A stretch of 51,245 bases of DNA from Desulfovibrionaceae bacterium (GTDB taxonomy: Bacteria; Desulfobacterota; Desulfovibrionia; Desulfovibrionales; Desulfovibrionaceae): the NCBI GenBank assembly GCA_031082225.1, contig JAVHLG010000030.1, positions 1 to 51,245 on the forward strand, read 5' to 3'. The notes below the pieces were generated by a model, which made no database searches, had not been told where the DNA came from, and was given only the letters and a program-made list of their open reading frames with translations. Each line of letters begins with the position of its first letter. The stretch's first letter is position 1. This document shows, one piece after another, positions 1 through 51,245 of this stretch. The position numbers were made by a program, and so were the translations under genes.

Positions 1-24
1 GGACCGGGGCGGACGCCCCGGTCC
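1..24. other. Perfect 10-bp stem-loop at the left edge
   Basis: Positions 1-10 and 15-24 form a perfect GC-rich inverted repeat around a 4-nt loop. No T-run follows on the + strand, so this is not a complete canonical terminator. It could be the end structure of a gene outside the window. A weaker C/G-run palindrome lies at 106-122, just before the chemoreceptor gene. Confidence 0.4.
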
Positions 25-191
25 GCGCGGCCGCAACCCCTCTGTCGGCGCCTCTGCCCGCGCCATACACTCCCTGTCGCGCAATCGTCATCACATCATC
101 ACAAAAGCCCCCATGGGGGGCTGGTAGGGACATGCCTCCTCCTGGACGCCCTTTTTTTGCGTCATGCCTTTTCGCCTCAAGGGAGTATCGC

Positions 192-2822
192 ATGTCTCTC
201 AAAACGAAGATGATCGCCTTTTGCCTTTTGGTCGGCATCGTTCCGGTGACGGTCATGGGGGTTTTCGGGGTGCACCGGGCGGCAAAAAGCCTCTCGGAAC
301 TGGCCTTTGGCCGGGTGGAGGCCGTGCGCGACGCCAAAAAGGCCGCCGTGGAGGCCATGGCCGGAAAGTGGCTGGCCGATGTGCGCATCTATGCCGGAGT
401 CAAGGAAATCTACCACGCCGTGGCCATGGGCCGCGACGCCTTCATGGGGGTCAAACCCGGGGTGCGGGCCGACGTGGCCGACCCGGCCTACCTGGACACC
501 CGCAACTTCGTCATCGCCGCGTTTAAGCCCTTCGTCGAGGTGCTGGGCTACGAGGACGCCCTGGTGGTGGACGACTACGGCCGGGTGCTGTTTTCCGTGG
601 GCCAGGGCGACGAGGTCGGCGAGGACGTCAAAAACGGTCCACTGAGGGAGTCCAACCTGGGCCGGGCCTTTGCCAAGGCCCTGGCCGGGGAGACGGTGTT
701 TGCGGATTTCGCGCCCTATCCTCCCCTTGGCGGCGAACCGGCGGCCTTTGTGGCCGCGCCCATCCGCGACCATGTGGGCAGGGTGGAGGCCGTGGGGGTG
801 TTGCGCGTGCCCCGGGCGCAACTGGCCGGGATCATGGCCCTGCGCACGGGCATGGGGGAGACCGGGGAGAGCTATCTGGTGGGCGCGGACGGGCTCATGC
901 GCTCGGATTCCTTTCGGGCCCCGGACACCCACTCCCTGCGCGCCTCCTTTGCCGCGCCCCACGCCGGAAAGGTGGAAACCCTGGCCGCGAAGACGGCCCT
1001 TGCCGGCCAAAGCGGCACGGCTCTGACCGGGGATTTCCGGGGCGTGCCGGTCTTGTCCGGGTTCGCGCCGGTGGCCCTTGGCGACGTGACCTGGGCGCTT
1101 GTGGCCGAGACCGACGAAAAAGAGGCCCTGGCCGCCGCCGACGAACTGGTCCTGGCGGCCATGGGGCTTGGCGTGGTGACCGTCGTCGCCATCCTGGCGG
1201 CGACCGTGTATTTCCTGCGCCGGGAGCTTTTATCCCCCTTTGCGGCCATACGGGCCTATCTGCGCCAAAGCGCCGGGGGGAACCTCTCGGCCGAGCTGCC
1301 CGGCCGGTTCAAGGCCGAGATGGCCGAGATCAAGGGCGGGCTTCTGGAAATGACCGGGGAGCTCAAGGTCAAGCTGGGGTTCGCCGAAAGCGTGCTCAAG
1401 GCCATGACCGTGCCCTGCCTGGTGGTCAATTCCAAAAACCGCCTGACCTTCGTCAACCGGCCCCTGCTGGACCTGTTCCAGGAGGGAGGGGATCCGGCCG
1501 ATCATCACGGCCGGGAGCTTGAGGAGTTTTTGCGCGGGCTCGGCGATGCCGGGGCCATGGCCACGGGGTGCGACGCCTGCCGCAGCGACGGCGCGGCCGT
1601 GTGCGGTCTGGAGACGTCGGGAAAAGGGAGGCAGGGGCGGGAATTTCACATCCGGCTCGACGCCGCCCCCCTGTTTGACCTGGACGACAACCGCATCGGG
1701 CTGTTCGTGCTTGTTACCGACCTGACGGACATCACGGCCCAGGCCGAACGGATGCGGGCCCAGCACGAACTGGTGACGGCCATGGCCGCCCGGGCCGACC
1801 GCATCGCCAACGGCGTGACCGCCGAGGCCCGGGATCTGTCGCAACTGGTGGCCGAGGCCGCAGACGGCGCCGCCACCCAGACCCGGCGGCTGACCGACGT
1901 CTCGGAACTCGGGGGAACGGCCCAGGCCACCCTGGATACGGCCGCCACCCAGGCCACCGAGGCCGCCCGGCGCGCCGAAGGGTCCATGGACACGGCCCGT
2001 GCCGGGGCCACGGACATGACCCGGTCCATGGAGGCCATGGCCCGCATCGCCGCCTTGACCGCAACGCTTCGCGAGGACATGGGCGAACTCGGGGTTGCGG
2101 CCGGGGCCATCGGACATGTGGTGGAAGTCATCTCCGACATCGCCGACCAGACGAATCTTCTGGCTCTCAACGCCGCCATCGAGGCCGCCCGGGCCGGAGA
2201 CGCCGGGCGCGGTTTCGCCGTGGTGGCCGACGAGGTCAGGAAGCTGGCCGAAAAGACCATGGCCGCCACCCGGGAGGTGGGGGCCAGCGTGCGGGCCATC
2301 CAGGATTCCGCAGAGCGCAATGTCACCGGGGCCCGGCAGGCGGCGGACTCCGTGGACGAGGCCCGGGAGTTGGTGAGCCGGTCGGGCGAGGTGTTTGCGG
2401 TGATCGTCGAGTCGTCGCGGGAGACGGCCACGCGGATTACGGGCATCGCCGCGTCCCTGGGGGATCAGGCCGTGGTCCACGAGGACATCCTGCGGGCCGT
2501 GGCCGAGGTGGAGGATGTGGCCCGGCAGACCGCCGCAGGCATGACCGGGGCGGCCGGGGCCGTGGCCTCCCTGGCCGGAGAGGCCGGGGAGTTGGAGGAG
2601 TTGATCCGCGAGATGCGCCGGGGAGGGTCGGGCGGGGTGACGTCAGTCACGACCCGGGCTGCGGCTAAAGGCGGCAACGGCAGTTCGCCGCAGGTTCAAC
2701 GGGCGGCGCTTTCGGCGGCCGAGGTGTCGCCCACCACCAGGAAACTGCCCGGGGCGCTCACCGGAGTGCGATCCGGGGCCAAAAGCCACAGGCCCGGTTT
2801 TTCCGCCGCCAGCCTTTCGTAG
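192..2822 (+). CDS. Methyl-accepting chemotaxis protein with periplasmic sensor, HAMP and PAS
   Basis: Transmembrane chemoreceptor that would signal to CheA/CheW. The ATG at 192 is chosen because AAGGGAG sits just upstream and the protein then begins with a typical TM1 (about residues 5-28); an in-frame ATG at 132 would add 20 non-hydrophobic residues. A periplasmic dCache-like region runs to about residue 310. TM2 is at about 318-340, followed by a HAMP segment and a PAS-like segment near 400-520 that includes a CDAC motif. The conserved signalling hairpin ([16 protein letters not shown], then [14 protein letters not shown]) lies near 655-690. No C-terminal CheR-binding pentapeptide is seen. 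The last ~45 residues are low-complexity Ser/Ala/Gly/Arg and overlap the convergent gene in antisense, suggesting a lost stop codon. The ligand is unknown. Confidence 0.93.
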
Positions 2823-3697
2823 TGGCGGTCCAGGATGCTGCGCCGGTCCAGGAACCGGTTCATGTCCGACGACACGCGCACGCATCCCTTGGAGTCCATG
2901 CGCCCGAGCCGGGGTTCTCCCTGGTCGGGGTCCGTGGCATGCATGAGCAGCCGCATCTGGCTTTCATAGACCCCCTGGCGGAACTCCCGGGGACTTTGCT
3001 GGAAGCCGAAGTCCCATACCCGGCTGCCCTTTCCGCCGAATCCCCGCCAGCCATGCTGGTTTTTCGTGCCCTGGGCCCGGAAGCCGAAGTTGTCCGGCAG
3101 ATGCTCGAACACCCCGGTGGGGGTGAGAAACGAGTCCTGGCCGCGCCGTAAGAGCCCCGTGGAGACCAGGTCGCCGCCCACAAGCTCCGCCTTGCCGCCC
3201 GATGCGTCGTAAAATCCCAAAAAGATCAGTTGCCGATCCGGGTTGCGGTCCACGTAGACGAAATACTGGGAGATCGGGGGCTCGCCCAGGGCCGGACGCA
3301 GGCGGGTCAGGGCGTCCTGCGCCGCCTGCACCAGGTAGGCCGCATCCGTTGCGGCCGTCAGCCTGGCCAGTCTGGCGGCGTAGGCGGCCTCGGTGAGAGC
3401 CTTGCGCTTTTTCATGCGTTCCAGGCGTTCCCGGGTTTTCTCGGTCACGTCGTGGGCGAATTCCCGGCGCACGGTCTCAATGTCCGGGGCAGGCCGGATG
3501 TGGGCGGGCGCGCCGGAGTCGGCCGTCTCGCGCGCTGCCGGAGTGGAGACGGATTCGACGCCTGATGCGGGCGAGGCGGCGGACCCGATGGTCCAACTGG
3601 CGGCCGCCAGAGTCATGAGCAGGGTTCGGACCGCGCGCCGCAGGGCGATTCCTGCGGGTCGGGCGCGGGACGGCATGGCGGCATGACCAGTCGGCAT
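2696..3697 (-). CDS. L,D-transpeptidase (YkuD family), exported
   Basis: Probable peptidoglycan L,D-transpeptidase acting in the periplasm, making 3-3 cross-links or anchoring proteins to peptidoglycan. The catalytic signature is present: a conserved His in LLMHATD followed by SKGCVRVS, with Cys as nucleophile. Between the N-terminal export signal (hydrophobic [16 protein letters not shown]) and the catalytic domain is a charged, probably helical segment rich in Glu/Arg/Lys. The start is uncertain. ATG 3697 has the best upstream GAGG; ATG 3676 is a shorter option. The longest frame, from 3760, has no visible SD. About 40 residues of the C-terminus lie antisense to the chemoreceptor 3' end. 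Confidence 0.85.
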
Positions 3698-3815
3698 GGC
3701 CTCGCGTGACGGAACAAGGGGGCGAAACAAGGACGGCGTGCCGAAAGTGTTGTCGGACATGGGGGTCAGGGGGTGGCGGGTGTGTGGGGAGAGGCTCCGG
3801 TCTCCTGAAACGCGA

Positions 3816-3851
3816 AGGCGACGCTGTCCGCGCTAGACGGAAGCGTCGCCT
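3816..3851. terminator. Possible terminator stem-loop between two leftward genes
   Basis: AGGCGACGCT at 3816-3825 and its exact complement at 3842-3851 form a 10-bp stem with a 16-nt loop, 23 bp after the NlpC/P60 stop on the minus strand. The T-run after it is poor (only TTT a few bases on), so termination efficiency is doubtful. Confidence 0.4.
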
Positions 3852-3874
3852 GAAAGATCGAAATTCCGGCAGGC

Positions 3875-4558
3875 TTAGAAGACCCTGCGGCCTCCGGCAT
3901 ACCGCCGTTTCCAATAGTCTTCCTCGAGGCTGCTGACCTGCACGGTCTTGCCGTTGCTGGCGCTGTGGATGAATTTGCCGTTTTCGAGGTAGATGCCGAC
4001 GTGGGAGATGCCGCGTTTGGAGCCGAAGAAGACCAGATCGCCTTTCTTGAGCCCCGATTTGGCCACCTGTCGGCCGACCTGGAACTGTTCGCGGGAGGAG
4101 CGGGGGAGGTTGATGCCGTATTTGTTGAACACCCAGGTGGTGAAGCCGGAGCAGTCGAAACCTGTGGAGGGGTTGTCGCCGCCCGAGCGGTACCGGGTGC
4201 CCAGCAGGGCGAAGGCCCCGCGCAGAAGCTGGTCGGAGGAGCCGCCGGACTTGCCCGTGGCCAGGCGGGTCGGAGGGCAGGAGGCCGGGGTCATGTCGAA
4301 GAGGTTTTTACTTAAGACATCGTCGTGGGAGGAAGAGGCCACCTGGATGCCCATGTCGTCAAGGGAGGCCAGACGGGAAAGCGGCGTTGCGGTGAGAAAG
4401 TCGTTTTTGGCGTTGAAGCCCTGGTACTGCTCGATGGAGAAATTGTATGTGGTTTGCTTGGACTGGCATCCGGCCATGACAAATGTCAGGAGGGCCAAAA
4501 AGAGTACCTGTTTCAGCCGTTTCTCAGGATAGCTGTGGTGATGACGAGCGTCGGTCAA
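3875..4558 (-). CDS. NlpC/P60 family lipoprotein, probable peptidoglycan endopeptidase
   Basis: Outer- or inner-membrane-anchored cell-wall hydrolase expected to cut D-Glu-meso-DAP bonds in stem peptides. The start is a TTG at 4558 with AAGGAG about 7 nt upstream on the minus strand. Residues 14-31 form a lipoprotein signal ending in VMAGC (lipid Cys31). The C-terminal NlpC/P60 domain has the full triad: Cys136 in FDCSGF, His186 in SHVGIY and His198 in FIHSAS. It also shows the family's GTRYRSGG entry motif and KKGDLVFF. It lies 0.18 kb upstream of the L,D-transpeptidase on the same strand, giving a small cell-wall remodelling pair. The 227-aa length is normal for single-domain Spr-like enzymes. 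Confidence 0.92.
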   Translation of the reverse strand: MTDARHHHSYPEKRLKQVLFLALLTFVMAGCQSKQTTYNFSIEQYQGFNAKNDFLTATPLSRLASLDDMGIQVASSSHDDVLSKNLFDMTPASCPPTRLATGKSGGSSDQLLRGAFALLGTRYRSGGDNPSTGFDCSGFTTWVFNKYGINLPRSSREQFQVGRQVAKSGLKKGDLVFFGSKRGISHVGIYLENGKFIHSASNGKTVQVSSLEEDYWKRRYAGGRRVF

Positions 4559-5007
4559 TTTGCTTCTCCTTCTGGGAGTTGCCGCTTTCTCGGCCTATCT
4601 CGTTTGACGATCCGGTGGTTGCGCCCTACCGGGAATGCCCCGCGCTCTCGCGCCGTAGTTTTTTTGTGCAGCGGGCGGGACCAGTTCCCACAACCGCAGG
4701 CAGACCTTCAAAAGGTTTCAAGCGTCCTAAAAAGTCAGGGAATTTCTGTCAACCCCAAAAAACGAGATAAAAGGCAGGGTTGGCATGCTTGTTACGGAAT
4801 TTCGGTGGGTTGGAGGTTCAATTTTTTTTCTTCGGTTTTGCATTATTTGACAAATTTATTCATAGCAAATAGCCAGGCATTTCGTTTCATTTCCACGGAT
4901 CATATGTGATTTCCTGCATATGGCGGATCAGGGGCGGCTATTGGGCCGCAGCCCCCGGATGCCGGACCGCTTTGCCTCGGGCCGGGAAAACGGTAGGTTC
5001 CCGTTTC
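4559..5007. other. Divergent intergenic region, AT-rich in part
   Basis: This 449-bp gap separates the leftward NlpC/P60 gene from the rightward 2Fe-2S/ASKHA gene. The stretch 4780-4910 is strikingly AT-rich for this genome. It holds a TTGACA at 4847-4852, but no convincing -10 at 16-18 bp. Two CATATG palindromes lie at about 4900-4922. No coding or RNA gene was recognised; it probably carries the promoters for both flanking genes. Confidence 0.5.
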
Positions 5008-6591
5008 ATGGACGGCGATCTCCTCGTTTCCTGCGGCCACACCCGTCGCACCGTATCCCTGCCCCCGGGCGACACCCTGGCCCAGGCCCTGTTTCGCGCC
5101 GGATATTTCGTGGGCCGCCCCCTGTGTTCGGGCATCGGCCGCTGCGGGGCCTGCCGGGTGCGGTTCGTATCCGGCGCACCGGTTCCCGTACCCCAGGACA
5201 GGAGGCGCCTGACGCCCGAAGACTGTGCGGCGGGCTGGCGGCTGGCCTGCGCCCATCCGGCCCAGGCGGCGGCCGGGGGGGAGATCGAGGCCCCCTCGGA
5301 CGTCGGGCCAGGGCCCGCCCTCCATACGGCCCGGGGAGCGGACAGTGGCGTGTCGGCCGGGTATGTCCTGGGCCTCGACCTGGGAACCACGGGCCTGGCC
5401 TGGAGGGCCTTTCCGGCCTCGGGCGCGGGACAGGCCCTGGAAGGGCAGGCGCCCAATCCCCAACTGGGGGCGGGCAGCGAGATCATGTCCCGGCTGGCGT
5501 TTGCGGCCAGGGACGGCGGGGCGGACATCCTGCGGGAACTGATCCTGGACTTTCTGCGCCGGGTGGCGGCCTCGCTCCCCGGTCCCGTGACCCGCCTCGG
5601 CGTGGCCGGAAATCCGGCCATGGTGCATCTGCTTCTGGGCCTGGATTTTTCCGGACTTGCGGCGGCCCCGTATCATCTGCATTTTTTTGGCGGCCATGAA
5701 TCGGCCCTTGCGCCGGACCTGCCCCCGGCATATGTTCCGCCGCTTTTGGGCCCCTTCGTGGGCGCGGACGCCTCGGCCGGGCTCTACGCGGTGTTGCGCG
5801 GCGGGGCCGAGCCGCCCTTTATCCTGGCGGATTTCGGCACCAATGGGGAATTCGTGCTGGCCCTGCCGCAGGGGCGTTTTCTGGCCGCCAGCGTGCCCAT
5901 GGGACCGGCCCTGGAGGGCGTGGGGCCGCGTCTGGGCCGGGTGGCCGGACCGGGCGTGGCCGTGGGCTTCGAACTCACCCCGGCGGGACTGGCCCCGGTG
6001 GCCTACCGGGACGGACCTGCCCCGGCGGAGGCCACGGCCATCGGCGGCACGGGCTACCTGTCGCTTCTGGCCAGGCTTGTGTCCGTGGGCGTGTTGCGGC
6101 CTGACGGCCGCTTTGCCGAGGCCGGATCGTCCCTGCCGCCGCTTGGGCGCAGGATTCTGGCCGGGCTGGCCTTGGATGGCGGCGAACCCCGGCTGGATGT
6201 GGGGAGGCTGTCCCTGTGGGCCGCAGACGTGGAAGAGGTCCAGAAGGTCAAGGCCGCCTGCAACCTGGCCTTTTCCGGACTTTTTCAGGCGGCCGGGCTT
6301 GGCGTGGGGGCGCTTTCGGCCATCCACCTGGCCGGGGCCTTCGGCAGCCATGTCTCGCCGGACGACCTGGAGGCCCTGGGATTTCTGCCCTCGGGCGGGG
6401 CGGCCCGGTGCCGGGTGGTGGGCAACGCCTCCCTGGACGGGGTGTGTCTTTTGACGGCCGACGCGGCGGCGCGTCGGGACATGGTGGAAACGGCCTCCCG
6501 GGTGGAGGTGGTGGATCTGGCGTCGGCCATCGGGTCGGACGATTTCGGACAGGCTTTTGTGAAAAGGATGGTGTTTCGTTATGTCGCCTAG
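5008..6591 (+). CDS. 2Fe-2S ferredoxin / ASKHA-domain protein (RACo/RamA-like, DUF4445 type)
   Basis: Two-part protein. Residues 1-90 are a plant-type [2Fe-2S] domain with ligands Cys40, Cys46, Cys49 and Cys81. The rest is an actin-like ASKHA ATPase, beginning near residue 121 with GLDLGTTG and containing FGTNGEF and later glycine-rich phosphate-loop motifs. Related proteins reductively activate corrinoid methyltransferases using ATP; whether this one serves a corrinoid protein cannot be told, since no methyltransferase of that kind is nearby. The ATG at 5008 is used because the ferredoxin fold starts there. An in-frame ATG at 4906 would add 34 atypical residues. The gene overlaps the next by 11 bp, implying coupled translation. 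Length 527 aa. Confidence 0.85.
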   Translation: MDGDLLVSCGHTRRTVSLPPGDTLAQALFRAGYFVGRPLCSGIGRCGACRVRFVSGAPVPVPQDRRRLTPEDCAAGWRLACAHPAQAAAGGEIEAPSDVGPGPALHTARGADSGVSAGYVLGLDLGTTGLAWRAFPASGAGQALEGQAPNPQLGAGSEIMSRLAFAARDGGADILRELILDFLRRVAASLPGPVTRLGVAGNPAMVHLLLGLDFSGLAAAPYHLHFFGGHESALAPDLPPAYVPPLLGPFVGADASAGLYAVLRGGAEPPFILADFGTNGEFVLALPQGRFLAASVPMGPALEGVGPRLGRVAGPGVAVGFELTPAGLAPVAYRDGPAPAEATAIGGTGYLSLLARLVSVGVLRPDGRFAEAGSSLPPLGRRILAGLALDGGEPRLDVGRLSLWAADVEEVQKVKAACNLAFSGLFQAAGLGVGALSAIHLAGAFGSHVSPDDLEALGFLPSGGAARCRVVGNASLDGVCLLTADAAARRDMVETASRVEVVDLASAIGSDDFGQAFVKRMVFRYVA

Positions 6592-8614
6592 ACAGACCGG
6601 GAAGAAAGGGCCGGACGGCCCTGCCGCCACGGCCCGGCCGCGCGGCGACGGCCGGGGAGGGCCGCAGGGGCGGGAAGGCCGCAGTGAGAAAACAACTCGC
6701 GAGGGCCGCAGTGAGAAGACTGCTCGCGAGGGCCGCAGTGAGAAGACTGCTCGCGAGGGCCGCAGCGAGAAGACCGCTCGAGAGGGCCGCAGTGAAAAAA
6801 CAGGCCGCAGCGGACGCACCGAAAGCCGGGCGCGCCCGCCGGAGGGGGGCCGTGGCGGCAAACCAGGGAGAAATGCGGCCGCAGGCGCCCCGGGCGACAG
6901 AAAAAAGCCGGACAGGGCGCAGGGGGCAAAGGCCCCCCAGGTCGTCTCACAGGCCGGGACGATCCTGCCCTGGACCCGGGAGGGCCGACTCTTTCCCGCC
7001 CCCGGACCCGATGCCGCCGCCGCCCTGGTGGCGTACGAGGCCCTGCTCAAGACGGTCATGCCGCTGCGCATCTCCCACGCCCGGGAGCTGCCCTCGGCCA
7101 TCCAGAGCCTGTCCGCCTCCCTGACCTGCGAACGGGCCGCCGGTCCCAAGCCGGGCTATCTTTCCGATCCCCGGATGCTGGCGGCCTATGCCTGGTATTT
7201 CCTGCCCTGGAACCTGTACCGCTTGACGCGCCTGTTGCGCGGCCTGGAACTGGATCTGCCCGACGGGGCCACGGTGGTGGACGCCGGATCGGGGCCGTTG
7301 ACCATGGTCCAGGCCCTGTGGATCGCCGCGCCGCGCCTGCGCACGCGGCGGATCAACTTCGTGTGCCTGGACCGCTCCCGGGCCGCCCTGGCCCTTGGTC
7401 GGGAGATGTTTCTGGGGCTGGCCGGGGAGGAGACGCCCTGGCGGGTGGAGACGGTGCGCGAGGAACTGCCCAGGCTCCCCCGGGGCGTGGCGGATCTGGT
7501 CACGGCGGCCAACGTGCTCAATGAGCTGGCCTCCAGGCGTTCCCAGTCCCTTTCCGAAAAGACCGGGCTTCTGGCCGCGACCCTGTGTGGGGCGCTTCGT
7601 CCCGGCGGACGGCTGCTTCTGGTCGAGCCCGGGGTGCGGGCCTCGGGCAAGCTGCTTTCCAGGTTGCGGGAAAATCTTATCGATGACCAGGAGATGTCCC
7701 TTCTGGCCCCCTGCACCCATGCCGGGGCCTGTCCCCTGGCGGCCCGGGGAACCGGGACATGGTGCCACTTCACCGTGGATACCGTGGGCGTGCCGCCGTG
7801 GCTCGAGGCCTTGTCCAAACGCTCCGGGCTGCCCAAGCGGGACGTGAGCCTGTCGTTTCTTTTCGCCGGGGACCGGGCCGTGAGCGCCGACCCGTCCCTG
7901 GGCCGGGTGGTGTCCAACCCCTTTCCGGCCCCGGGCCGGGAGGGGGAATGGGCCCGGTACGCCTGCGCTTCCGGGGGGCTGCGGCTGTATATGACCCCCT
8001 CCCGGGGGGGGCTTGTGCCCGGTGACCTGGCCCGCACGCCCAGGCTGCAATCCCCGGCCCGTGACAAAAAATCCGGGGCGGCCATCTATATCCTGCAGGC
8101 CCCGCAGTGGGAGGCGGGCCGGGGACCGACGGTCAAACCCGCCGCCGAACGCCCGGCCGACAGGGAGGCCCGGCCGGACGGCGAGGCCCGGACTGCGCGC
8201 CGGGAGCATGGGAAACAGTCCGATTCCCGAACCGCAGGGGCTGATCGCGACAGGAAACCCGCCGGATCGGGGCGTGGGGGAAAGGCGTCAGGAAAAAGAG
8301 ACGCTCCGGCCGGGGCGAATCAGGGGCGTGGCCGCCCGCAGGAGCATCCCGAGCGCGAACCCGCGAAAAAATCGCGCCCTGGGCCGACCCGGGACAAGGC
8401 CCCGGCAGGGACGCCCGAGGGGAAAAGGTCGCCCCGTGGCGCATCCGGACCTAAAAAGTCGTCCCGTGGCGCAACAGAACCCCAAAAGCCGCCGCGTGGC
8501 GCATCCGGTCCCAAAAAGCCTGCACCCGGCGGGCCGGGTCGGAAAAAATCCCCCACATCCGCCGGGAGGGCGACCTCCCGCAGCAAGGACGCGAGCCGTG
8601 ACCATGACCGCTGA
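6581..8614 (+). CDS. Rsm22-like SAM-dependent methyltransferase with repetitive N- and C-terminal extensions
   Basis: The central part resembles the Rsm22 family, methyltransferase-like proteins linked to small-ribosomal-subunit assembly. It has a SAM-binding loop VVDAGSGPLTM near residues 230-240 and the family's LEPG-like segment. A cysteine group at Cys378, Cys384 and Cys395 (CPL and WCHF motifs) with a possible fourth at the upstream LTCERA motif would suit an Fe-S cluster. Residues 31-75 are five 9-residue repeats of REGRSEKTA type. The last ~150 residues are Lys/Arg/Pro/Gly-rich and disordered, which may aid RNA binding. The 677-aa length is well above a bare Rsm22 core because of these tails. 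The start overlaps the upstream stop by 11 bp. Confidence 0.8.
   Translation: MSPRQTGKKGPDGPAATARPRGDGRGGPQGREGRSEKTTREGRSEKTAREGRSEKTAREGRSEKTAREGRSEKTGRSGRTESRARPPEGGRGGKPGRNAAAGAPGDRKKPDRAQGAKAPQVVSQAGTILPWTREGRLFPAPGPDAAAALVAYEALLKTVMPLRISHARELPSAIQSLSASLTCERAAGPKPGYLSDPRMLAAYAWYFLPWNLYRLTRLLRGLELDLPDGATVVDAGSGPLTMVQALWIAAPRLRTRRINFVCLDRSRAALALGREMFLGLAGEETPWRVETVREELPRLPRGVADLVTAANVLNELASRRSQSLSEKTGLLAATLCGALRPGGRLLLVEPGVRASGKLLSRLRENLIDDQEMSLLAPCTHAGACPLAARGTGTWCHFTVDTVGVPPWLEALSKRSGLPKRDVSLSFLFAGDRAVSADPSLGRVVSNPFPAPGREGEWARYACASGGLRLYMTPSRGGLVPGDLARTPRLQSPARDKKSGAAIYILQAPQWEAGRGPTVKPAAERPADREARPDGEARTARREHGKQSDSRTAGADRDRKPAGSGRGGKASGKRDAPAGANQGRGRPQEHPEREPAKKSRPGPTRDKAPAGTPEGKRSPRGASGPKKSSRGATEPQKPPRGASGPKKPAPGGPGRKKSPTSAGRATSRSKDASRDHDR
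6671..6805 (+). repeat. Five tandem 27-bp repeats inside the Rsm22-like gene
   Basis: Units begin at 6671, 6698, 6725, 6752 and 6779. The second and third are identical over 27 bp; the others differ at a few bases. Each unit encodes nine residues of REGRSEKTA type in frame, so copy-number change would not shift the reading frame. The units abut with no spacers. Confidence 0.95.
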
Positions 8615-9524
8615 CACGCCGCCCTTGCCGGTTCCCCGGGGCAGGCGTCTGCCGCCCTGGCTGAAGGTGGGACTGCCGCGCAGCGCGGATTTCTCCCGCA
8701 CGGCCTCCCTGGTGGCCGCCCACGGGCTGTGCACCGTGTGTAAAAACGCCCGCTGTCCCAACATCTTCGAATGTTATTCCCGGGGCACGGCCACCTTTCT
8801 GATCCTGGGCGATCGCTGCACCCGGGGCTGCACCTTCTGCAACATCGCCTCGGGCGTCCCGTCCCCCCCGGACCCGGACGAGCCGCAACGGGTGGCCCGG
8901 GCCGCCTTGGAACTCGGGGTCCGGCATGCGGTGGTCACCTCGGTCACCCGCGACGACCTGCCCGATGGCGGGGCCGGACATTTTGCGGCCGTGACCGCGC
9001 GGTTGCGCGAGGCCCTGCCCGGGGCGGGCGTGGAGCTTTTGACCCCGGATTTCGGGGGATGCGCCGCATCCCTGGACGTGGTCCTGGACGCGGCCCCGGA
9101 CATCTTCAACCACAACGTGGAGACCGTGCCGGACCTCTATCCCCGGGTGCGGCCCCAGGCCGACTACGGCAGGAGCCTCACGGTGCTGAGTCGGGCCGCG
9201 TCACGGCCGGGCATGCGGGTCAAAAGCGGGTTCATGCTCGGATTCGGGGAGCGTATGGATCAGGCCCGCCGGGTCATCGAGGATCTGGCCCGGGCCGGGT
9301 GCGCCATGATCACCGTGGGCCAATACCTGCGCCCATCCAGGCGGCATCCCGAGCCCGCGCGCTACGTCCATCCCGACGAGTTTGCGGAACTGGCCGCCTT
9401 CGGCCGGGGGATCGGGGTGGCCGGGATGTTTTGCGGCCCCCTGGTGCGTAGTTCCTACCATGCCGACCAGAAGGCGGCGGACGAAGCGGGCCGCGAGGCG
9501 GCGGGCGGTTGTGAGGGGGCGTGA
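8598..9524 (+). CDS. lipA: Lipoyl synthase
   Basis: Radical-SAM enzyme inserting two sulfurs into protein-bound octanoyl groups to make lipoyl cofactor. Both cluster motifs are intact: the auxiliary cluster C48-x4-C53-x5-C59 and the radical-SAM motif C74-x3-C78-x2-C81 (CTRGCTFC). The HNVET and GLGE-like segments follow (here GFGER). The start is either GTG 8598, spaced 8 nt after AAGGA, or ATG 8604; spacing favours the GTG. The gene begins inside the 3' end of the Rsm22-like gene. The partner lipB lies about 40 kb away in this window, so the two lipoylation genes are not linked. Length is about 308 aa, typical for LipA. Confidence 0.96.
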   Translation: MTMTADTPPLPVPRGRRLPPWLKVGLPRSADFSRTASLVAAHGLCTVCKNARCPNIFECYSRGTATFLILGDRCTRGCTFCNIASGVPSPPDPDEPQRVARAALELGVRHAVVTSVTRDDLPDGGAGHFAAVTARLREALPGAGVELLTPDFGGCAASLDVVLDAAPDIFNHNVETVPDLYPRVRPQADYGRSLTVLSRAASRPGMRVKSGFMLGFGERMDQARRVIEDLARAGCAMITVGQYLRPSRRHPEPARYVHPDEFAELAAFGRGIGVAGMFCGPLVRSSYHADQKAADEAGREAAGGCEGA

Positions 9525-9602
9525 AATCGGGTATCTGGAAACGCGCGCGGTTCGCCCCGTCAGCCCGGGCGGGCCGCGACTTCATGCCATGCCAAGGAGC
9601 GG

Positions 9603-10163
9603 ATGGTGCAGATCACTCCCACGGATTTTCCAGGTCTTTACGTGCTTGAGCCCAAGGTCTTCGGCGACCATCGCGGATTTTTCACGGAAACCTACAACCG
9701 CCGCCGGTTCGCCGAACTCGGCCTGGACTACGAATTCGTCCAGGACAACCATGCCCGCTCCAACACCAGGGGCGTCCTGCGCGGGCTGCACTTCCAGTCT
9801 CCGCCCACGGCCCAGGCCAAGCTGGTGTGGGTCACCCGGGGGGCGGTCTTCGACGCCGTGGTGGACATCCGCAAGGGTTCCCCCACCTTCGGAAAATGGT
9901 ACGGCCTGACCTTGTCCGAGGACAATTTCAAGCGGCTGATGATTCCGGCCGGATTCGCCCACGGCTACGTGACCTTAACCGACGTGGCCGAGTTCCAATA
10001 CAAGGTGGACGCCTATTATTCCCCGGCCCATGACGGGGGCCTGGCCTGGAACGATCCGGACATCGGCGTGCCCTGGCCGGTGACCGGGCCGGTTTTGTCC
10101 GACAAGGACGCGGCCCTGCCCAGGCTTTGCGACATCGATTCGCCGTTCGTTTTTTCCGGATAG
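9603..10163 (+). CDS. rfbC: dTDP-4-dehydrorhamnose 3,5-epimerase
   Basis: Cupin-fold epimerase of dTDP-L-rhamnose biosynthesis, supplying rhamnose for cell-surface polysaccharide. Family features seen: the opening FPGLYVLEPKVFGDHRGFFTETY, catalytic His63 in RGLHFQ, GKWYGLTLS, then the IPAGFAHGYVTL segment and tyrosines in the YKVDAYYSPAHD stretch. AAGGAG lies 3 nt before ATG 9603; a GTG at 9606 would have slightly better spacing. The other dTDP-rhamnose genes (rfbA, B, D) are not nearby. It is followed by a GDP-mannose gene, so the pair forms a small sugar-nucleotide unit. Length 186 aa is typical. Confidence 0.96.
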   Translation: MVQITPTDFPGLYVLEPKVFGDHRGFFTETYNRRRFAELGLDYEFVQDNHARSNTRGVLRGLHFQSPPTAQAKLVWVTRGAVFDAVVDIRKGSPTFGKWYGLTLSEDNFKRLMIPAGFAHGYVTLTDVAEFQYKVDAYYSPAHDGGLAWNDPDIGVPWPVTGPVLSDKDAALPRLCDIDSPFVFSG

Positions 10164-10300
10164 GACCGGGCCGCCGGACAGCCCGGGGAGCGCCGCCGTC
10201 CCCCGGGGGAGGCGGGCGCGACCGGATTCCGGAAGGATCGCCGACGCCGTCGGGCATGCCGCGCGCCGTGGCCAACCCGCAAACGCGAAGGAGCGCCGCC

Positions 10301-11809
10301 ATGGGCCAGACCGAGCACACCGCCCCGCCCGCCGAAGAGACCGCCCCGCCCGGCATTCAGGCCATCATCTTGGCCGGGGGGTCCGGCACGCGGCTGTGGC
10401 CCCTGTCCCGGACGCTTCTGCCCAAACAGCTCCTGGCCATAAACGGGGAAAAAACCCTGCTCCAGAACACCCTGGCCCGGACCTTGAGCGTCTTCCCGGC
10501 CCGGGCCACCTGGGTGGTGACCAACGAGGAGCATGTCTTCGAGGTGCGCAGCCAGTTGCGCCGCGTGGACCAGGAACTCGAAGGCAACGTCCTGGCCGAA
10601 CCCGTGGGCAAAAACACCCTCCCGGCCGTGTTGTTCGCCCTGGGCCGCATCCTTGACGGCGTGGCCCCGCACGCCCGCCGCGACATCGTGGTGGGCGTGT
10701 TTCCGTCCGATCACATGGTGGGGGACGTGCCCGCCTGGAGGGAGTGCGTCGAGCGGGGCGCCGCCCTGGCCCGGAAGGGCTTTTTGGTCACCTTCGGGGC
10801 CCGGGCCGATACGCCCGAGACCGGGTACGGCTATATCCGCCGGGGGGCGGCCCTGTGCGACGGGGCCTTCGCCGTGGACGGCTTCACGGAAAAGCCCGAC
10901 CTGGAGATGGCCAGGGCCATGGTCGCCGACGGGACGTATCTGTGGAACACGGGCATGTTCCTTTTTCGAACGGACATTTTCCTCGCGGCCGTGGAAAAGC
11001 ATGCCCCGGCGCATTTCGCCTGGTGGCGGGCGCGTCGGGAAAAACCGTTGCTGCGCGGCTACGGCGGCATTCCCGAACTGTCCGTGGACTACGGATTGCT
11101 TGAGCGGATGAAACGCCTGGCGGTGATCGTGGCCGCCTTCGACTGGGACGACCTGGGCAACTGGGCGGCCGTGTACCGCCTGGGGGTCAAGGATCACAAC
11201 GGCTGCGTGCTCCAGGGGGATGTCCTGGCCCTGGACTGTCACGACAGCCTTCTGGTCTCCCGGGGCGGCAAGCTGGCCGTGACCGGTATACGGGACATGA
11301 TCGTGGTCCAGACCCGGGACGCCACCCTGGTCTGCCCCATGTCCCGGCAGCAGGGCGTCAAGGACGTGGTGGCCGCCCTTGCGGCCGAGGGGAGCCCCCT
11401 GGTCGAGGCCCATGTCACGGTGCGGCGTCCCTGGGGCAGCTACACGGTCCTGGAAGAGGGGCCGGGATACAAGATCAAGCGCATCGAGGTGCTGCCCGGG
11501 GCGCGGCTCAGCCTGCAGATGCACCACCACCGCAGCGAGCATTGGGTGGTCATCGCCGGGACGGCCGAGGTGCAGATCGGGGAGCGGAGTATTTTGCTGG
11601 CCGAGAACCAGTCCGTGGACATTCCCAAGACCACGGCCCACAGGCTGTCCAACCCGGGCAAGGTGCTCGTGGAGATCATCGAGATCCAAAGCGGGCCGTA
11701 TCTGGCGGAGGACGACATCGTGCGCTACGACGACGTGTACGGCCGCCGGGTGGGCGTTGGGGCCGATCCGGGGAGCGCCGGGGCGGCTAACGGCCCGGAA
11801 AGGGGGTGA
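10301..11809 (+). CDS. manC: Mannose-1-phosphate guanylyltransferase / mannose-6-phosphate isomerase
   Basis: Bifunctional cytosolic enzyme making GDP-mannose for surface polysaccharides. The N-terminal nucleotidyltransferase has LAGGSGTRLWPLSR at residues 24-37, with FTEKP and the LWNTGMFLF segment further on. The C-terminal cupin (type II phosphomannose isomerase) has RPWGSYTVL and LQMHHHRSEHWVV near residues 370-415. ATG 10301 follows AAGGAG at a 7-nt spacing; the open frame extends upstream to 10127 without support. Length 502 aa, in the range of ManC/AlgA/CpsB proteins. It is 137 bp downstream of rfbC. Confidence 0.94.
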   Translation: MGQTEHTAPPAEETAPPGIQAIILAGGSGTRLWPLSRTLLPKQLLAINGEKTLLQNTLARTLSVFPARATWVVTNEEHVFEVRSQLRRVDQELEGNVLAEPVGKNTLPAVLFALGRILDGVAPHARRDIVVGVFPSDHMVGDVPAWRECVERGAALARKGFLVTFGARADTPETGYGYIRRGAALCDGAFAVDGFTEKPDLEMARAMVADGTYLWNTGMFLFRTDIFLAAVEKHAPAHFAWWRARREKPLLRGYGGIPELSVDYGLLERMKRLAVIVAAFDWDDLGNWAAVYRLGVKDHNGCVLQGDVLALDCHDSLLVSRGGKLAVTGIRDMIVVQTRDATLVCPMSRQQGVKDVVAALAAEGSPLVEAHVTVRRPWGSYTVLEEGPGYKIKRIEVLPGARLSLQMHHHRSEHWVVIAGTAEVQIGERSILLAENQSVDIPKTTAHRLSNPGKVLVEIIEIQSGPYLAEDDIVRYDDVYGRRVGVGADPGSAGAANGPERG

Positions 11810-11878
11810 GGGCGCGCGGGAGGTTCGGGCAGGGGTTTGCGGCGGGGACTCGCCGTGGGCCGATTCCTGGTCTAAGTA

Positions 11879-11898
11879 TTCGTGAATTTTTTCATTTG
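11879..11898. promoter_or_regulatory. Imperfect palindrome next to the qrc promoter, Rex-like
   Basis: The core GTGAA-(4-5 T)-TTCAT lies three bases upstream of the -35 element of the qrc promoter. It resembles, imperfectly, the TTGTGAA-N4-TTCACAA type of site bound by the NADH/NAD-sensing repressor Rex. Binding is inference only. Confidence 0.35.
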
Positions 11899-11901
11899 TC
11901 C

Positions 11902-11930
11902 TTGACACAACGCGTGGCTCTTGCTTAAAA
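11902..11930 (+). promoter_or_regulatory. Sigma-70-type promoter of the qrc operon
   Basis: TTGACA at 11902-11907, a 17-bp spacer and TTAAAA at 11925-11930 give a near-consensus promoter. It starts transcription about 55 bp before qrcA. This is the strongest promoter match noticed in the window, as expected for a core respiratory complex. Confidence 0.75.
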
Positions 11931-11992
11931 AGCGCGGTGCCGTAGGTACTATCGAATGGCCATGTGAACCACAACGAACGGGGCAGGGGATT

Positions 11993-12562
11993 ATGGAGGA
12001 AAGACAATCGAACAAGGCGGGCGGCGTCGGCGGCGTCGTGTTGCTCTTTCTGGTCGGTTTCGTGGGTGCGCTCGTCGTCGGCTGGTGGGTTTTTCCACAA
12101 GTCCTTTTCAGCCAGAAGACCCAGCCCATCCGGTTCAGCCACAAGGTGCACGCCGAGCAGGGGCTGGACTGTGAAAGCTGTCACACGTTCGCCAAGACGG
12201 GACAGTTCCTCGGGTTGCCGAGCACGGCCTCCTGTGCCGAGTGTCATCCCGACGAGACCGGGGGCACGACGGACGACGAAAAGGAAATTGACAAGTTCGT
12301 CACGCAGTACGCCAAACCCGGCATCGAGGTGCCCTGGCTCGTCTACCAGTACCAGCCGGACAACGTCTTTTTCTCCCATGCCGCGCACACGGGGTTCGAG
12401 TGCACCACGTGCCATCCCGACGTGGCCAACATGGATTCCCCGCCGCCGTACCATGAGAATCGGCTCAGCGGCTACAGCAAGCAGACCATGAAGATGTGGG
12501 AGTGCGAACGGTGCCATGCCTCGATGGGCACCAGCAACGCCTGCTACGTCTGCCACAAATAA
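11993..12562 (+). CDS. qrcA: QrcA, membrane-anchored multihaem cytochrome c of menaquinone reductase
   Basis: Periplasmic cytochrome subunit of the Qrc complex. It accepts electrons from type I cytochrome c3 (fed by periplasmic hydrogenases or formate dehydrogenases) and passes them toward menaquinone. One N-terminal TM anchor spans about residues 12-33. Five CXXCH haem motifs are present (CESCH, CAECH, CTTCH, CERCH, CYVCH), and all ten cysteines are used. The D. vulgaris protein is, as I recall, described as hexahaem, so one haem may be missing or unusually bound. ATG 11993 is preceded by AGGGG. First gene of qrcABCD, 12 bp before qrcB. Length 189 aa. Confidence 0.94.
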   Translation: MEERQSNKAGGVGGVVLLFLVGFVGALVVGWWVFPQVLFSQKTQPIRFSHKVHAEQGLDCESCHTFAKTGQFLGLPSTASCAECHPDETGGTTDDEKEIDKFVTQYAKPGIEVPWLVYQYQPDNVFFSHAAHTGFECTTCHPDVANMDSPPPYHENRLSGYSKQTMKMWECERCHASMGTSNACYVCHK

Positions 12563-12574
12563 GGGGGGAGAAAC

Positions 12575-14713
12575 GTGGGACTTGATCGCAGAGCTTTCAT
12601 CGGACTCGTGGCGGGTGGCGCCGTCGGCACGCTGTTCACCCCCATTCCCTGGAAATTGGCGGATGACGCGGCCATCTGGACCCAGAACTGGCCCTGGATT
12701 CCCCGGGTGCCCCGGGGCGAGGTGACCTTCGCGACCACGGCCAGCAAGCTGTGTCCGTCGGGAACCGGCCTCAAGGTGGCCCTGGCCGGGGGCAAACCCA
12801 TCATGGCATACGGCAATCCCGAGCATCCTCTGAGCCAGGGGGGCGTCTCGCCCATCGGGGCTTCCGAGGTGTACATGCTCTACAGCCCCTCCCGGGTGCG
12901 CACGCCCATGCGCAAGACCGGCGGGAAATTCGAGCCCATCACCTGGGAGCAGGCCCAGACCGAGCTCATGGCCAAGTGCAAGGCCGCCGGCAACAAGGTG
13001 GCCTGCATCAGCGGCGACGTGGGCGGCACGGCGGGCGAGGCGCTTTCCGCCTTTCTGGCCAAGGTCGGCTCCGCCGCCATGTACGCCATGCCGGGCGAGG
13101 CAGGTCCGGCCGCCGCAGGCTTCAAGCTCATGGGCGGCCAGGGACGTGTGGGCTTCGACATCGACAACGCCGACTGCGTCCTGATTCTCGGGGCGGACAT
13201 CTTTGAAGGGTCCGGGGTTTCGGTGCGCAACCGCAAGGCCTTTTGCGCCTCCCATCCCCTGGGCAAGGAACAGTCCGCCAAATTCGCCTACGCCGGTCCG
13301 GTGCGCAACCACACCGGCGCCGTGTGCGACGCCTGGATTCCCGTGGCCTCGGCCCACCTGGGCGCGTTCGCCCTGGGCATCGCCTGGCATCTGCTCAAGG
13401 CGGGGGCGACCTCCGATGCGGCCGACATGGCCGATTTTAAGAAACTTGTGGAGTCCGGCTATTCCCCGGACAAGGTCTCCAAGCTGACCGGCGTCGATCC
13501 CGAGGTTCTGGCCGGGATCGCCAAGAACCTGGCGGCCGCCAAGGCCCCCCTGGTCATCCCGGGATCCGAGATGGGACAGGGCATGGGCCCCGGAAGCTTC
13601 ATCGCGGGCATGAGCCTGAACCTGCTGATGGGTCGCCTGAACAAGCCCGGCGGGGCCGTGGCCCTGCCCGAACTGCCGGCGGTGTTCCCCGGAGCGGAGA
13701 CGCCTTCGGAGATTCTGGCCCGGGATATTGTCGGCTATCTGAAGAATGTCGGCGAGGATAAGACCGCCGCTCCCGAGGTGCTTTTCGTCTACGCCGCCAA
13801 CCCGGCCTATGGACTGCCCGAAGCGGCCGCCATGGCCAAGGCCCTGGAAAAGGTGCCCTTCAAGGTGAGCTTCGCCTCGTTCATGGACGAAACAGCGGCC
13901 ATGTGCGACCTGATCCTGCCCAATTCCCTCACCCTGGAGCGCTACGACGACGTGGCCACCCCCTACGGGTCGGCGTTTTGCAGCCTGACCCTGGTCAAGC
14001 CGCTGATCGCGCCCATCTTCGACACCAAGACCACGGCCGATTTCATTCTGGATACGGCCAAGAAAATGAATCTGGCCCTGGGGCACGACAGCCTTGAGAA
14101 GGCCCTGAAGGAAAAGGCGGCGGTTCTGGCCAAGTCCGACGGATTCGTGGCCAAGGACGTCATGCCCTGGCAGGTCATGGCGGGCAAGGACAAGCCGGCC
14201 TACGACCCTGCCGGACTGTGGAAGGATCTTCAGGCCGGACTGGCCTGGGTCAAGGTGGGGCAGGTGGCCCAGACGGGCCTGTCGTTTGCGGCCAAGGTGC
14301 TGGCGGCCCTGAAACCGGCCCAGGCGGAACTCTCCCTGGCCGGAATGGCCCCCCAGCGCGCCGGAACCCCGGCCACCGGACTTCCGGCCCAATGCCTGAC
14401 CGCCATTCCCGATACGGACTTGAAAGACGGGGCCTCGATTGTGCGGCTCAACGCCGCCACGGCCAAAAAGTACGGCCTGTCCCAGGGATCCAGCCTGACC
14501 CTTTCCGGTGCGGGAGGCGCCTGCCCGGCCAAGGCGCACATCTCCGAAAACGTCATGACGGGCGTTGTGGCCGTTCCCATGGGCTTCGGACATACCGCCT
14601 TCGACGCATTCTCCAAGGGCAAGGGCGATAACTTCCTGAAGATCATGACCGCTTCCGTCGAAGACGGCACGGGCGTGACCGTTTGGGCTGGCTCCGAAGT
14701 GAAAATCGCCTAA
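12575..14713 (+). CDS. qrcB: QrcB, molybdopterin-oxidoreductase-like subunit of menaquinone reductase
   Basis: Large periplasmic subunit of Qrc with a DMSO-reductase-family fold. The GTG start at 12575 follows GGGGGGAG. The N-terminus (LDRRAFIGLVAGGAVG) is a Tat-type twin-arginine signal. The usual N-terminal C-x2-C-x3-C...C cluster motif is gone: only one Cys (in KLCPSGTG) lies in that region. This agrees with QrcB being known as a family member that lacks a molybdopterin cofactor and acts structurally or in electron relay. Later family segments such as NPAYGLPE and the C-terminal barrel domain remain. Length 712 aa. It sits between qrcA and qrcC. Confidence 0.94.
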   Translation: MGLDRRAFIGLVAGGAVGTLFTPIPWKLADDAAIWTQNWPWIPRVPRGEVTFATTASKLCPSGTGLKVALAGGKPIMAYGNPEHPLSQGGVSPIGASEVYMLYSPSRVRTPMRKTGGKFEPITWEQAQTELMAKCKAAGNKVACISGDVGGTAGEALSAFLAKVGSAAMYAMPGEAGPAAAGFKLMGGQGRVGFDIDNADCVLILGADIFEGSGVSVRNRKAFCASHPLGKEQSAKFAYAGPVRNHTGAVCDAWIPVASAHLGAFALGIAWHLLKAGATSDAADMADFKKLVESGYSPDKVSKLTGVDPEVLAGIAKNLAAAKAPLVIPGSEMGQGMGPGSFIAGMSLNLLMGRLNKPGGAVALPELPAVFPGAETPSEILARDIVGYLKNVGEDKTAAPEVLFVYAANPAYGLPEAAAMAKALEKVPFKVSFASFMDETAAMCDLILPNSLTLERYDDVATPYGSAFCSLTLVKPLIAPIFDTKTTADFILDTAKKMNLALGHDSLEKALKEKAAVLAKSDGFVAKDVMPWQVMAGKDKPAYDPAGLWKDLQAGLAWVKVGQVAQTGLSFAAKVLAALKPAQAELSLAGMAPQRAGTPATGLPAQCLTAIPDTDLKDGASIVRLNAATAKKYGLSQGSSLTLSGAGGACPAKAHISENVMTGVVAVPMGFGHTAFDAFSKGKGDNFLKIMTASVEDGTGVTVWAGSEVKIA

Positions 14714-14736
14714 AACCAAGCCAAAGGGAAGCCGAC

Positions 14737-15501
14737 ATGAGCGCAGCGCATCAGGAATTCGCGACCAAGTGGGGTCTGGTCATCGACATCGACAAATGCA
14801 CGGGCTGCGGCGCGTGCATGGTCGCATGCCAGACCGAGAACAATATCGCCCCCGAAAAGGACGCGTCCAACAAGCTACGGACGCTGACCTGGATGAATGT
14901 CTACGAACTGAAAAACGGCAAGGAGTTTCCCCAGGCCGAGGTGGCCTTTCTGCCCCGGCCCTGCATGCAGTGCGGAAACCCCTCGTGCGTCCCGGTGTGC
15001 CCTGTTGTGGCCACGGACAAAAATGAGGACGGCGGCATCGTCAGCCAGATCTATCCCAGGTGTATCGGCTGCCGGTACTGCATGGCCGCCTGTCCCTACC
15101 ACTCCCGGTATTTTGGATGGTTCGATCCGGTCTGGCCCGAAGGCATGGAGAAGACCATCACCCCGTTCACCTCGACCCGGCCCCGGGGCGTGGTGGAGAA
15201 GTGCCACTTCTGCCACCACCGCTGGAACCAGGCCAAGGACGCCGCCCGCATTGCCGGAACGGATCCGAACAACCTTCCGGACGGCGCGTACACGCCTGCC
15301 TGCGTCGAGGTGTGCCCCACCGGCGCCATGGCGTTTGGCGACCTGAAAAATCCCAAGCACAAGGTGTATGAACTCTCCAGAAGCAAGTATGCCTTTCGGC
15401 TTCTGGAACGGCTGAACACCGATCCCCAGGTCTACTACATGACCAAGCGCGACTGGGTGCGGCGTCAAGGCGATAATTACCTCCCAAACGAAAAGGCGTA
15501 G
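14737..15501 (+). CDS. qrcC: QrcC, periplasmic four-cluster iron-sulfur subunit
   Basis: Electron-transfer subunit linking the cytochrome side of Qrc to the membrane subunit. Ferredoxin-like cysteine groups are CTGCGACMVAC, CMQCGNPSCVPVC, CIGCRYCMAAC, CHFC and CVEVC, the DmsB/PsrB-type arrangement that can hold four cubane-type clusters. No signal peptide is visible. Export would be by hitch-hiking on the Tat-signal-bearing QrcB, as for other such subunits (inference). ATG 14737 has AGGGA upstream; an in-frame extension to 14683 overlaps qrcB and is unsupported. Length 254 aa. Confidence 0.95.
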   Translation: MSAAHQEFATKWGLVIDIDKCTGCGACMVACQTENNIAPEKDASNKLRTLTWMNVYELKNGKEFPQAEVAFLPRPCMQCGNPSCVPVCPVVATDKNEDGGIVSQIYPRCIGCRYCMAACPYHSRYFGWFDPVWPEGMEKTITPFTSTRPRGVVEKCHFCHHRWNQAKDAARIAGTDPNNLPDGAYTPACVEVCPTGAMAFGDLKNPKHKVYELSRSKYAFRLLERLNTDPQVYYMTKRDWVRRQGDNYLPNEKA

Positions 15502-15513
15502 GAGGGGGATACG

Positions 15514-16758
15514 ATGTCCTTCATTGAAGCGGAAAAAAACTGGTATCCCGAAGGGGTCACCCGGTGCGGCCTGGGAAAATTCCTGGGCTGGCTGACGATC
15601 CTGGCCGCTGTTTTGGCCTTCGGCGTGGTGGCCGCCCTGTTCATCTTCATCTTCGGCATCGGCGTGACCGGAATGGACAACTATTTCGGGTTCGGGCTGT
15701 GGATCACCTTTGACCTGGCGGTGATCGCCCTGGGCGCCGGGGCCTTTTTCACGGGCCTTTTGCGCTACATCATCCGAATCGACGAACTCAAAGACATCAT
15801 CAATCTGGCCGTCATTATCGGATTTATCTGTTATTCCGGGGCCATGCTCATCCTGACCATGGACATCGGCCAGCCGGTGCGGGCATGGTTCGGCTACTGG
15901 CACCCAAATGTCCACTCCATGCTCACGGAAGTGATCTTCTGCATCACCTGCTACCTGACCGTGCTCATCATCGAGGTGGTGCCGCTTGTCTTCGAGCAGA
16001 AGCAACTCAACAAGATTCCGCTTCTGCACCACATCGCCCACAACTTCCACGTGGTCATGCCCCTTTTCGCGGGCCTGGGCGCCTTTTTGTCCACCTTCCA
16101 CCAGGGCTCCCTGGGCGGCATGTACGGCGTGCTCTTCGCCCGCCCCTACGCCTTCCGCGAGGGCTTTTTCATCTGGCCCTGGACGTTCTTCCTCTTCGTG
16201 CTGTCGGCCATCGCCTCGGGACCGTGCATGACGGTCCTGGTGTGCGCCCTCATGGAGAAGATGACCGGACGCCAGTTGACCACCTACCGGGTCAAGTCGC
16301 TTATGACCAAGATCGGCGGCACCATGCTTCTGATCTACGGCGTCTTCAAATACCTCGACACCTGGGCCTGGATCACCGACATCCTGCCCCGGGCGGGACT
16401 GACCTTCGACCAGATGTTCTACGGACTGATCTACGGCAAGTGGCTGATGTTCCTGGAACTGGTGGTGTGCATCGTCATCCCCGTGATCTTCCTCCTGGTT
16501 CCCGCCCTGCGTCGCCGCCCGGCCTTCATGTACTGGGCCTGCATCCTTAACTGCCTGGGCATCATCATCAACCGCTACGTGTTCACGGTGCAGACCATCG
16601 CCTTCCCGGTCATGCCCTTTGATTCCTGGATGACCTACGCCCCCAACTGGGCGGAGTGGGCCACCACGTGCATGATCCTGGCCTACGGCGGCATAGTCAT
16701 GAGCCTGGCCTACCGCTATCTGCCCCTGTTCCCCCAGGAAGTGCGGCTCAACAAGTAA
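15514..16758 (+). CDS. qrcD: QrcD, NrfD/PsrC-type quinone-interacting membrane subunit
   Basis: Integral membrane subunit that reduces menaquinone. It is strongly hydrophobic, with about ten membrane segments, for example LTILAAVLAFGVVAALFIFIF near residues 28-50. The family's polar motifs lie within helices, and TFHQGSLGG near residue 192 is typical of NrfD homologues. The charged N-terminal tail (SFIEAEKNWYPEG) matches a cytoplasmic start. AGGAGGGG precedes ATG 15514, 12 bp after the qrcC stop. Length 414 aa. It is the last gene of the operon, followed by a strong terminator. Confidence 0.95.
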   Translation: MSFIEAEKNWYPEGVTRCGLGKFLGWLTILAAVLAFGVVAALFIFIFGIGVTGMDNYFGFGLWITFDLAVIALGAGAFFTGLLRYIIRIDELKDIINLAVIIGFICYSGAMLILTMDIGQPVRAWFGYWHPNVHSMLTEVIFCITCYLTVLIIEVVPLVFEQKQLNKIPLLHHIAHNFHVVMPLFAGLGAFLSTFHQGSLGGMYGVLFARPYAFREGFFIWPWTFFLFVLSAIASGPCMTVLVCALMEKMTGRQLTTYRVKSLMTKIGGTMLLIYGVFKYLDTWAWITDILPRAGLTFDQMFYGLIYGKWLMFLELVVCIVIPVIFLLVPALRRRPAFMYWACILNCLGIIINRYVFTVQTIAFPVMPFDSWMTYAPNWAEWATTCMILAYGGIVMSLAYRYLPLFPQEVRLNK

Positions 16759-16792
16759 GACCCGCTGCACACGCCGCACCGTAAGACGACAC

Positions 16793-16829
16793 GCCCCCCG
16801 ACCGCTGCCTGCGGACGGGGGGCTTTTTT
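16793..16829 (+). terminator. Rho-independent terminator of the qrc operon
   Basis: GCCCCCCG at 16793-16800 pairs with CGGGGGGC at 16816-16823, followed directly by six T residues (16824-16829). It starts 34 bp after the qrcD stop codon. Confidence 0.93.
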
Positions 16830-17426
16830 CCGGGTGAGGCCTTCCATCTGTCAGATCGGCCATGTCCTGCCGTGCATGACCGTCGCCTCCCCGACCTTCT
16901 TCCTTTTTACAGTGCAATCGGTCAATGCGAACCGTGAAGTGGCCATAGTGGCCAATATGGTCTGGGGTTGTGAAGCCGCCTGCGTGGTTCACGCTCCACC
17001 AGGGCGGCGGCTACCGACTCAAGGACAAACGCAAGGCAGGAGATATCGCTGCGGCCACGCAAAAATGACGCGGCCTTCCGGGGAGGGCGAGCCCACCCCG
17101 GAACACCACAACGGTGGGTCAATTTTCACCCGTTGGACCGGGTCAGATTTCGACCGTTGTTGACACAAAAGCCGAAACAGTCTGCCGGAGACGGCCTGCG
17201 GGTCGTGATGAAGCAACCTTTTCGGCACACCGGCATGTTCCCGTTTTCAAGCGCTGCCTGGCCGCCCCGCAGGGGGGGCCTGCCCGAGGTCTCACGTCCG
17301 CCCGGCATTTTAGGGACGCGCGCCAGGGGAATGCGGAAGACGCCAGGCAGCGTGCCAAAAAAAGGGGACTTGTTTCTGGCGGAAACGTCGTGATCAGAAA
17401 GCCAGGGGACAGTGGTGGCGGGGCCG
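16830..17426. other. Gene-poor region around the IS remnant
   Basis: Between the qrc terminator and the terminator of the leftward mla operon there is no convincing gene. Apart from the probable IS21 remnant (16961-17165), short open frames here show no recognisable motif, signal peptide or SD. The stretch 17166-17426 holds nothing I can name. It separates two convergent operons and looks like a tolerated insertion site. Confidence 0.6.
16961..17165 (+). mobile_element. Remnant of an IS21-family element (istB 3' fragment and right end)
   Basis: An unstarted frame ending at TGA 17066-17068 encodes GGYRLKDKRKAG near its end, resembling the C-terminus of IS21 IstB helper ATPases (recalled family pattern). 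Downstream are two degenerate direct repeats, at 17116-17136 and 17140-17160 (GGGTCA-x-TTTC-x-CCGTTG). The second ends at ...TTGACA (17165). Read from outside, this starts TGTCAACAACGG, like IS21-family tips, which carry several subterminal repeats. No istA, istB body or left end is present, so the element is decayed. Confidence 0.5.
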
Positions 17427-17463
17427 AAAAAAAGGGGCTTCAGTCGCTTGCGACCGAAGCCCC
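17427..17463 (-). terminator. Rho-independent terminator of the mla operon
   Basis: On the minus strand a stem (GGGGCTTC...GAAGCCCC with an inner GTCG/CGAC, 17434-17463) is followed by seven T residues (A-run 17427-17433 on the + strand). It lies about 60 bp after the mlaA stop. Confidence 0.92.
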
Positions 17464-17525
17464 GTGCATGGCCTTGTGGCGTTTCCATGCCGGACCGACG
17501 GCGGTCGTCGGCTGATCCCGCCGGA

Positions 17526-18368
17526 CTACTGCGCGATGCGCCCGCGCCGGTACTGGATGTAGAAATCGCGCATGGAAACGTACGGCTCCAGAGCCGACTT
17601 TTTCATGGACTCGTAGTCGTCGAGATATTCCGGCAGACGGTTGAACCGGTTACCGGCGCTTATGGCATAGCTCAGGTACCAGGTCTGGTCCTGTCCCTTG
17701 TAATCCCAAAGGCCGAAGATCCAGGTCAGGGGATTGGCCGCGATGTCGCCCGCCAACCCCACGGAGTCCCGGGCGCTGGATGGGCCAAGAAGCGGCCAGA
17801 CGATATAGAAGCCCTCGCCCATGCCGTAATAGCCAAGGGTCTGTCCGAAGTCCTCGTTGCCGGGCTGGAGGTTGGGGTCGGATTTGGCCAGATCGAAGAA
17901 GCCGCCCACGCCGAAGGTGGAGTTGATCATGAACCGCCCGAATTCCCTGGCGGCCTTGGTCAGGTTGAGCTGCAACAGGGCGTTGAGGAACCGGACGGGA
18001 AAGGTGAAGTTGTCGTAGACGTTTTTCATGCCGGTGCGGGCGAATTCCGGCACCACGTACCGATAGCCCTGCACTACGGGTCGGATGCCGGTGTAGAAAT
18101 AGTCGTTGAAGGTGAACCAGAAGCGGTTCCAGCCGTAGAGCGGATCGTTGACCGGCTCGGAAAGGGTCTCGCCATCCTCGGCCTGGGCGTCGCCCGGCTC
18201 GGCGGGGTCCGCAGGGGCGGCGGTCGGCTCGGCCTGGGCGGCGGCCTCCGTTTTGGGGGCGAAATCCCGGGCGGCCTGGCTCTTTTTCCCATTACAACCT
18301 GTCGCCAAGGCAAAGATGGGCAACAGCAGGATAACAAGCGCCGCTAAGTGGAGAGGGTGTCGATTCAT
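17526..18368 (-). CDS. mlaA: MlaA (VacJ) family outer-membrane lipoprotein
   Basis: Outer-membrane component of the Mla phospholipid transport system, removing mislocalised phospholipids from the outer leaflet. The lipoprotein signal ends at ALATGC (lipid Cys25), followed by a ~40-residue Ala/Pro/Glu-rich linker. The MlaA core begins at DPLYGWNRFWFTFND and contains RFMINSTFGVGGFFD, ANPLTW and YVSMRDFYIQYRRG, all typical. Length 280 aa. It is the last gene of the leftward mlaE-mlaD-mlaC-mlaA set and is followed by a strong terminator. Confidence 0.95.
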   Translation of the reverse strand: MNRHPLHLAALVILLLPIFALATGCNGKKSQAARDFAPKTEAAAQAEPTAAPADPAEPGDAQAEDGETLSEPVNDPLYGWNRFWFTFNDYFYTGIRPVVQGYRYVVPEFARTGMKNVYDNFTFPVRFLNALLQLNLTKAAREFGRFMINSTFGVGGFFDLAKSDPNLQPGNEDFGQTLGYYGMGEGFYIVWPLLGPSSARDSVGLAGDIAANPLTWIFGLWDYKGQDQTWYLSYAISAGNRFNRLPEYLDDYESMKKSALEPYVSMRDFYIQYRRGRIAQ

Positions 18369-18429
18369 GATAGACCCGTTAGAAATGCAGGTTGCATAGG
18401 CAAATAAATATAAGCTGTCAACGTCCCCG

Positions 18430-19017
18430 TCAAGATTTTTTCGAAATCATATCAATGAGCGTGTCGGGAGATTCCTTCATCAGGATCTGGGTGAACTGGT
18501 TGCGATAGTTCTGCACCAGACTGACCCCTTCGATGATGACGTCATAGACGTACCACCCGTCGGCGTTGAGCATCCGGTAGGTGATGGGGATGTTGCGCCC
18601 CTTGCTGGTGACGATGGTGGGAATCTCCGCGCGGTCGGCGGCGAGCATCTTTTCAGCGAGGTAGTTGACCTTTTCGTCGGTGTAGCCCTCGATGCGGTCC
18701 AGATACGTGTTTTGCAGAAGCGTCATAAACGAGTTGGAAAAACGTTCCTGCTGGGCCGGGCTGAACTTGTCCCAATTCGTGGCCAGGGCCCGGCGCGACA
18801 GTTCCTTGGCGTTGAAAATGCCCTGGATGGTCTTGATGAGCTTTTCGCGCATGGCGGGCTTTGTGGCGGCGTCCTTGTAGGCGGGATCCTGCAGAAGCAG
18901 GATGACCTGGTCCACGGAGCGTTGCAGGGTCTCCTTGGGGGACTCGGCCAAGGCCGTGGCCGGAAACAGGAGCAAAGCCGCGACAAGTATGGCGAGCCGT
19001 TTGAAGTCACGTATCAT
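18430..19017 (-). CDS. mlaC: MlaC family periplasmic phospholipid-binding protein
   Basis: Soluble periplasmic shuttle (Tol-Tol-Ttg2 family) carrying phospholipid between MlaA and the inner-membrane Mla complex. A signal peptide (MIRDFKRLAILVAALLLF, cleavage after ALA) is followed by the family sequence SPKETLQRSVDQVILLL. It continues with an RRALATNWDKFSPAQQERFSNSFMTLLQNTYL-type segment and GWYVYDVIIEGVSLVQNYRNQF, the hallmark of MlaC. Length 195 aa. The gap to mlaA is 61 bp. Confidence 0.95.
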   Translation of the reverse strand: MIRDFKRLAILVAALLLFPATALAESPKETLQRSVDQVILLLQDPAYKDAATKPAMREKLIKTIQGIFNAKELSRRALATNWDKFSPAQQERFSNSFMTLLQNTYLDRIEGYTDEKVNYLAEKMLAADRAEIPTIVTSKGRNIPITYRMLNADGWYVYDVIIEGVSLVQNYRNQFTQILMKESPDTLIDMISKKS

Positions 19018-19069
19018 GCCGGTCGACCTCGGAATGGTTTCACGGGGAGGCTTGTGGCGTCGCCGCGTG

Positions 19070-19519
19070 TCATTTTACGCCGCCAAAAACGTATTTGCCG
19101 ATCAGGTCCGTCAAGTCCACGGACGACTCCGTTTCCAGCAGCATCCCCCCCGGGTTGACCATGACGCCGGAACCGCCCGGGGATATTTTGACGTATTTGT
19201 CGCCGATAAGGCCGCTGGTCTTGATGGAGGCAATGGCGTCGTCCGTCAGACGAACGTCATTTTGGATGCGAAGCTCCACCACGGCGGTGTTGTCTTCGGG
19301 GTGCAGCCCGATGGAGGACACCTTGCCCACCCGGACCCCGGCCATCTCCACGAAGGCGCCGTTTCCAAGGCCCGTCACGTCGTTGAAGCGCGCGTACACC
19401 GTATAGGTGTCGCCCCCGAAAATTTCCATCTTTCCCAGCTTGACGGTCAGGTAGGCCACACACAAAAGGCCTGCCAGGACGAAGACGCCGACGGCCGTCT
19501 CAATGGAGTATTTTTTCAT
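19070..19519 (-). CDS. mlaD: MlaD family MCE-domain lipid transporter subunit
   Basis: Inner-membrane-anchored MCE protein forming the hexameric ring through which lipids pass. One N-terminal TM (about residues 7-27, ETAVGVFVLAGLLCVAYL) is followed by a single MCE domain. Conserved elements include the ARFNDVTGL, VEMAGVRVGKV and KTSGLIGDKYVKISPGG stretches. Length 149 aa, normal for MlaD. It lies 62 bp after mlaE and 52 bp before mlaC, with no room for other genes in between. Confidence 0.95.
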   Translation of the reverse strand: MKKYSIETAVGVFVLAGLLCVAYLTVKLGKMEIFGGDTYTVYARFNDVTGLGNGAFVEMAGVRVGKVSSIGLHPEDNTAVVELRIQNDVRLTDDAIASIKTSGLIGDKYVKISPGGSGVMVNPGGMLLETESSVDLTDLIGKYVFGGVK

Positions 19520-19581
19520 GTCGCACAGGTTGTACGGTCATCCCGCCCGGGTTGCAAGGACCGTGTCGGCGGCCCCGGGGT

Positions 19582-20439
19582 TTACAGCAAAAGAGAAGTC
19601 AGGACGTAATCGGCCACCAGAACGGACACGCAGGAGACGACCACCGCCGAGGTGGTGGCCAGACTGACGCCCTTGGCCCCGAACCCCCCTGGCCGCAGAT
19701 GGGTGAAATAGCCCTGGTAGCAGCATACGGCCGCCACCAGCAGGGCAAAGACCAGGGATTTGACGAAACCGCCCGTGACGTCGGCCAGGACCACCGAGGC
19801 GTCGATGCGTTGGAAATAGACCCCGGGATTGATGCCCAGCATGATCACCCCGGTCAGATAGCCGCCCATGATCCCGATGACGTCGAAAATGGCCGTGAGC
19901 AGGGGGAAGGAGATGATGGCCGCAGCCAGGCGCGGGGCGATGAGATAGCGCATGGGATCGATGTCCATGGTCGCCAGGGCGTCGATCTGTTCGGAGATGC
20001 GCATGATGCCGATTTCGGCGGCCATGGACGAACCGGCCCGGCCGGTGATCATGATGGCCGTCAAGACCGGCCCGAGTTCGCGGATGATGGACAGGGCCAC
20101 GGCCGCCCCCAAGAGCCCCTCGGAGCCGAACTTGACCAGGGTGTAATAGCCCTGGAGCCCCAGGACCATGCCCGTGAACAGGCCGATGAGCGCGATGACG
20201 AAGATGGATTTGACGCCGATGAAATAGGTCTGCTGCACGATCTTGGAGATCTGCAGGGGCAGGGAAAAAATGTGCCGCAGCCCCAGGAGGGTGAAGACGG
20301 TCACCCCGCCCAGTTCGGAAACGGCGCGAATGGCCGCCCGGCCGAGAAGGGCCAGGGGATTTCGCACGGCGGAGGTGGCGGCTGGTGACGTGGGCATGGC
20401 GTGTGGCGTCATCTCCAGGTGACTTTGTAAGACTTTCAT
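19582..20439 (-). CDS. mlaE: MlaE family ABC transporter permease
   Basis: Membrane permease of the Mla lipid transporter. Hydrophobic, with about five helices and the family segments IREGPVLTAIMITGR-like (here IRELGPVLTAIMITGRAGSSMAAEIG) and EQIDALATMDIDPMRYL. The start is uncertain: ATG 20439 lacks an SD, while ATG 20412 directly abuts GGAG and ATG 20397 lies further in. About 20-30 N-terminal residues therefore may not be translated. First gene of the mla operon. The cognate ATPase gene mlaF, usually beside mlaE, is absent from the operon and from this window. A T-rich stretch upstream (20440-20480) probably holds the promoter. Confidence 0.93.
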   Translation of the reverse strand: MKVLQSHLEMTPHAMPTSPAATSAVRNPLALLGRAAIRAVSELGGVTVFTLLGLRHIFSLPLQISKIVQQTYFIGVKSIFVIALIGLFTGMVLGLQGYYTLVKFGSEGLLGAAVALSIIRELGPVLTAIMITGRAGSSMAAEIGIMRISEQIDALATMDIDPMRYLIAPRLAAAIISFPLLTAIFDVIGIMGGYLTGVIMLGINPGVYFQRIDASVVLADVTGGFVKSLVFALLVAAVCCYQGYFTHLRPGGFGAKGVSLATTSAVVVSCVSVLVADYVLTSLLL

Positions 20440-20580
20440 ACCGTTTCTGTAAAAACGTTGCCCAGGATATCAATTTTTCGACCTGAGGCAAAGGGCGCGC
20501 CAGGGGGGGTTCCGGGCGGGAAGGCCGCATTCCGGATGTGTCCTTGCCGCGGGCAAGATGAATATGCAATCCGGGTGCCG

Positions 20581-20607
20581 AAAAAAAACGGCCCCGGGGG
20601 GGGCCGT
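20581..20607 (-). terminator. Rho-independent terminator of the tetrahaem cytochrome gene
   Basis: On the minus strand ACGGCCCC/GGGGCCGT (20588-20595 with 20600-20607, 4-nt loop) is followed by eight T residues (A-run 20581-20588). It lies 12 bp after the cytochrome stop codon. Confidence 0.92.
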
Positions 20608-20619
20608 TGCGGCGGGGAA

Positions 20620-21222
20620 TCAGTTTGCCTTGGCGGGCATCCCGGGCTTGGCGGGCGGGGCCGCTCCTGGCGTGGTCCCGGTGGGCGCGGTCGTGCCGCC
20701 CGGCGTCGCGGCGGCGGTCGGCGGCGTCTCGGCCTTGGCCGGGGTCTTGGCGGCCTTGGCCAGGGTGGCCGGATCGGACTGGGCCGGATGGCAGGAGGCG
20801 CAGAAGACGCCCAGATCCTTGCCGTTGTTGGTGTTGATGGTCAGATACTTGTAGTTTTGGTTGGAGGGGTGGGGGTCGTGGCAGCCCACGCAGGTCACCA
20901 TGCCCTTGCGCAGCATGGCTTCGGGCACCTTGAGCTTTTTGGGGGTCACGCCCGTGGGGTGGGAATTTTTCAGCATGATGGGCGTGATGCCGCTTTTGTC
21001 GTTGTGGCATCCCAGACACAGGGCGTCCACCTGGGCCGGGTCAAGTTTGCCGCCAAAGGCCGTGGCCTGTTCGGCCAGGGGGGCCACGCTGAAGATGAAG
21101 GGCCCCTTGGCCGCATGCACGCTGTGACAGTCCTTGCAGTCCACATCATGCCCGACCGCCAGGGCCGGGCTGGAACAGAAGATCGCCCCGCAGACGAAAA
21201 TCGCCGCCGCCATGCGTTTCAT
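20620..21222 (-). CDS. Periplasmic tetrahaem cytochrome c (c3/c7-like) with Ala/Pro/Thr-rich tail
   Basis: Exported electron carrier. Signal peptide ends about SSPALA, then four CXXCH motifs: CKDCH, CLGCH, CVGCH and CASCH. The spacing between the first two (about 40 residues) is wider than in classical type I cytochrome c3, so this is a related doubled-CXXCH-type protein and not the canonical TpI-c3. The last ~50 residues are low-complexity Ala, Pro, Thr, Gly and Lys. The start at 21222 is chosen because GGAGGAGGG is spaced 6 nt before it; the ATG at 21228 directly abuts the SD. The redox partner is unknown. Its own terminator follows, so it is transcribed separately from mla. Confidence 0.88.
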   Translation of the reverse strand: MKRMAAAIFVCGAIFCSSPALAVGHDVDCKDCHSVHAAKGPFIFSVAPLAEQATAFGGKLDPAQVDALCLGCHNDKSGITPIMLKNSHPTGVTPKKLKVPEAMLRKGMVTCVGCHDPHPSNQNYKYLTINTNNGKDLGVFCASCHPAQSDPATLAKAAKTPAKAETPPTAAATPGGTTAPTGTTPGAAPPAKPGMPAKAN

Positions 21223-21363
21223 GAACATCCCTCCTCCGTAAGCGTGAGACCCCGGGCCAAGGTCGATGAAAACACCCTTTTGGCGCGTTGTTACACCGCA
21301 AGGCCAGGTGCATCAAGCGGGATCGTGAAAAAAATCACCTTTCCTGGGACAGTGCTGGCGAGG

Positions 21364-23721
21364 TCAACGCGGCGGTGTGGAGCCCAGCGGTGCGCGGCGG
21401 TCTTTGACGTAGGAATTCCCGGGCCGGGATTTGGCGTATTTTTTCACTTCGGCCACCCGCCCACTGAGTTCCTCCATGGTGAAGGGATGGGCGAAGGCGC
21501 AGTCCAGGAAGCCAAGGGACAGGGACATGAGGGGAAACTCCCCCTCCCGGCCGTCGCGGCCACGGCCCACGATGTACCCCCGGGTCCGGTCCTCGGGGGT
21601 GTAGAGATCCGGGGCTGAGGTGGCGAAACGGTCGCAGATGTGGCGGCAGATGTCCTCGGCCCGCTTTTGGCCGCACATGATGATGAAATCGTCCCCGCCC
21701 ACATGTCCGATGAAGTCGTCGGGCTCCCCCTGGCGGCTCACGGCCTCGCGCAAGGCCTCGGCCGTGAGCAGGATGGCCTTGTCGCCGCTTTTGAAGCCGT
21801 AGACGTCGTTGTAGACCTTGAAGTTGTCCAGGTCCACGTAGATGAGGCTTGACGGGATGCCGTCCCGGGAGCGGCGGTTGATCTCGGCCTCGATGGCCAC
21901 GTTTCCGGCCAGTCCCGTGAGGGGGTTGGAGCCCTTGGCCAGTTCCACCTGCACCCGGGCCATGCTGTCGAGCATGGTCTGCACCGAGACCGTGCCGATG
22001 AAGGCCCCGTCCTCGGTGACCAGGATGTCGTCGTAGATTTTGCGGTTTTCCCGGCGCATGGCCATGCTGGCCACCTCTTCCAGGGGCCGGTCGCCCTCGA
22101 CCACCAGGGGGTCGCGGTCCATGAGCTTGACCACCTTGCGATCCGAATACAGCGACAACCCGAACTGGGTGCTTAGGTGCCGGTCCAGGTTGTAGTTCAT
22201 GAGGATGCCCAGGGGCCGTTTTGTGTCCACGATGACCACGTTGGCCATGGGCGGGCGATCCTCCAAAAGCTTTTTCACCTCCCTGATGGTGGGTCCGGGA
22301 ACCACCATCAGGGTCTCCTGGATAAGGTTTTTTACCGGGGTCGAGCATTTGAGTTCGCCCCGGCCCACATCGGAAAACGTGGCCAGGGCCGGGATGCGTG
22401 GGGTGATGGCGGGCTTGGGGAATGCCGGCCGGGAAAAGTAGTACCCCTGTCCGGCCTGGACCCCCATGGAGGCCAGGGAGGTCAGTTCGGTTTCGGACTC
22501 GATGCCCACGGCGATCACCCGGCCTTTGATCTTCTCGCCCAGGCACACCAGGGTTTCCATCATGACCCGGTTGAAGGGGTTGGACTGGATGCCGCCGATG
22601 ACCGACACGTCGGCCTTGATAAAGTCCGGCCGGATGCGGCACAGGGCCCGAAGCGTCATGTTGCCCGCCCCTATGTCGTCCATGGCCACCCGGACGCCCT
22701 TGTCCCGGTACAGTTCGAGTTTCTGCTGGAGGATGTCCAGGTCGCCTGCGGTCTGGCGCTCGGTGAATTCGAACACCAGGTTGTCGGGGTGCAGGCCGTG
22801 GTCGCCCAGATAGCCCGGGATGCCGGCCGGGGTGAACTGGGGATCGGTGAAGGAGGCCGGATGGATGTTGATGAAAAGCAGTTGTCCGGGTTCCATGGGC
22901 CCAAGCCCGGCCACGGCCGTCTGGAAAAAGAGCTGTTCCAGGGCGAAGACCTGGCCGATGCCCTCGGCAAAGGACAAAAGGGCCAGGGGGTCGTGAAACG
23001 GCGTGCCTTCGGGGCCGCGTAAAAAGGCTTCATAGCCCAGGACCGTGCCTGGGGCGAAATCCACCACGGGTTGATAGACCGGCTGAAGCAGCTTGTCGCG
23101 CATGATGGTCAGGAAGAGTTCGTGCAGCCTGGCCCGGGTGTCGAGCATCTCCTCCGTGTTTTCCCGCCCCAGGCGCACGGCCCGCAGATAGGCCCCCAGG
23201 GCGGCCCGGTCCATGCGTTCCCGATCATCCGTGGGGGCGATGTCGATGGCGCTGTATCCCACGGCCAGGGGCACAGCGGGCTCGCCGGGTCCGAAGGCGT
23301 GCTGTGCGGCGGCGGCGAGGCTTTCGCGTCGGATGGCCGGATAGGCCTTGGCCAGGGTGGCCTCGCGGCCCGGGGGATGGGCCAGGAGCATGACCGCCCC
23401 GGCTGGCCCGGCGGTGAATAGGGCCACGGGGCGGCAATCCGGAACCTCGTGCCGCAGGGCGTTTCTGGCGGCCTCCACCAGGCACTCCATGACGAAAAGC
23501 CCCTGGCTGGGGCCGCTGGCCCCGTGCTGGAAGGCCTCCTCGGGCATGCCCAGGGTCAGGATGCCGAGGCCTTCGCTTTCGGCCTCCTCGCGCAGCACGC
23601 CCCACACCTCGTCCGGAAGAAACCGCCGGACCTTGCTGACCAGGGCGTTTTTTTCCATGGTTCTGTTTTTTTCGAGCATTCCTTTGAACATGAGCGACGA
23701 TGCGATTTCGGGATGATTCAT
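21364..23721 (-). CDS. EAL-CBS-GGDEF protein, cyclic-di-GMP turnover or sensing
   Basis: Soluble c-di-GMP protein of 785 aa. The EAL domain (about residues 215-455) keeps INIHP, EFTER, MDDIGAG, FIKAD and AGQGYYFSRP, although the signature itself reads YEAFLRG, so phosphodiesterase activity is plausible. A CBS pair follows (PLVVEGDRPLEEV, VTEDGAFIGTVS). The C-terminal GGDEF domain reads HVGGDDF near 674, with DLDNFKVYND present; cyclase activity is uncertain. The N-terminal 200 residues resemble no domain I can name. AAGGAGGTGA lies 5 nt before ATG 23721, an almost perfect SD. It is 12 bp downstream of another GGDEF-EAL gene, so the two are cotranscribed. Confidence 0.9.
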   Translation of the reverse strand: MNHPEIASSLMFKGMLEKNRTMEKNALVSKVRRFLPDEVWGVLREEAESEGLGILTLGMPEEAFQHGASGPSQGLFVMECLVEAARNALRHEVPDCRPVALFTAGPAGAVMLLAHPPGREATLAKAYPAIRRESLAAAAQHAFGPGEPAVPLAVGYSAIDIAPTDDRERMDRAALGAYLRAVRLGRENTEEMLDTRARLHELFLTIMRDKLLQPVYQPVVDFAPGTVLGYEAFLRGPEGTPFHDPLALLSFAEGIGQVFALEQLFFQTAVAGLGPMEPGQLLFINIHPASFTDPQFTPAGIPGYLGDHGLHPDNLVFEFTERQTAGDLDILQQKLELYRDKGVRVAMDDIGAGNMTLRALCRIRPDFIKADVSVIGGIQSNPFNRVMMETLVCLGEKIKGRVIAVGIESETELTSLASMGVQAGQGYYFSRPAFPKPAITPRIPALATFSDVGRGELKCSTPVKNLIQETLMVVPGPTIREVKKLLEDRPPMANVVIVDTKRPLGILMNYNLDRHLSTQFGLSLYSDRKVVKLMDRDPLVVEGDRPLEEVASMAMRRENRKIYDDILVTEDGAFIGTVSVQTMLDSMARVQVELAKGSNPLTGLAGNVAIEAEINRRSRDGIPSSLIYVDLDNFKVYNDVYGFKSGDKAILLTAEALREAVSRQGEPDDFIGHVGGDDFIIMCGQKRAEDICRHICDRFATSAPDLYTPEDRTRGYIVGRGRDGREGEFPLMSLSLGFLDCAFAHPFTMEELSGRVAEVKKYAKSRPGNSYVKDRRAPLGSTPPR

Positions 23722-23733
23722 GGCGTCACCTCC

Positions 23734-26502
23734 TTATGGAAGCGTCCTTGAATGCCTGGGATGTGAGGGGTTGGCACAGGGGGGCGACGGGGACTCGGCG
23801 CCATCCACCACGGACTCGAAAGGCCCGGGCCGGGCGAAGCGGTAGCCCTGGCCCAGGAGGCAGTCCATGGCCACCAGCCGTTCCCATTGGACATCCGTCT
23901 CAATGCCCTCGGCAATGACCGACATGTCCAGGTTTTTGGCCAGGGTCAGGATGGAGTGGACGATCTTGCCGTTTTTGTCACCGCCTAGGCCCAGTCCGCT
24001 GATGAAGGAGCGGTCGATCTTGAGGGTGTCGAAGGGAAAGGCGTGCAGATGGCTTAAGGACGAATAGCCCGTGCCGAAATCGTCCATGGACAGCCCCACC
24101 CCGAGATCGCGCAGACTCTCCAGAAGCCGGGCGGCCTGGCCGGGGTTGGCGGCGATGGCGCTTTCCGTGACCTCCAGCTTGAGCAGCCCCGGGGCCAGGC
24201 CGGTGTGGGCCAGCACCCGGCTGATGTCCGCCACCAGGCCCTCGTGGTCGAACTGCCGCACGGAGAGGTTCACGGAGACGAAAAGCGTCTGCTTTGATCC
24301 GGCCTGGGCGTTGAAGGCGGCCACCCGGCGGCAGGCCTCGGCCAGGACGAAGCCGCCGATGTCCACGATGAGTCCGGTTTCCTCGGCCATGGGCACGAAT
24401 TCCATGGGAGCGATCAGCCCCCGGGTGGGGTGCCGCCAGCGGACCAGGGCCTCGACGCCCACGGTCCGGGACGGGGAAAGCGACAGGATGGGCTGGTAGT
24501 GGACCTCGAATTCGTCCCGGTCCACGGCCTTGCGCAGATCCGTCTCCAGGGCCAGGAGGCTGACGGCCTGCTTGTGCATCCGGGAGTGGAAGACCCGGTA
24601 GCCTCCCTTGCCCCGGGCCTTGGCCTTGAACATGGCCGTGTCCGCGTCGCGCACGATCTGGTCGGGATCGGTGTAGTCCGGGGTGCTGTAGACGATGCCG
24701 ATGCTGGCCGAGGCGAACACCTCGCCCTCGTCCATGGCGAAGGGCCGGGCCAGGGATTCCCGGATGCGCTCCGCCACCCGGATGGCCTGCCGGTCGTCGT
24801 CGATCTCGTCGAGCAACAGGATGAATTCGTCCCCGCCGAACCGGGCCACGGTATCCACCCGGCGCAGGCAGTCCGCGATCCTGCGGCCGATCCGGGCCAG
24901 GAGCCGGTCGCCCACGGAATGCCCCAGGGAGTCGTTGATGAGCTGGAAGCGGTCCAGATCCACGAAAAGCACGGCGAACTGATACCCCGGCTTGCGTTTG
25001 ATGCGCTCGATGGCGTGGGTCAGGCGGTCCAGGAAAAGGGCCCGGTTGGGCAGCCCGGTCAGGGCGTCCAGGAAGACGTGGCGTTTGAGCTGTTCCTCGA
25101 AGGCCTTGCGGTCGGTCACGTCCCGGCAGTTGAGGATGATGCCGGACACGGCGTCGTCGGTCAGGCAGTTGGTGGCCGTGGCCTCCAGGAAAAGGGGGGA
25201 GCCGTCGCGTCGGAAGCGCCGGAATTCGAAGGCCGGGCTGTCATCGGGGTTGGCCGCCACGGCCTTCAGGATGCCCCCGAACATGGTGTGGTCGTCGGGA
25301 TGCATGTGGCTTTCAAGCCGCGTCCCGGCGGTCTCCTCGATGCTCAGGCCCAGGCGTCTGGCGGCCGAGGGGCTCTCGTGGAGGATGCGGCCCAGCGCGT
25401 CCACGATGGTGATGATGTCCGTGGATTTTTCGATGATGGAGCCGTGAAAACGTTCCCGGCGGACCAGTTCGTCCATGGCCCGGCGCTGGCGGGTGACGTC
25501 GCCGCCCACGCACAGGATCCCCGTGACCACCCCGTTTTCCAGGATGGGCCGGTTGGCCCAGGACACGAAGACGCGTTCCCCGTTTTTGCGCAGGTTTTCG
25601 TTTTCGCTCTCGGGATAGGCCTCGGGGTGGGCGCAGAGGGCGTGGAAAAAGGCCGCCAGGTCGCGACCCGAGGAATCCGACGGAGGGAGGATGGTCTCCA
25701 GGGCGTTTCTGCCCACCAGTTCCTCCCGGGAGAACCCGAAAAACCGCTGGGCGAATTCGTTGGCGAAGGTGATGCGGCCCGTCCGGTCCAGACGCAGGAT
25801 GATGCAGTTGGTGAGTTCCACGATCTCCCGGTAGCGCGCCTCGCTGTCCTTTAAGGGGGTCACGTCGCGCACCACGGCCAGGACGGACCGGCCCGGCAAA
25901 GGGGTCAGGGCGGCGGAGAAATGGCGGCGCACCCGGCCCCGGCCCGAGGAAAAGTCCACATGCTGCACCAAGCGCTGCTCCACGGCGTGGCACAGCGCCT
26001 GCCGGACGGCGCGGAGGTCCGTCTCCTCCAGGAGCCGGGCAATGTTTTTTCCCACCAGGCGCGCCGGGTCGAATCCCTCGGCATGGTAGGCCGTCCGGGC
26101 CACACGCACCAGACGCCCGTCGTGATCCACCTCCACCACCATGCTGCGCATGGCCGTGAGCATGGCCTGCATCTCGTGGCGCTGGCGGCGGGCGTATCCG
26201 ACGGGGGGGATGCGGGGCGGGGCGGTGTCTGCCGTGCGGCGGCCTTTGGGGGTGACGGCCAGGGTCAGGGCCGAGACGGCCGCCAGGGTGATGGCCAGGT
26301 ATTCCCAGGAGGCGGCCTGAAACGGCCCGGGCAGGGAAACCAGGGCCTTTTCCCAGACGTCCCGGGCGGCGGCCTGGCCGCCGGTCTCCATGGCTGTCGC
26401 CGGGGAGGCGGCGGCCAGCGCCGCAAGCGCGAGAAATACGGCGGCAGAAGCGGCAACAGCGACAAAAGAGGTGAGGATCGATCCCGTCATGCGTCGGGGC
26501 AT
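23734..26502 (-). CDS. Membrane PAS-GGDEF-EAL sensor protein
   Basis: Membrane-anchored c-di-GMP enzyme of 922 aa. Two N-terminal hydrophobic segments flank a short periplasmic loop. Three PAS-type domains follow, seen as TFANEFAQRFFGFSREELVG, VSWANRPILENGVVTGILCVGGDVT and related motifs. The GGDEF domain has DLDRFQLINDSLGHSVGD and the intact ARFGGDEF near 550. The EAL domain starts GVEALVRWRHP and retains SVNLSVRQ, MDDFGTGYSSLSHL, KIDRSF and EGIET. Both activities look intact. ATG 26502 with AGGGAG upstream is preferred over the longest frame from 26622, whose extra 40 residues are not membrane-like. First gene of a two-gene c-di-GMP operon. Confidence 0.92.
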   Translation of the reverse strand: MPRRMTGSILTSFVAVAASAAVFLALAALAAASPATAMETGGQAAARDVWEKALVSLPGPFQAASWEYLAITLAAVSALTLAVTPKGRRTADTAPPRIPPVGYARRQRHEMQAMLTAMRSMVVEVDHDGRLVRVARTAYHAEGFDPARLVGKNIARLLEETDLRAVRQALCHAVEQRLVQHVDFSSGRGRVRRHFSAALTPLPGRSVLAVVRDVTPLKDSEARYREIVELTNCIILRLDRTGRITFANEFAQRFFGFSREELVGRNALETILPPSDSSGRDLAAFFHALCAHPEAYPESENENLRKNGERVFVSWANRPILENGVVTGILCVGGDVTRQRRAMDELVRRERFHGSIIEKSTDIITIVDALGRILHESPSAARRLGLSIEETAGTRLESHMHPDDHTMFGGILKAVAANPDDSPAFEFRRFRRDGSPLFLEATATNCLTDDAVSGIILNCRDVTDRKAFEEQLKRHVFLDALTGLPNRALFLDRLTHAIERIKRKPGYQFAVLFVDLDRFQLINDSLGHSVGDRLLARIGRRIADCLRRVDTVARFGGDEFILLLDEIDDDRQAIRVAERIRESLARPFAMDEGEVFASASIGIVYSTPDYTDPDQIVRDADTAMFKAKARGKGGYRVFHSRMHKQAVSLLALETDLRKAVDRDEFEVHYQPILSLSPSRTVGVEALVRWRHPTRGLIAPMEFVPMAEETGLIVDIGGFVLAEACRRVAAFNAQAGSKQTLFVSVNLSVRQFDHEGLVADISRVLAHTGLAPGLLKLEVTESAIAANPGQAARLLESLRDLGVGLSMDDFGTGYSSLSHLHAFPFDTLKIDRSFISGLGLGGDKNGKIVHSILTLAKNLDMSVIAEGIETDVQWERLVAMDCLLGQGYRFARPGPFESVVDGAESPSPPCANPSHPRHSRTLP

Positions 26503-26662
26503 GAGTCGTTCTCCCTGCATGCGGTGAATAAACGGCAACACATGTCGGCAGTCCGCTTCCTGCCCTACCGAGGTGGCGAATGTGTGACGAGGCCATGCCG
26601 GTCCCGTGTTTCCCCGCTCCACGGAGCGGGCGCATGGGGCGGGACGGGGCGTTGACTGATTG

Positions 26663-26687
26663 AACCATATGGTTTAACCATATGGTT
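26663..26687. promoter_or_regulatory. Two tandem palindromic operators upstream of the TetR gene
   Basis: The perfect 12-bp palindrome AACCATATGGTT occurs twice, at 26663-26674 and 26676-26687, separated by one base. It sits 18 bp before the TetR-family start codon, close to a TTGACT at 26652-26657. A centre-to-centre distance of 13 bp would allow two dimers on nearly the same DNA face to overlap. Autoregulation by the TetR protein is the likely purpose. Confidence 0.8.
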
Positions 26688-26705
26688 ATATCGGGAGGGA
26701 ACGAC

Positions 26706-27344
26706 ATGGACGAAAAGCTGGCCGTCAGGCGTCGCATCCTGGATGCCGCCGCCGAGGCCTTCGCCCGGGAAGGATTCGCCGGGGCCCGGGTGGAGCGCAT
26801 CGCCAGGGCTGCCGGGGTGAACAAGGCCGGGCTGTACTATCATGTGGGCAACAAGGGCCGACTGTTTGAAGAGGTGATGGTGGAGCTTTTTTCCGAGGTG
26901 GCCGACCGGCTGGAGCGGGCCGTGGCCTCCACGGACGATCCGCTTCACCGTCTGGACGCCCTGGTGCATGCCCTGGCCGAGGCCTTCGAGGACGGCCCGG
27001 CCCGGGCCAGGATCATGCTCATCGAGGTGGCCCGGGGCGGGGTGAACGTTTCCGAAAAGGTCATGCATCAGGTGGAGCGGATCTTCCAGTGCACGGCCCA
27101 GGCGGTCCGCTCTGGCGTCGAGGGGGGGAGGCTTCTGCCGGAAAACCCGTTTTTCGTGCATATGTGCATGGTGGGGAGCCTGTCCCTGTTCGTGTTGTCC
27201 GGGCCCATGCGGGCCCGGGTGGCCAGCTTGGGCCTGGGCAGGAAAAACGGCATTGATCCCACCGCCCCCATGGGGGAGATGGCGGATTTTCTGTCCGCGC
27301 TGTTCCGGCGGGGACTGGCTGTCCCCCAGGGCAAGCCTCAATAA
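26706..27344 (+). CDS. TetR/AcrR family transcriptional regulator
   Basis: Ligand-responsive repressor of 212 aa. The N-terminal helix-turn-helix reads RRRILDAAAEAFAREGFAG followed by VERIARAAGVNKAGLYYHVGNKGRLFEEVM, the standard TetR DNA-binding domain. The C-terminal ligand domain has no recognisable signature. ATG 26706 follows GGGAGGG; the frame extends to 26682 but that would run through the operator. It leads a putative operon with an efflux adaptor, an ATPase and a permease, and carries tandem palindromes in its own leader. A role as local repressor of the efflux genes is inferred. Confidence 0.93.
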   Translation: MDEKLAVRRRILDAAAEAFAREGFAGARVERIARAAGVNKAGLYYHVGNKGRLFEEVMVELFSEVADRLERAVASTDDPLHRLDALVHALAEAFEDGPARARIMLIEVARGGVNVSEKVMHQVERIFQCTAQAVRSGVEGGRLLPENPFFVHMCMVGSLSLFVLSGPMRARVASLGLGRKNGIDPTAPMGEMADFLSALFRRGLAVPQGKPQ

Positions 27345-27356
27345 GGAGACACGGCC

Positions 27357-28349
27357 ATGAGGCGTAAAGACCGGTGTGCAATCGTTCTGGCGGCCCTGGC
27401 TGCGGCGCTTGTTTTGGCCGGATGCGGCGAGGCGCCAAGCGGCGTCCTGCCCGGATACGTGGAGGGGGAATTCGTCTACGTGGCCTCCAAGCTCGGCGGG
27501 CGGCTCGATGCCCTTCCCGCCGTGAAGGGGAGCCGGATCGTTGCGGGCGAGCCCCTTTTCGTCCTGGAGCATGACTACGAGCAAAAAGCCCTGGACATGG
27601 CGCAGGCCGATCTGGACCAGGCCGAGAACACCCTGCGCGACAAGGAAAAGGGCCTTCGGGCCGAGGAGATCGACCAGCTTGTGGCCTCGCTTAACCGCGC
27701 CCGGGTGATCAAGTCCCTGGCCGAGATAGAACACTCCCGGCGGGAGGACCTCTATGCCTCCGGCTCCGTCTCCAAGGAGGAACTGGACAAGGCCCGCACC
27801 GAGCACGAATCAAGCCAGGCCTGGGTGCGCGAGCTCGAGGCCAAGCTGGCCACGGGAAAGCTGCCCCAGCGCATCGACCAGATCATGGCCGCCCGGGCGG
27901 CGGTTGAGGCGGCCAGGGCCGGGGTGGCCCAGGCGCAGTGGAACCTGGACCAGAAGGTCCAGGCCGCGCCGGTCTCGGGGCTGGTCTTCGACATCCTGCA
28001 CTACGTGGGCGAGTGGGTGGCGGCGTCAAGCCCGGTGGCGGTTCTTCTGCCCCCGGAAAACGTCAAGGTCCGCTTCTTCGTCCCCGAGGCCCTGGTGGCC
28101 TCCATCTCCCCCGGGCAGCGCGTCCTGGTGGCCCGGGACGGCATCCCCGAACCGGCCGGGGCCGTGGTGGATTACGTCTCCACCCAGGCCGAATACGCCC
28201 CTCCGGTCATCTTCAGCCAGGGGTTCCGGGAAAAGCTGGTCTTTCTGGTGGAGGCCCGTTTTTCCCCGGAGGTGGCCCGGACCATGCACCCCGGCCAGCC
28301 CGTGGACGTGCGTCTGGCGGGCGCGTCCCAGGGAAAGCCGCAGCCATGA
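27357..28349 (+). CDS. HlyD/YbhG-type periplasmic adaptor lipoprotein
   Basis: Membrane-fusion adaptor of an ABC efflux system. Lipoprotein signal with LAGC (lipid Cys23) anchors it to the inner membrane. A short lipoyl-like half (GRLDALPAVKGSRIVAGEPLF) is followed by a long coiled-coil hairpin (about residues 75-190, rich in Ala/Glu/Arg/Gln). The second lipoyl half and beta-barrel (QAAPVSGLVFDI, GEWVAASSPVAVL) come next. AAGGAG lies 8 nt before ATG 27357, 12 bp after the TetR stop. Its last codons overlap the ATPase gene by 4 bp (ATGA). Family relatives include YbhG of E. coli. The substrate is unknown. Confidence 0.9.
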   Translation: MRRKDRCAIVLAALAAALVLAGCGEAPSGVLPGYVEGEFVYVASKLGGRLDALPAVKGSRIVAGEPLFVLEHDYEQKALDMAQADLDQAENTLRDKEKGLRAEEIDQLVASLNRARVIKSLAEIEHSRREDLYASGSVSKEELDKARTEHESSQAWVRELEAKLATGKLPQRIDQIMAARAAVEAARAGVAQAQWNLDQKVQAAPVSGLVFDILHYVGEWVAASSPVAVLLPPENVKVRFFVPEALVASISPGQRVLVARDGIPEPAGAVVDYVSTQAEYAPPVIFSQGFREKLVFLVEARFSPEVARTMHPGQPVDVRLAGASQGKPQP

Positions 28350-29263
28350 CCTCCGCCGTTCCGGTCATCGACGTCCATGAACTGACCAAGGTCTTCGGCA
28401 AAAAGACCGTGGTGGACAAGGTGTCGCTTTCCGTCAACGAGGGCGAGATCTACGGCTTCCTCGGCCCCAACGGCTCGGGCAAGACCACCACCATCCGCAT
28501 GCTGTGCGGCCTTTTGCGCCCCGACGGCGGCAAAGGAACCTGTCTGGGGCACGACGTGCTCTCCGAGTCGGAGCTCATCAAGCCCCATGTGGGCTACATG
28601 GCCCAGCGTTTCAGCCTGTACGGGGACTTGAGCGTGCGCGAGAACCTGGAGTTCATGGCCCGCATGTACGGCGTGGCCGACCGCCGCCGGGCCGTAAACG
28701 ACACCATGGAGCGCATGAATCTGGCTGGCTTTGCCGCCACCCTGGCCGGAAACCTCTCGGGCGGCTGGAAGCAGCGCCTGGCCCTGGCCGCCTGCATGAT
28801 CCACTCCCCCAGGCTTCTGCTCCTGGACGAACCCACGGCCGGGGTCGATCCCACGGCCCGGCGCGATTTCTGGGACGAGGTGCACAAGCTGGCCGGGCAG
28901 GGCATCACTGCGCTTATTTCCACACACTACATGGACGAGGCCGAACGCTGTCACCGCCTGGCCTACATCGCCTACGGCAAGCTTTTGACCACCGGCACCG
29001 CCGCCGAGATCGTGGCCCGGGAGAACCTGGCCACCTGGGAGATTTCCGGTCCCGGCCTGTATGCCCTCATCGACGGCCTGCGCGCCCTGCCCGGGGTGGA
29101 ACAGGTGGTGGCCTTCGGCGTCACCCTGCACGTCAGCGGCAGGGACGCGGCGGCCCTGGAGGCGCATCTGCCGCCCTTTTTGGCGGGCCGGGCCACGGCC
29201 GTGCGCATCGCGTCCAGCCTGGAAGAGGTGTTCATCAGCCTCATGCGCGGCACGAGGCCGTAA
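28346..29263 (+). CDS. ABC transporter ATP-binding protein (YbhF/CcmA-like)
   Basis: Cytoplasmic ATPase of a drug-type ABC-2 exporter. All motifs are present: Walker A GPNGSGKTT, signature LSGGWKQR, Walker B LLLLDEPTAG, and H-loop STHYMDEAE. It is 305 aa, so a single nucleotide-binding domain, unlike E. coli YbhF which carries two; it would work as a homodimer. The start ATG overlaps the adaptor stop by 4 bp. The C-terminal 80 residues form a small accessory domain typical of the DrrA type. Partners are the adaptor upstream and the permease at 29461. Confidence 0.95.
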   Translation: MTSAVPVIDVHELTKVFGKKTVVDKVSLSVNEGEIYGFLGPNGSGKTTTIRMLCGLLRPDGGKGTCLGHDVLSESELIKPHVGYMAQRFSLYGDLSVRENLEFMARMYGVADRRRAVNDTMERMNLAGFAATLAGNLSGGWKQRLALAACMIHSPRLLLLDEPTAGVDPTARRDFWDEVHKLAGQGITALISTHYMDEAERCHRLAYIAYGKLLTTGTAAEIVARENLATWEISGPGLYALIDGLRALPGVEQVVAFGVTLHVSGRDAAALEAHLPPFLAGRATAVRIASSLEEVFISLMRGTRP

Positions 29264-29270
29264 AAGGAGA

Positions 29271-29414
29271 GCGGGGGGAAACTGTGTGAACACAGTTTCC
29301 CCCCCGCGCCCCCCTCTAAGAACTGTGGCGCGCTTGCCCCTGCGGCGGGTTGACCCGCCGGAGAGGCGAACGAAGGGCAAAGGGACAGGGGAGAGGCGAA
29401 CGAAGGGCAAAGGG
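29271..29414. repeat. Hairpins and 24-bp direct repeats inside the efflux operon
   Basis: The gap between ATPase and permease genes contains three structures. A perfect 14-bp stem with a TGAA loop lies at 29273-29304 (arms GGGGGGAAACTGTG and its complement). A 7-bp hairpin GGCGGGT/ACCCGCC lies at 29344-29359. A 24-bp direct repeat, GAGAGGCGAACG..., occurs at 29361-29384 and 29391-29414. The first hairpin has no T-run, so it is more likely an mRNA stability or processing element than a full terminator. Confidence 0.8.
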
Positions 29415-29460
29415 GCGCGGGGTGTGGCATGGGATGGATGGAGGAAAAGGGGGAGCAGGA

Positions 29461-30597
29461 ATGACGCGTTTATTTTCGCCCAGCCGCTTCGCGGCCATGG
29501 TGGCCAAGGAATTCGTGCAGATGCGCCGCGACCGCCTGACCTTCGGCATGATGGTCGGCATTCCGCTTCTGCAATTGATTCTTTTTGGATACGCCATCAA
29601 TTCCGATCCCAAGCATCTGCCCACGGCGGTTCTGGACAACGACCGCAGCGTCTTTTCCCGCACGGTGCTGGCGGGCATGAAAAACAGCCAGTATTTCGAG
29701 TTCGTGGAGGAGGTGGAGGGCGAGAAAAGGGTTGAGGAACTGTTGCGCCTGGGGCGCATCCAGTTCGTGGTCACCATCCCGCCGGACTTCGGGCGCGACC
29801 TGGTGCGCGGCCAGCGCCCCGTGCTGCTGCTCGAGGCCGACGCCACGGACCCCTCGGCCACCAGCAACGCCGCAGCCTCCATGCAGCAGATCGTCCGGGG
29901 AACCATGAACAGGGATCTGACCGGCCCCCTGGCCCCGCTTCAGTCCAGGGAAGGCCCGGTGGAACTGCGCTTCCACCCCCGCTACAACCCCGAGGCCGTC
30001 ACCCAGTTCAACATCGTGCCCGGGCTCATGGGCGTGGTGTTGACCATGACCCTGGTCATCATCACCTCGTTGGCCATCACCCGGGAGCGGGAGCGGGGGA
30101 CCATGGAGAACCTGCTCATCACCCCGGTGCGGCCCCTTGAGGTGCTTCTGGGCAAGCTCGTGCCGTACATCCTGGTGGGCTACATCCAGATGGCGCTCAT
30201 CGTGGTGGCGGCGCGGTACCTCTTCGAGGTGCCGTTTTTGGGCAGCCTGCCGCTTCTTTTCGCCGTGTCGTTTCTTTTCATCGCCGCCAACCTGGGGGTG
30301 GGCATCACCTTCTCCACCGTGGCCCAGAACCAGCTCCAGGCGGTGCAGATGTCGTTTTTCTTCTTCCTGCCCTCGATCCTCTTGTCGGGATTCATGTTTC
30401 CCTTTCGCGGCATGCCCGAATGGGCCCAGTACCTCGGCAGCGTGCTGCCGCTGACGCATTTTTTGCGCATCGTGCGCGGGGTGGTGCTCAAGGGCAACGG
30501 TCTGGCCGACATCGCCCCCCACCTGTGGCCCATCGCCCTGTTCCTGGTGGCGTCCCTGGGGATCGGGGTCAAGCGCTACCGGCAGACGCTGGATTGA
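29461..30597 (+). CDS. ABC-2 type permease (YbhS/YbhR-like)
   Basis: Membrane permease of the exporter. Layout is typical ABC-2: one N-terminal TM (LQLILFGYAI), a periplasmic domain of ~140 residues, then five C-terminal helices with GVVLTMTLVIITSLAITRERERGTMENLL and an RPLEVLLGKLVPYILVGY region. SD GGAGCAGGA directly precedes ATG 29461; the frame upstream (from 29350) crosses the repeat-rich gap and is not used. 378 aa. E. coli has two paralogous permeases (YbhS and YbhR); only one is seen here, so a homodimer is likely. Confidence 0.92.
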   Translation: MTRLFSPSRFAAMVAKEFVQMRRDRLTFGMMVGIPLLQLILFGYAINSDPKHLPTAVLDNDRSVFSRTVLAGMKNSQYFEFVEEVEGEKRVEELLRLGRIQFVVTIPPDFGRDLVRGQRPVLLLEADATDPSATSNAAASMQQIVRGTMNRDLTGPLAPLQSREGPVELRFHPRYNPEAVTQFNIVPGLMGVVLTMTLVIITSLAITRERERGTMENLLITPVRPLEVLLGKLVPYILVGYIQMALIVVAARYLFEVPFLGSLPLLFAVSFLFIAANLGVGITFSTVAQNQLQAVQMSFFFFLPSILLSGFMFPFRGMPEWAQYLGSVLPLTHFLRIVRGVVLKGNGLADIAPHLWPIALFLVASLGIGVKRYRQTLD

Positions 30598-30786
30598 TAC
30601 GCCTTCGCGCTGCGTTTTTATCCATGGGGAAGGCGGATTTCCGTAACGAGAATTGTCCAAGCGTATGGTTTGTACTGTTTTGATGTCCGCATCTCACGAT
30701 CGCGACGCGGATAAAACGCCGTGGCGGAGAAAGAGGGTCGGAAAACCGGGCCGGGATCGGCGCGGTACAAGCCAAGGGAGGTCGCC

Positions 30787-31293
30787 ATGCACATCAGGTT
30801 GGCCGCAAGCGGCGACAGGCAGGCGCTTGCCGCCATGCACGTCGCGTCCATCCGGGAACTGTGCGCCGGACACTACGAGGTCGGCCAGATAGAGGCCTGG
30901 ACCGCCTCCATCACCCCGGAGGCCTACGATCAGGCCTTGCGGGAGAAGATATTTCTGGTGGCCGAAGAGGCAGGGGGCATCGTGGGGCTTGGCATCCTCG
31001 ATCCAGACGCGGCCTGCATCGACGCCGTGTACGTGGCCCCGCACGCCGTCCGGCAGGGCATAGGGGCACGTCTTGTGGCCTGTCTCGAAGATCAGGCCTG
31101 CCGGGCGGACTGCCGCTGCCTGACCGTCTACGCCACGCTCAACGCCGTGGGATTTTATTCCCTCCTGGGCTACGCCTTGGAGGGGGATGCGGTCCATGTC
31201 CTGGCCTGCGGCAGGACGCTGCCTTGCGTGAAGATGAGCCGTCGGTTCAACCCCGGGGCGGGAGAGGGTCGTGGCGGCCGGGAACCCTGTTGA
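30787..31293 (+). CDS. GNAT family N-acetyltransferase
   Basis: Acetyl-CoA-dependent acyltransferase of unknown substrate, 168 aa. It opens with IRLAASGDRQALAAMHVASI, a common GNAT N-terminus. The acetyl-CoA motif is VYVAPHAVRQGIGARLVACLE (V-x-P-x2-R-x2-G-x-G/A pattern), followed by VYATLNAVGFYSLLGY. ATG 30787 is preceded by AGGGAGGT; an ATG at 30721 would add 22 residues without support. It lies 189 bp downstream of the efflux permease and is probably transcribed on its own. Confidence 0.88.
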   Translation: MHIRLAASGDRQALAAMHVASIRELCAGHYEVGQIEAWTASITPEAYDQALREKIFLVAEEAGGIVGLGILDPDAACIDAVYVAPHAVRQGIGARLVACLEDQACRADCRCLTVYATLNAVGFYSLLGYALEGDAVHVLACGRTLPCVKMSRRFNPGAGEGRGGREPC

Positions 31294-31317
31294 CTCCCCT
31301 GCGGTCTCCCTCGACCG

Positions 31318-31740
31318 TCACGCCTTTCGGATGTTGTAGACGCCACGACCCTCGGCCAGGGTCAGCTCCGGCTTCGAGGCGGCGAAGATGCGCACCGAGG
31401 CGTTGCCCACCCGGTTGCCCAGAAGCTTGACCTCGGCCTCGGCCAGCACGTCCTCGGGCGGGGCCGGGCGCAGATAGTCCACGCGCAGATCGATCGTGGC
31501 CACCCGGTCCTGCACCTCGCAGGAGGCCCAGACCGCCGTGCCGCCGCAGGTGTCGATGAGCGTGGAGATAATGCCGCCGTGCAGGGCCGGACGCCTGGGG
31601 TCGCCGATGAATTCCGGGCGGTACGGCAGGCGGATGCGGGCATACCCCGGCCGGGCCTCCTCCACCTTCATGCCCAAAAACAGGTCGAAGGGGATCATCT
31701 CCTCGATGACCTGCTTGATATCCTGAATGCTCGTGGTCAT
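31318..31740 (-). CDS. Hotdog-fold thioesterase (PaaI-like)
   Basis: Probable acyl-CoA thioesterase, 140 aa. The hotdog signature ALHGGIISTLIDTCGGTAV holds the central helix and catalytic region, and TIDLRVDYLRPAP is the typical following strand. ATG 31740 has GGAG upstream on the minus strand; the open frame continues far upstream as a shadow of coaX and is not used. It is the third gene of a leftward set with a secreted esterase and coaX, hinting at CoA or acyl metabolism. It converges with the GNAT gene, with 24 bp between stops. Confidence 0.92.
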   Translation of the reverse strand: MTTSIQDIKQVIEEMIPFDLFLGMKVEEARPGYARIRLPYRPEFIGDPRRPALHGGIISTLIDTCGGTAVWASCEVQDRVATIDLRVDYLRPAPPEDVLAEAEVKLLGNRVGNASVRIFAASKPELTLAEGRGVYNIRKA

Positions 31741-31808
31741 GCGTATCTCTCCATGGCCGGAACCATGCCCGTTTTTTCTTGCGGCTTCCAGCGGTATCGG
31801 GGAGACGA

Positions 31809-32612
31809 TCAGCCGTCGGCGGCCGGGGCGCTGTCGTGGAGGGAGAGCAGAAAAAGGCCTTCCAGGAGCAGGTCCGGGCGGACCTTCGAGAACGAGGGGC
31901 ACAGGGGGGCCAGCCTGGCGGCGAATCCGCCCGTGGCCAGGATGGTGGCCGGTTCGCCCAGGTGCTTGACCAGAAGCGCCCCCACGCCTTCGACCATGGC
32001 CGAAAAGCCGTGCAAAAATCCCTGGCTTAGGCACTCCGCCGTGCTTTGCCCGATGGACAGGCCGCCGTGGCCCGCATCCAGGGCGATGTGCGGCAGCTTG
32101 GCCGTGTCCAGGGACAGGGCCCGCAGGCTGGAAAAAAGCCCCGGGCAGATGAGGCCGCCCAGAAAGGCGTTGCCCTTGACGCAGTCGAAGGTGGTGGCCG
32201 TGCCGAAATCCACCACGATCACCACCGGGGTCTCGGCGGCCATGCGCCCGGCAAAGGCCGTGACCAGCCGGTCCGCGCCCACCTCGTGGGGTCGGGCGTA
32301 GCGGTTTTCCAGGGGCACGGGTACGTCCCGGGGCACGAAGCGGGGGGAGGCGTTGCAATAGCGTTCGCAGGCCCGGGTCAGGATGGGGTCCATGGGCGGC
32401 ACCACGCTTGAGATGGTCGCCGAGGCCATGGCCGTGGGCGCGATCCCGGCATGGCGCGCCAGACAGGACAGGGAAAGGCCCAGGCTGTCCGGGGTGGCGG
32501 TCTTGTCCGTGGGCAGGACGTAGGACGCAAAAACCCCGTCCGCGTCGGCCAGACCGATTTTGAGGTTGGTGTTGCCCGCGTCCACAAGCAGGGAGACCGA
32601 CCCGTTTGGCAT
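31809..32612 (-). CDS. coaX: Type III pantothenate kinase
   Basis: First enzyme of CoA biosynthesis, phosphorylating pantothenate with an ASKHA-fold, potassium-dependent active site. Motifs present: DAGNTNLKIGL at residues 11-21, GADRLV, DFGTATTFD, GLICPGL and the late ATGGFAARL. The start is ATG 32612; the longer frame from 32903 runs antisense-free into the esterase gene and lacks the expected N-terminus. 267 aa, standard for CoaX. Only 14 bp separates it from the upstream esterase gene, so they are cotranscribed. CoaX is not feedback-inhibited by CoA in characterised cases. Confidence 0.95.
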   Translation of the reverse strand: MPNGSVSLLVDAGNTNLKIGLADADGVFASYVLPTDKTATPDSLGLSLSCLARHAGIAPTAMASATISSVVPPMDPILTRACERYCNASPRFVPRDVPVPLENRYARPHEVGADRLVTAFAGRMAAETPVVIVVDFGTATTFDCVKGNAFLGGLICPGLFSSLRALSLDTAKLPHIALDAGHGGLSIGQSTAECLSQGFLHGFSAMVEGVGALLVKHLGEPATILATGGFAARLAPLCPSFSKVRPDLLLEGLFLLSLHDSAPAADG

Positions 32613-32626
32613 GTCGCGACCTTCTC

Positions 32627-33310
32627 TTACGGGGTTTGGGACGAGGGCAGGGGCAGGCCCTTGCGGAGCATGATCCCCTGCACGAAGGCCTCGGCCACGG
32701 GCAGCATGCGCCGGGCGATCTCCCGCACGCCAGCGGCCGTGGGATGGATGCCGTCGGGCAGGTTCTTGGCCGGATCGGCGGCCACGCCCTCCAGGAAAAA
32801 GGGATAAAAGGCCAGGTTGCGGTCCCGGGCCAGATCGGCATAGACCGCCGCGAATTCCGCCGCGTAGTCCGGACCCATGCCGACAAGCGCCTGCATGCCG
32901 CACAAAAGCACCGGCACGTCCTGTTTGGCGGCGGCATCCAGGATGGTCTCCAGGTTGGCCTTGATGAAGGCGGGTTCGAATCCGCGCAGGCCGTCGTTGG
33001 CCCCAAGCTCCAGGATCATGCCGTCCGGGGCGTCGGCCAGGGTGGGGGCCACCCGCGACACGCCGCCGGCCGTGGTGTCGCCCGAGACCCCGGCGTTTTT
33101 GATGGTCACGGGGTAGCCTTTCTCCCGCAAGAGTTCTTGCAGGATCACGGGGAAGGCCTCATTGGCGGCCAGGCCGTAACCGGCGGTCAGGCTGTCGCCC
33201 AGGGCCACCAGGCGGATCTGCGGTGCGGCATGGGCGGACATGGCTGCTCCTGAGGCCAGGATCATGCACAGGACAAGGGTCGTCATCACGGCCTGGGCCG
33301 CGTGGCGCAT
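32627..33310 (-). CDS. Exported SGNH-family esterase (TesA-like)
   Basis: Periplasmic lysophospholipase/arylesterase-type hydrolase. Signal peptide MRHAAQAVMTTLVLCMILASGA ends near AHA. SGNH blocks are intact: GDSLTAG (Ser nucleophile), GVSGDTTAGG, LGANDGLRG, and DGIHPTAAG (Asp-His). The start at 33310 fits the signal peptide, though no clear SD is seen; the frame extends to 33367. Divergent from an ABC ATPase of the LolD/YbbA type, the same arrangement as tesA-ybbA in E. coli. Length 227 aa. Confidence 0.94.
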   Translation of the reverse strand: MRHAAQAVMTTLVLCMILASGAAMSAHAAPQIRLVALGDSLTAGYGLAANEAFPVILQELLREKGYPVTIKNAGVSGDTTAGGVSRVAPTLADAPDGMILELGANDGLRGFEPAFIKANLETILDAAAKQDVPVLLCGMQALVGMGPDYAAEFAAVYADLARDRNLAFYPFFLEGVAADPAKNLPDGIHPTAAGVREIARRMLPVAEAFVQGIMLRKGLPLPSSQTP

Positions 33311-33358
33311 GGGGCCGGGGCGCGTTTGAGTTTTCCGGCGGAGTTGGTATGCTGGGGC

Positions 33359-34117
33359 ATGGATCATGAAGCGTCTTCCGGCGTTGCGGGGAAAAAAACA
33401 GGGACGTCCATCGGGGATATGATCGCCCTTTTGGATGTGCGGCTCACGTTACCGAGCCAGGCGGGGCTGGTCAATATCCTGCGCGGAATCACCTTCACGG
33501 CCGCCCCTGGGGAGACCGTGGGGGTCATGGGGCCGTCCGGGGCGGGCAAGACCACGCTTTTGATGCTCATGGCCGGACTGGAAAGGCCGTCCTCGGGGCG
33601 GGTGGTGGTGGCCGGGCACGACCTCACGGACATGGATGAGGACGCCCTGGCCCGGTTTCGCCGGGAGAACGTGGGCATCGTGTTCCAGGCCTTTCATCTC
33701 GTGCCCACCATGACCGCCCTGGAAAACGTGGCCCTGCCCCTGGAGCTGGCCCGCTCGGATGACGCCCTGCCCCGGGCCATGGCCGCCCTGGAGGCCGTGG
33801 GGCTTTCGGCACGGGCCTCCCACTATCCCTCCCAGCTCTCCGGCGGCGAACAGCAGCGGGTGGCCCTGGCCCGGGCCTTCGCTCCACGCCCCAAGATCCT
33901 CCTGGCCGACGAACCCACGGGCAACCTGGACGAGGAGACCGGGGCCATGGTCATGGATCTGCTTTTTTCCCTGGGCCGGGACCATGGCGTGACCCTGGTG
34001 CTCATCACCCACGACGCCGCCCTGGCGGCGCAATGCGGCCGGGTGGCCCAGGTGCGCGACGGACGTCTGGTTTCGGGCGGCGGTTTGGACCTTCCCTCCG
34101 GGCGCGATCCGGGATGA
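33359..34117 (+). CDS. LolD/YbbA-like ABC transporter ATPase
   Basis: Cytoplasmic ATPase of the MacB/LolD class. Motifs: Walker A GPSGAGKTT, Q-loop VFQAFHLVPTMTALENVALPLEL, signature LSGGEQQRVALARA, Walker B ILLADEPTGNLD, H-loop LITHD. The start is ATG 33359 or ATG 33419; neither has a strong SD. 252 aa from the first. Divergent from a TesA-like esterase, as E. coli ybbA is from tesA. The large permease (YbbP) that should follow is absent: the next gene encodes a small single-TM protein. A permease elsewhere or an orphan role is possible. Confidence 0.9.
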   Translation: MDHEASSGVAGKKTGTSIGDMIALLDVRLTLPSQAGLVNILRGITFTAAPGETVGVMGPSGAGKTTLLMLMAGLERPSSGRVVVAGHDLTDMDEDALARFRRENVGIVFQAFHLVPTMTALENVALPLELARSDDALPRAMAALEAVGLSARASHYPSQLSGGEQQRVALARAFAPRPKILLADEPTGNLDEETGAMVMDLLFSLGRDHGVTLVLITHDAALAAQCGRVAQVRDGRLVSGGGLDLPSGRDPG

Positions 34118-34620
34118 GCCTTGTGGGGAAGTCGTCCAGGCGGACCTCCCCTCTGGAGCGGTTTTTCCGGGGCATGGCCCTTTTGGCGGTCATCGCCGGG
34201 GTGCTGTGGGCCTTCGACGCCCGGTTTTCCCGGCTTGCGGAACGTCTGGAGTCGCAGCAGGCCATCTCCGACGCCACGGGCGGCCTTTCCGAGGCGGATC
34301 GCCGTTTCCTGCGTCAGGCGGCCGAGGATCTGCGGGCCCGGTTCGGGCTCGAACTGCGGGTGCGGGTGGGAACTGGCGGCGTCGACGTTCCGGAACTGGA
34401 TGAAAAGACCGTGTTTATCGGCCTGTCCCCGGACACGGGCATGGCCAGGGTGGTCCTGCCGCCCCTGGCGGCCAGGGCCCTGGGGCCGGATTTCATAACG
34501 GTCGTGGAAAACGACATGCTGGCGGCGGCGCTTGCCGACGGGCAGTGGCCGAAGGGCCTGTGCGCGGCGGTGGTTTTTTTGGAACGGCAACTGTCCGAAC
34601 CCCGGACGGGAGAACATTGA
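34114..34620 (+). CDS. Single-pass membrane protein, TPM-like
   Basis: 168-aa protein with a TM segment at about residues 19-37 ([14 protein letters not shown]). The ~110-residue domain after it ([28 protein letters not shown]... then a ...[16 protein letters not shown] region ending [11 protein letters not shown]) loosely resembles TPM-type domains, but the match is weak and by eye only. It overlaps the ATPase gene by 4 bp (ATGA) and the RNase HI gene by 1 bp (TGATG), so the three are translated as a unit. Function not recognised. Confidence 0.75.
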
Positions 34621-35111
34621 TGACGGATATCGAAACGCCGGGAGACGACCTGGGCGTGCGCATTTATACGGACGGCTGCTGCTTCGGCAATCCCGGCCCG
34701 GGCGGCTATGGTGCGGTGCTCATGTTCGGCGAGACCCGCAAGGAACTGTCCGGCGGCCGCCGCCTGACCACCAACAATCGCATGGAGCTTCTGGCGGTCA
34801 TCGAGGCCCTGGCCAGCCTGACCCGGCCCTGCCGGGCGGATCTCTATACCGATTCCCAGTACGTGCGAAACGCCATCGAAAAGCGCTGGCTGGCTGGCTG
34901 GCGGCGAAACGGCTGGAAGACGGCCGACAAAAAGCCCGTGAAAAACAAGGACTTGTGGGAGCGGCTGATTCCGCTTCTGGCCGCCTGCCAGGTGCGGTTC
35001 CACTGGGTGCGCGGGCATACCGGCGTTGCCGAAAACGAGCGGTGCGACGTCCTTGCCAAGGCGGCGGCGGGAAGGCCGGGGCTTTTGCCGGACGAGGGCT
35101 ATCCGGGATAA
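34620..35111 (+). CDS. rnhA: Ribonuclease HI
   Basis: Cytosolic nuclease removing RNA from RNA-DNA hybrids. The four active-site acids are in place: Asp18 in YTDGCC, Glu56 in NNRMELLAV, Asp78 in TDSQYV and Asp143 near [12 protein letters not shown], plus His133. GNPGPGGYG is the usual glycine-rich turn. 163 aa, typical. ATG 34620 overlaps the previous stop as TGATG, indicating translational coupling; an upstream start at 34545 would lie within that gene. Confidence 0.96.
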
Positions 35112-35229
35112 AGCGGGTCTTCGGGGCGTGCGGGGCCAGGAGGCGGGTCGCGGGTCAGGAGAATGCGGGCTGTGTGGGCCTACGGATGGGGGAGGCGGGT
35201 TGTGCGGCATCCCCTTGGGGTCGGCCCGG

Positions 35230-35395
35230 AGGCTGGCCGGAGGTTTGGGCGATGGTCCCCGGGGGCGGGGCGGGCGGTTTGGGCGACGTTTCCAGGGAGA
35301 GACCGGAGGGGAGCGGTTTGGGCGACATTCCCCGGGTGAGGCCCGGAGGCGGGGCGGGCGGTATGGACGACGCCCGGGTGGTGGTCCGGGGGCGG
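35230..35395. repeat. Degenerate G-rich tandem repeats
   Basis: A motif near GGTTTGGGCGAYRTTCCC recurs four times about 35-45 bp apart (near 35239, 35276, 35313 and 35360, the last as GGTATGGACGACG), separated by C/G-rich linkers such as GGAGGCGGGGCGGGC. The strand is strongly G-biased. It fills the 284-bp gap between rnhA and the convergent small secreted-protein gene. No gene is supported in it. Confidence 0.65.
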
Positions 35396-35773
35396 TCAGT
35401 TTCCGCCGAAGGTGCGCATGGATTTTTCCCAGGCCCGCCTGGCGTCCAGGGAGGGACACAGGCAACTGGCGGCGGCCGCGTCATAGCGGCTGTCGGCGGG
35501 CGTCCCCGTGGCGCTGAGGAAGACGGGTTTGGCCGGGTCGGGCTGGCTGATGACATAGGTCCCGGGATTTTTGGCGCACGGGCCGCAGGTGACGGTCCAG
35601 GTGTTGAAGGTCTTCATGACGACGGTGGCCACGCAGCAGTCCCCGAAGGGATCGGTCATGGCTGTATCGTCGGGGATCTTCCCTGGCAGATTCCTGGACA
35701 GGTCGTCGGTGTGGACCGATCCGACCAGGCCGAGCACGAGAAGGCTGGTCAATACTATCGTTTTCGGTCTCAT
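35396..35773 (-). CDS. Small exported cysteine-rich protein, function unknown
   Basis: 125 aa. A signal peptide (MRPKTIVLTSLLVLGLVGSV) precedes a mature part of about 100 residues with six cysteines: a CC pair (DCCVATV), C-x2-C (TCGPCAKN) and C-x-C (SCLCPS). These could form three disulfides in the periplasm. No family was recognised. The start ATG at 35773 is chosen for the signal peptide. The longer frame to 35956 has a non-signal N-terminus. It is divergent from the ATP-grasp gene, 200 bp away, and ends at the G-rich repeat tract. Confidence 0.75.
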   Translation of the reverse strand: MRPKTIVLTSLLVLGLVGSVHTDDLSRNLPGKIPDDTAMTDPFGDCCVATVVMKTFNTWTVTCGPCAKNPGTYVISQPDPAKPVFLSATGTPADSRYDAAAASCLCPSLDARRAWEKSMRTFGGN

Positions 35774-35973
35774 GTGGTGGTTCCCGGGCGCCTTGGCGGG
35801 GCTTGTTTTTTTTCTCCCATAGACCCCTACGCCGGGAAAGGCAACCATCCGGCCTGGCGTCATCGCATCGTCACGATTTCGTGGTACGTATCCGTCGCCA
35901 TGCCGTCGCGCATGCAACTGGTTCGCAACGTTTCGTATCCGCGCAGACGCGTACATATCTTCAAGGAGGCAGC

Positions 35974-36858
35974 ATGAAACGAGTGGGGGTCGTTGGCATT
36001 CCCAAGGGGTGGTCCACCCTGCAATTGGTGGACGCCCTGGCCAAGCGCGGGGTCTCGCCCGTGCTCATCGATATGGCCCGGGCCCGTCTGGATCTGGCGA
36101 CCCGCACGGTCTGGCACGGAGAGACGGAGATGACGGCCCTTGACGCGGTCATCGTCAAAAAGATCGCTCCGACCTATTCCCCCGACGCCCTGGACCGCAT
36201 GGACATCCTGCGGTTCGTGTCGGCCAGGGGGGTTCCGGTTTTTTCCGATCCGGACAGCATGTACCGCCTGATCGACCGCTTAAGCTGCACCACGGCCCTG
36301 CGCCTGGGCGGCATCCCCATGCCCCCGACCACCGTCACCGAGGACGTGGACGAGGCCCTGGCCGCCGTTGAGAACTACGGCCGGGCCGTGTTCAAGCCCC
36401 TGTATTCCTCCAAGGCCCGGGGCATGACGGTCATCGAGGCCGGAAACGCCGCCCGGGAGGAGATCGAGGACTTCCAGGCCGCAGGCAACCGGGTCATGTA
36501 CATCCAGCGCATGGTCTCCCACGCCGGGGGGCATCTGGACCTGGGGGTTTCCTTTCTGGGCGGGAAATACCTGGCCACCTACGCCCGCCAGGGCGACGGC
36601 AACTCCTGGGACACCACCACCCGCACCGGCGGCAAATACGTCCCCTACGAGCCCGGCGCGGAGATCGTGGCCCTGGCCGATAAGGCCCAGGCCCTTTTTC
36701 CGGGCATGGCCTTCACCTGCGTGGACGTGGTGGAGACCCCGGACGGGGCCGCGATCTACGAGGTGTCGGCCTTCGGCGGATTTCGCGGGCTGCTGGAGGC
36801 CTGCGGACTGGACGCCGCCGGGCTGTACGCCGATTACGTTCTGGAGAAAATCGCATGA
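35974..36858 (+). CDS. RimK-like ATP-grasp enzyme, GAK-system type
   Basis: ATP-dependent carboxylate-amine ligase fold, 294 aa, substrate unknown. Seen: SMYRLIDRLSCTTALRLGGIPMPPT (the RimK-like lid region), VFKPLYSSKARGMTV near residues 137-152 (nucleotide Lys and glycine loop) and YEVSAFGGFRGL near 260-272. The last motif has Ser in place of the usual metal-binding Asn of EVN. SD AAGGAGG ends 4 nt before ATG 35974. The stop overlaps the next start by 4 bp. From memory it matches the family named 'GAK system ATP-grasp enzyme', found with an HprK-related kinase and a CofD-like protein, both present here. Activity is not established. Confidence 0.85.
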   Translation: MKRVGVVGIPKGWSTLQLVDALAKRGVSPVLIDMARARLDLATRTVWHGETEMTALDAVIVKKIAPTYSPDALDRMDILRFVSARGVPVFSDPDSMYRLIDRLSCTTALRLGGIPMPPTTVTEDVDEALAAVENYGRAVFKPLYSSKARGMTVIEAGNAAREEIEDFQAAGNRVMYIQRMVSHAGGHLDLGVSFLGGKYLATYARQGDGNSWDTTTRTGGKYVPYEPGAEIVALADKAQALFPGMAFTCVDVVETPDGAAIYEVSAFGGFRGLLEACGLDAAGLYADYVLEKIA

Positions 36859-37940
36859 CCATGCATGGATCATTTGCGGACCAGGCCGCCCCCCTGCTTG
36901 CGGCCAACCCCGCCGGGCTGTCCCTGTCCCTGCGCTTCGGCCAGGCCGCCATCCTCGTCCACACCAACTCCCAGGCCCTTTACGACAAGCTGGCCCGGTA
37001 CTATGCGGATTTTCCCGGCGACGGCTCGCCCCCGGACATCGAGGTCACGGCCATCGAATGCCCGCCGCCGGTTTTCGATCTGCCCTACGCCACCAAGGAG
37101 CGCGAACCCGGCAAGACCAAGATCAAGGAGGAATATGTGGACTATCCGGACGGCCGGGTGGTGCGCAAACTTCTGACGGGATTGGTCTTTTGCTTCGGAG
37201 GCGGCCGCAATTACGCCTTTGGGCCGTGCGCGGACAACGACAACCAGGTGGTCAATTTCATCAACAACCGCTTCATCGAGCGGGTGATCCGCCAGGGGGC
37301 CCTGCTGTTTCATGCCGCCGGGGTGGCCGAGGCGGGCCGGGGACTGGTCATGTCCGGGTTTTCCGGGGCCGGGAAATCCACCCTGGCCCTGCGCATCATG
37401 GCCCGGGGCACGGATTTCGTGAGCAACGACCGGATCATGGTCCGCCGCGACGGCGAGGCCCTGACCATGTCCGGCATCCCCAAGATGCCCCGGGTCAATC
37501 CGGGCACGGTGCTTTTCGACGACCATCTGGGATCGGTCATGTCCGAGGAGGACCGCCGCCGGTTTTCGGCCCTGCCTGCGGCCGAGTTGTGGGATCTGGA
37601 GCACAAGTACGACGCCATGATCGACGACTGCTACGGCCCGGGGCGTTTCCGCCTGCACAGCGCCATGTCCGGCCTGGTGGTCCTGACCTGGAAACGCACG
37701 CCCGATCCCATGCGCGCGGCCCGGGTGGATCTGCGGCAGCGCCACGACCTGTTGCCCGCCTTCATGAAGGACGTGGGCCTTTTTTTCGAGTCTGACGGCC
37801 CGGGACAGGCCGGGGCTGCGGCCACGGCCGACGATTACCTTGCGCTCCTGGGCGATTGCCCGGTACTGGAGATATCGGGCGGCGTGGATTTCGAGGCGGC
37901 GGCCGACGCCTGCCTTGATTTCCTGCGCCAGGGGAAATAG
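36855..37940 (+). CDS. HprK-related kinase (GAK-system type)
   Basis: 361-aa protein whose central part mirrors the P-loop core of HPr kinase/phosphorylase. It has a conserved His153 (FHAAGV), Walker A GFSGAGKST at 168-176, and LALRIMARGTDFVSND with Asp192, corresponding to the HprK ALELIRRGHRLVADD segment. The N-terminal ~140 residues are unlike HprK. No HPr or PTS gene is in the window, so the phosphorylated substrate is unknown; it may be a small molecule or another protein. From memory it fits the family 'HprK-related kinase B'. The ATG overlaps the ATP-grasp stop (ATGA), so the two are co-translated. Confidence 0.85.
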   Translation: MTMHGSFADQAAPLLAANPAGLSLSLRFGQAAILVHTNSQALYDKLARYYADFPGDGSPPDIEVTAIECPPPVFDLPYATKEREPGKTKIKEEYVDYPDGRVVRKLLTGLVFCFGGGRNYAFGPCADNDNQVVNFINNRFIERVIRQGALLFHAAGVAEAGRGLVMSGFSGAGKSTLALRIMARGTDFVSNDRIMVRRDGEALTMSGIPKMPRVNPGTVLFDDHLGSVMSEEDRRRFSALPAAELWDLEHKYDAMIDDCYGPGRFRLHSAMSGLVVLTWKRTPDPMRAARVDLRQRHDLLPAFMKDVGLFFESDGPGQAGAAATADDYLALLGDCPVLEISGGVDFEAAADACLDFLRQGK

Positions 37941-37990
37941 ATATCGGGAATCATTTTCAACATAACGCCCGGGTGGGCGAGGAGGTGCAC

Positions 37991-38635
37991 ATGCACGATC
38001 ACGACGACGAGGACGACTGCTGCGTGGAATTCGGCGAGACCCAGGCCCTTTTGGGGGCCGAGGTCGACGATTTTCTGCTCAAGGTCTACGATCCCACGGA
38101 AGGCGCGTTCGGGGAGGTTTCCCTGGGGAGCCTGGTCGAGGCTGGAAAATGGACCGTGCTTTTTTTCTATCCCGCGGATTTCACCTTTGTGTGCCCCACG
38201 GAGTTGGCCGATCTGGCCGACAAGCAGGAGGCCTTCGATGCCCTGGGCTGCGAGGTGGTCTCCGTGTCCACGGACACGGAATTCGCCCACCTGGCCTGGC
38301 GGGGGAGCGAGAAGCTGCTGGAAAAGGTGCGCTTCAAGATGGGGGCGGACACCACGGGCGAGTTGTCGCGCTACTTCGGGGTCTATGATCCGGATACGGG
38401 CCTGGCCCTTCGCGGCACGTTCATCATCAGCCCCGAGGGCATCCTGGTGTCCTCGGAGATCAATTATTACAATGTGGGCCGCAACGCCGACGAACTGGTG
38501 CGCAAGATCAAGGCCAACGTCTACCTGCGCGAGCATCCCGCCGAGGCCTGCCCGGCCAAGTGGGAACCCGGGAAAAAGACCCTGACCCCGTCCGAGGCCC
38601 TGGTGGGCAGGGTCTACGAGAGCCTGGGCGAATAG
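37991..38635 (+). CDS. Typical 2-Cys peroxiredoxin (AhpC/TSA family)
   Basis: Thiol peroxidase reducing H2O2, organic peroxides or peroxynitrite. Peroxidatic Cys68 lies in DFTFVCPTE and the resolving Cys187 in EACPAKW; RGTFIISPEG is the family strand. It has an unusual N-terminal tail, MHDHDDEDDCC, rich in His, Asp and Cys, which could bind metal. SD GAGGAGGTG ends 4 nt before ATG 37991. It is 50 bp downstream of the HprK-related gene on the same strand and upstream of pta-ackA, suggesting one transcription unit. Length 214 aa. Confidence 0.94.
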   Translation: MHDHDDEDDCCVEFGETQALLGAEVDDFLLKVYDPTEGAFGEVSLGSLVEAGKWTVLFFYPADFTFVCPTELADLADKQEAFDALGCEVVSVSTDTEFAHLAWRGSEKLLEKVRFKMGADTTGELSRYFGVYDPDTGLALRGTFIISPEGILVSSEINYYNVGRNADELVRKIKANVYLREHPAEACPAKWEPGKKTLTPSEALVGRVYESLGE

Positions 38636-38648
38636 GGTTCCTGCTGTC

Positions 38649-38675
38649 CGCCCCGGCGCTCTGCGCGCCGGGGCG
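38649..38675. other. Strong hairpin between peroxiredoxin and pta genes
   Basis: CGCCCCGGCGC at 38649-38659 pairs perfectly with 38665-38675, leaving a 5-nt loop; 11 bp, all G-C. No T-run follows, so it is not a canonical rho-independent terminator. It lies 14 bp after the peroxiredoxin stop and could act as a partial terminator or mRNA 3' stabiliser. Confidence 0.7.
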
Positions 38676-38743
38676 CACGACAAGCGCGGCGGCCGTTCCG
38701 ACGTTTCCGGGAGGCCGCCGTCCGGCAACGACGCGGAGGCGCC

Positions 38744-40888
38744 ATGACCAAGACCCTGTATGTGCTGTCCGCCGAGCCGCAATGCGGCAAGACCCTGATC
38801 TGCCTGGGCCTGGTTTCGGCCCTGACCTCCCGCACGGCCAGGGTGGCCTTCCTGCGTCCCGTGGCCGAAACGGCCGCCGGAGGGGACGACCCCGACATCC
38901 GCCTCATCCTCGAACAATTCGGCCTCAACCAGCCCCCGGACAGCGCCTTCGCCACAAGCGCAAAGCAGGCAGCGGGCCTGATCGCCTCCGGGAGCCGCGA
39001 GGCGCTTTTCGAGGCCGTGGCCGCGGCCCACGCCGTCCTGGCCGCCGGGCACGAGGTGGTGGTCTGCGAATCCGGATCGGCCTCGCCCGGGGGCGAGGGC
39101 CTGACCTTTGAATTCGACCTGGAGCTGGCCAAGGCCCTGGGGGCCATGGTGGTCGTCGTGGTTTCCGGCCGTGGGAAAACGGCCGCCCAGACGGCCGATG
39201 CCGCCCGGATGGCCGCCTGGGCGGTCCTGGGGCAGGGGATGGCCCTGGCCGCCGTGGCCGTCAACCGTTTCGAGGCGGAACCGACCCCCGGGGCGGCCGG
39301 GTGTGTGTCGGGATGTCTGGCCGGACTGCCGGGGCTGCCCGACCCGCCGCCGCCCGTGTGGACGATCCCCGAGGACGAACGCCTGTCCCGGCCGAGCATG
39401 GCCGAGGTGGCGCGGCATCTGGAGGCGGACGTCCTGTGGGGAGGCGACCGCCTGGACGTGCAGGTGGGGGAGACCGTGGTGGCGGCCATGAGCGTGGGCA
39501 ATTTTTTGGACTATGTGCGGCCCGGCTGTCTGGTCGTCACCCCCGGCGACCGGGCGGACATCATCCTGGCCGTGCTGGCCGCCCGGGCCTCGGGGGCCTT
39601 TCCGCATCCGGCCGGGCTGGCCCTGACCGGCGGCCTGGAGGTGGCCCCGGCCATCGGCCGTCTGCTGGAAGGCTGGTCGGACATCCCCCTCCCGGTGATC
39701 CGGACCGGTGCCCCCACCTTTCCCACCCTGCACCGCCTGGAGGGCTTGGTGTCGCGCCTGGATCCCGGTCAGCAGGGACGGGTGCAGGCCGCCCTGGGGC
39801 ATTTCGAGGCCCATGCCGACGCCGGGGAACTGGCCCGGCGGCTGGCGGCCCGCTCGGATGAGGCCGTGCCCGGGCTGGTCTTCGAACAGTCGGTCATCGC
39901 CCGGGCCCGAGCCCTGGGAAAGACCGTCGTCTTTCCCGAGGGCGGCGAGGACCGCGTGCTTCTGGCCGCAGACCAGGTCATGAGCCGGGGCATCGCCAGG
40001 GTGGTCATTCTGGGCGACGTGGAGGACATGACCCGCCGGGCTGCGGTGCTTGGGCTGGACCTCTCGGGGGCCACGCTTTTGAACCCGGCCGATCATCCGG
40101 AGCGGGAGGCCTTCGCCGCGACCCTTTTCGAACTGCGCCGGGACAAGGGCCTGACCCTGGAGGCGGCCCGGGAGCTTTTGACGGACAAGACCTATTTCGG
40201 GACCATGCTGGTCTACAAGGGCCTTGCCGACGGCATGGTCTCCGGGGCCACCACCACCACCGCCGACACCATCCGCCCGGCCCTGCAGTTCATCCGCACC
40301 AGGCCCGGGTTTTCCATGGTCTCCAGCGTCTTTTTCATGTGCCTGGCGGACCGGGTGCTGGTCTACGGCGACTGCGCCATCAACCCCGACCCCACGGCCG
40401 CCGATCTGGCCGAGATCGCGGCGGCCTCGGCCGACACCGCCGCGCGGTTCGGCATACCGCCCCGGGTGGCCATGCTGTCCTATTCCACCGGGGCCTCGGG
40501 CAAGGGACCGGACGTGGAGAAGGTGCGCCAGGCCGTGGCCCTGGCCAGGGCACGCCTGCCGGACATCCCGGTGGAGGGGCCCATCCAGTACGATGCGGCC
40601 GTGGATCCGGTCACGGCGGCGGAGAAGATGCCCGGAAGCCCCGTGGCCGGAAAGGCCACGGTGTTCATTTTCCCCGACCTGGACACGGGCAACGTCACCT
40701 ACAAGGCCGTGCAGCGGGCCACGGGCGCGGCGGCCATGGGGCCGGTGCTCCAGGGCCTCAAAAAGCCGGTCAACGACCTGAGCCGGGGCTGTACCGTGCG
40801 CGACATCGTGTATACGGCGGCGGTCACCGCCATCCAGGCCGGGGAGGCGGACGACGCCCCCTCCCGGGCGGACAAGGAGGCCTCGTGA
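38744..40888 (+). CDS. pta: Phosphate acetyltransferase
   Basis: Interconverts acetyl-CoA and acetyl phosphate; with AckA it makes or uses acetate with ATP gain. 714 aa, the long form: an N-terminal P-loop/BioD-like domain (SAEPQCGKT at residues 9-17), a middle DRTGG-type region, and the C-terminal PTA domain (about 385-705) with VVFPEGGEDRVLLAADQ, TDKTYFGTML, GAATTT-like (here GATTTTADTIRPALQ), STGASGKGPDVEKV and GPIQYDAAVDP. ATG 38744 follows GGAGG. Its stop overlaps ackA by 4 bp. In lactate-grown sulfate reducers this pair supplies ATP for sulfate activation. Confidence 0.96.
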   Translation: MTKTLYVLSAEPQCGKTLICLGLVSALTSRTARVAFLRPVAETAAGGDDPDIRLILEQFGLNQPPDSAFATSAKQAAGLIASGSREALFEAVAAAHAVLAAGHEVVVCESGSASPGGEGLTFEFDLELAKALGAMVVVVVSGRGKTAAQTADAARMAAWAVLGQGMALAAVAVNRFEAEPTPGAAGCVSGCLAGLPGLPDPPPPVWTIPEDERLSRPSMAEVARHLEADVLWGGDRLDVQVGETVVAAMSVGNFLDYVRPGCLVVTPGDRADIILAVLAARASGAFPHPAGLALTGGLEVAPAIGRLLEGWSDIPLPVIRTGAPTFPTLHRLEGLVSRLDPGQQGRVQAALGHFEAHADAGELARRLAARSDEAVPGLVFEQSVIARARALGKTVVFPEGGEDRVLLAADQVMSRGIARVVILGDVEDMTRRAAVLGLDLSGATLLNPADHPEREAFAATLFELRRDKGLTLEAARELLTDKTYFGTMLVYKGLADGMVSGATTTTADTIRPALQFIRTRPGFSMVSSVFFMCLADRVLVYGDCAINPDPTAADLAEIAAASADTAARFGIPPRVAMLSYSTGASGKGPDVEKVRQAVALARARLPDIPVEGPIQYDAAVDPVTAAEKMPGSPVAGKATVFIFPDLDTGNVTYKAVQRATGAAAMGPVLQGLKKPVNDLSRGCTVRDIVYTAAVTAIQAGEADDAPSRADKEAS

Positions 40889-42090
40889 ACGTATTGGTGC
40901 TCAACTGCGGCAGTTCCTCCCTCAAGTACCGCCTCTTCGACATGGCCACGGAGACGGAACTGGCCCAGGGACTGGCCGAGCGCATCGGGTCGCCGCAAAG
41001 CCGCCTGACGCATACGGCCTTTCCCGGAACGCCCCGGGAGGCGGCCCGCACGGTGGAGGAGCTCATTGCCGACCATGCCGGGGCCGTGGCCCTGGCCCTG
41101 TCGCTTCTGACCGGCCCGGGCGGCCCCGTGGCCGGGGCGTCGGACATCGCCGCCGTGGGGCACCGGGTGGTGCATGGCGGCAGCCGCTTCAGCCAGCCCG
41201 TGGTGGTGACCGACGCGGTGCTGGCGGGCATCCGCGAGGTGACGCCCCTGGCCCCCCTGCACAACCCGGCCAACCTGACCGGCATCGTCGCGGCCATGGA
41301 CCGGTTCCCTGCCGCGCCCCAGGTGGCCGTGTTCGACACCGCCTTTCACCAGACCATTCCCGAGTACGCCTACCTCTACGCCCTGCCGTATGAACTGTGC
41401 GAAAAATACGGCATCCGGCGCTACGGCTTCCACGGCATCTCCCACCGCTACATCGCCGGGCAGGCGGCGGCCATGCTCGGCAAGCCCCTGGCCGAGTGCG
41501 ACCTGGTCACCGTGCATCTGGGCAACGGCGACAGCGTGTGCGCCGTGAAAAAGGGCCAAAGCGTGGACACCTCCATGGGCATGACCCCCCTGGCCGGGAC
41601 CATCATGGGCACCCGTTCGGGCGACCTCGATCCCGAGATCGGACTTTTTCTGCAACGGACCGCAGGCATGGACGAGGCCGCCGTGGACGATCTGTTCAAC
41701 CGCAAAAGCGGGCTGTTGGGCATCTGCGGCTCAAGCGACATGCGCGACATCCATCGCCGCCGCAAGGAGGGGGACGCCCGGGCGGAACTGGCCTTCGCCA
41801 TGTTCGCCTACAGCATCCGCAAATACATCGGGGCCTACATCGCGGTCCTGGGCCGGGTGGACGCCGTGGTCTTCACCGCCGGCATCGGCGAACACGACCC
41901 GGCCACCCGGGAGGCGGCGCTGACAGGCATGGCCGAACGCGGCATCGTGCTCGACGTGGACCGCAACCGGCAGGCCATGGGCCAGGCCCTGGAGATCGGG
42001 GCCCCCGGGGCGGCCGTGCGCATCTTTGCCGTGCCCACCAACGAGGAACTGGAGATCGCCCGCCAGACCGTGGAGACGATGACCGTCTGA
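40885..42090 (+). CDS. ackA: Acetate kinase
   Basis: Converts acetyl phosphate and ADP to acetate and ATP. Motifs: LNCGSSSLKYRLF at the N-terminus, GHRVVHGG, PLAPLHNPANL, FDTAFHQTIP, YGFHGISHRY, VHLGNGDSVCAVK and FTAGIGEHDP. 401 aa. The start is GTG 40885, preceded by AAGGAGG and overlapping the pta stop by 4 bp (GTGA). Located between pta and the CofD-like gene on the same strand. Confidence 0.97.
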   Translation: MNVLVLNCGSSSLKYRLFDMATETELAQGLAERIGSPQSRLTHTAFPGTPREAARTVEELIADHAGAVALALSLLTGPGGPVAGASDIAAVGHRVVHGGSRFSQPVVVTDAVLAGIREVTPLAPLHNPANLTGIVAAMDRFPAAPQVAVFDTAFHQTIPEYAYLYALPYELCEKYGIRRYGFHGISHRYIAGQAAAMLGKPLAECDLVTVHLGNGDSVCAVKKGQSVDTSMGMTPLAGTIMGTRSGDLDPEIGLFLQRTAGMDEAAVDDLFNRKSGLLGICGSSDMRDIHRRRKEGDARAELAFAMFAYSIRKYIGAYIAVLGRVDAVVFTAGIGEHDPATREAALTGMAERGIVLDVDRNRQAMGQALEIGAPGAAVRIFAVPTNEELEIARQTVETMTV

Positions 42091-42157
42091 AACTGCGGAC
42101 TGGAAAGAAACGGCGCTGAAATCTGACGGAGAAGACACCCTGCCAAAAGGATGGACC

Positions 42158-43360
42158 ATGCCTGACAAGGCCCTGCGCAAGATCGTATTGACCCGCACCG
42201 TGACCCTGCCCGATCCGGTCCGCACGGCCATGTGCCGCCGGTCCCCGGAACTTGGGCCGCGCATCCTTTTTTTCAGCGGCGGCTCGGCGTTGCGGCGCCT
42301 GAGCCAGAAGCTCGTGGACTACACCCACAACTCCATCCACCTCATCACCCCCTTCGATTCCGGGGGCAGTTCGGCGGTCCTGCGCAAGGCCTTCCGGATG
42401 CCCGCCGTGGGGGACATCCGCAACCGGATCATGGCCCTGGCCGACCGCAGCGTGAAGGGCAACCCCGAGATCTTCGAGCTCTTCGCCTACCGCCTGCCCA
42501 AGACCGAGCCCCCGGAGGTTCTGCGCGAACGCCTGGAGGCCATGGCCAGGGGGGCCGATCCCCTGGTGCGGCGCGTTCCCGACCCCATGCGCAAGATCAT
42601 CCGCTCCAACCTGGGCTTTTTCATGGACAGAAGCCCCAAGGATTTCGATCTGCGCGGGGCCAGCATGGGCAATCTGATCCTGACCGGCGGCTATTTCAAC
42701 TACAAGCGCCAGATCGATCCGGTCATCTACCTGTTCAGCCGCCTGGTGGAGGCCCGGGGCGTGGTGCGGCCCATCATAAACGCCGACATGCATCTGGTGG
42801 CCACGCTTGCCGACGGCACGCGGCTGGTGGGGCAGCACCGTCTGACCGGCAAGGAGACGGCCCCCATCGCCTCGCCCGTGGCCGACATCCACCTGGCCGA
42901 CGATCCGGCCGGGTTCATCCCCGTGGAGCCCAGGCTCAAGGCCAAGGTGGCCGCCCATATTCGCGGGGCCGACCTGATCTGCTATCCCATTGGCAGTTTC
43001 TATTCCAGCGTGGTGGCCAATCTCCTGGTCAAGGGCGTGGGGGACGCGGTGGCCGCGGCCGAGTGTCCCAAGGTGTACATCCCCAACCGGGGGCATGACC
43101 CCGAGGAACTGGGCATGGGGCTTGCCGACAAGGTGGAGACCCTTGTGCGCTATCTGGGGAAAAGTTGCGGCACGGCGGCGGAGCCCCGGCGGCTTCTGCA
43201 GTTTGTCCTGCTGGACTGCGGGGACCGCGAGGCCCTGTCCGAGGCGGCCCGGGTGCGGCGTCTGGGGGTGGAGGTCATCGACGCGCCTTTGGTGAGCGAA
43301 AAGAGCGCACCCTATCTCGACCCCAGGCGGGTCATCGAGCATCTTCTGGCCCTGGCCTAG
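42158..43360 (+). CDS. CofD/YvcK-like protein (GAK-system type)
   Basis: 400-aa member of the CofD/YvcK fold. Conserved: FFSGGSALRRL near residues 36-46 (the GGTGLS-type loop), ITPFDSGGSSAVLRKAF at Asp67 to Phe79 (cf. DDGGSSGxLR), PAVGDIRNRIMALAD, and PIGSFYSSVVANLLVKGV (cf. PGSLYTSIxPNLLV). CofD transfers 2-phospholactate onto FO in F420 synthesis, and YvcK binds UDP-sugars; neither role can be assigned here, and no F420 gene is nearby. From memory this matches 'GAK system CofD-like protein', fitting the ATP-grasp and HprK-like genes 5 kb upstream. SD AAGGATGG is before ATG 42158; the gap to ackA is 67 bp. Confidence 0.86.
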   Translation: MPDKALRKIVLTRTVTLPDPVRTAMCRRSPELGPRILFFSGGSALRRLSQKLVDYTHNSIHLITPFDSGGSSAVLRKAFRMPAVGDIRNRIMALADRSVKGNPEIFELFAYRLPKTEPPEVLRERLEAMARGADPLVRRVPDPMRKIIRSNLGFFMDRSPKDFDLRGASMGNLILTGGYFNYKRQIDPVIYLFSRLVEARGVVRPIINADMHLVATLADGTRLVGQHRLTGKETAPIASPVADIHLADDPAGFIPVEPRLKAKVAAHIRGADLICYPIGSFYSSVVANLLVKGVGDAVAAAECPKVYIPNRGHDPEELGMGLADKVETLVRYLGKSCGTAAEPRRLLQFVLLDCGDREALSEAARVRRLGVEVIDAPLVSEKSAPYLDPRRVIEHLLALA

Positions 43361-43426
43361 TGTCGCGTCCACGAAAAGCGCATATGGCGTTCCGCAGATA
43401 AAAAATTAAAATAATTTATTTTTCAT

Positions 43427-43448
43427 AAAAAATACTATCGTATTTTTT
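43427..43448. terminator. Bidirectional A/T hairpin terminator
   Basis: AAAAAATAC (43427-43435) pairs with GTATTTTTT (43440-43448) around a TATC loop, giving A- and T-runs on both sides. It lies between the rightward CofD-like gene and the leftward hybrid kinase gene, within an AT-rich island (43399-43450) that contrasts with the surrounding GC-rich DNA. The stem is weak, so efficiency is uncertain. Confidence 0.6.
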
Positions 43449-43592
43449 AAGGGACGTGACACTCGTGCGGGTTTACCCGCCGGCCATGTGCAGGGGCGTT
43501 TTTCGCGGGCATGGGCAGGCCCGAGGCATCGGCGCGCTCCGTGCTGCCAAGGCGGGAGGCGCTTCGCGCCTTCCCCGGCGGTCCCAGGCGCG

Positions 43593-46500
43593 TCAGGCCG
43601 GGCGTATCTCCAATAGCCCCTGGCCGTAGAGGCGGGCCAGTTCCTTCGTCCGTTCCCGGACGCCCGCCGGGTCATCATGCTTGACGGCCCTGGAGATGTC
43701 CTCCAAAAGCGCGACGCCCCGGGCGAACCCCAGGGTGGCGGCGACGCTTTTAAGGGTGTGGGTGGTGATGCGCAGGGCCTGGACGTCCCCGGCGGCGGCG
43801 GCCTTGTGCAACCTGTCCAGAAGATCCGCGAATTCCTCCAGGGCGGCCTGGAACAGGGGCCTCATGGTCGCATCGTCGATGCCCATGCGCAGTTTGGCCT
43901 GCTGGGTGTCGAAAAGGGGTTCCCGGCCAGGGACGCCGCCCGGGGATCGGGTGAGCAGCCGCTCGATCAGGGCCTCAAGCTCGAAGAAATTGACCGGCTT
44001 GGCCATGTAGTTGTCCATGCCCGCCGCACGGCACTCTTCCCGGGCCTCGGGCAGGACATGGGCGGTCATGGCCACAATCGGCGTGGCGGCGCGGTCCTGT
44101 CCGGCCTCCCCGGTCCGGATGCGCCGGGTGACTTCGATGCCGTCCATGCCCGGCAACTCCAAATCCATGAGCACCACGTCAACGGGCGTCCGGGACAGGG
44201 CGTCCAGGGCCTGGGGACCGTTTTCGGCCACGATGGTCTCGTGTCCCATTTTTTCCAGGTGCAGTTGGGCCACCTTGATGTTGACAGGATTGTCCTCGAC
44301 CAAAAGGATTTTCGCCGTACGAGGCCGGGGCGAAGGCTCGACCGGGGGCCTGGCGGCGGGCAGGGCGGGGGCCGGGACCGGAAGAAAACGGGCCGTGGCC
44401 GTGAAAACGCTTCCCTGGCCTTCCCGGGAGGCGGCCGTGATGTCCCCGCCGAGCATCCGGGCCAGATGGCGGCTGATGGACAGGCCCAGACCCGTTCCGC
44501 CATATTTCTCGGCGTTGGCGTCGTGGGCCTGGATGTAGTCGTCAAAGATGTGCGGCAGCTTGTCCGGGGCGATGCCGATGCCGGTATCCTCCACGACGAA
44601 GGCCAGGGGGATTGTGTCCGCCTCGCCGCCGTCCGGGACCGGCTGCCGCGTCGCTCCCACCGTGATCTCGCCGTGCCCGGTGAATTTCACGGCATTGCCC
44701 ACCAGATTGACAAGGATTTGCCGCAGCCTCCGCCCGTCGCCGTGCAGACGGTCGGGCACGTCCGGCGACAGGCGCAGGCGCAGCGCGACGCCTTTCTCCC
44801 TGGCGCTTAGGGAAAAGGTCTTGATCACCGAGTCCAGCAGCTCGCCCAGGCTGAAATCGGCGTTTTGCGGGACGAGCTTGTCGGCCTCGATCTTGGACAG
44901 ATCCAGGATGTCGTTGAGCAGGTCGAGCAGATGCCCGGCGGCCTGGCGTATGGTGCGGGCGCATTCGTCCTGCTCCGGCGACAGGGTGGTGCGCAAAAGC
45001 ACCTCGGCCATGCCGATGACCGCGTTCATGGGGGTGCGGATCTCGTGGCTGACGTCGGCCAGAAACCGGCTTTTGGCCCGGGAGGCGCGTTCCGCCGCAT
45101 CCCGGGCCAAAAGGAGGTCGTGCTCCAGGGATTTGCGGACCGTGATGTCCACGAAGGCCCCGATGACCCCGGTGACCATTCCGGCCTCATTGTGCAGGGG
45201 CGAGGCGTTGCCGAACAGATGGCGGACGCGGCCGTCGTCGAAACGCATCTCCAGTTCCACGCCGCGAATTTGCGCGTCGTCACGGGCGGCGCGTTGCATG
45301 GGCAGATCCGAATCGGGCATGGGCATGCCCTGGGCGTAGACCTGGAAGTGCCGCGGCGAGGGGGCGTCGCCCGGGGTCAAGGAGAGGTTTTCTCCATGGG
45401 CCATGCCGAGAAATTCGTGGGCCGCGCGGTTGCCGGTGATGGTCCGGCACCGGGGGTCGCGGGATATCCAGACGATGGCCGGGATGGATTCCATAAGCCC
45501 GGCGAGTTCGGCCACGCCTTCGCGCACCCGGCGGTCAAGCTCCGTGGCCAAGAGGCGAAGCTCACGATCCATGCTTTTTTGCTCGGTCACGTCGCGAGCG
45601 ATATGCAGGGCCCCGACAATGGTTCCCTGTCCGTCGCGCAGGGCGTCAAAGCGGATGTCGAAAAATCGCGGCGCGGCGTTTTTTCCCGAGATTTCCTCGG
45701 TGACATGGATTGCCTCCCCGCGCAGGGTCCGTTCCCACAGGGTCGCCGCCCTGGCGCGCTCCGTGGGAAACGCGTCGAGCAGGTCCAAAAGGCTGTCCCC
45801 GATGGCCGGGGTCAGCCCGAAAAGCGCAAAAAATTGCCGGGAAAAGGCCTCATTGTGCAGGATGATCCGGAGCTCCGGATCAAGCGCCACAACGGTATCC
45901 GAGGTGGAATCGATGATGGCCCGGTTCAGGGCGCTCGAGGCCGAAAGCTCCCCGGCCGTCCGGGACAGATCCCTCTCGGCCTGGGCGCGGGCCTGGATCA
46001 TGGCGTTTATGGCCTCGGCCAGTTGTCCGATCTCGTCCCGGCCCTTGCGGGTGGGGGGGATGTCGACCCGGGCGTCCAGATGGCCGTCCTTGATCTTCAG
46101 GGCCAGCTTTTTGATCCGGCGGACGGGCTTTAAGACCGAACGGTCGAAGAAGTAGATGGAAAAGCCCGTGGCGGCGGCCGCAAAGAACAGGATGACCAGC
46201 AGCCGCCGTGTGGATTGGCGGGAGATCTCCCGGGAGTCGTCCAGGAACAGGTCCATGCGCTGCCGGGCCAGGCCCTTCAGGTATTCGGCGTCGGAGGCGA
46301 TGAGGGCGAACAGGGGGCGCAGGCGCTCGTTGTAATAGTCGATCCGGGCCTGGCGGGTCATGACCACGGACTCCATATGCCGCAGATCGCTGATAGAGCG
46401 TTCGTGCTGCTCGAGCAGGCGTCTGGCGTGCAGGGCCTCGTCCCGGGTGAAGGGCCGGGGGATGTCCTGCCGGGCCTGACGCAGGGAGTCCCTGAACAGG

Positions 46501-46754
46501 GCGTCGGCGAGGTCGATTTCCAGGGCGGAGGCGTCGTTGGTATGCGCCAGATCCCTGGCCATGGCGTCGAGCATCCCGGCCGCGTCCGAGATGCGCTCCA
46601 TGGCCTCCAGGACGCGCACCACCCGGGGGATCGTGGCGTCCGCCTCCCGGGTCATGGTCCGGATGGCGCCCAGGGCGTAGATCCAGGCCGACAGCGCCAA
46701 AAGGGCCAGGCTTCCCACGGTGAGGATGTAGCGCCAGCGGATGGTGCCGATCAT
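43593..46754 (-). CDS. Hybrid sensor histidine kinase with receiver and Hpt domains (BarA-type)
   Basis: 1053-aa membrane sensor running a His-Asp-His relay. TM1 at about residues 10-28, a helical periplasmic domain of ~150 residues, TM2 near 183-203 (LLVILFFAAAATGFSIYFF), HAMP, then two PAS-type domains. HisKA has DVSHEIRTPMNAVIG with phospho-His near 567; the ATPase has N-box NLVGNAVKF, VEDTGIGI and GGTGLGLSIS. The receiver (KILLVEDNPVN, MDLELPG with Asp near 863, AMTAH) is followed by an Hpt domain with phospho-His in TTHTLKSVA near 994. No response regulator is adjacent. The signal is unknown. A HAD-like gene lies 75 bp upstream on the same strand. Confidence 0.95.
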   Translation of the reverse strand: MIGTIRWRYILTVGSLALLALSAWIYALGAIRTMTREADATIPRVVRVLEAMERISDAAGMLDAMARDLAHTNDASALEIDLADALFRDSLRQARQDIPRPFTRDEALHARRLLEQHERSISDLRHMESVVMTRQARIDYYNERLRPLFALIASDAEYLKGLARQRMDLFLDDSREISRQSTRRLLVILFFAAAATGFSIYFFDRSVLKPVRRIKKLALKIKDGHLDARVDIPPTRKGRDEIGQLAEAINAMIQARAQAERDLSRTAGELSASSALNRAIIDSTSDTVVALDPELRIILHNEAFSRQFFALFGLTPAIGDSLLDLLDAFPTERARAATLWERTLRGEAIHVTEEISGKNAAPRFFDIRFDALRDGQGTIVGALHIARDVTEQKSMDRELRLLATELDRRVREGVAELAGLMESIPAIVWISRDPRCRTITGNRAAHEFLGMAHGENLSLTPGDAPSPRHFQVYAQGMPMPDSDLPMQRAARDDAQIRGVELEMRFDDGRVRHLFGNASPLHNEAGMVTGVIGAFVDITVRKSLEHDLLLARDAAERASRAKSRFLADVSHEIRTPMNAVIGMAEVLLRTTLSPEQDECARTIRQAAGHLLDLLNDILDLSKIEADKLVPQNADFSLGELLDSVIKTFSLSAREKGVALRLRLSPDVPDRLHGDGRRLRQILVNLVGNAVKFTGHGEITVGATRQPVPDGGEADTIPLAFVVEDTGIGIAPDKLPHIFDDYIQAHDANAEKYGGTGLGLSISRHLARMLGGDITAASREGQGSVFTATARFLPVPAPALPAARPPVEPSPRPRTAKILLVEDNPVNIKVAQLHLEKMGHETIVAENGPQALDALSRTPVDVVLMDLELPGMDGIEVTRRIRTGEAGQDRAATPIVAMTAHVLPEAREECRAAGMDNYMAKPVNFFELEALIERLLTRSPGGVPGREPLFDTQQAKLRMGIDDATMRPLFQAALEEFADLLDRLHKAAAAGDVQALRITTHTLKSVAATLGFARGVALLEDISRAVKHDDPAGVRERTKELARLYGQGLLEIRPA

Positions 46755-46829
46755 GGGCGATGTCCCGTGCGTTCGGAGACGCCAGGGCCAGGTGCGGGCA
46801 GAAAACGGCGTGGCGCTCTCATGATGGGG

Positions 46830-48053
46830 TTATCCGTTGCGGGCCGCCTCTCCCAGAAGGGCCGTCAGTACGTCCGGCGAGGGCAGAAACAGGGCGCTGG
46901 GCAGTTTTCCCCGGATCATGTCCCGCGTCAAGTCGTCGCAGCCAACGAATATGGCCAGGGTTTCCGCACCCCGGGCGGAGGCCGCCAGGGCCATGGGGAT
47001 GTCCGCCGGGGTGTCGCCGCAGGCCAGATGCGGGCCGTTTTCAATGCCAAGGCCCAGGCAGCGGTCCAGATAGGCCACGGCGTCGCCCTTGTCGAAGTCT
47101 TTGATCCCCCCGGCCTCGTCGTCGATGGTCAGGATGATCTCCAGATCAAGTCCCGTATCCTCGATGCGGAAGTGCTCTCCGGCCGGGTCCAGGGAGGCCG
47201 TGATGTCGCGCACGGCGGCCCTGAGTCCCGCGGAGCGGTCCCCGGCCACGGAGCCGTCCATATCCTGGCGGGCCAGGGTGGTCTGGCCGAACTTGCATTG
47301 CAGGCCGGAGCCGATCAGGGTGAACACCTCGTTTTCAGGCTGGTGGACCAGGGCCAGGAGCCTTTCGTTGAGGGCCTTGAGCAGAGCCTTTTTCCGTGGC
47401 GGGATGGGCAGGGCCCCCCGGTTTCCGGCCCGGTCCAGGTATTCCCGGCCCTTGGATGCCCCGTAGACGAAAAGGCCCGAGGGAATGGCCGTGACGTCGA
47501 GAATGCCCGGGCCGCGCAGGGGGGCGGAGGTGAGCATGATGGGCGATTGTGTCCGGCTCATGGCGAAACGGCACAGAAAGACCGCCGAAGAGGCCGACTG
47601 TACGGCCGTGGCGTAGCGTCCGTGATAGGACTGCACCGTGCCGTCGCGGTCGGTGAAGAAACAGTTGAATTGGCGGTCTCCCAGAAACCGCCGCCCGGCC
47701 TCCAGATGGTCGTCGAAGCCGTCGATCTCGCGGGCCAGATGGCGCATGAGGGCCTGCTCCCCGGACTGGAGGAAGATCAGATCCTTGGAGAGTTCCTTGC
47801 GTTCCTGAGCAAGATCGACGTTCAGGGTGCGGCCGTCCGGCAAAAGCAGTTGCGTCATGGCACCCTGTCCGGGCGTGGGGGCCAGTCCGGTCAGGACGGC
47901 TTCCAGGTGGACGGCGTGGGCGGGGTCCGGGGTGCGGCCGTCCAGAATCTCGCGTACGGCCGTGGTGCGGATGGCCTGGGTGGCCTCCATGGCCGCGAAC
48001 AACTGGGCCAGGGTTTCGATGTCCTGCGGCGCGGGGGGGGAGGCGTGCATCAT
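46830..48053 (-). CDS. HAD-like phosphatase-related protein (trehalose-phosphatase-like), function unclear
   Basis: 407 aa. Two HAD-superfamily signatures are visible: FFTDRDGTV near residues 131-139 (motif I D-x-D-G-T) and ACGDTPADIPMAL near 343-355 (motif IV, as in trehalose-6-phosphate phosphatase and related sugar phosphatases). The N-terminal ~125 residues are helical and unlike the standard family. A SASSAVFLCRFA stretch follows motif I. A sugar-phosphate phosphatase role is plausible, but the substrate cannot be read from sequence, and no trehalose synthase gene is nearby. It is the first gene of a leftward pair with the hybrid kinase. ATG 48053 was taken as start; 289 bp separates it from the divergent DHH gene. 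Confidence 0.7.
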   Translation of the reverse strand: MMHASPPAPQDIETLAQLFAAMEATQAIRTTAVREILDGRTPDPAHAVHLEAVLTGLAPTPGQGAMTQLLLPDGRTLNVDLAQERKELSKDLIFLQSGEQALMRHLAREIDGFDDHLEAGRRFLGDRQFNCFFTDRDGTVQSYHGRYATAVQSASSAVFLCRFAMSRTQSPIMLTSAPLRGPGILDVTAIPSGLFVYGASKGREYLDRAGNRGALPIPPRKKALLKALNERLLALVHQPENEVFTLIGSGLQCKFGQTTLARQDMDGSVAGDRSAGLRAAVRDITASLDPAGEHFRIEDTGLDLEIILTIDDEAGGIKDFDKGDAVAYLDRCLGLGIENGPHLACGDTPADIPMALAASARGAETLAIFVGCDDLTRDMIRGKLPSALFLPSPDVLTALLGEAARNG

Positions 48054-48342
48054 CGTGTCAATGCTCCATAAAACGGACCACGGGGGTGTCCGGAGAAGGA
48101 TTGCTGGACATAGGCCTGTGGCGTCGATCAGGAGGGTGCGCCGATGAGTATTTCACACGAAAAACCGGGGCATGGCAAATGAAACCCCGCAGGGACGTCC
48201 CCAGGCCCGGGGCGTGACGCACATGCGGACGGCGCGGAACGAAGGCCCGCCGCTTTTCGCCAGTTGTCAGCCGCAGGACCATGCGTTACCGTGACAAGCG
48301 CCGTCACCGGTCCATCTCGCACCCCACCAGCCGGAGGAGAAC

Positions 48343-49260
48343 ATGCGCCTTCTGACCCGATCCGACTTCGACGGACTCATCTGCGCCGTGCTGCTCAAAG
48401 AAGCGGGCATCATGGACGACTGGAAATTCGTCCACCCCAAGGACGTCCAGGACGGCAAGGTGACTGCCTGCGACACCGACATCCTGGCCAACGTGCCCTA
48501 CTCCCCGGGATGCGGCCTGTGGTTCGACCACCATTCCAGCGAACAGGAGCGCCTGGACTTCAATTTCTCCTTCCAGGGCGTCTCCCGCCTGGCCCCGAGC
48601 TGCGCCCGGGTCATCTGGGACTATTACGGCGGCCACAAGACCTTTTCTCCGCGCTTCGACGCCATGCTCGACTACGTGGACCGTTGCGACTCGGGCAACC
48701 TGACCGTGGCGGAAGTCGAGAATCCCACGGGATGGATCCTTTTGAGCTTTCTCATGGACCCGCGCACGGGCCTGGGACGCTATCGGGACTACCGCATCAG
48801 CAACTATCAGCTCATGGAAAAGCTGGTGGAGATGTGCCGCATGGAGGATGTGGAGACCATCCTCAAAGACCCCGACGTGGCGGAGCGCATCCAGCGGTAT
48901 TTCGAACAGGACGAACTGTTTCGGGGCATGATCAGGAAACGGGCCACGGTGCACGGCAACGTGATCCTGCTGGATCTCCGGCAGCAGGACGAGATCTACA
49001 CCGGAAACCGGTTCGTGGTCTACACCATGTTCCCGGACTGCAACGTCAGCGTCCAGGTCATCTGGGGCAAGCTCAAGCAAAACACCGTCATCACCGTGGG
49101 CCACAGCATCACCAACCGCACCTGCACAACGGACGTGGGCGCGCTCATGCTGGAATACGGCGGCGGCGGACACGCCAAGGTCGGCACCTGTCAGGTGGAC
49201 ACGGCCATTGCCGAGGACGCCCTGGCCGACATCATGGCCCGGCTGCAGAAAAACGGATGA
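48343..49260 (+). CDS. DHH-family phosphoesterase (exopolyphosphatase/nanoRNase-like)
   Basis: Metal-dependent phosphoesterase, 305 aa. DHH domain: SDFDGLICA at the N-terminus (motif I), CDTDIL, DHHSSE at 62-67 (motif III) and DYVDRCDSG. DHHA1 domain near the C-terminus with GGGGHAKVGTCQV. Substrates in the family include c-di-AMP, pGpG, oligoribonucleotides, phosphoadenosine phosphate (PAP) and polyphosphate; which applies here is unknown. SD GGAGGAGAAC ends right before ATG 48343. The stop overlaps lipB by 4 bp (ATGA). Confidence 0.9.
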   Translation: MRLLTRSDFDGLICAVLLKEAGIMDDWKFVHPKDVQDGKVTACDTDILANVPYSPGCGLWFDHHSSEQERLDFNFSFQGVSRLAPSCARVIWDYYGGHKTFSPRFDAMLDYVDRCDSGNLTVAEVENPTGWILLSFLMDPRTGLGRYRDYRISNYQLMEKLVEMCRMEDVETILKDPDVAERIQRYFEQDELFRGMIRKRATVHGNVILLDLRQQDEIYTGNRFVVYTMFPDCNVSVQVIWGKLKQNTVITVGHSITNRTCTTDVGALMLEYGGGGHAKVGTCQVDTAIAEDALADIMARLQKNG

Positions 49261-49916
49261 ACATTCCTGAGGCGGCCCCGGGCGTCGGCGATCTCGACCT
49301 GCGTTTCCCGGGGCGCGTGGACTTCGCCGAGGCCATGGTCCTCCAGCAGCGCGCGGCCGAGGCCCTCAAGGTCGGCGGCGGGGTGGGCACGATCTTTGTG
49401 CTGGAGCATCCGCCGGTCATCACCCTTGGGGCGAATAAAAAGCTCAACATGGTGCTGGCCGCCCCTGTCGGCGTGCCCGTGATCCAGACCGACCGGGGCG
49501 GCGGGGCCACGGCCCACGAGCCCGGGCAACTGGTCATCTATCCCGTGGTGCACCTGCGCCGCCTGGGCCTTGGGGTCAAGGCCTTCGTTTCGCGCATCCT
49601 TGCCGCCGGGGCCACGCTTTTGGCGGAGATGGGCCTGGCCGCCGAACCCCGCCTGGACCCCCTGGGCCTGTGGGTGGATGGCCGCAAGATCGCCTCCATG
49701 GGCATCCACGTCTCGCGCTTCGTGACCACCCACGGCCTGGCCATCAACCTCGTCAACGACCTGTCGCTTTTTTCGGCCATGGTCCCCTGCGGCCTGCATG
49801 ACGTGCGCATGACCTCCGCCGCCCGGGAACTGGGCCGCGACGTGGACATGGCGGCCAGCACCCGGCGCATGGCCGAACTGGCGGCCGTGGCCCTTTGCCC
49901 GGACAACCTCCCGTGA
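49257..49916 (+). CDS. lipB: Octanoyl-[acyl-carrier protein]:protein octanoyltransferase
   Basis: Transfers octanoyl groups from ACP to lipoyl domains, the step before lipoyl synthase. Motifs: EHPPVITLG, RGGGATAHEPGQLVIYPV, catalytic Lys144 in GRKIASMGIHVSRFVTTHG, and catalytic Cys178 in VPCGLHDV. 219 aa, typical. The start overlaps the DHH gene stop and the stop overlaps queA (GTGA), so DHH-lipB-queA form one coupled unit. lipA lies about 40 kb upstream in the window. Confidence 0.96.
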   Translation: MNIPEAAPGVGDLDLRFPGRVDFAEAMVLQQRAAEALKVGGGVGTIFVLEHPPVITLGANKKLNMVLAAPVGVPVIQTDRGGGATAHEPGQLVIYPVVHLRRLGLGVKAFVSRILAAGATLLAEMGLAAEPRLDPLGLWVDGRKIASMGIHVSRFVTTHGLAINLVNDLSLFSAMVPCGLHDVRMTSAARELGRDVDMAASTRRMAELAAVALCPDNLP

Positions 49917-51091
49917 CCCCGGATATCCCCGTCGCTCGCGGTTGCCCCGGTTCCCCCGCCGCCCCGCAGGTTTCCGACCCCGACTGCCCGGACCGCCCAG
50001 ACGGCGTTCCCGCCGACTGTGACCTGGGAACCTACCAGTTCCATCTGCCGCCGGACCTGATCGCCCAGCGCCCCCTGCCGCAGCGCGACGCCTCGCGGCT
50101 CATGCTCCTTTCCCGGGAAACCGGCCGCACCAGGCAGTCCCGGTTCGCCGACCTGCCGGACCTTCTGCCGCCAGACGCGCTGCTTGTGGCCAACAACACC
50201 AAGGTGGCCCCGGTGCGCCTGTTCGGACGCAAGAAAACCGGCGGGGCCGTGGAGTTTTTGCTGCTCACGCCGCCCGTGCTCCTGTCCGCCGCGCCCGACC
50301 CCGGGCGCCCCGGCCGTCGGACCGCCCGGGCCGTGGGCCTGTTGCGCGCCGCCAAGGCCCCCAAACCCGGCGACGTGGTGGCCTTTTCCGACGACCTGTC
50401 CCTGACCGTGGTCTCGCGCGGCGAGTTCGGCCAGGCCGCGGTCATGCTGTCTTATTCCGGCCATCTGCCCGACATTCTCGACGCCATCGGGCACATGCCC
50501 CTGCCGCCCTACATCAAGCGCCCCGACGAGAGCGCCGACGCCTCGCGCTACCAGACCGTCTACGCCCGGCCCGACAAGCCCGGCTCGGCGGCCGCGCCCA
50601 CGGCCGGGCTGCATTTCACCCCGGCCATGCGCCGGGCTCTGGAAGAGCGCGGCTTCGAATGGGCCGAGGTCACGCTGCATGTGGGCTACGGCACCTTCAG
50701 CCCGGTGCGCGTCACGGACATCCGCGACCACGACATGCACCGCGAACATCTGGAGATTCCCCCGGAAACCGCCGCCGCCGTCGCCCGGGCCAAATCCGAA
50801 GGCCGGCCGGTCATCGCCGTGGGCACCACCTCCGTGCGCGCCCTGGAAGGGGCCTTCGCCGCCACCGGAACCATCGCCCCCTTCGTCGGCGCAACCGACA
50901 TCTTCCTGCGCCCCGGGTCCACTTTTCAGGTCATCGACGGTCTGTTCACCAATTTTCATTTGCCTGGATCAACCCTGCTGATTATGATATGCGCTCTGGC
51001 CGGAACAGAGCATGTCCTTTCGGCTTACCACGAGGCCATCACCGCCGGGTTCCGCTTCTTCTCCTACGGCGACGCCATGTTGATCGTATGA
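49913..51091 (+). CDS. queA: S-adenosylmethionine:tRNA ribosyltransferase-isomerase
   Basis: Makes epoxyqueuosine in tRNA anticodons by adding the ribosyl part of SAM to preQ1. Family sequence is seen from DLGTYQFHLPPDLIAQRPLPQRDASRLM onwards, then NNTKVAPVRLFG, LPPYIKR, TVYARPDKPGSAAAPTAGLHFT, THVGYGTF-like (here LHVGYGTFSPVR) and NFHLPGSTLLIM. The start is GTG 49913, in GTGA overlap with lipB. This gives ~35 unusual Pro/Asp/Cys-rich residues ahead of the normal N-terminus. A TTG at 49895 would extend further into lipB. Length about 392 aa. Confidence 0.95.
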   Translation: MTPDIPVARGCPGSPAAPQVSDPDCPDRPDGVPADCDLGTYQFHLPPDLIAQRPLPQRDASRLMLLSRETGRTRQSRFADLPDLLPPDALLVANNTKVAPVRLFGRKKTGGAVEFLLLTPPVLLSAAPDPGRPGRRTARAVGLLRAAKAPKPGDVVAFSDDLSLTVVSRGEFGQAAVMLSYSGHLPDILDAIGHMPLPPYIKRPDESADASRYQTVYARPDKPGSAAAPTAGLHFTPAMRRALEERGFEWAEVTLHVGYGTFSPVRVTDIRDHDMHREHLEIPPETAAAVARAKSEGRPVIAVGTTSVRALEGAFAATGTIAPFVGATDIFLRPGSTFQVIDGLFTNFHLPGSTLLIMICALAGTEHVLSAYHEAITAGFRFFSYGDAMLIV

Positions 51092-51245
51092 GGGAGCCCC
51101 CGGGAGGGGGGCGGCAGCCCCGGGAAGGAGGCTGCCGCCTCCTCCACCAGGGGCAGCACGTCCACCGGCCCGGTCTTCCAGTCCAAGGTCCCGGCCTCCA
51201 GCCGGGTCAGGTCCAGCACGTCGTCGATGAGGGCGGTGAGGCGCC
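51064..51245 (-). pseudogene. C-terminal fragment of a histidine-kinase-like gene, running off the right edge
   Basis: Reading the minus strand from the edge, the frame gives RLTALIDDVLDLTRLEAGT, the second helix of a HisKA dimerisation domain, then WKTGPVDVLPLVEEAAASF, where the ATPase domain should begin. Instead it turns Pro/Gly-rich and stops at 51064-51066, inside the 3' end of queA. The ATP-binding domain is therefore missing. It is either a truncated kinase gene or an intact one ending unusually; the N-terminal part lies outside the window. Confidence 0.55.
51110..51139 (+). terminator. Possible queA terminator hairpin
   Basis: GGCGGCAGCC (51110-51119) pairs perfectly with GGCTGCCGCC (51130-51139) with a 10-nt loop, 18 bp after the queA stop. 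There is no T-run afterwards. It overlaps the leftward kinase-like fragment. Confidence 0.45.

Follow-up and report, generated by a model that had tools for sequence, protein, structure and literature searches.

The question raised by this locus is why a minisatellite with a 27-bp period lies in frame within a conserved bacterial gene and whether its copy number matters to the encoded protein. The window analyzed here is the whole 51,245-nt stretch of contig JAVHLG010000030.1 from a member of the Desulfovibrionaceae. A sequence-only reading had described five in-frame units of nine residues, two of them identical at the DNA level, and unit alignment together with Tandem Repeats Finder places the array exactly there, at 6671–6805 on the plus strand. 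The array is in the frame of the ATG at 6581, its length is exactly five 27-bp units, and each unit encodes REGRSEKT followed by a variable ninth residue (T, A, A, A, and G in units 1–5, respectively). Units 2 (6698–6724) and 3 (6725–6751) form the identical pair at 6698–6751; mismatches to this pair among the 27 bases number 2 in unit 4, 5 in unit 1, and 6 in unit 5. A degenerate sixth unit, RSGRTESRA, follows at 6806–6832 and has RTGRSESRG as its counterpart in a sister species (G002). With a score of 191 (period 27, 4.7 copies, 90% matches), the array ranks at the top of the 14 repeat rows that Tandem Repeats Finder reports for the window, and the top score reached in 100 rounds of codon shuffling of the surrounding N-terminal tail was 80. 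The source assembly consists of 150 contigs and contains the array once; because no second copy was found in this genome, where the next DNA matches cover 23 and 20 bases (E 0.9 and 1.7), a mobile or dispersed repeat was ruled out. Other frames across the array (e.g., 6588–6950 on the minus strand and 6216–7124 on the plus strand) were taken as by-products of the repeat.

The host gene (6581–8614, plus strand) encodes a 677 aa protein that we assign to the Rsm22/METTL17 family. Residues 202–447 match the Pfam model Rsm22 (PF09243) with an E value of 8.9e-17 and 61.8 bits against a curated cut-off of 23, and the best relative of solved structure by sequence is human METTL17 (E 5.5e-05). Within the conserved core (6950–8080, plus strand), in an alignment of 80 sequences including that of the window, C378, C384, C395, and C462 as well as H380 are each present in 80/80 sequences, and so is the entire pattern APC-x-H-xxx-C / WC / YxC (P377, C378, H380, C384, W394, C395, Y460, and C462). 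Excerpts of PMC8171064 and PMC11046306 describe this cysteine pattern for Rsm22 and METTL17, and those of PMC11046306 report that four METTL17 cysteines bind a [4Fe-4S] cluster. C378 and C384 align directly to human METTL17, and C395 and C462, assigned by order and pattern, are likely the counterparts of the remaining ligands named in the excerpts of PMC11046306. The glycine motif D234-x-G236-x-G238-P-L (DxGxGPL) retains its first two glycines in 80/80 sequences, the position of the third glycine being occupied by L240 in 79/80, and the match to the Pfam model Methyltransf_12 remains below its cut-off (19.2 vs. 30 bits). A structure model built from an alignment of four sequences only, in which the row of L033 starts one codon ahead of its ATG, has a mean pLDDT of 53; we used it for tail disorder alone and regard its Foldseek matches as a weak hint. 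Among the 50 Foldseek matches listed for this low-confidence query many are SAM-dependent methyltransferases, the best query TM-score being 0.21, and no Rsm22/METTL17 chain is among those 50. The model is too weak to settle the fold. The earlier description of the gene as rRNA-methyltransferase-like is fair for the presumed fold, but PF09243, the METTL17 match, and the DxGxGPL motif make small-subunit assembly factor the better description, and by homology the protein probably is one; whether members of the Rsm22/METTL17 family have a catalytic role is uncertain. The window protein shares with Rsm22 and METTL17 the PF09243 match and the four conserved cysteines, but it differs in carrying long basic repeat-bearing tails at both ends, in a DxGxGPL motif without the third glycine, and in its bacterial setting, the gene being grouped in operon-like fashion with a RACo-like gene and lipA.

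The array forms part of a basic N-terminal tail of 123 aa (6581–6949, plus strand) with a net charge of +17, and a second basic tail (8081–8611, plus strand), 177 aa long as delimited by the end motif and with a net charge of +23, forms the C-terminus. Both are predicted to be disordered from the four-sequence model, in which pLDDT per 10-residue block is 31–42 over residues 1–140, with only two 2-residue bridges there, and 33–45 past residue 520. Four of the 14 repeat rows of the window lie in these two tails: in addition to the 27-bp array and a row at 6615–6641, the C-terminal tail contains a second in-frame array of SPRGASGPKK-like units (8423–8518, plus strand; period 30, 3.2 copies) and a weak array of period 18 (8151–8191, plus strand; 2.3 copies), both identified by Tandem Repeats Finder and built of other units than the N-terminal one. 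Lys/Arg-rich low-complexity regions of prokaryotic RNA-binding proteins treated in excerpts of PMC6821194 are likewise basic, glycine-containing, predicted to be disordered, terminal, and found in translation-linked proteins; compared with what those excerpts describe, a distinctive trait of the window tail is that its build-up from tandem DNA units can be seen directly, with units that vary from one sister species to the other.

Copy number was compared in genomes that represent one per species, so that all differences are at the species level. Among three congeners, the window genome (G000) has five units, G002 has three recognizable units, and G001 has none. G002 is the closest congener, with core DNA 94.7% identical to that of the window genome, and at the matching place it encodes REGRGEKTT, RKGRSEKTT, and REGGSEKTA plus one degenerate unit. 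Its tail is 36 bp shorter overall with the frame intact, a difference that, as we read the alignment, would comprise two units fewer and 18 bp extra just before the units. The expectation that a period divisible by three keeps the frame when copy number changes is thus borne out by the five and three units of the two species. Such a period is not remarkable by itself, however, being shared by 58 of 72 arrays found outside Rsm22 tails in the survey described below. The proposal that the charged repeats tune RNA binding fares less well: each REGRSEKTx unit does add a net charge of +1, but the N-terminal tail as a whole carries +17 in the window genome and +16 in G002, so that tuning by copy number is weakly supported. 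A search with the array DNA against 288 genomes of the family found a match in just 2, the window genome and G002, and a contig search for relatives returned three, at 37–47% identity. In-frame coding minisatellites (variable-number tandem repeats) are known from bacteria, with periods that are multiples of three and copy numbers that differ between relatives. The window array resembles them in being in frame, in its near-identical units, and in its copy-number difference between relatives; it differs in that its variation is seen at the species level and in that its host is not a surface protein.

The age of the array and the constraint on its peptide were assessed from the differences between units. 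All 10 changes that separate units 1, 4, and 5 from unit 2 in codons 1–8 are synonymous, compared with 16 of the 72 single changes that are possible there; by our own arithmetic, the chance that 10 of 10 are synonymous is about 3e-7 if they are independent and 6e-6 if the two changes common to units 1 and 5 are counted once. The peptide therefore looks conserved in the window genome. Measured against unit 2 of the window genome, the three G002 units differ in these codons by 2, 1, and 2 nonsynonymous changes, showing that this constraint is not general, and dN/dS is 0.44 in the N-terminal tail outside the array against 0.09 in the core. Since a 27-bp copy would have stayed identical since the split of the two species with a probability of 0.23 at the core rate and 0.02 at the tail rate, the identity of units 2 and 3 alone dates their duplication poorly. 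Recent slippage, which had been deduced from the identical pair, fits units 2 and 3, but units 1, 4, and 5 with their 10 synonymous differences indicate a greater age for the array overall, which is only partly recent.

To place the array in the context of its family, we analyzed 80 rsm22 regions from 18 genera, the window's own included, picked among the relatives listed; genus g52, with mostly split matches, was left out. Of the 288 family genomes, 260 contain a relative of the core; across the order, the PF09243 model scores over its cut-off in 140 of the 199 genomes sampled, and it does so in 1 of 14 control genomes. The array census covered the 71 of 80 regions with a set start and C-terminal motif, among them L093, whose start is mis-set, and recovered 45 arrays in C-terminal tails (28.6 kb in total), 3 in N-terminal tails (5.4 kb), 2 in the core (77.5 kb), and 70 in flanking DNA (582 kb), corresponding to densities per kb of 1.57 in C-terminal tails, 0.03 in the core, and 0.12 in flanks. 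With L093 excluded, the 56 tails of at least 120 bp contain 47 arrays, whereas their codon-shuffled versions average 2.6 (maximum 8); when the long-tailed genus g48 is also left out, 29 arrays are observed and the shuffled versions average 1.5 (maximum 5). Altogether, 26 of the 56 tails, from 8 of the 18 genera, have an array. The period is a multiple of three in 44 of the 48 tail arrays, and among the best 30 array rows the repeat peptides differ from genus to genus. This enrichment may be generic to proteins with basic tails.

These tails keep a basic, nonhydrophobic composition. A net positive charge is found in all 50 C-terminal tails with a measured length of at least 40 aa. Tail boundaries were placed with a motif that matches prematurely in some rows (L093, L095, L097, and L098), leaving core residues in place, so that the tails of at least L093, L097, and L098 in this count include some core. 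In the composition analysis (69 of 80 regions, 47 C-terminal tails), the K+R fraction is higher in the tail than in the core in 47/47 and that of hydrophobic residues in 0/47, whereas lysine alone (mean 0.100 vs. 0.031) is higher in the tail in only 40/47. The C-terminal tail is 15 aa or less in 25 of 80 rows, 7 of which are unmeasured zeros in which the end motif was not found rather than tail-less proteins (e.g., L079, 797 aa), and the tail is therefore not essential for the Rsm22 family. A long N-terminal tail is rare, one of at least 40 aa being present in 9 of 80 rows, including L093 with its mis-set start. C-terminal tail length rises with GC content (Spearman 0.39), as fits drift in GC-rich genomes, and drift thus has a share in tail growth. 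Long tails occur in genus g48 (L127–L132), with open frames of 983–1191 codons and measured C-terminal tails of 555–604 residues rich in RPDR-type repeats; its member L131 runs to the contig end, and its tail reads unlike those of its congeners. In genus g8, a 48-bp repeat of the C-terminal tail (KSHSPKDTSDSWTSSK) is present in 3.3 copies in L115 and 2.2 copies in L113, two species, and is a second copy-number difference between relatives in rsm22. Among the literature matches listed, the titles and opening lines of abstracts yielded no treatment of a repeat-bearing bacterial Rsm22, which does not imply that none exists.

The gene neighborhood is conserved. Upstream of rsm22 lies a gene for a RACo-like ASKHA/2Fe-2S protein (4906–6591, plus strand; Pfam PF14574, PF17651, and PF00111) that overlaps rsm22 by 11 bp, and downstream lies lipA, encoding lipoyl synthase (8604–9524, plus strand), for which NCBIfam TIGR00510 scores over its cut-off at 8595–9521. 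Read from its ATG at 8604, lipA shares 11 bp with the 3' end of rsm22; a GTG at 8598, in the same frame, is also a possible start. A co-directional RACo-like frame terminates no more than 1.5 kb from where the rsm22 open frame begins in 80/80 regions (L058–L137), with weak matches in L093, L094, and L131 (114–170 bits). The overlap is exactly 11 bp in 58/80, given that the rsm22 start was chosen as the codon nearest to the RACo stop, a choice that favors overlaps. A lipA gene lies downstream on the same strand in 63/80, and 3 of the 17 regions without it have less than 100 bases of downstream sequence. A gene between rsm22 and lipA in L062, the one region checked, encodes a LipB-like protein with a lipoyl ligase/transferase domain (PF21948). 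The RACo–rsm22–lipA arrangement suggests a redox/lipoate/ribosome-assembly operon.

We consider that the array is probably a lineage-specific in-frame tandem expansion within a bacterial Rsm22/METTL17 homolog, in its basic N-terminal tail of predicted disorder, and an evolutionary by-product within what would be a loose RNA tether. Replication slippage or unequal recombination would create in-frame units in a weakly constrained tail, and the units would persist as long as the tail stays basic, flexible, and soluble, with selection acting less on its exact sequence than on how long, flexible, and net positively charged it is. If so, copy number would be a by-product with at most a mild effect and not a fast switch. 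The core, a putative [4Fe-4S] assembly factor, would sit on the assembling small subunit, and the tails could then serve as loose electrostatic tethers to 16S rRNA. Excerpts of PMC11046306 place the C-terminal extension of the yeast homolog in the mRNA channel; by analogy we infer that the bacterial tails behave like it, and the tail probably contacts rRNA loosely. A purely neutral expansion, in which slippage adds and removes units in unconstrained low-complexity coding sequence of a GC-rich genome without an effect on the protein, is a possibility that we take seriously but think rather unlikely. Fast evolution of the tail (dN/dS 0.44), the restriction of the array DNA to 2 of 288 genomes, the correlation of C-terminal tail length with GC content, and an RNA fold no better than that of codon permutations (see below) all speak for it, but it does not readily account for the roughly threefold mean enrichment in C-terminal tails of lysine, whose codons are AT-rich and which exceeds the core level in 40/47, for the positive charge of all 50 C-terminal tails of at least 40 aa, or for the 10 of 10 synonymous differences in codons 1–8 among the units of the window genome when only 16 of 72 possible changes are synonymous.

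A contingency locus, whose copy number would shift rapidly within a population and thereby tune RNA binding by the protein, is suggested by the period, by the two identical units, and by the five and three units in sister species, but it is improbable given only five imperfect units, the synonymous divergence of units 1, 4, and 5, which a fast-turning array would homogenize, and an increment of +1 charge per unit in tails that are nearly equal in charge in the two species (+17 and +16). It is more improbable still that the array DNA or RNA is the functional element, as a structured 5' mRNA or a recombination or regulatory site, with the peptide incidental. The predicted RNA fold of −52.4 kcal/mol is stable relative to dinucleotide shuffles (z −2.33) and GC3 is lower in the array than in the core (0.62 vs. 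0.86), but 435 of 1000 permutations of the same synonymous codons among the same residues and 269 of 1000 draws of codons from the gene fold as stably, and the array DNA folds have z values of −1.4 and −1.1; this synonymous-codon control (435/1000) led us to reject structure as a functional element. Moreover, variation between units is synonymous in codons 1–8, implying that the peptide is what is kept. That the array was collapsed or expanded in assembly and that the true copy number differs, as a genome in 150 contigs might lead one to suspect, is scarcely conceivable, because the 135-bp array is short with mostly distinguishable units and the 2-contig genome of G002 carries it independently.

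The array, a coding minisatellite that keeps the frame of a basic disordered tail, is of an already known kind and represents fairly ordinary tail growth, and the importance of this single 27-bp array alone is small. If in-frame expansion under selection for a basic, flexible tail is the right reading, the family offers a worked case of disordered-tail growth, with arrays in 8 of 18 genera, repeat peptides that differ, and a basic nonhydrophobic composition that is kept, and it lets one ask whether selection sees tail length and charge rather than sequence. A modest further interest comes from the conserved RACo–rsm22–lipA neighborhood and from the growth of Rsm22 tails by repeats in different genera. 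A bolder proposal, which we regard as doubtful, is that Rsm22 tails are a hot spot where RNA-contacting tails are born by tandem duplication on a [4Fe-4S] factor, their length setting the occupancy of the mRNA channel or 16S rRNA and linking Fe-S/redox state to ribosome assembly. On one conserved core, nature would then offer tails graded in length from a few residues to about 600; the factor would be co-transcribed with the gene for a RACo-like redox protein and with lipoate genes, and the system would constitute a bacterial link between Fe-S/redox state and ribosome assembly that parallels METTL17 in mitochondria.

Two further observations concern the gene and its contig. In excerpts of PMC12724379, a Desulfovibrio piger prophage is entered as located in an Rsm22 family gene, which makes the gene a possible insertion site for phages. 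Elsewhere in the window, at 26663–26687, a tandem pair of AACCATATGGTT palindromes lies just upstream of a regulator-like open reading frame that starts at 26682 or 26706, ends at 27344, and presumably encodes a TetR-type repressor; the palindrome pair looks like the operator of this gene.
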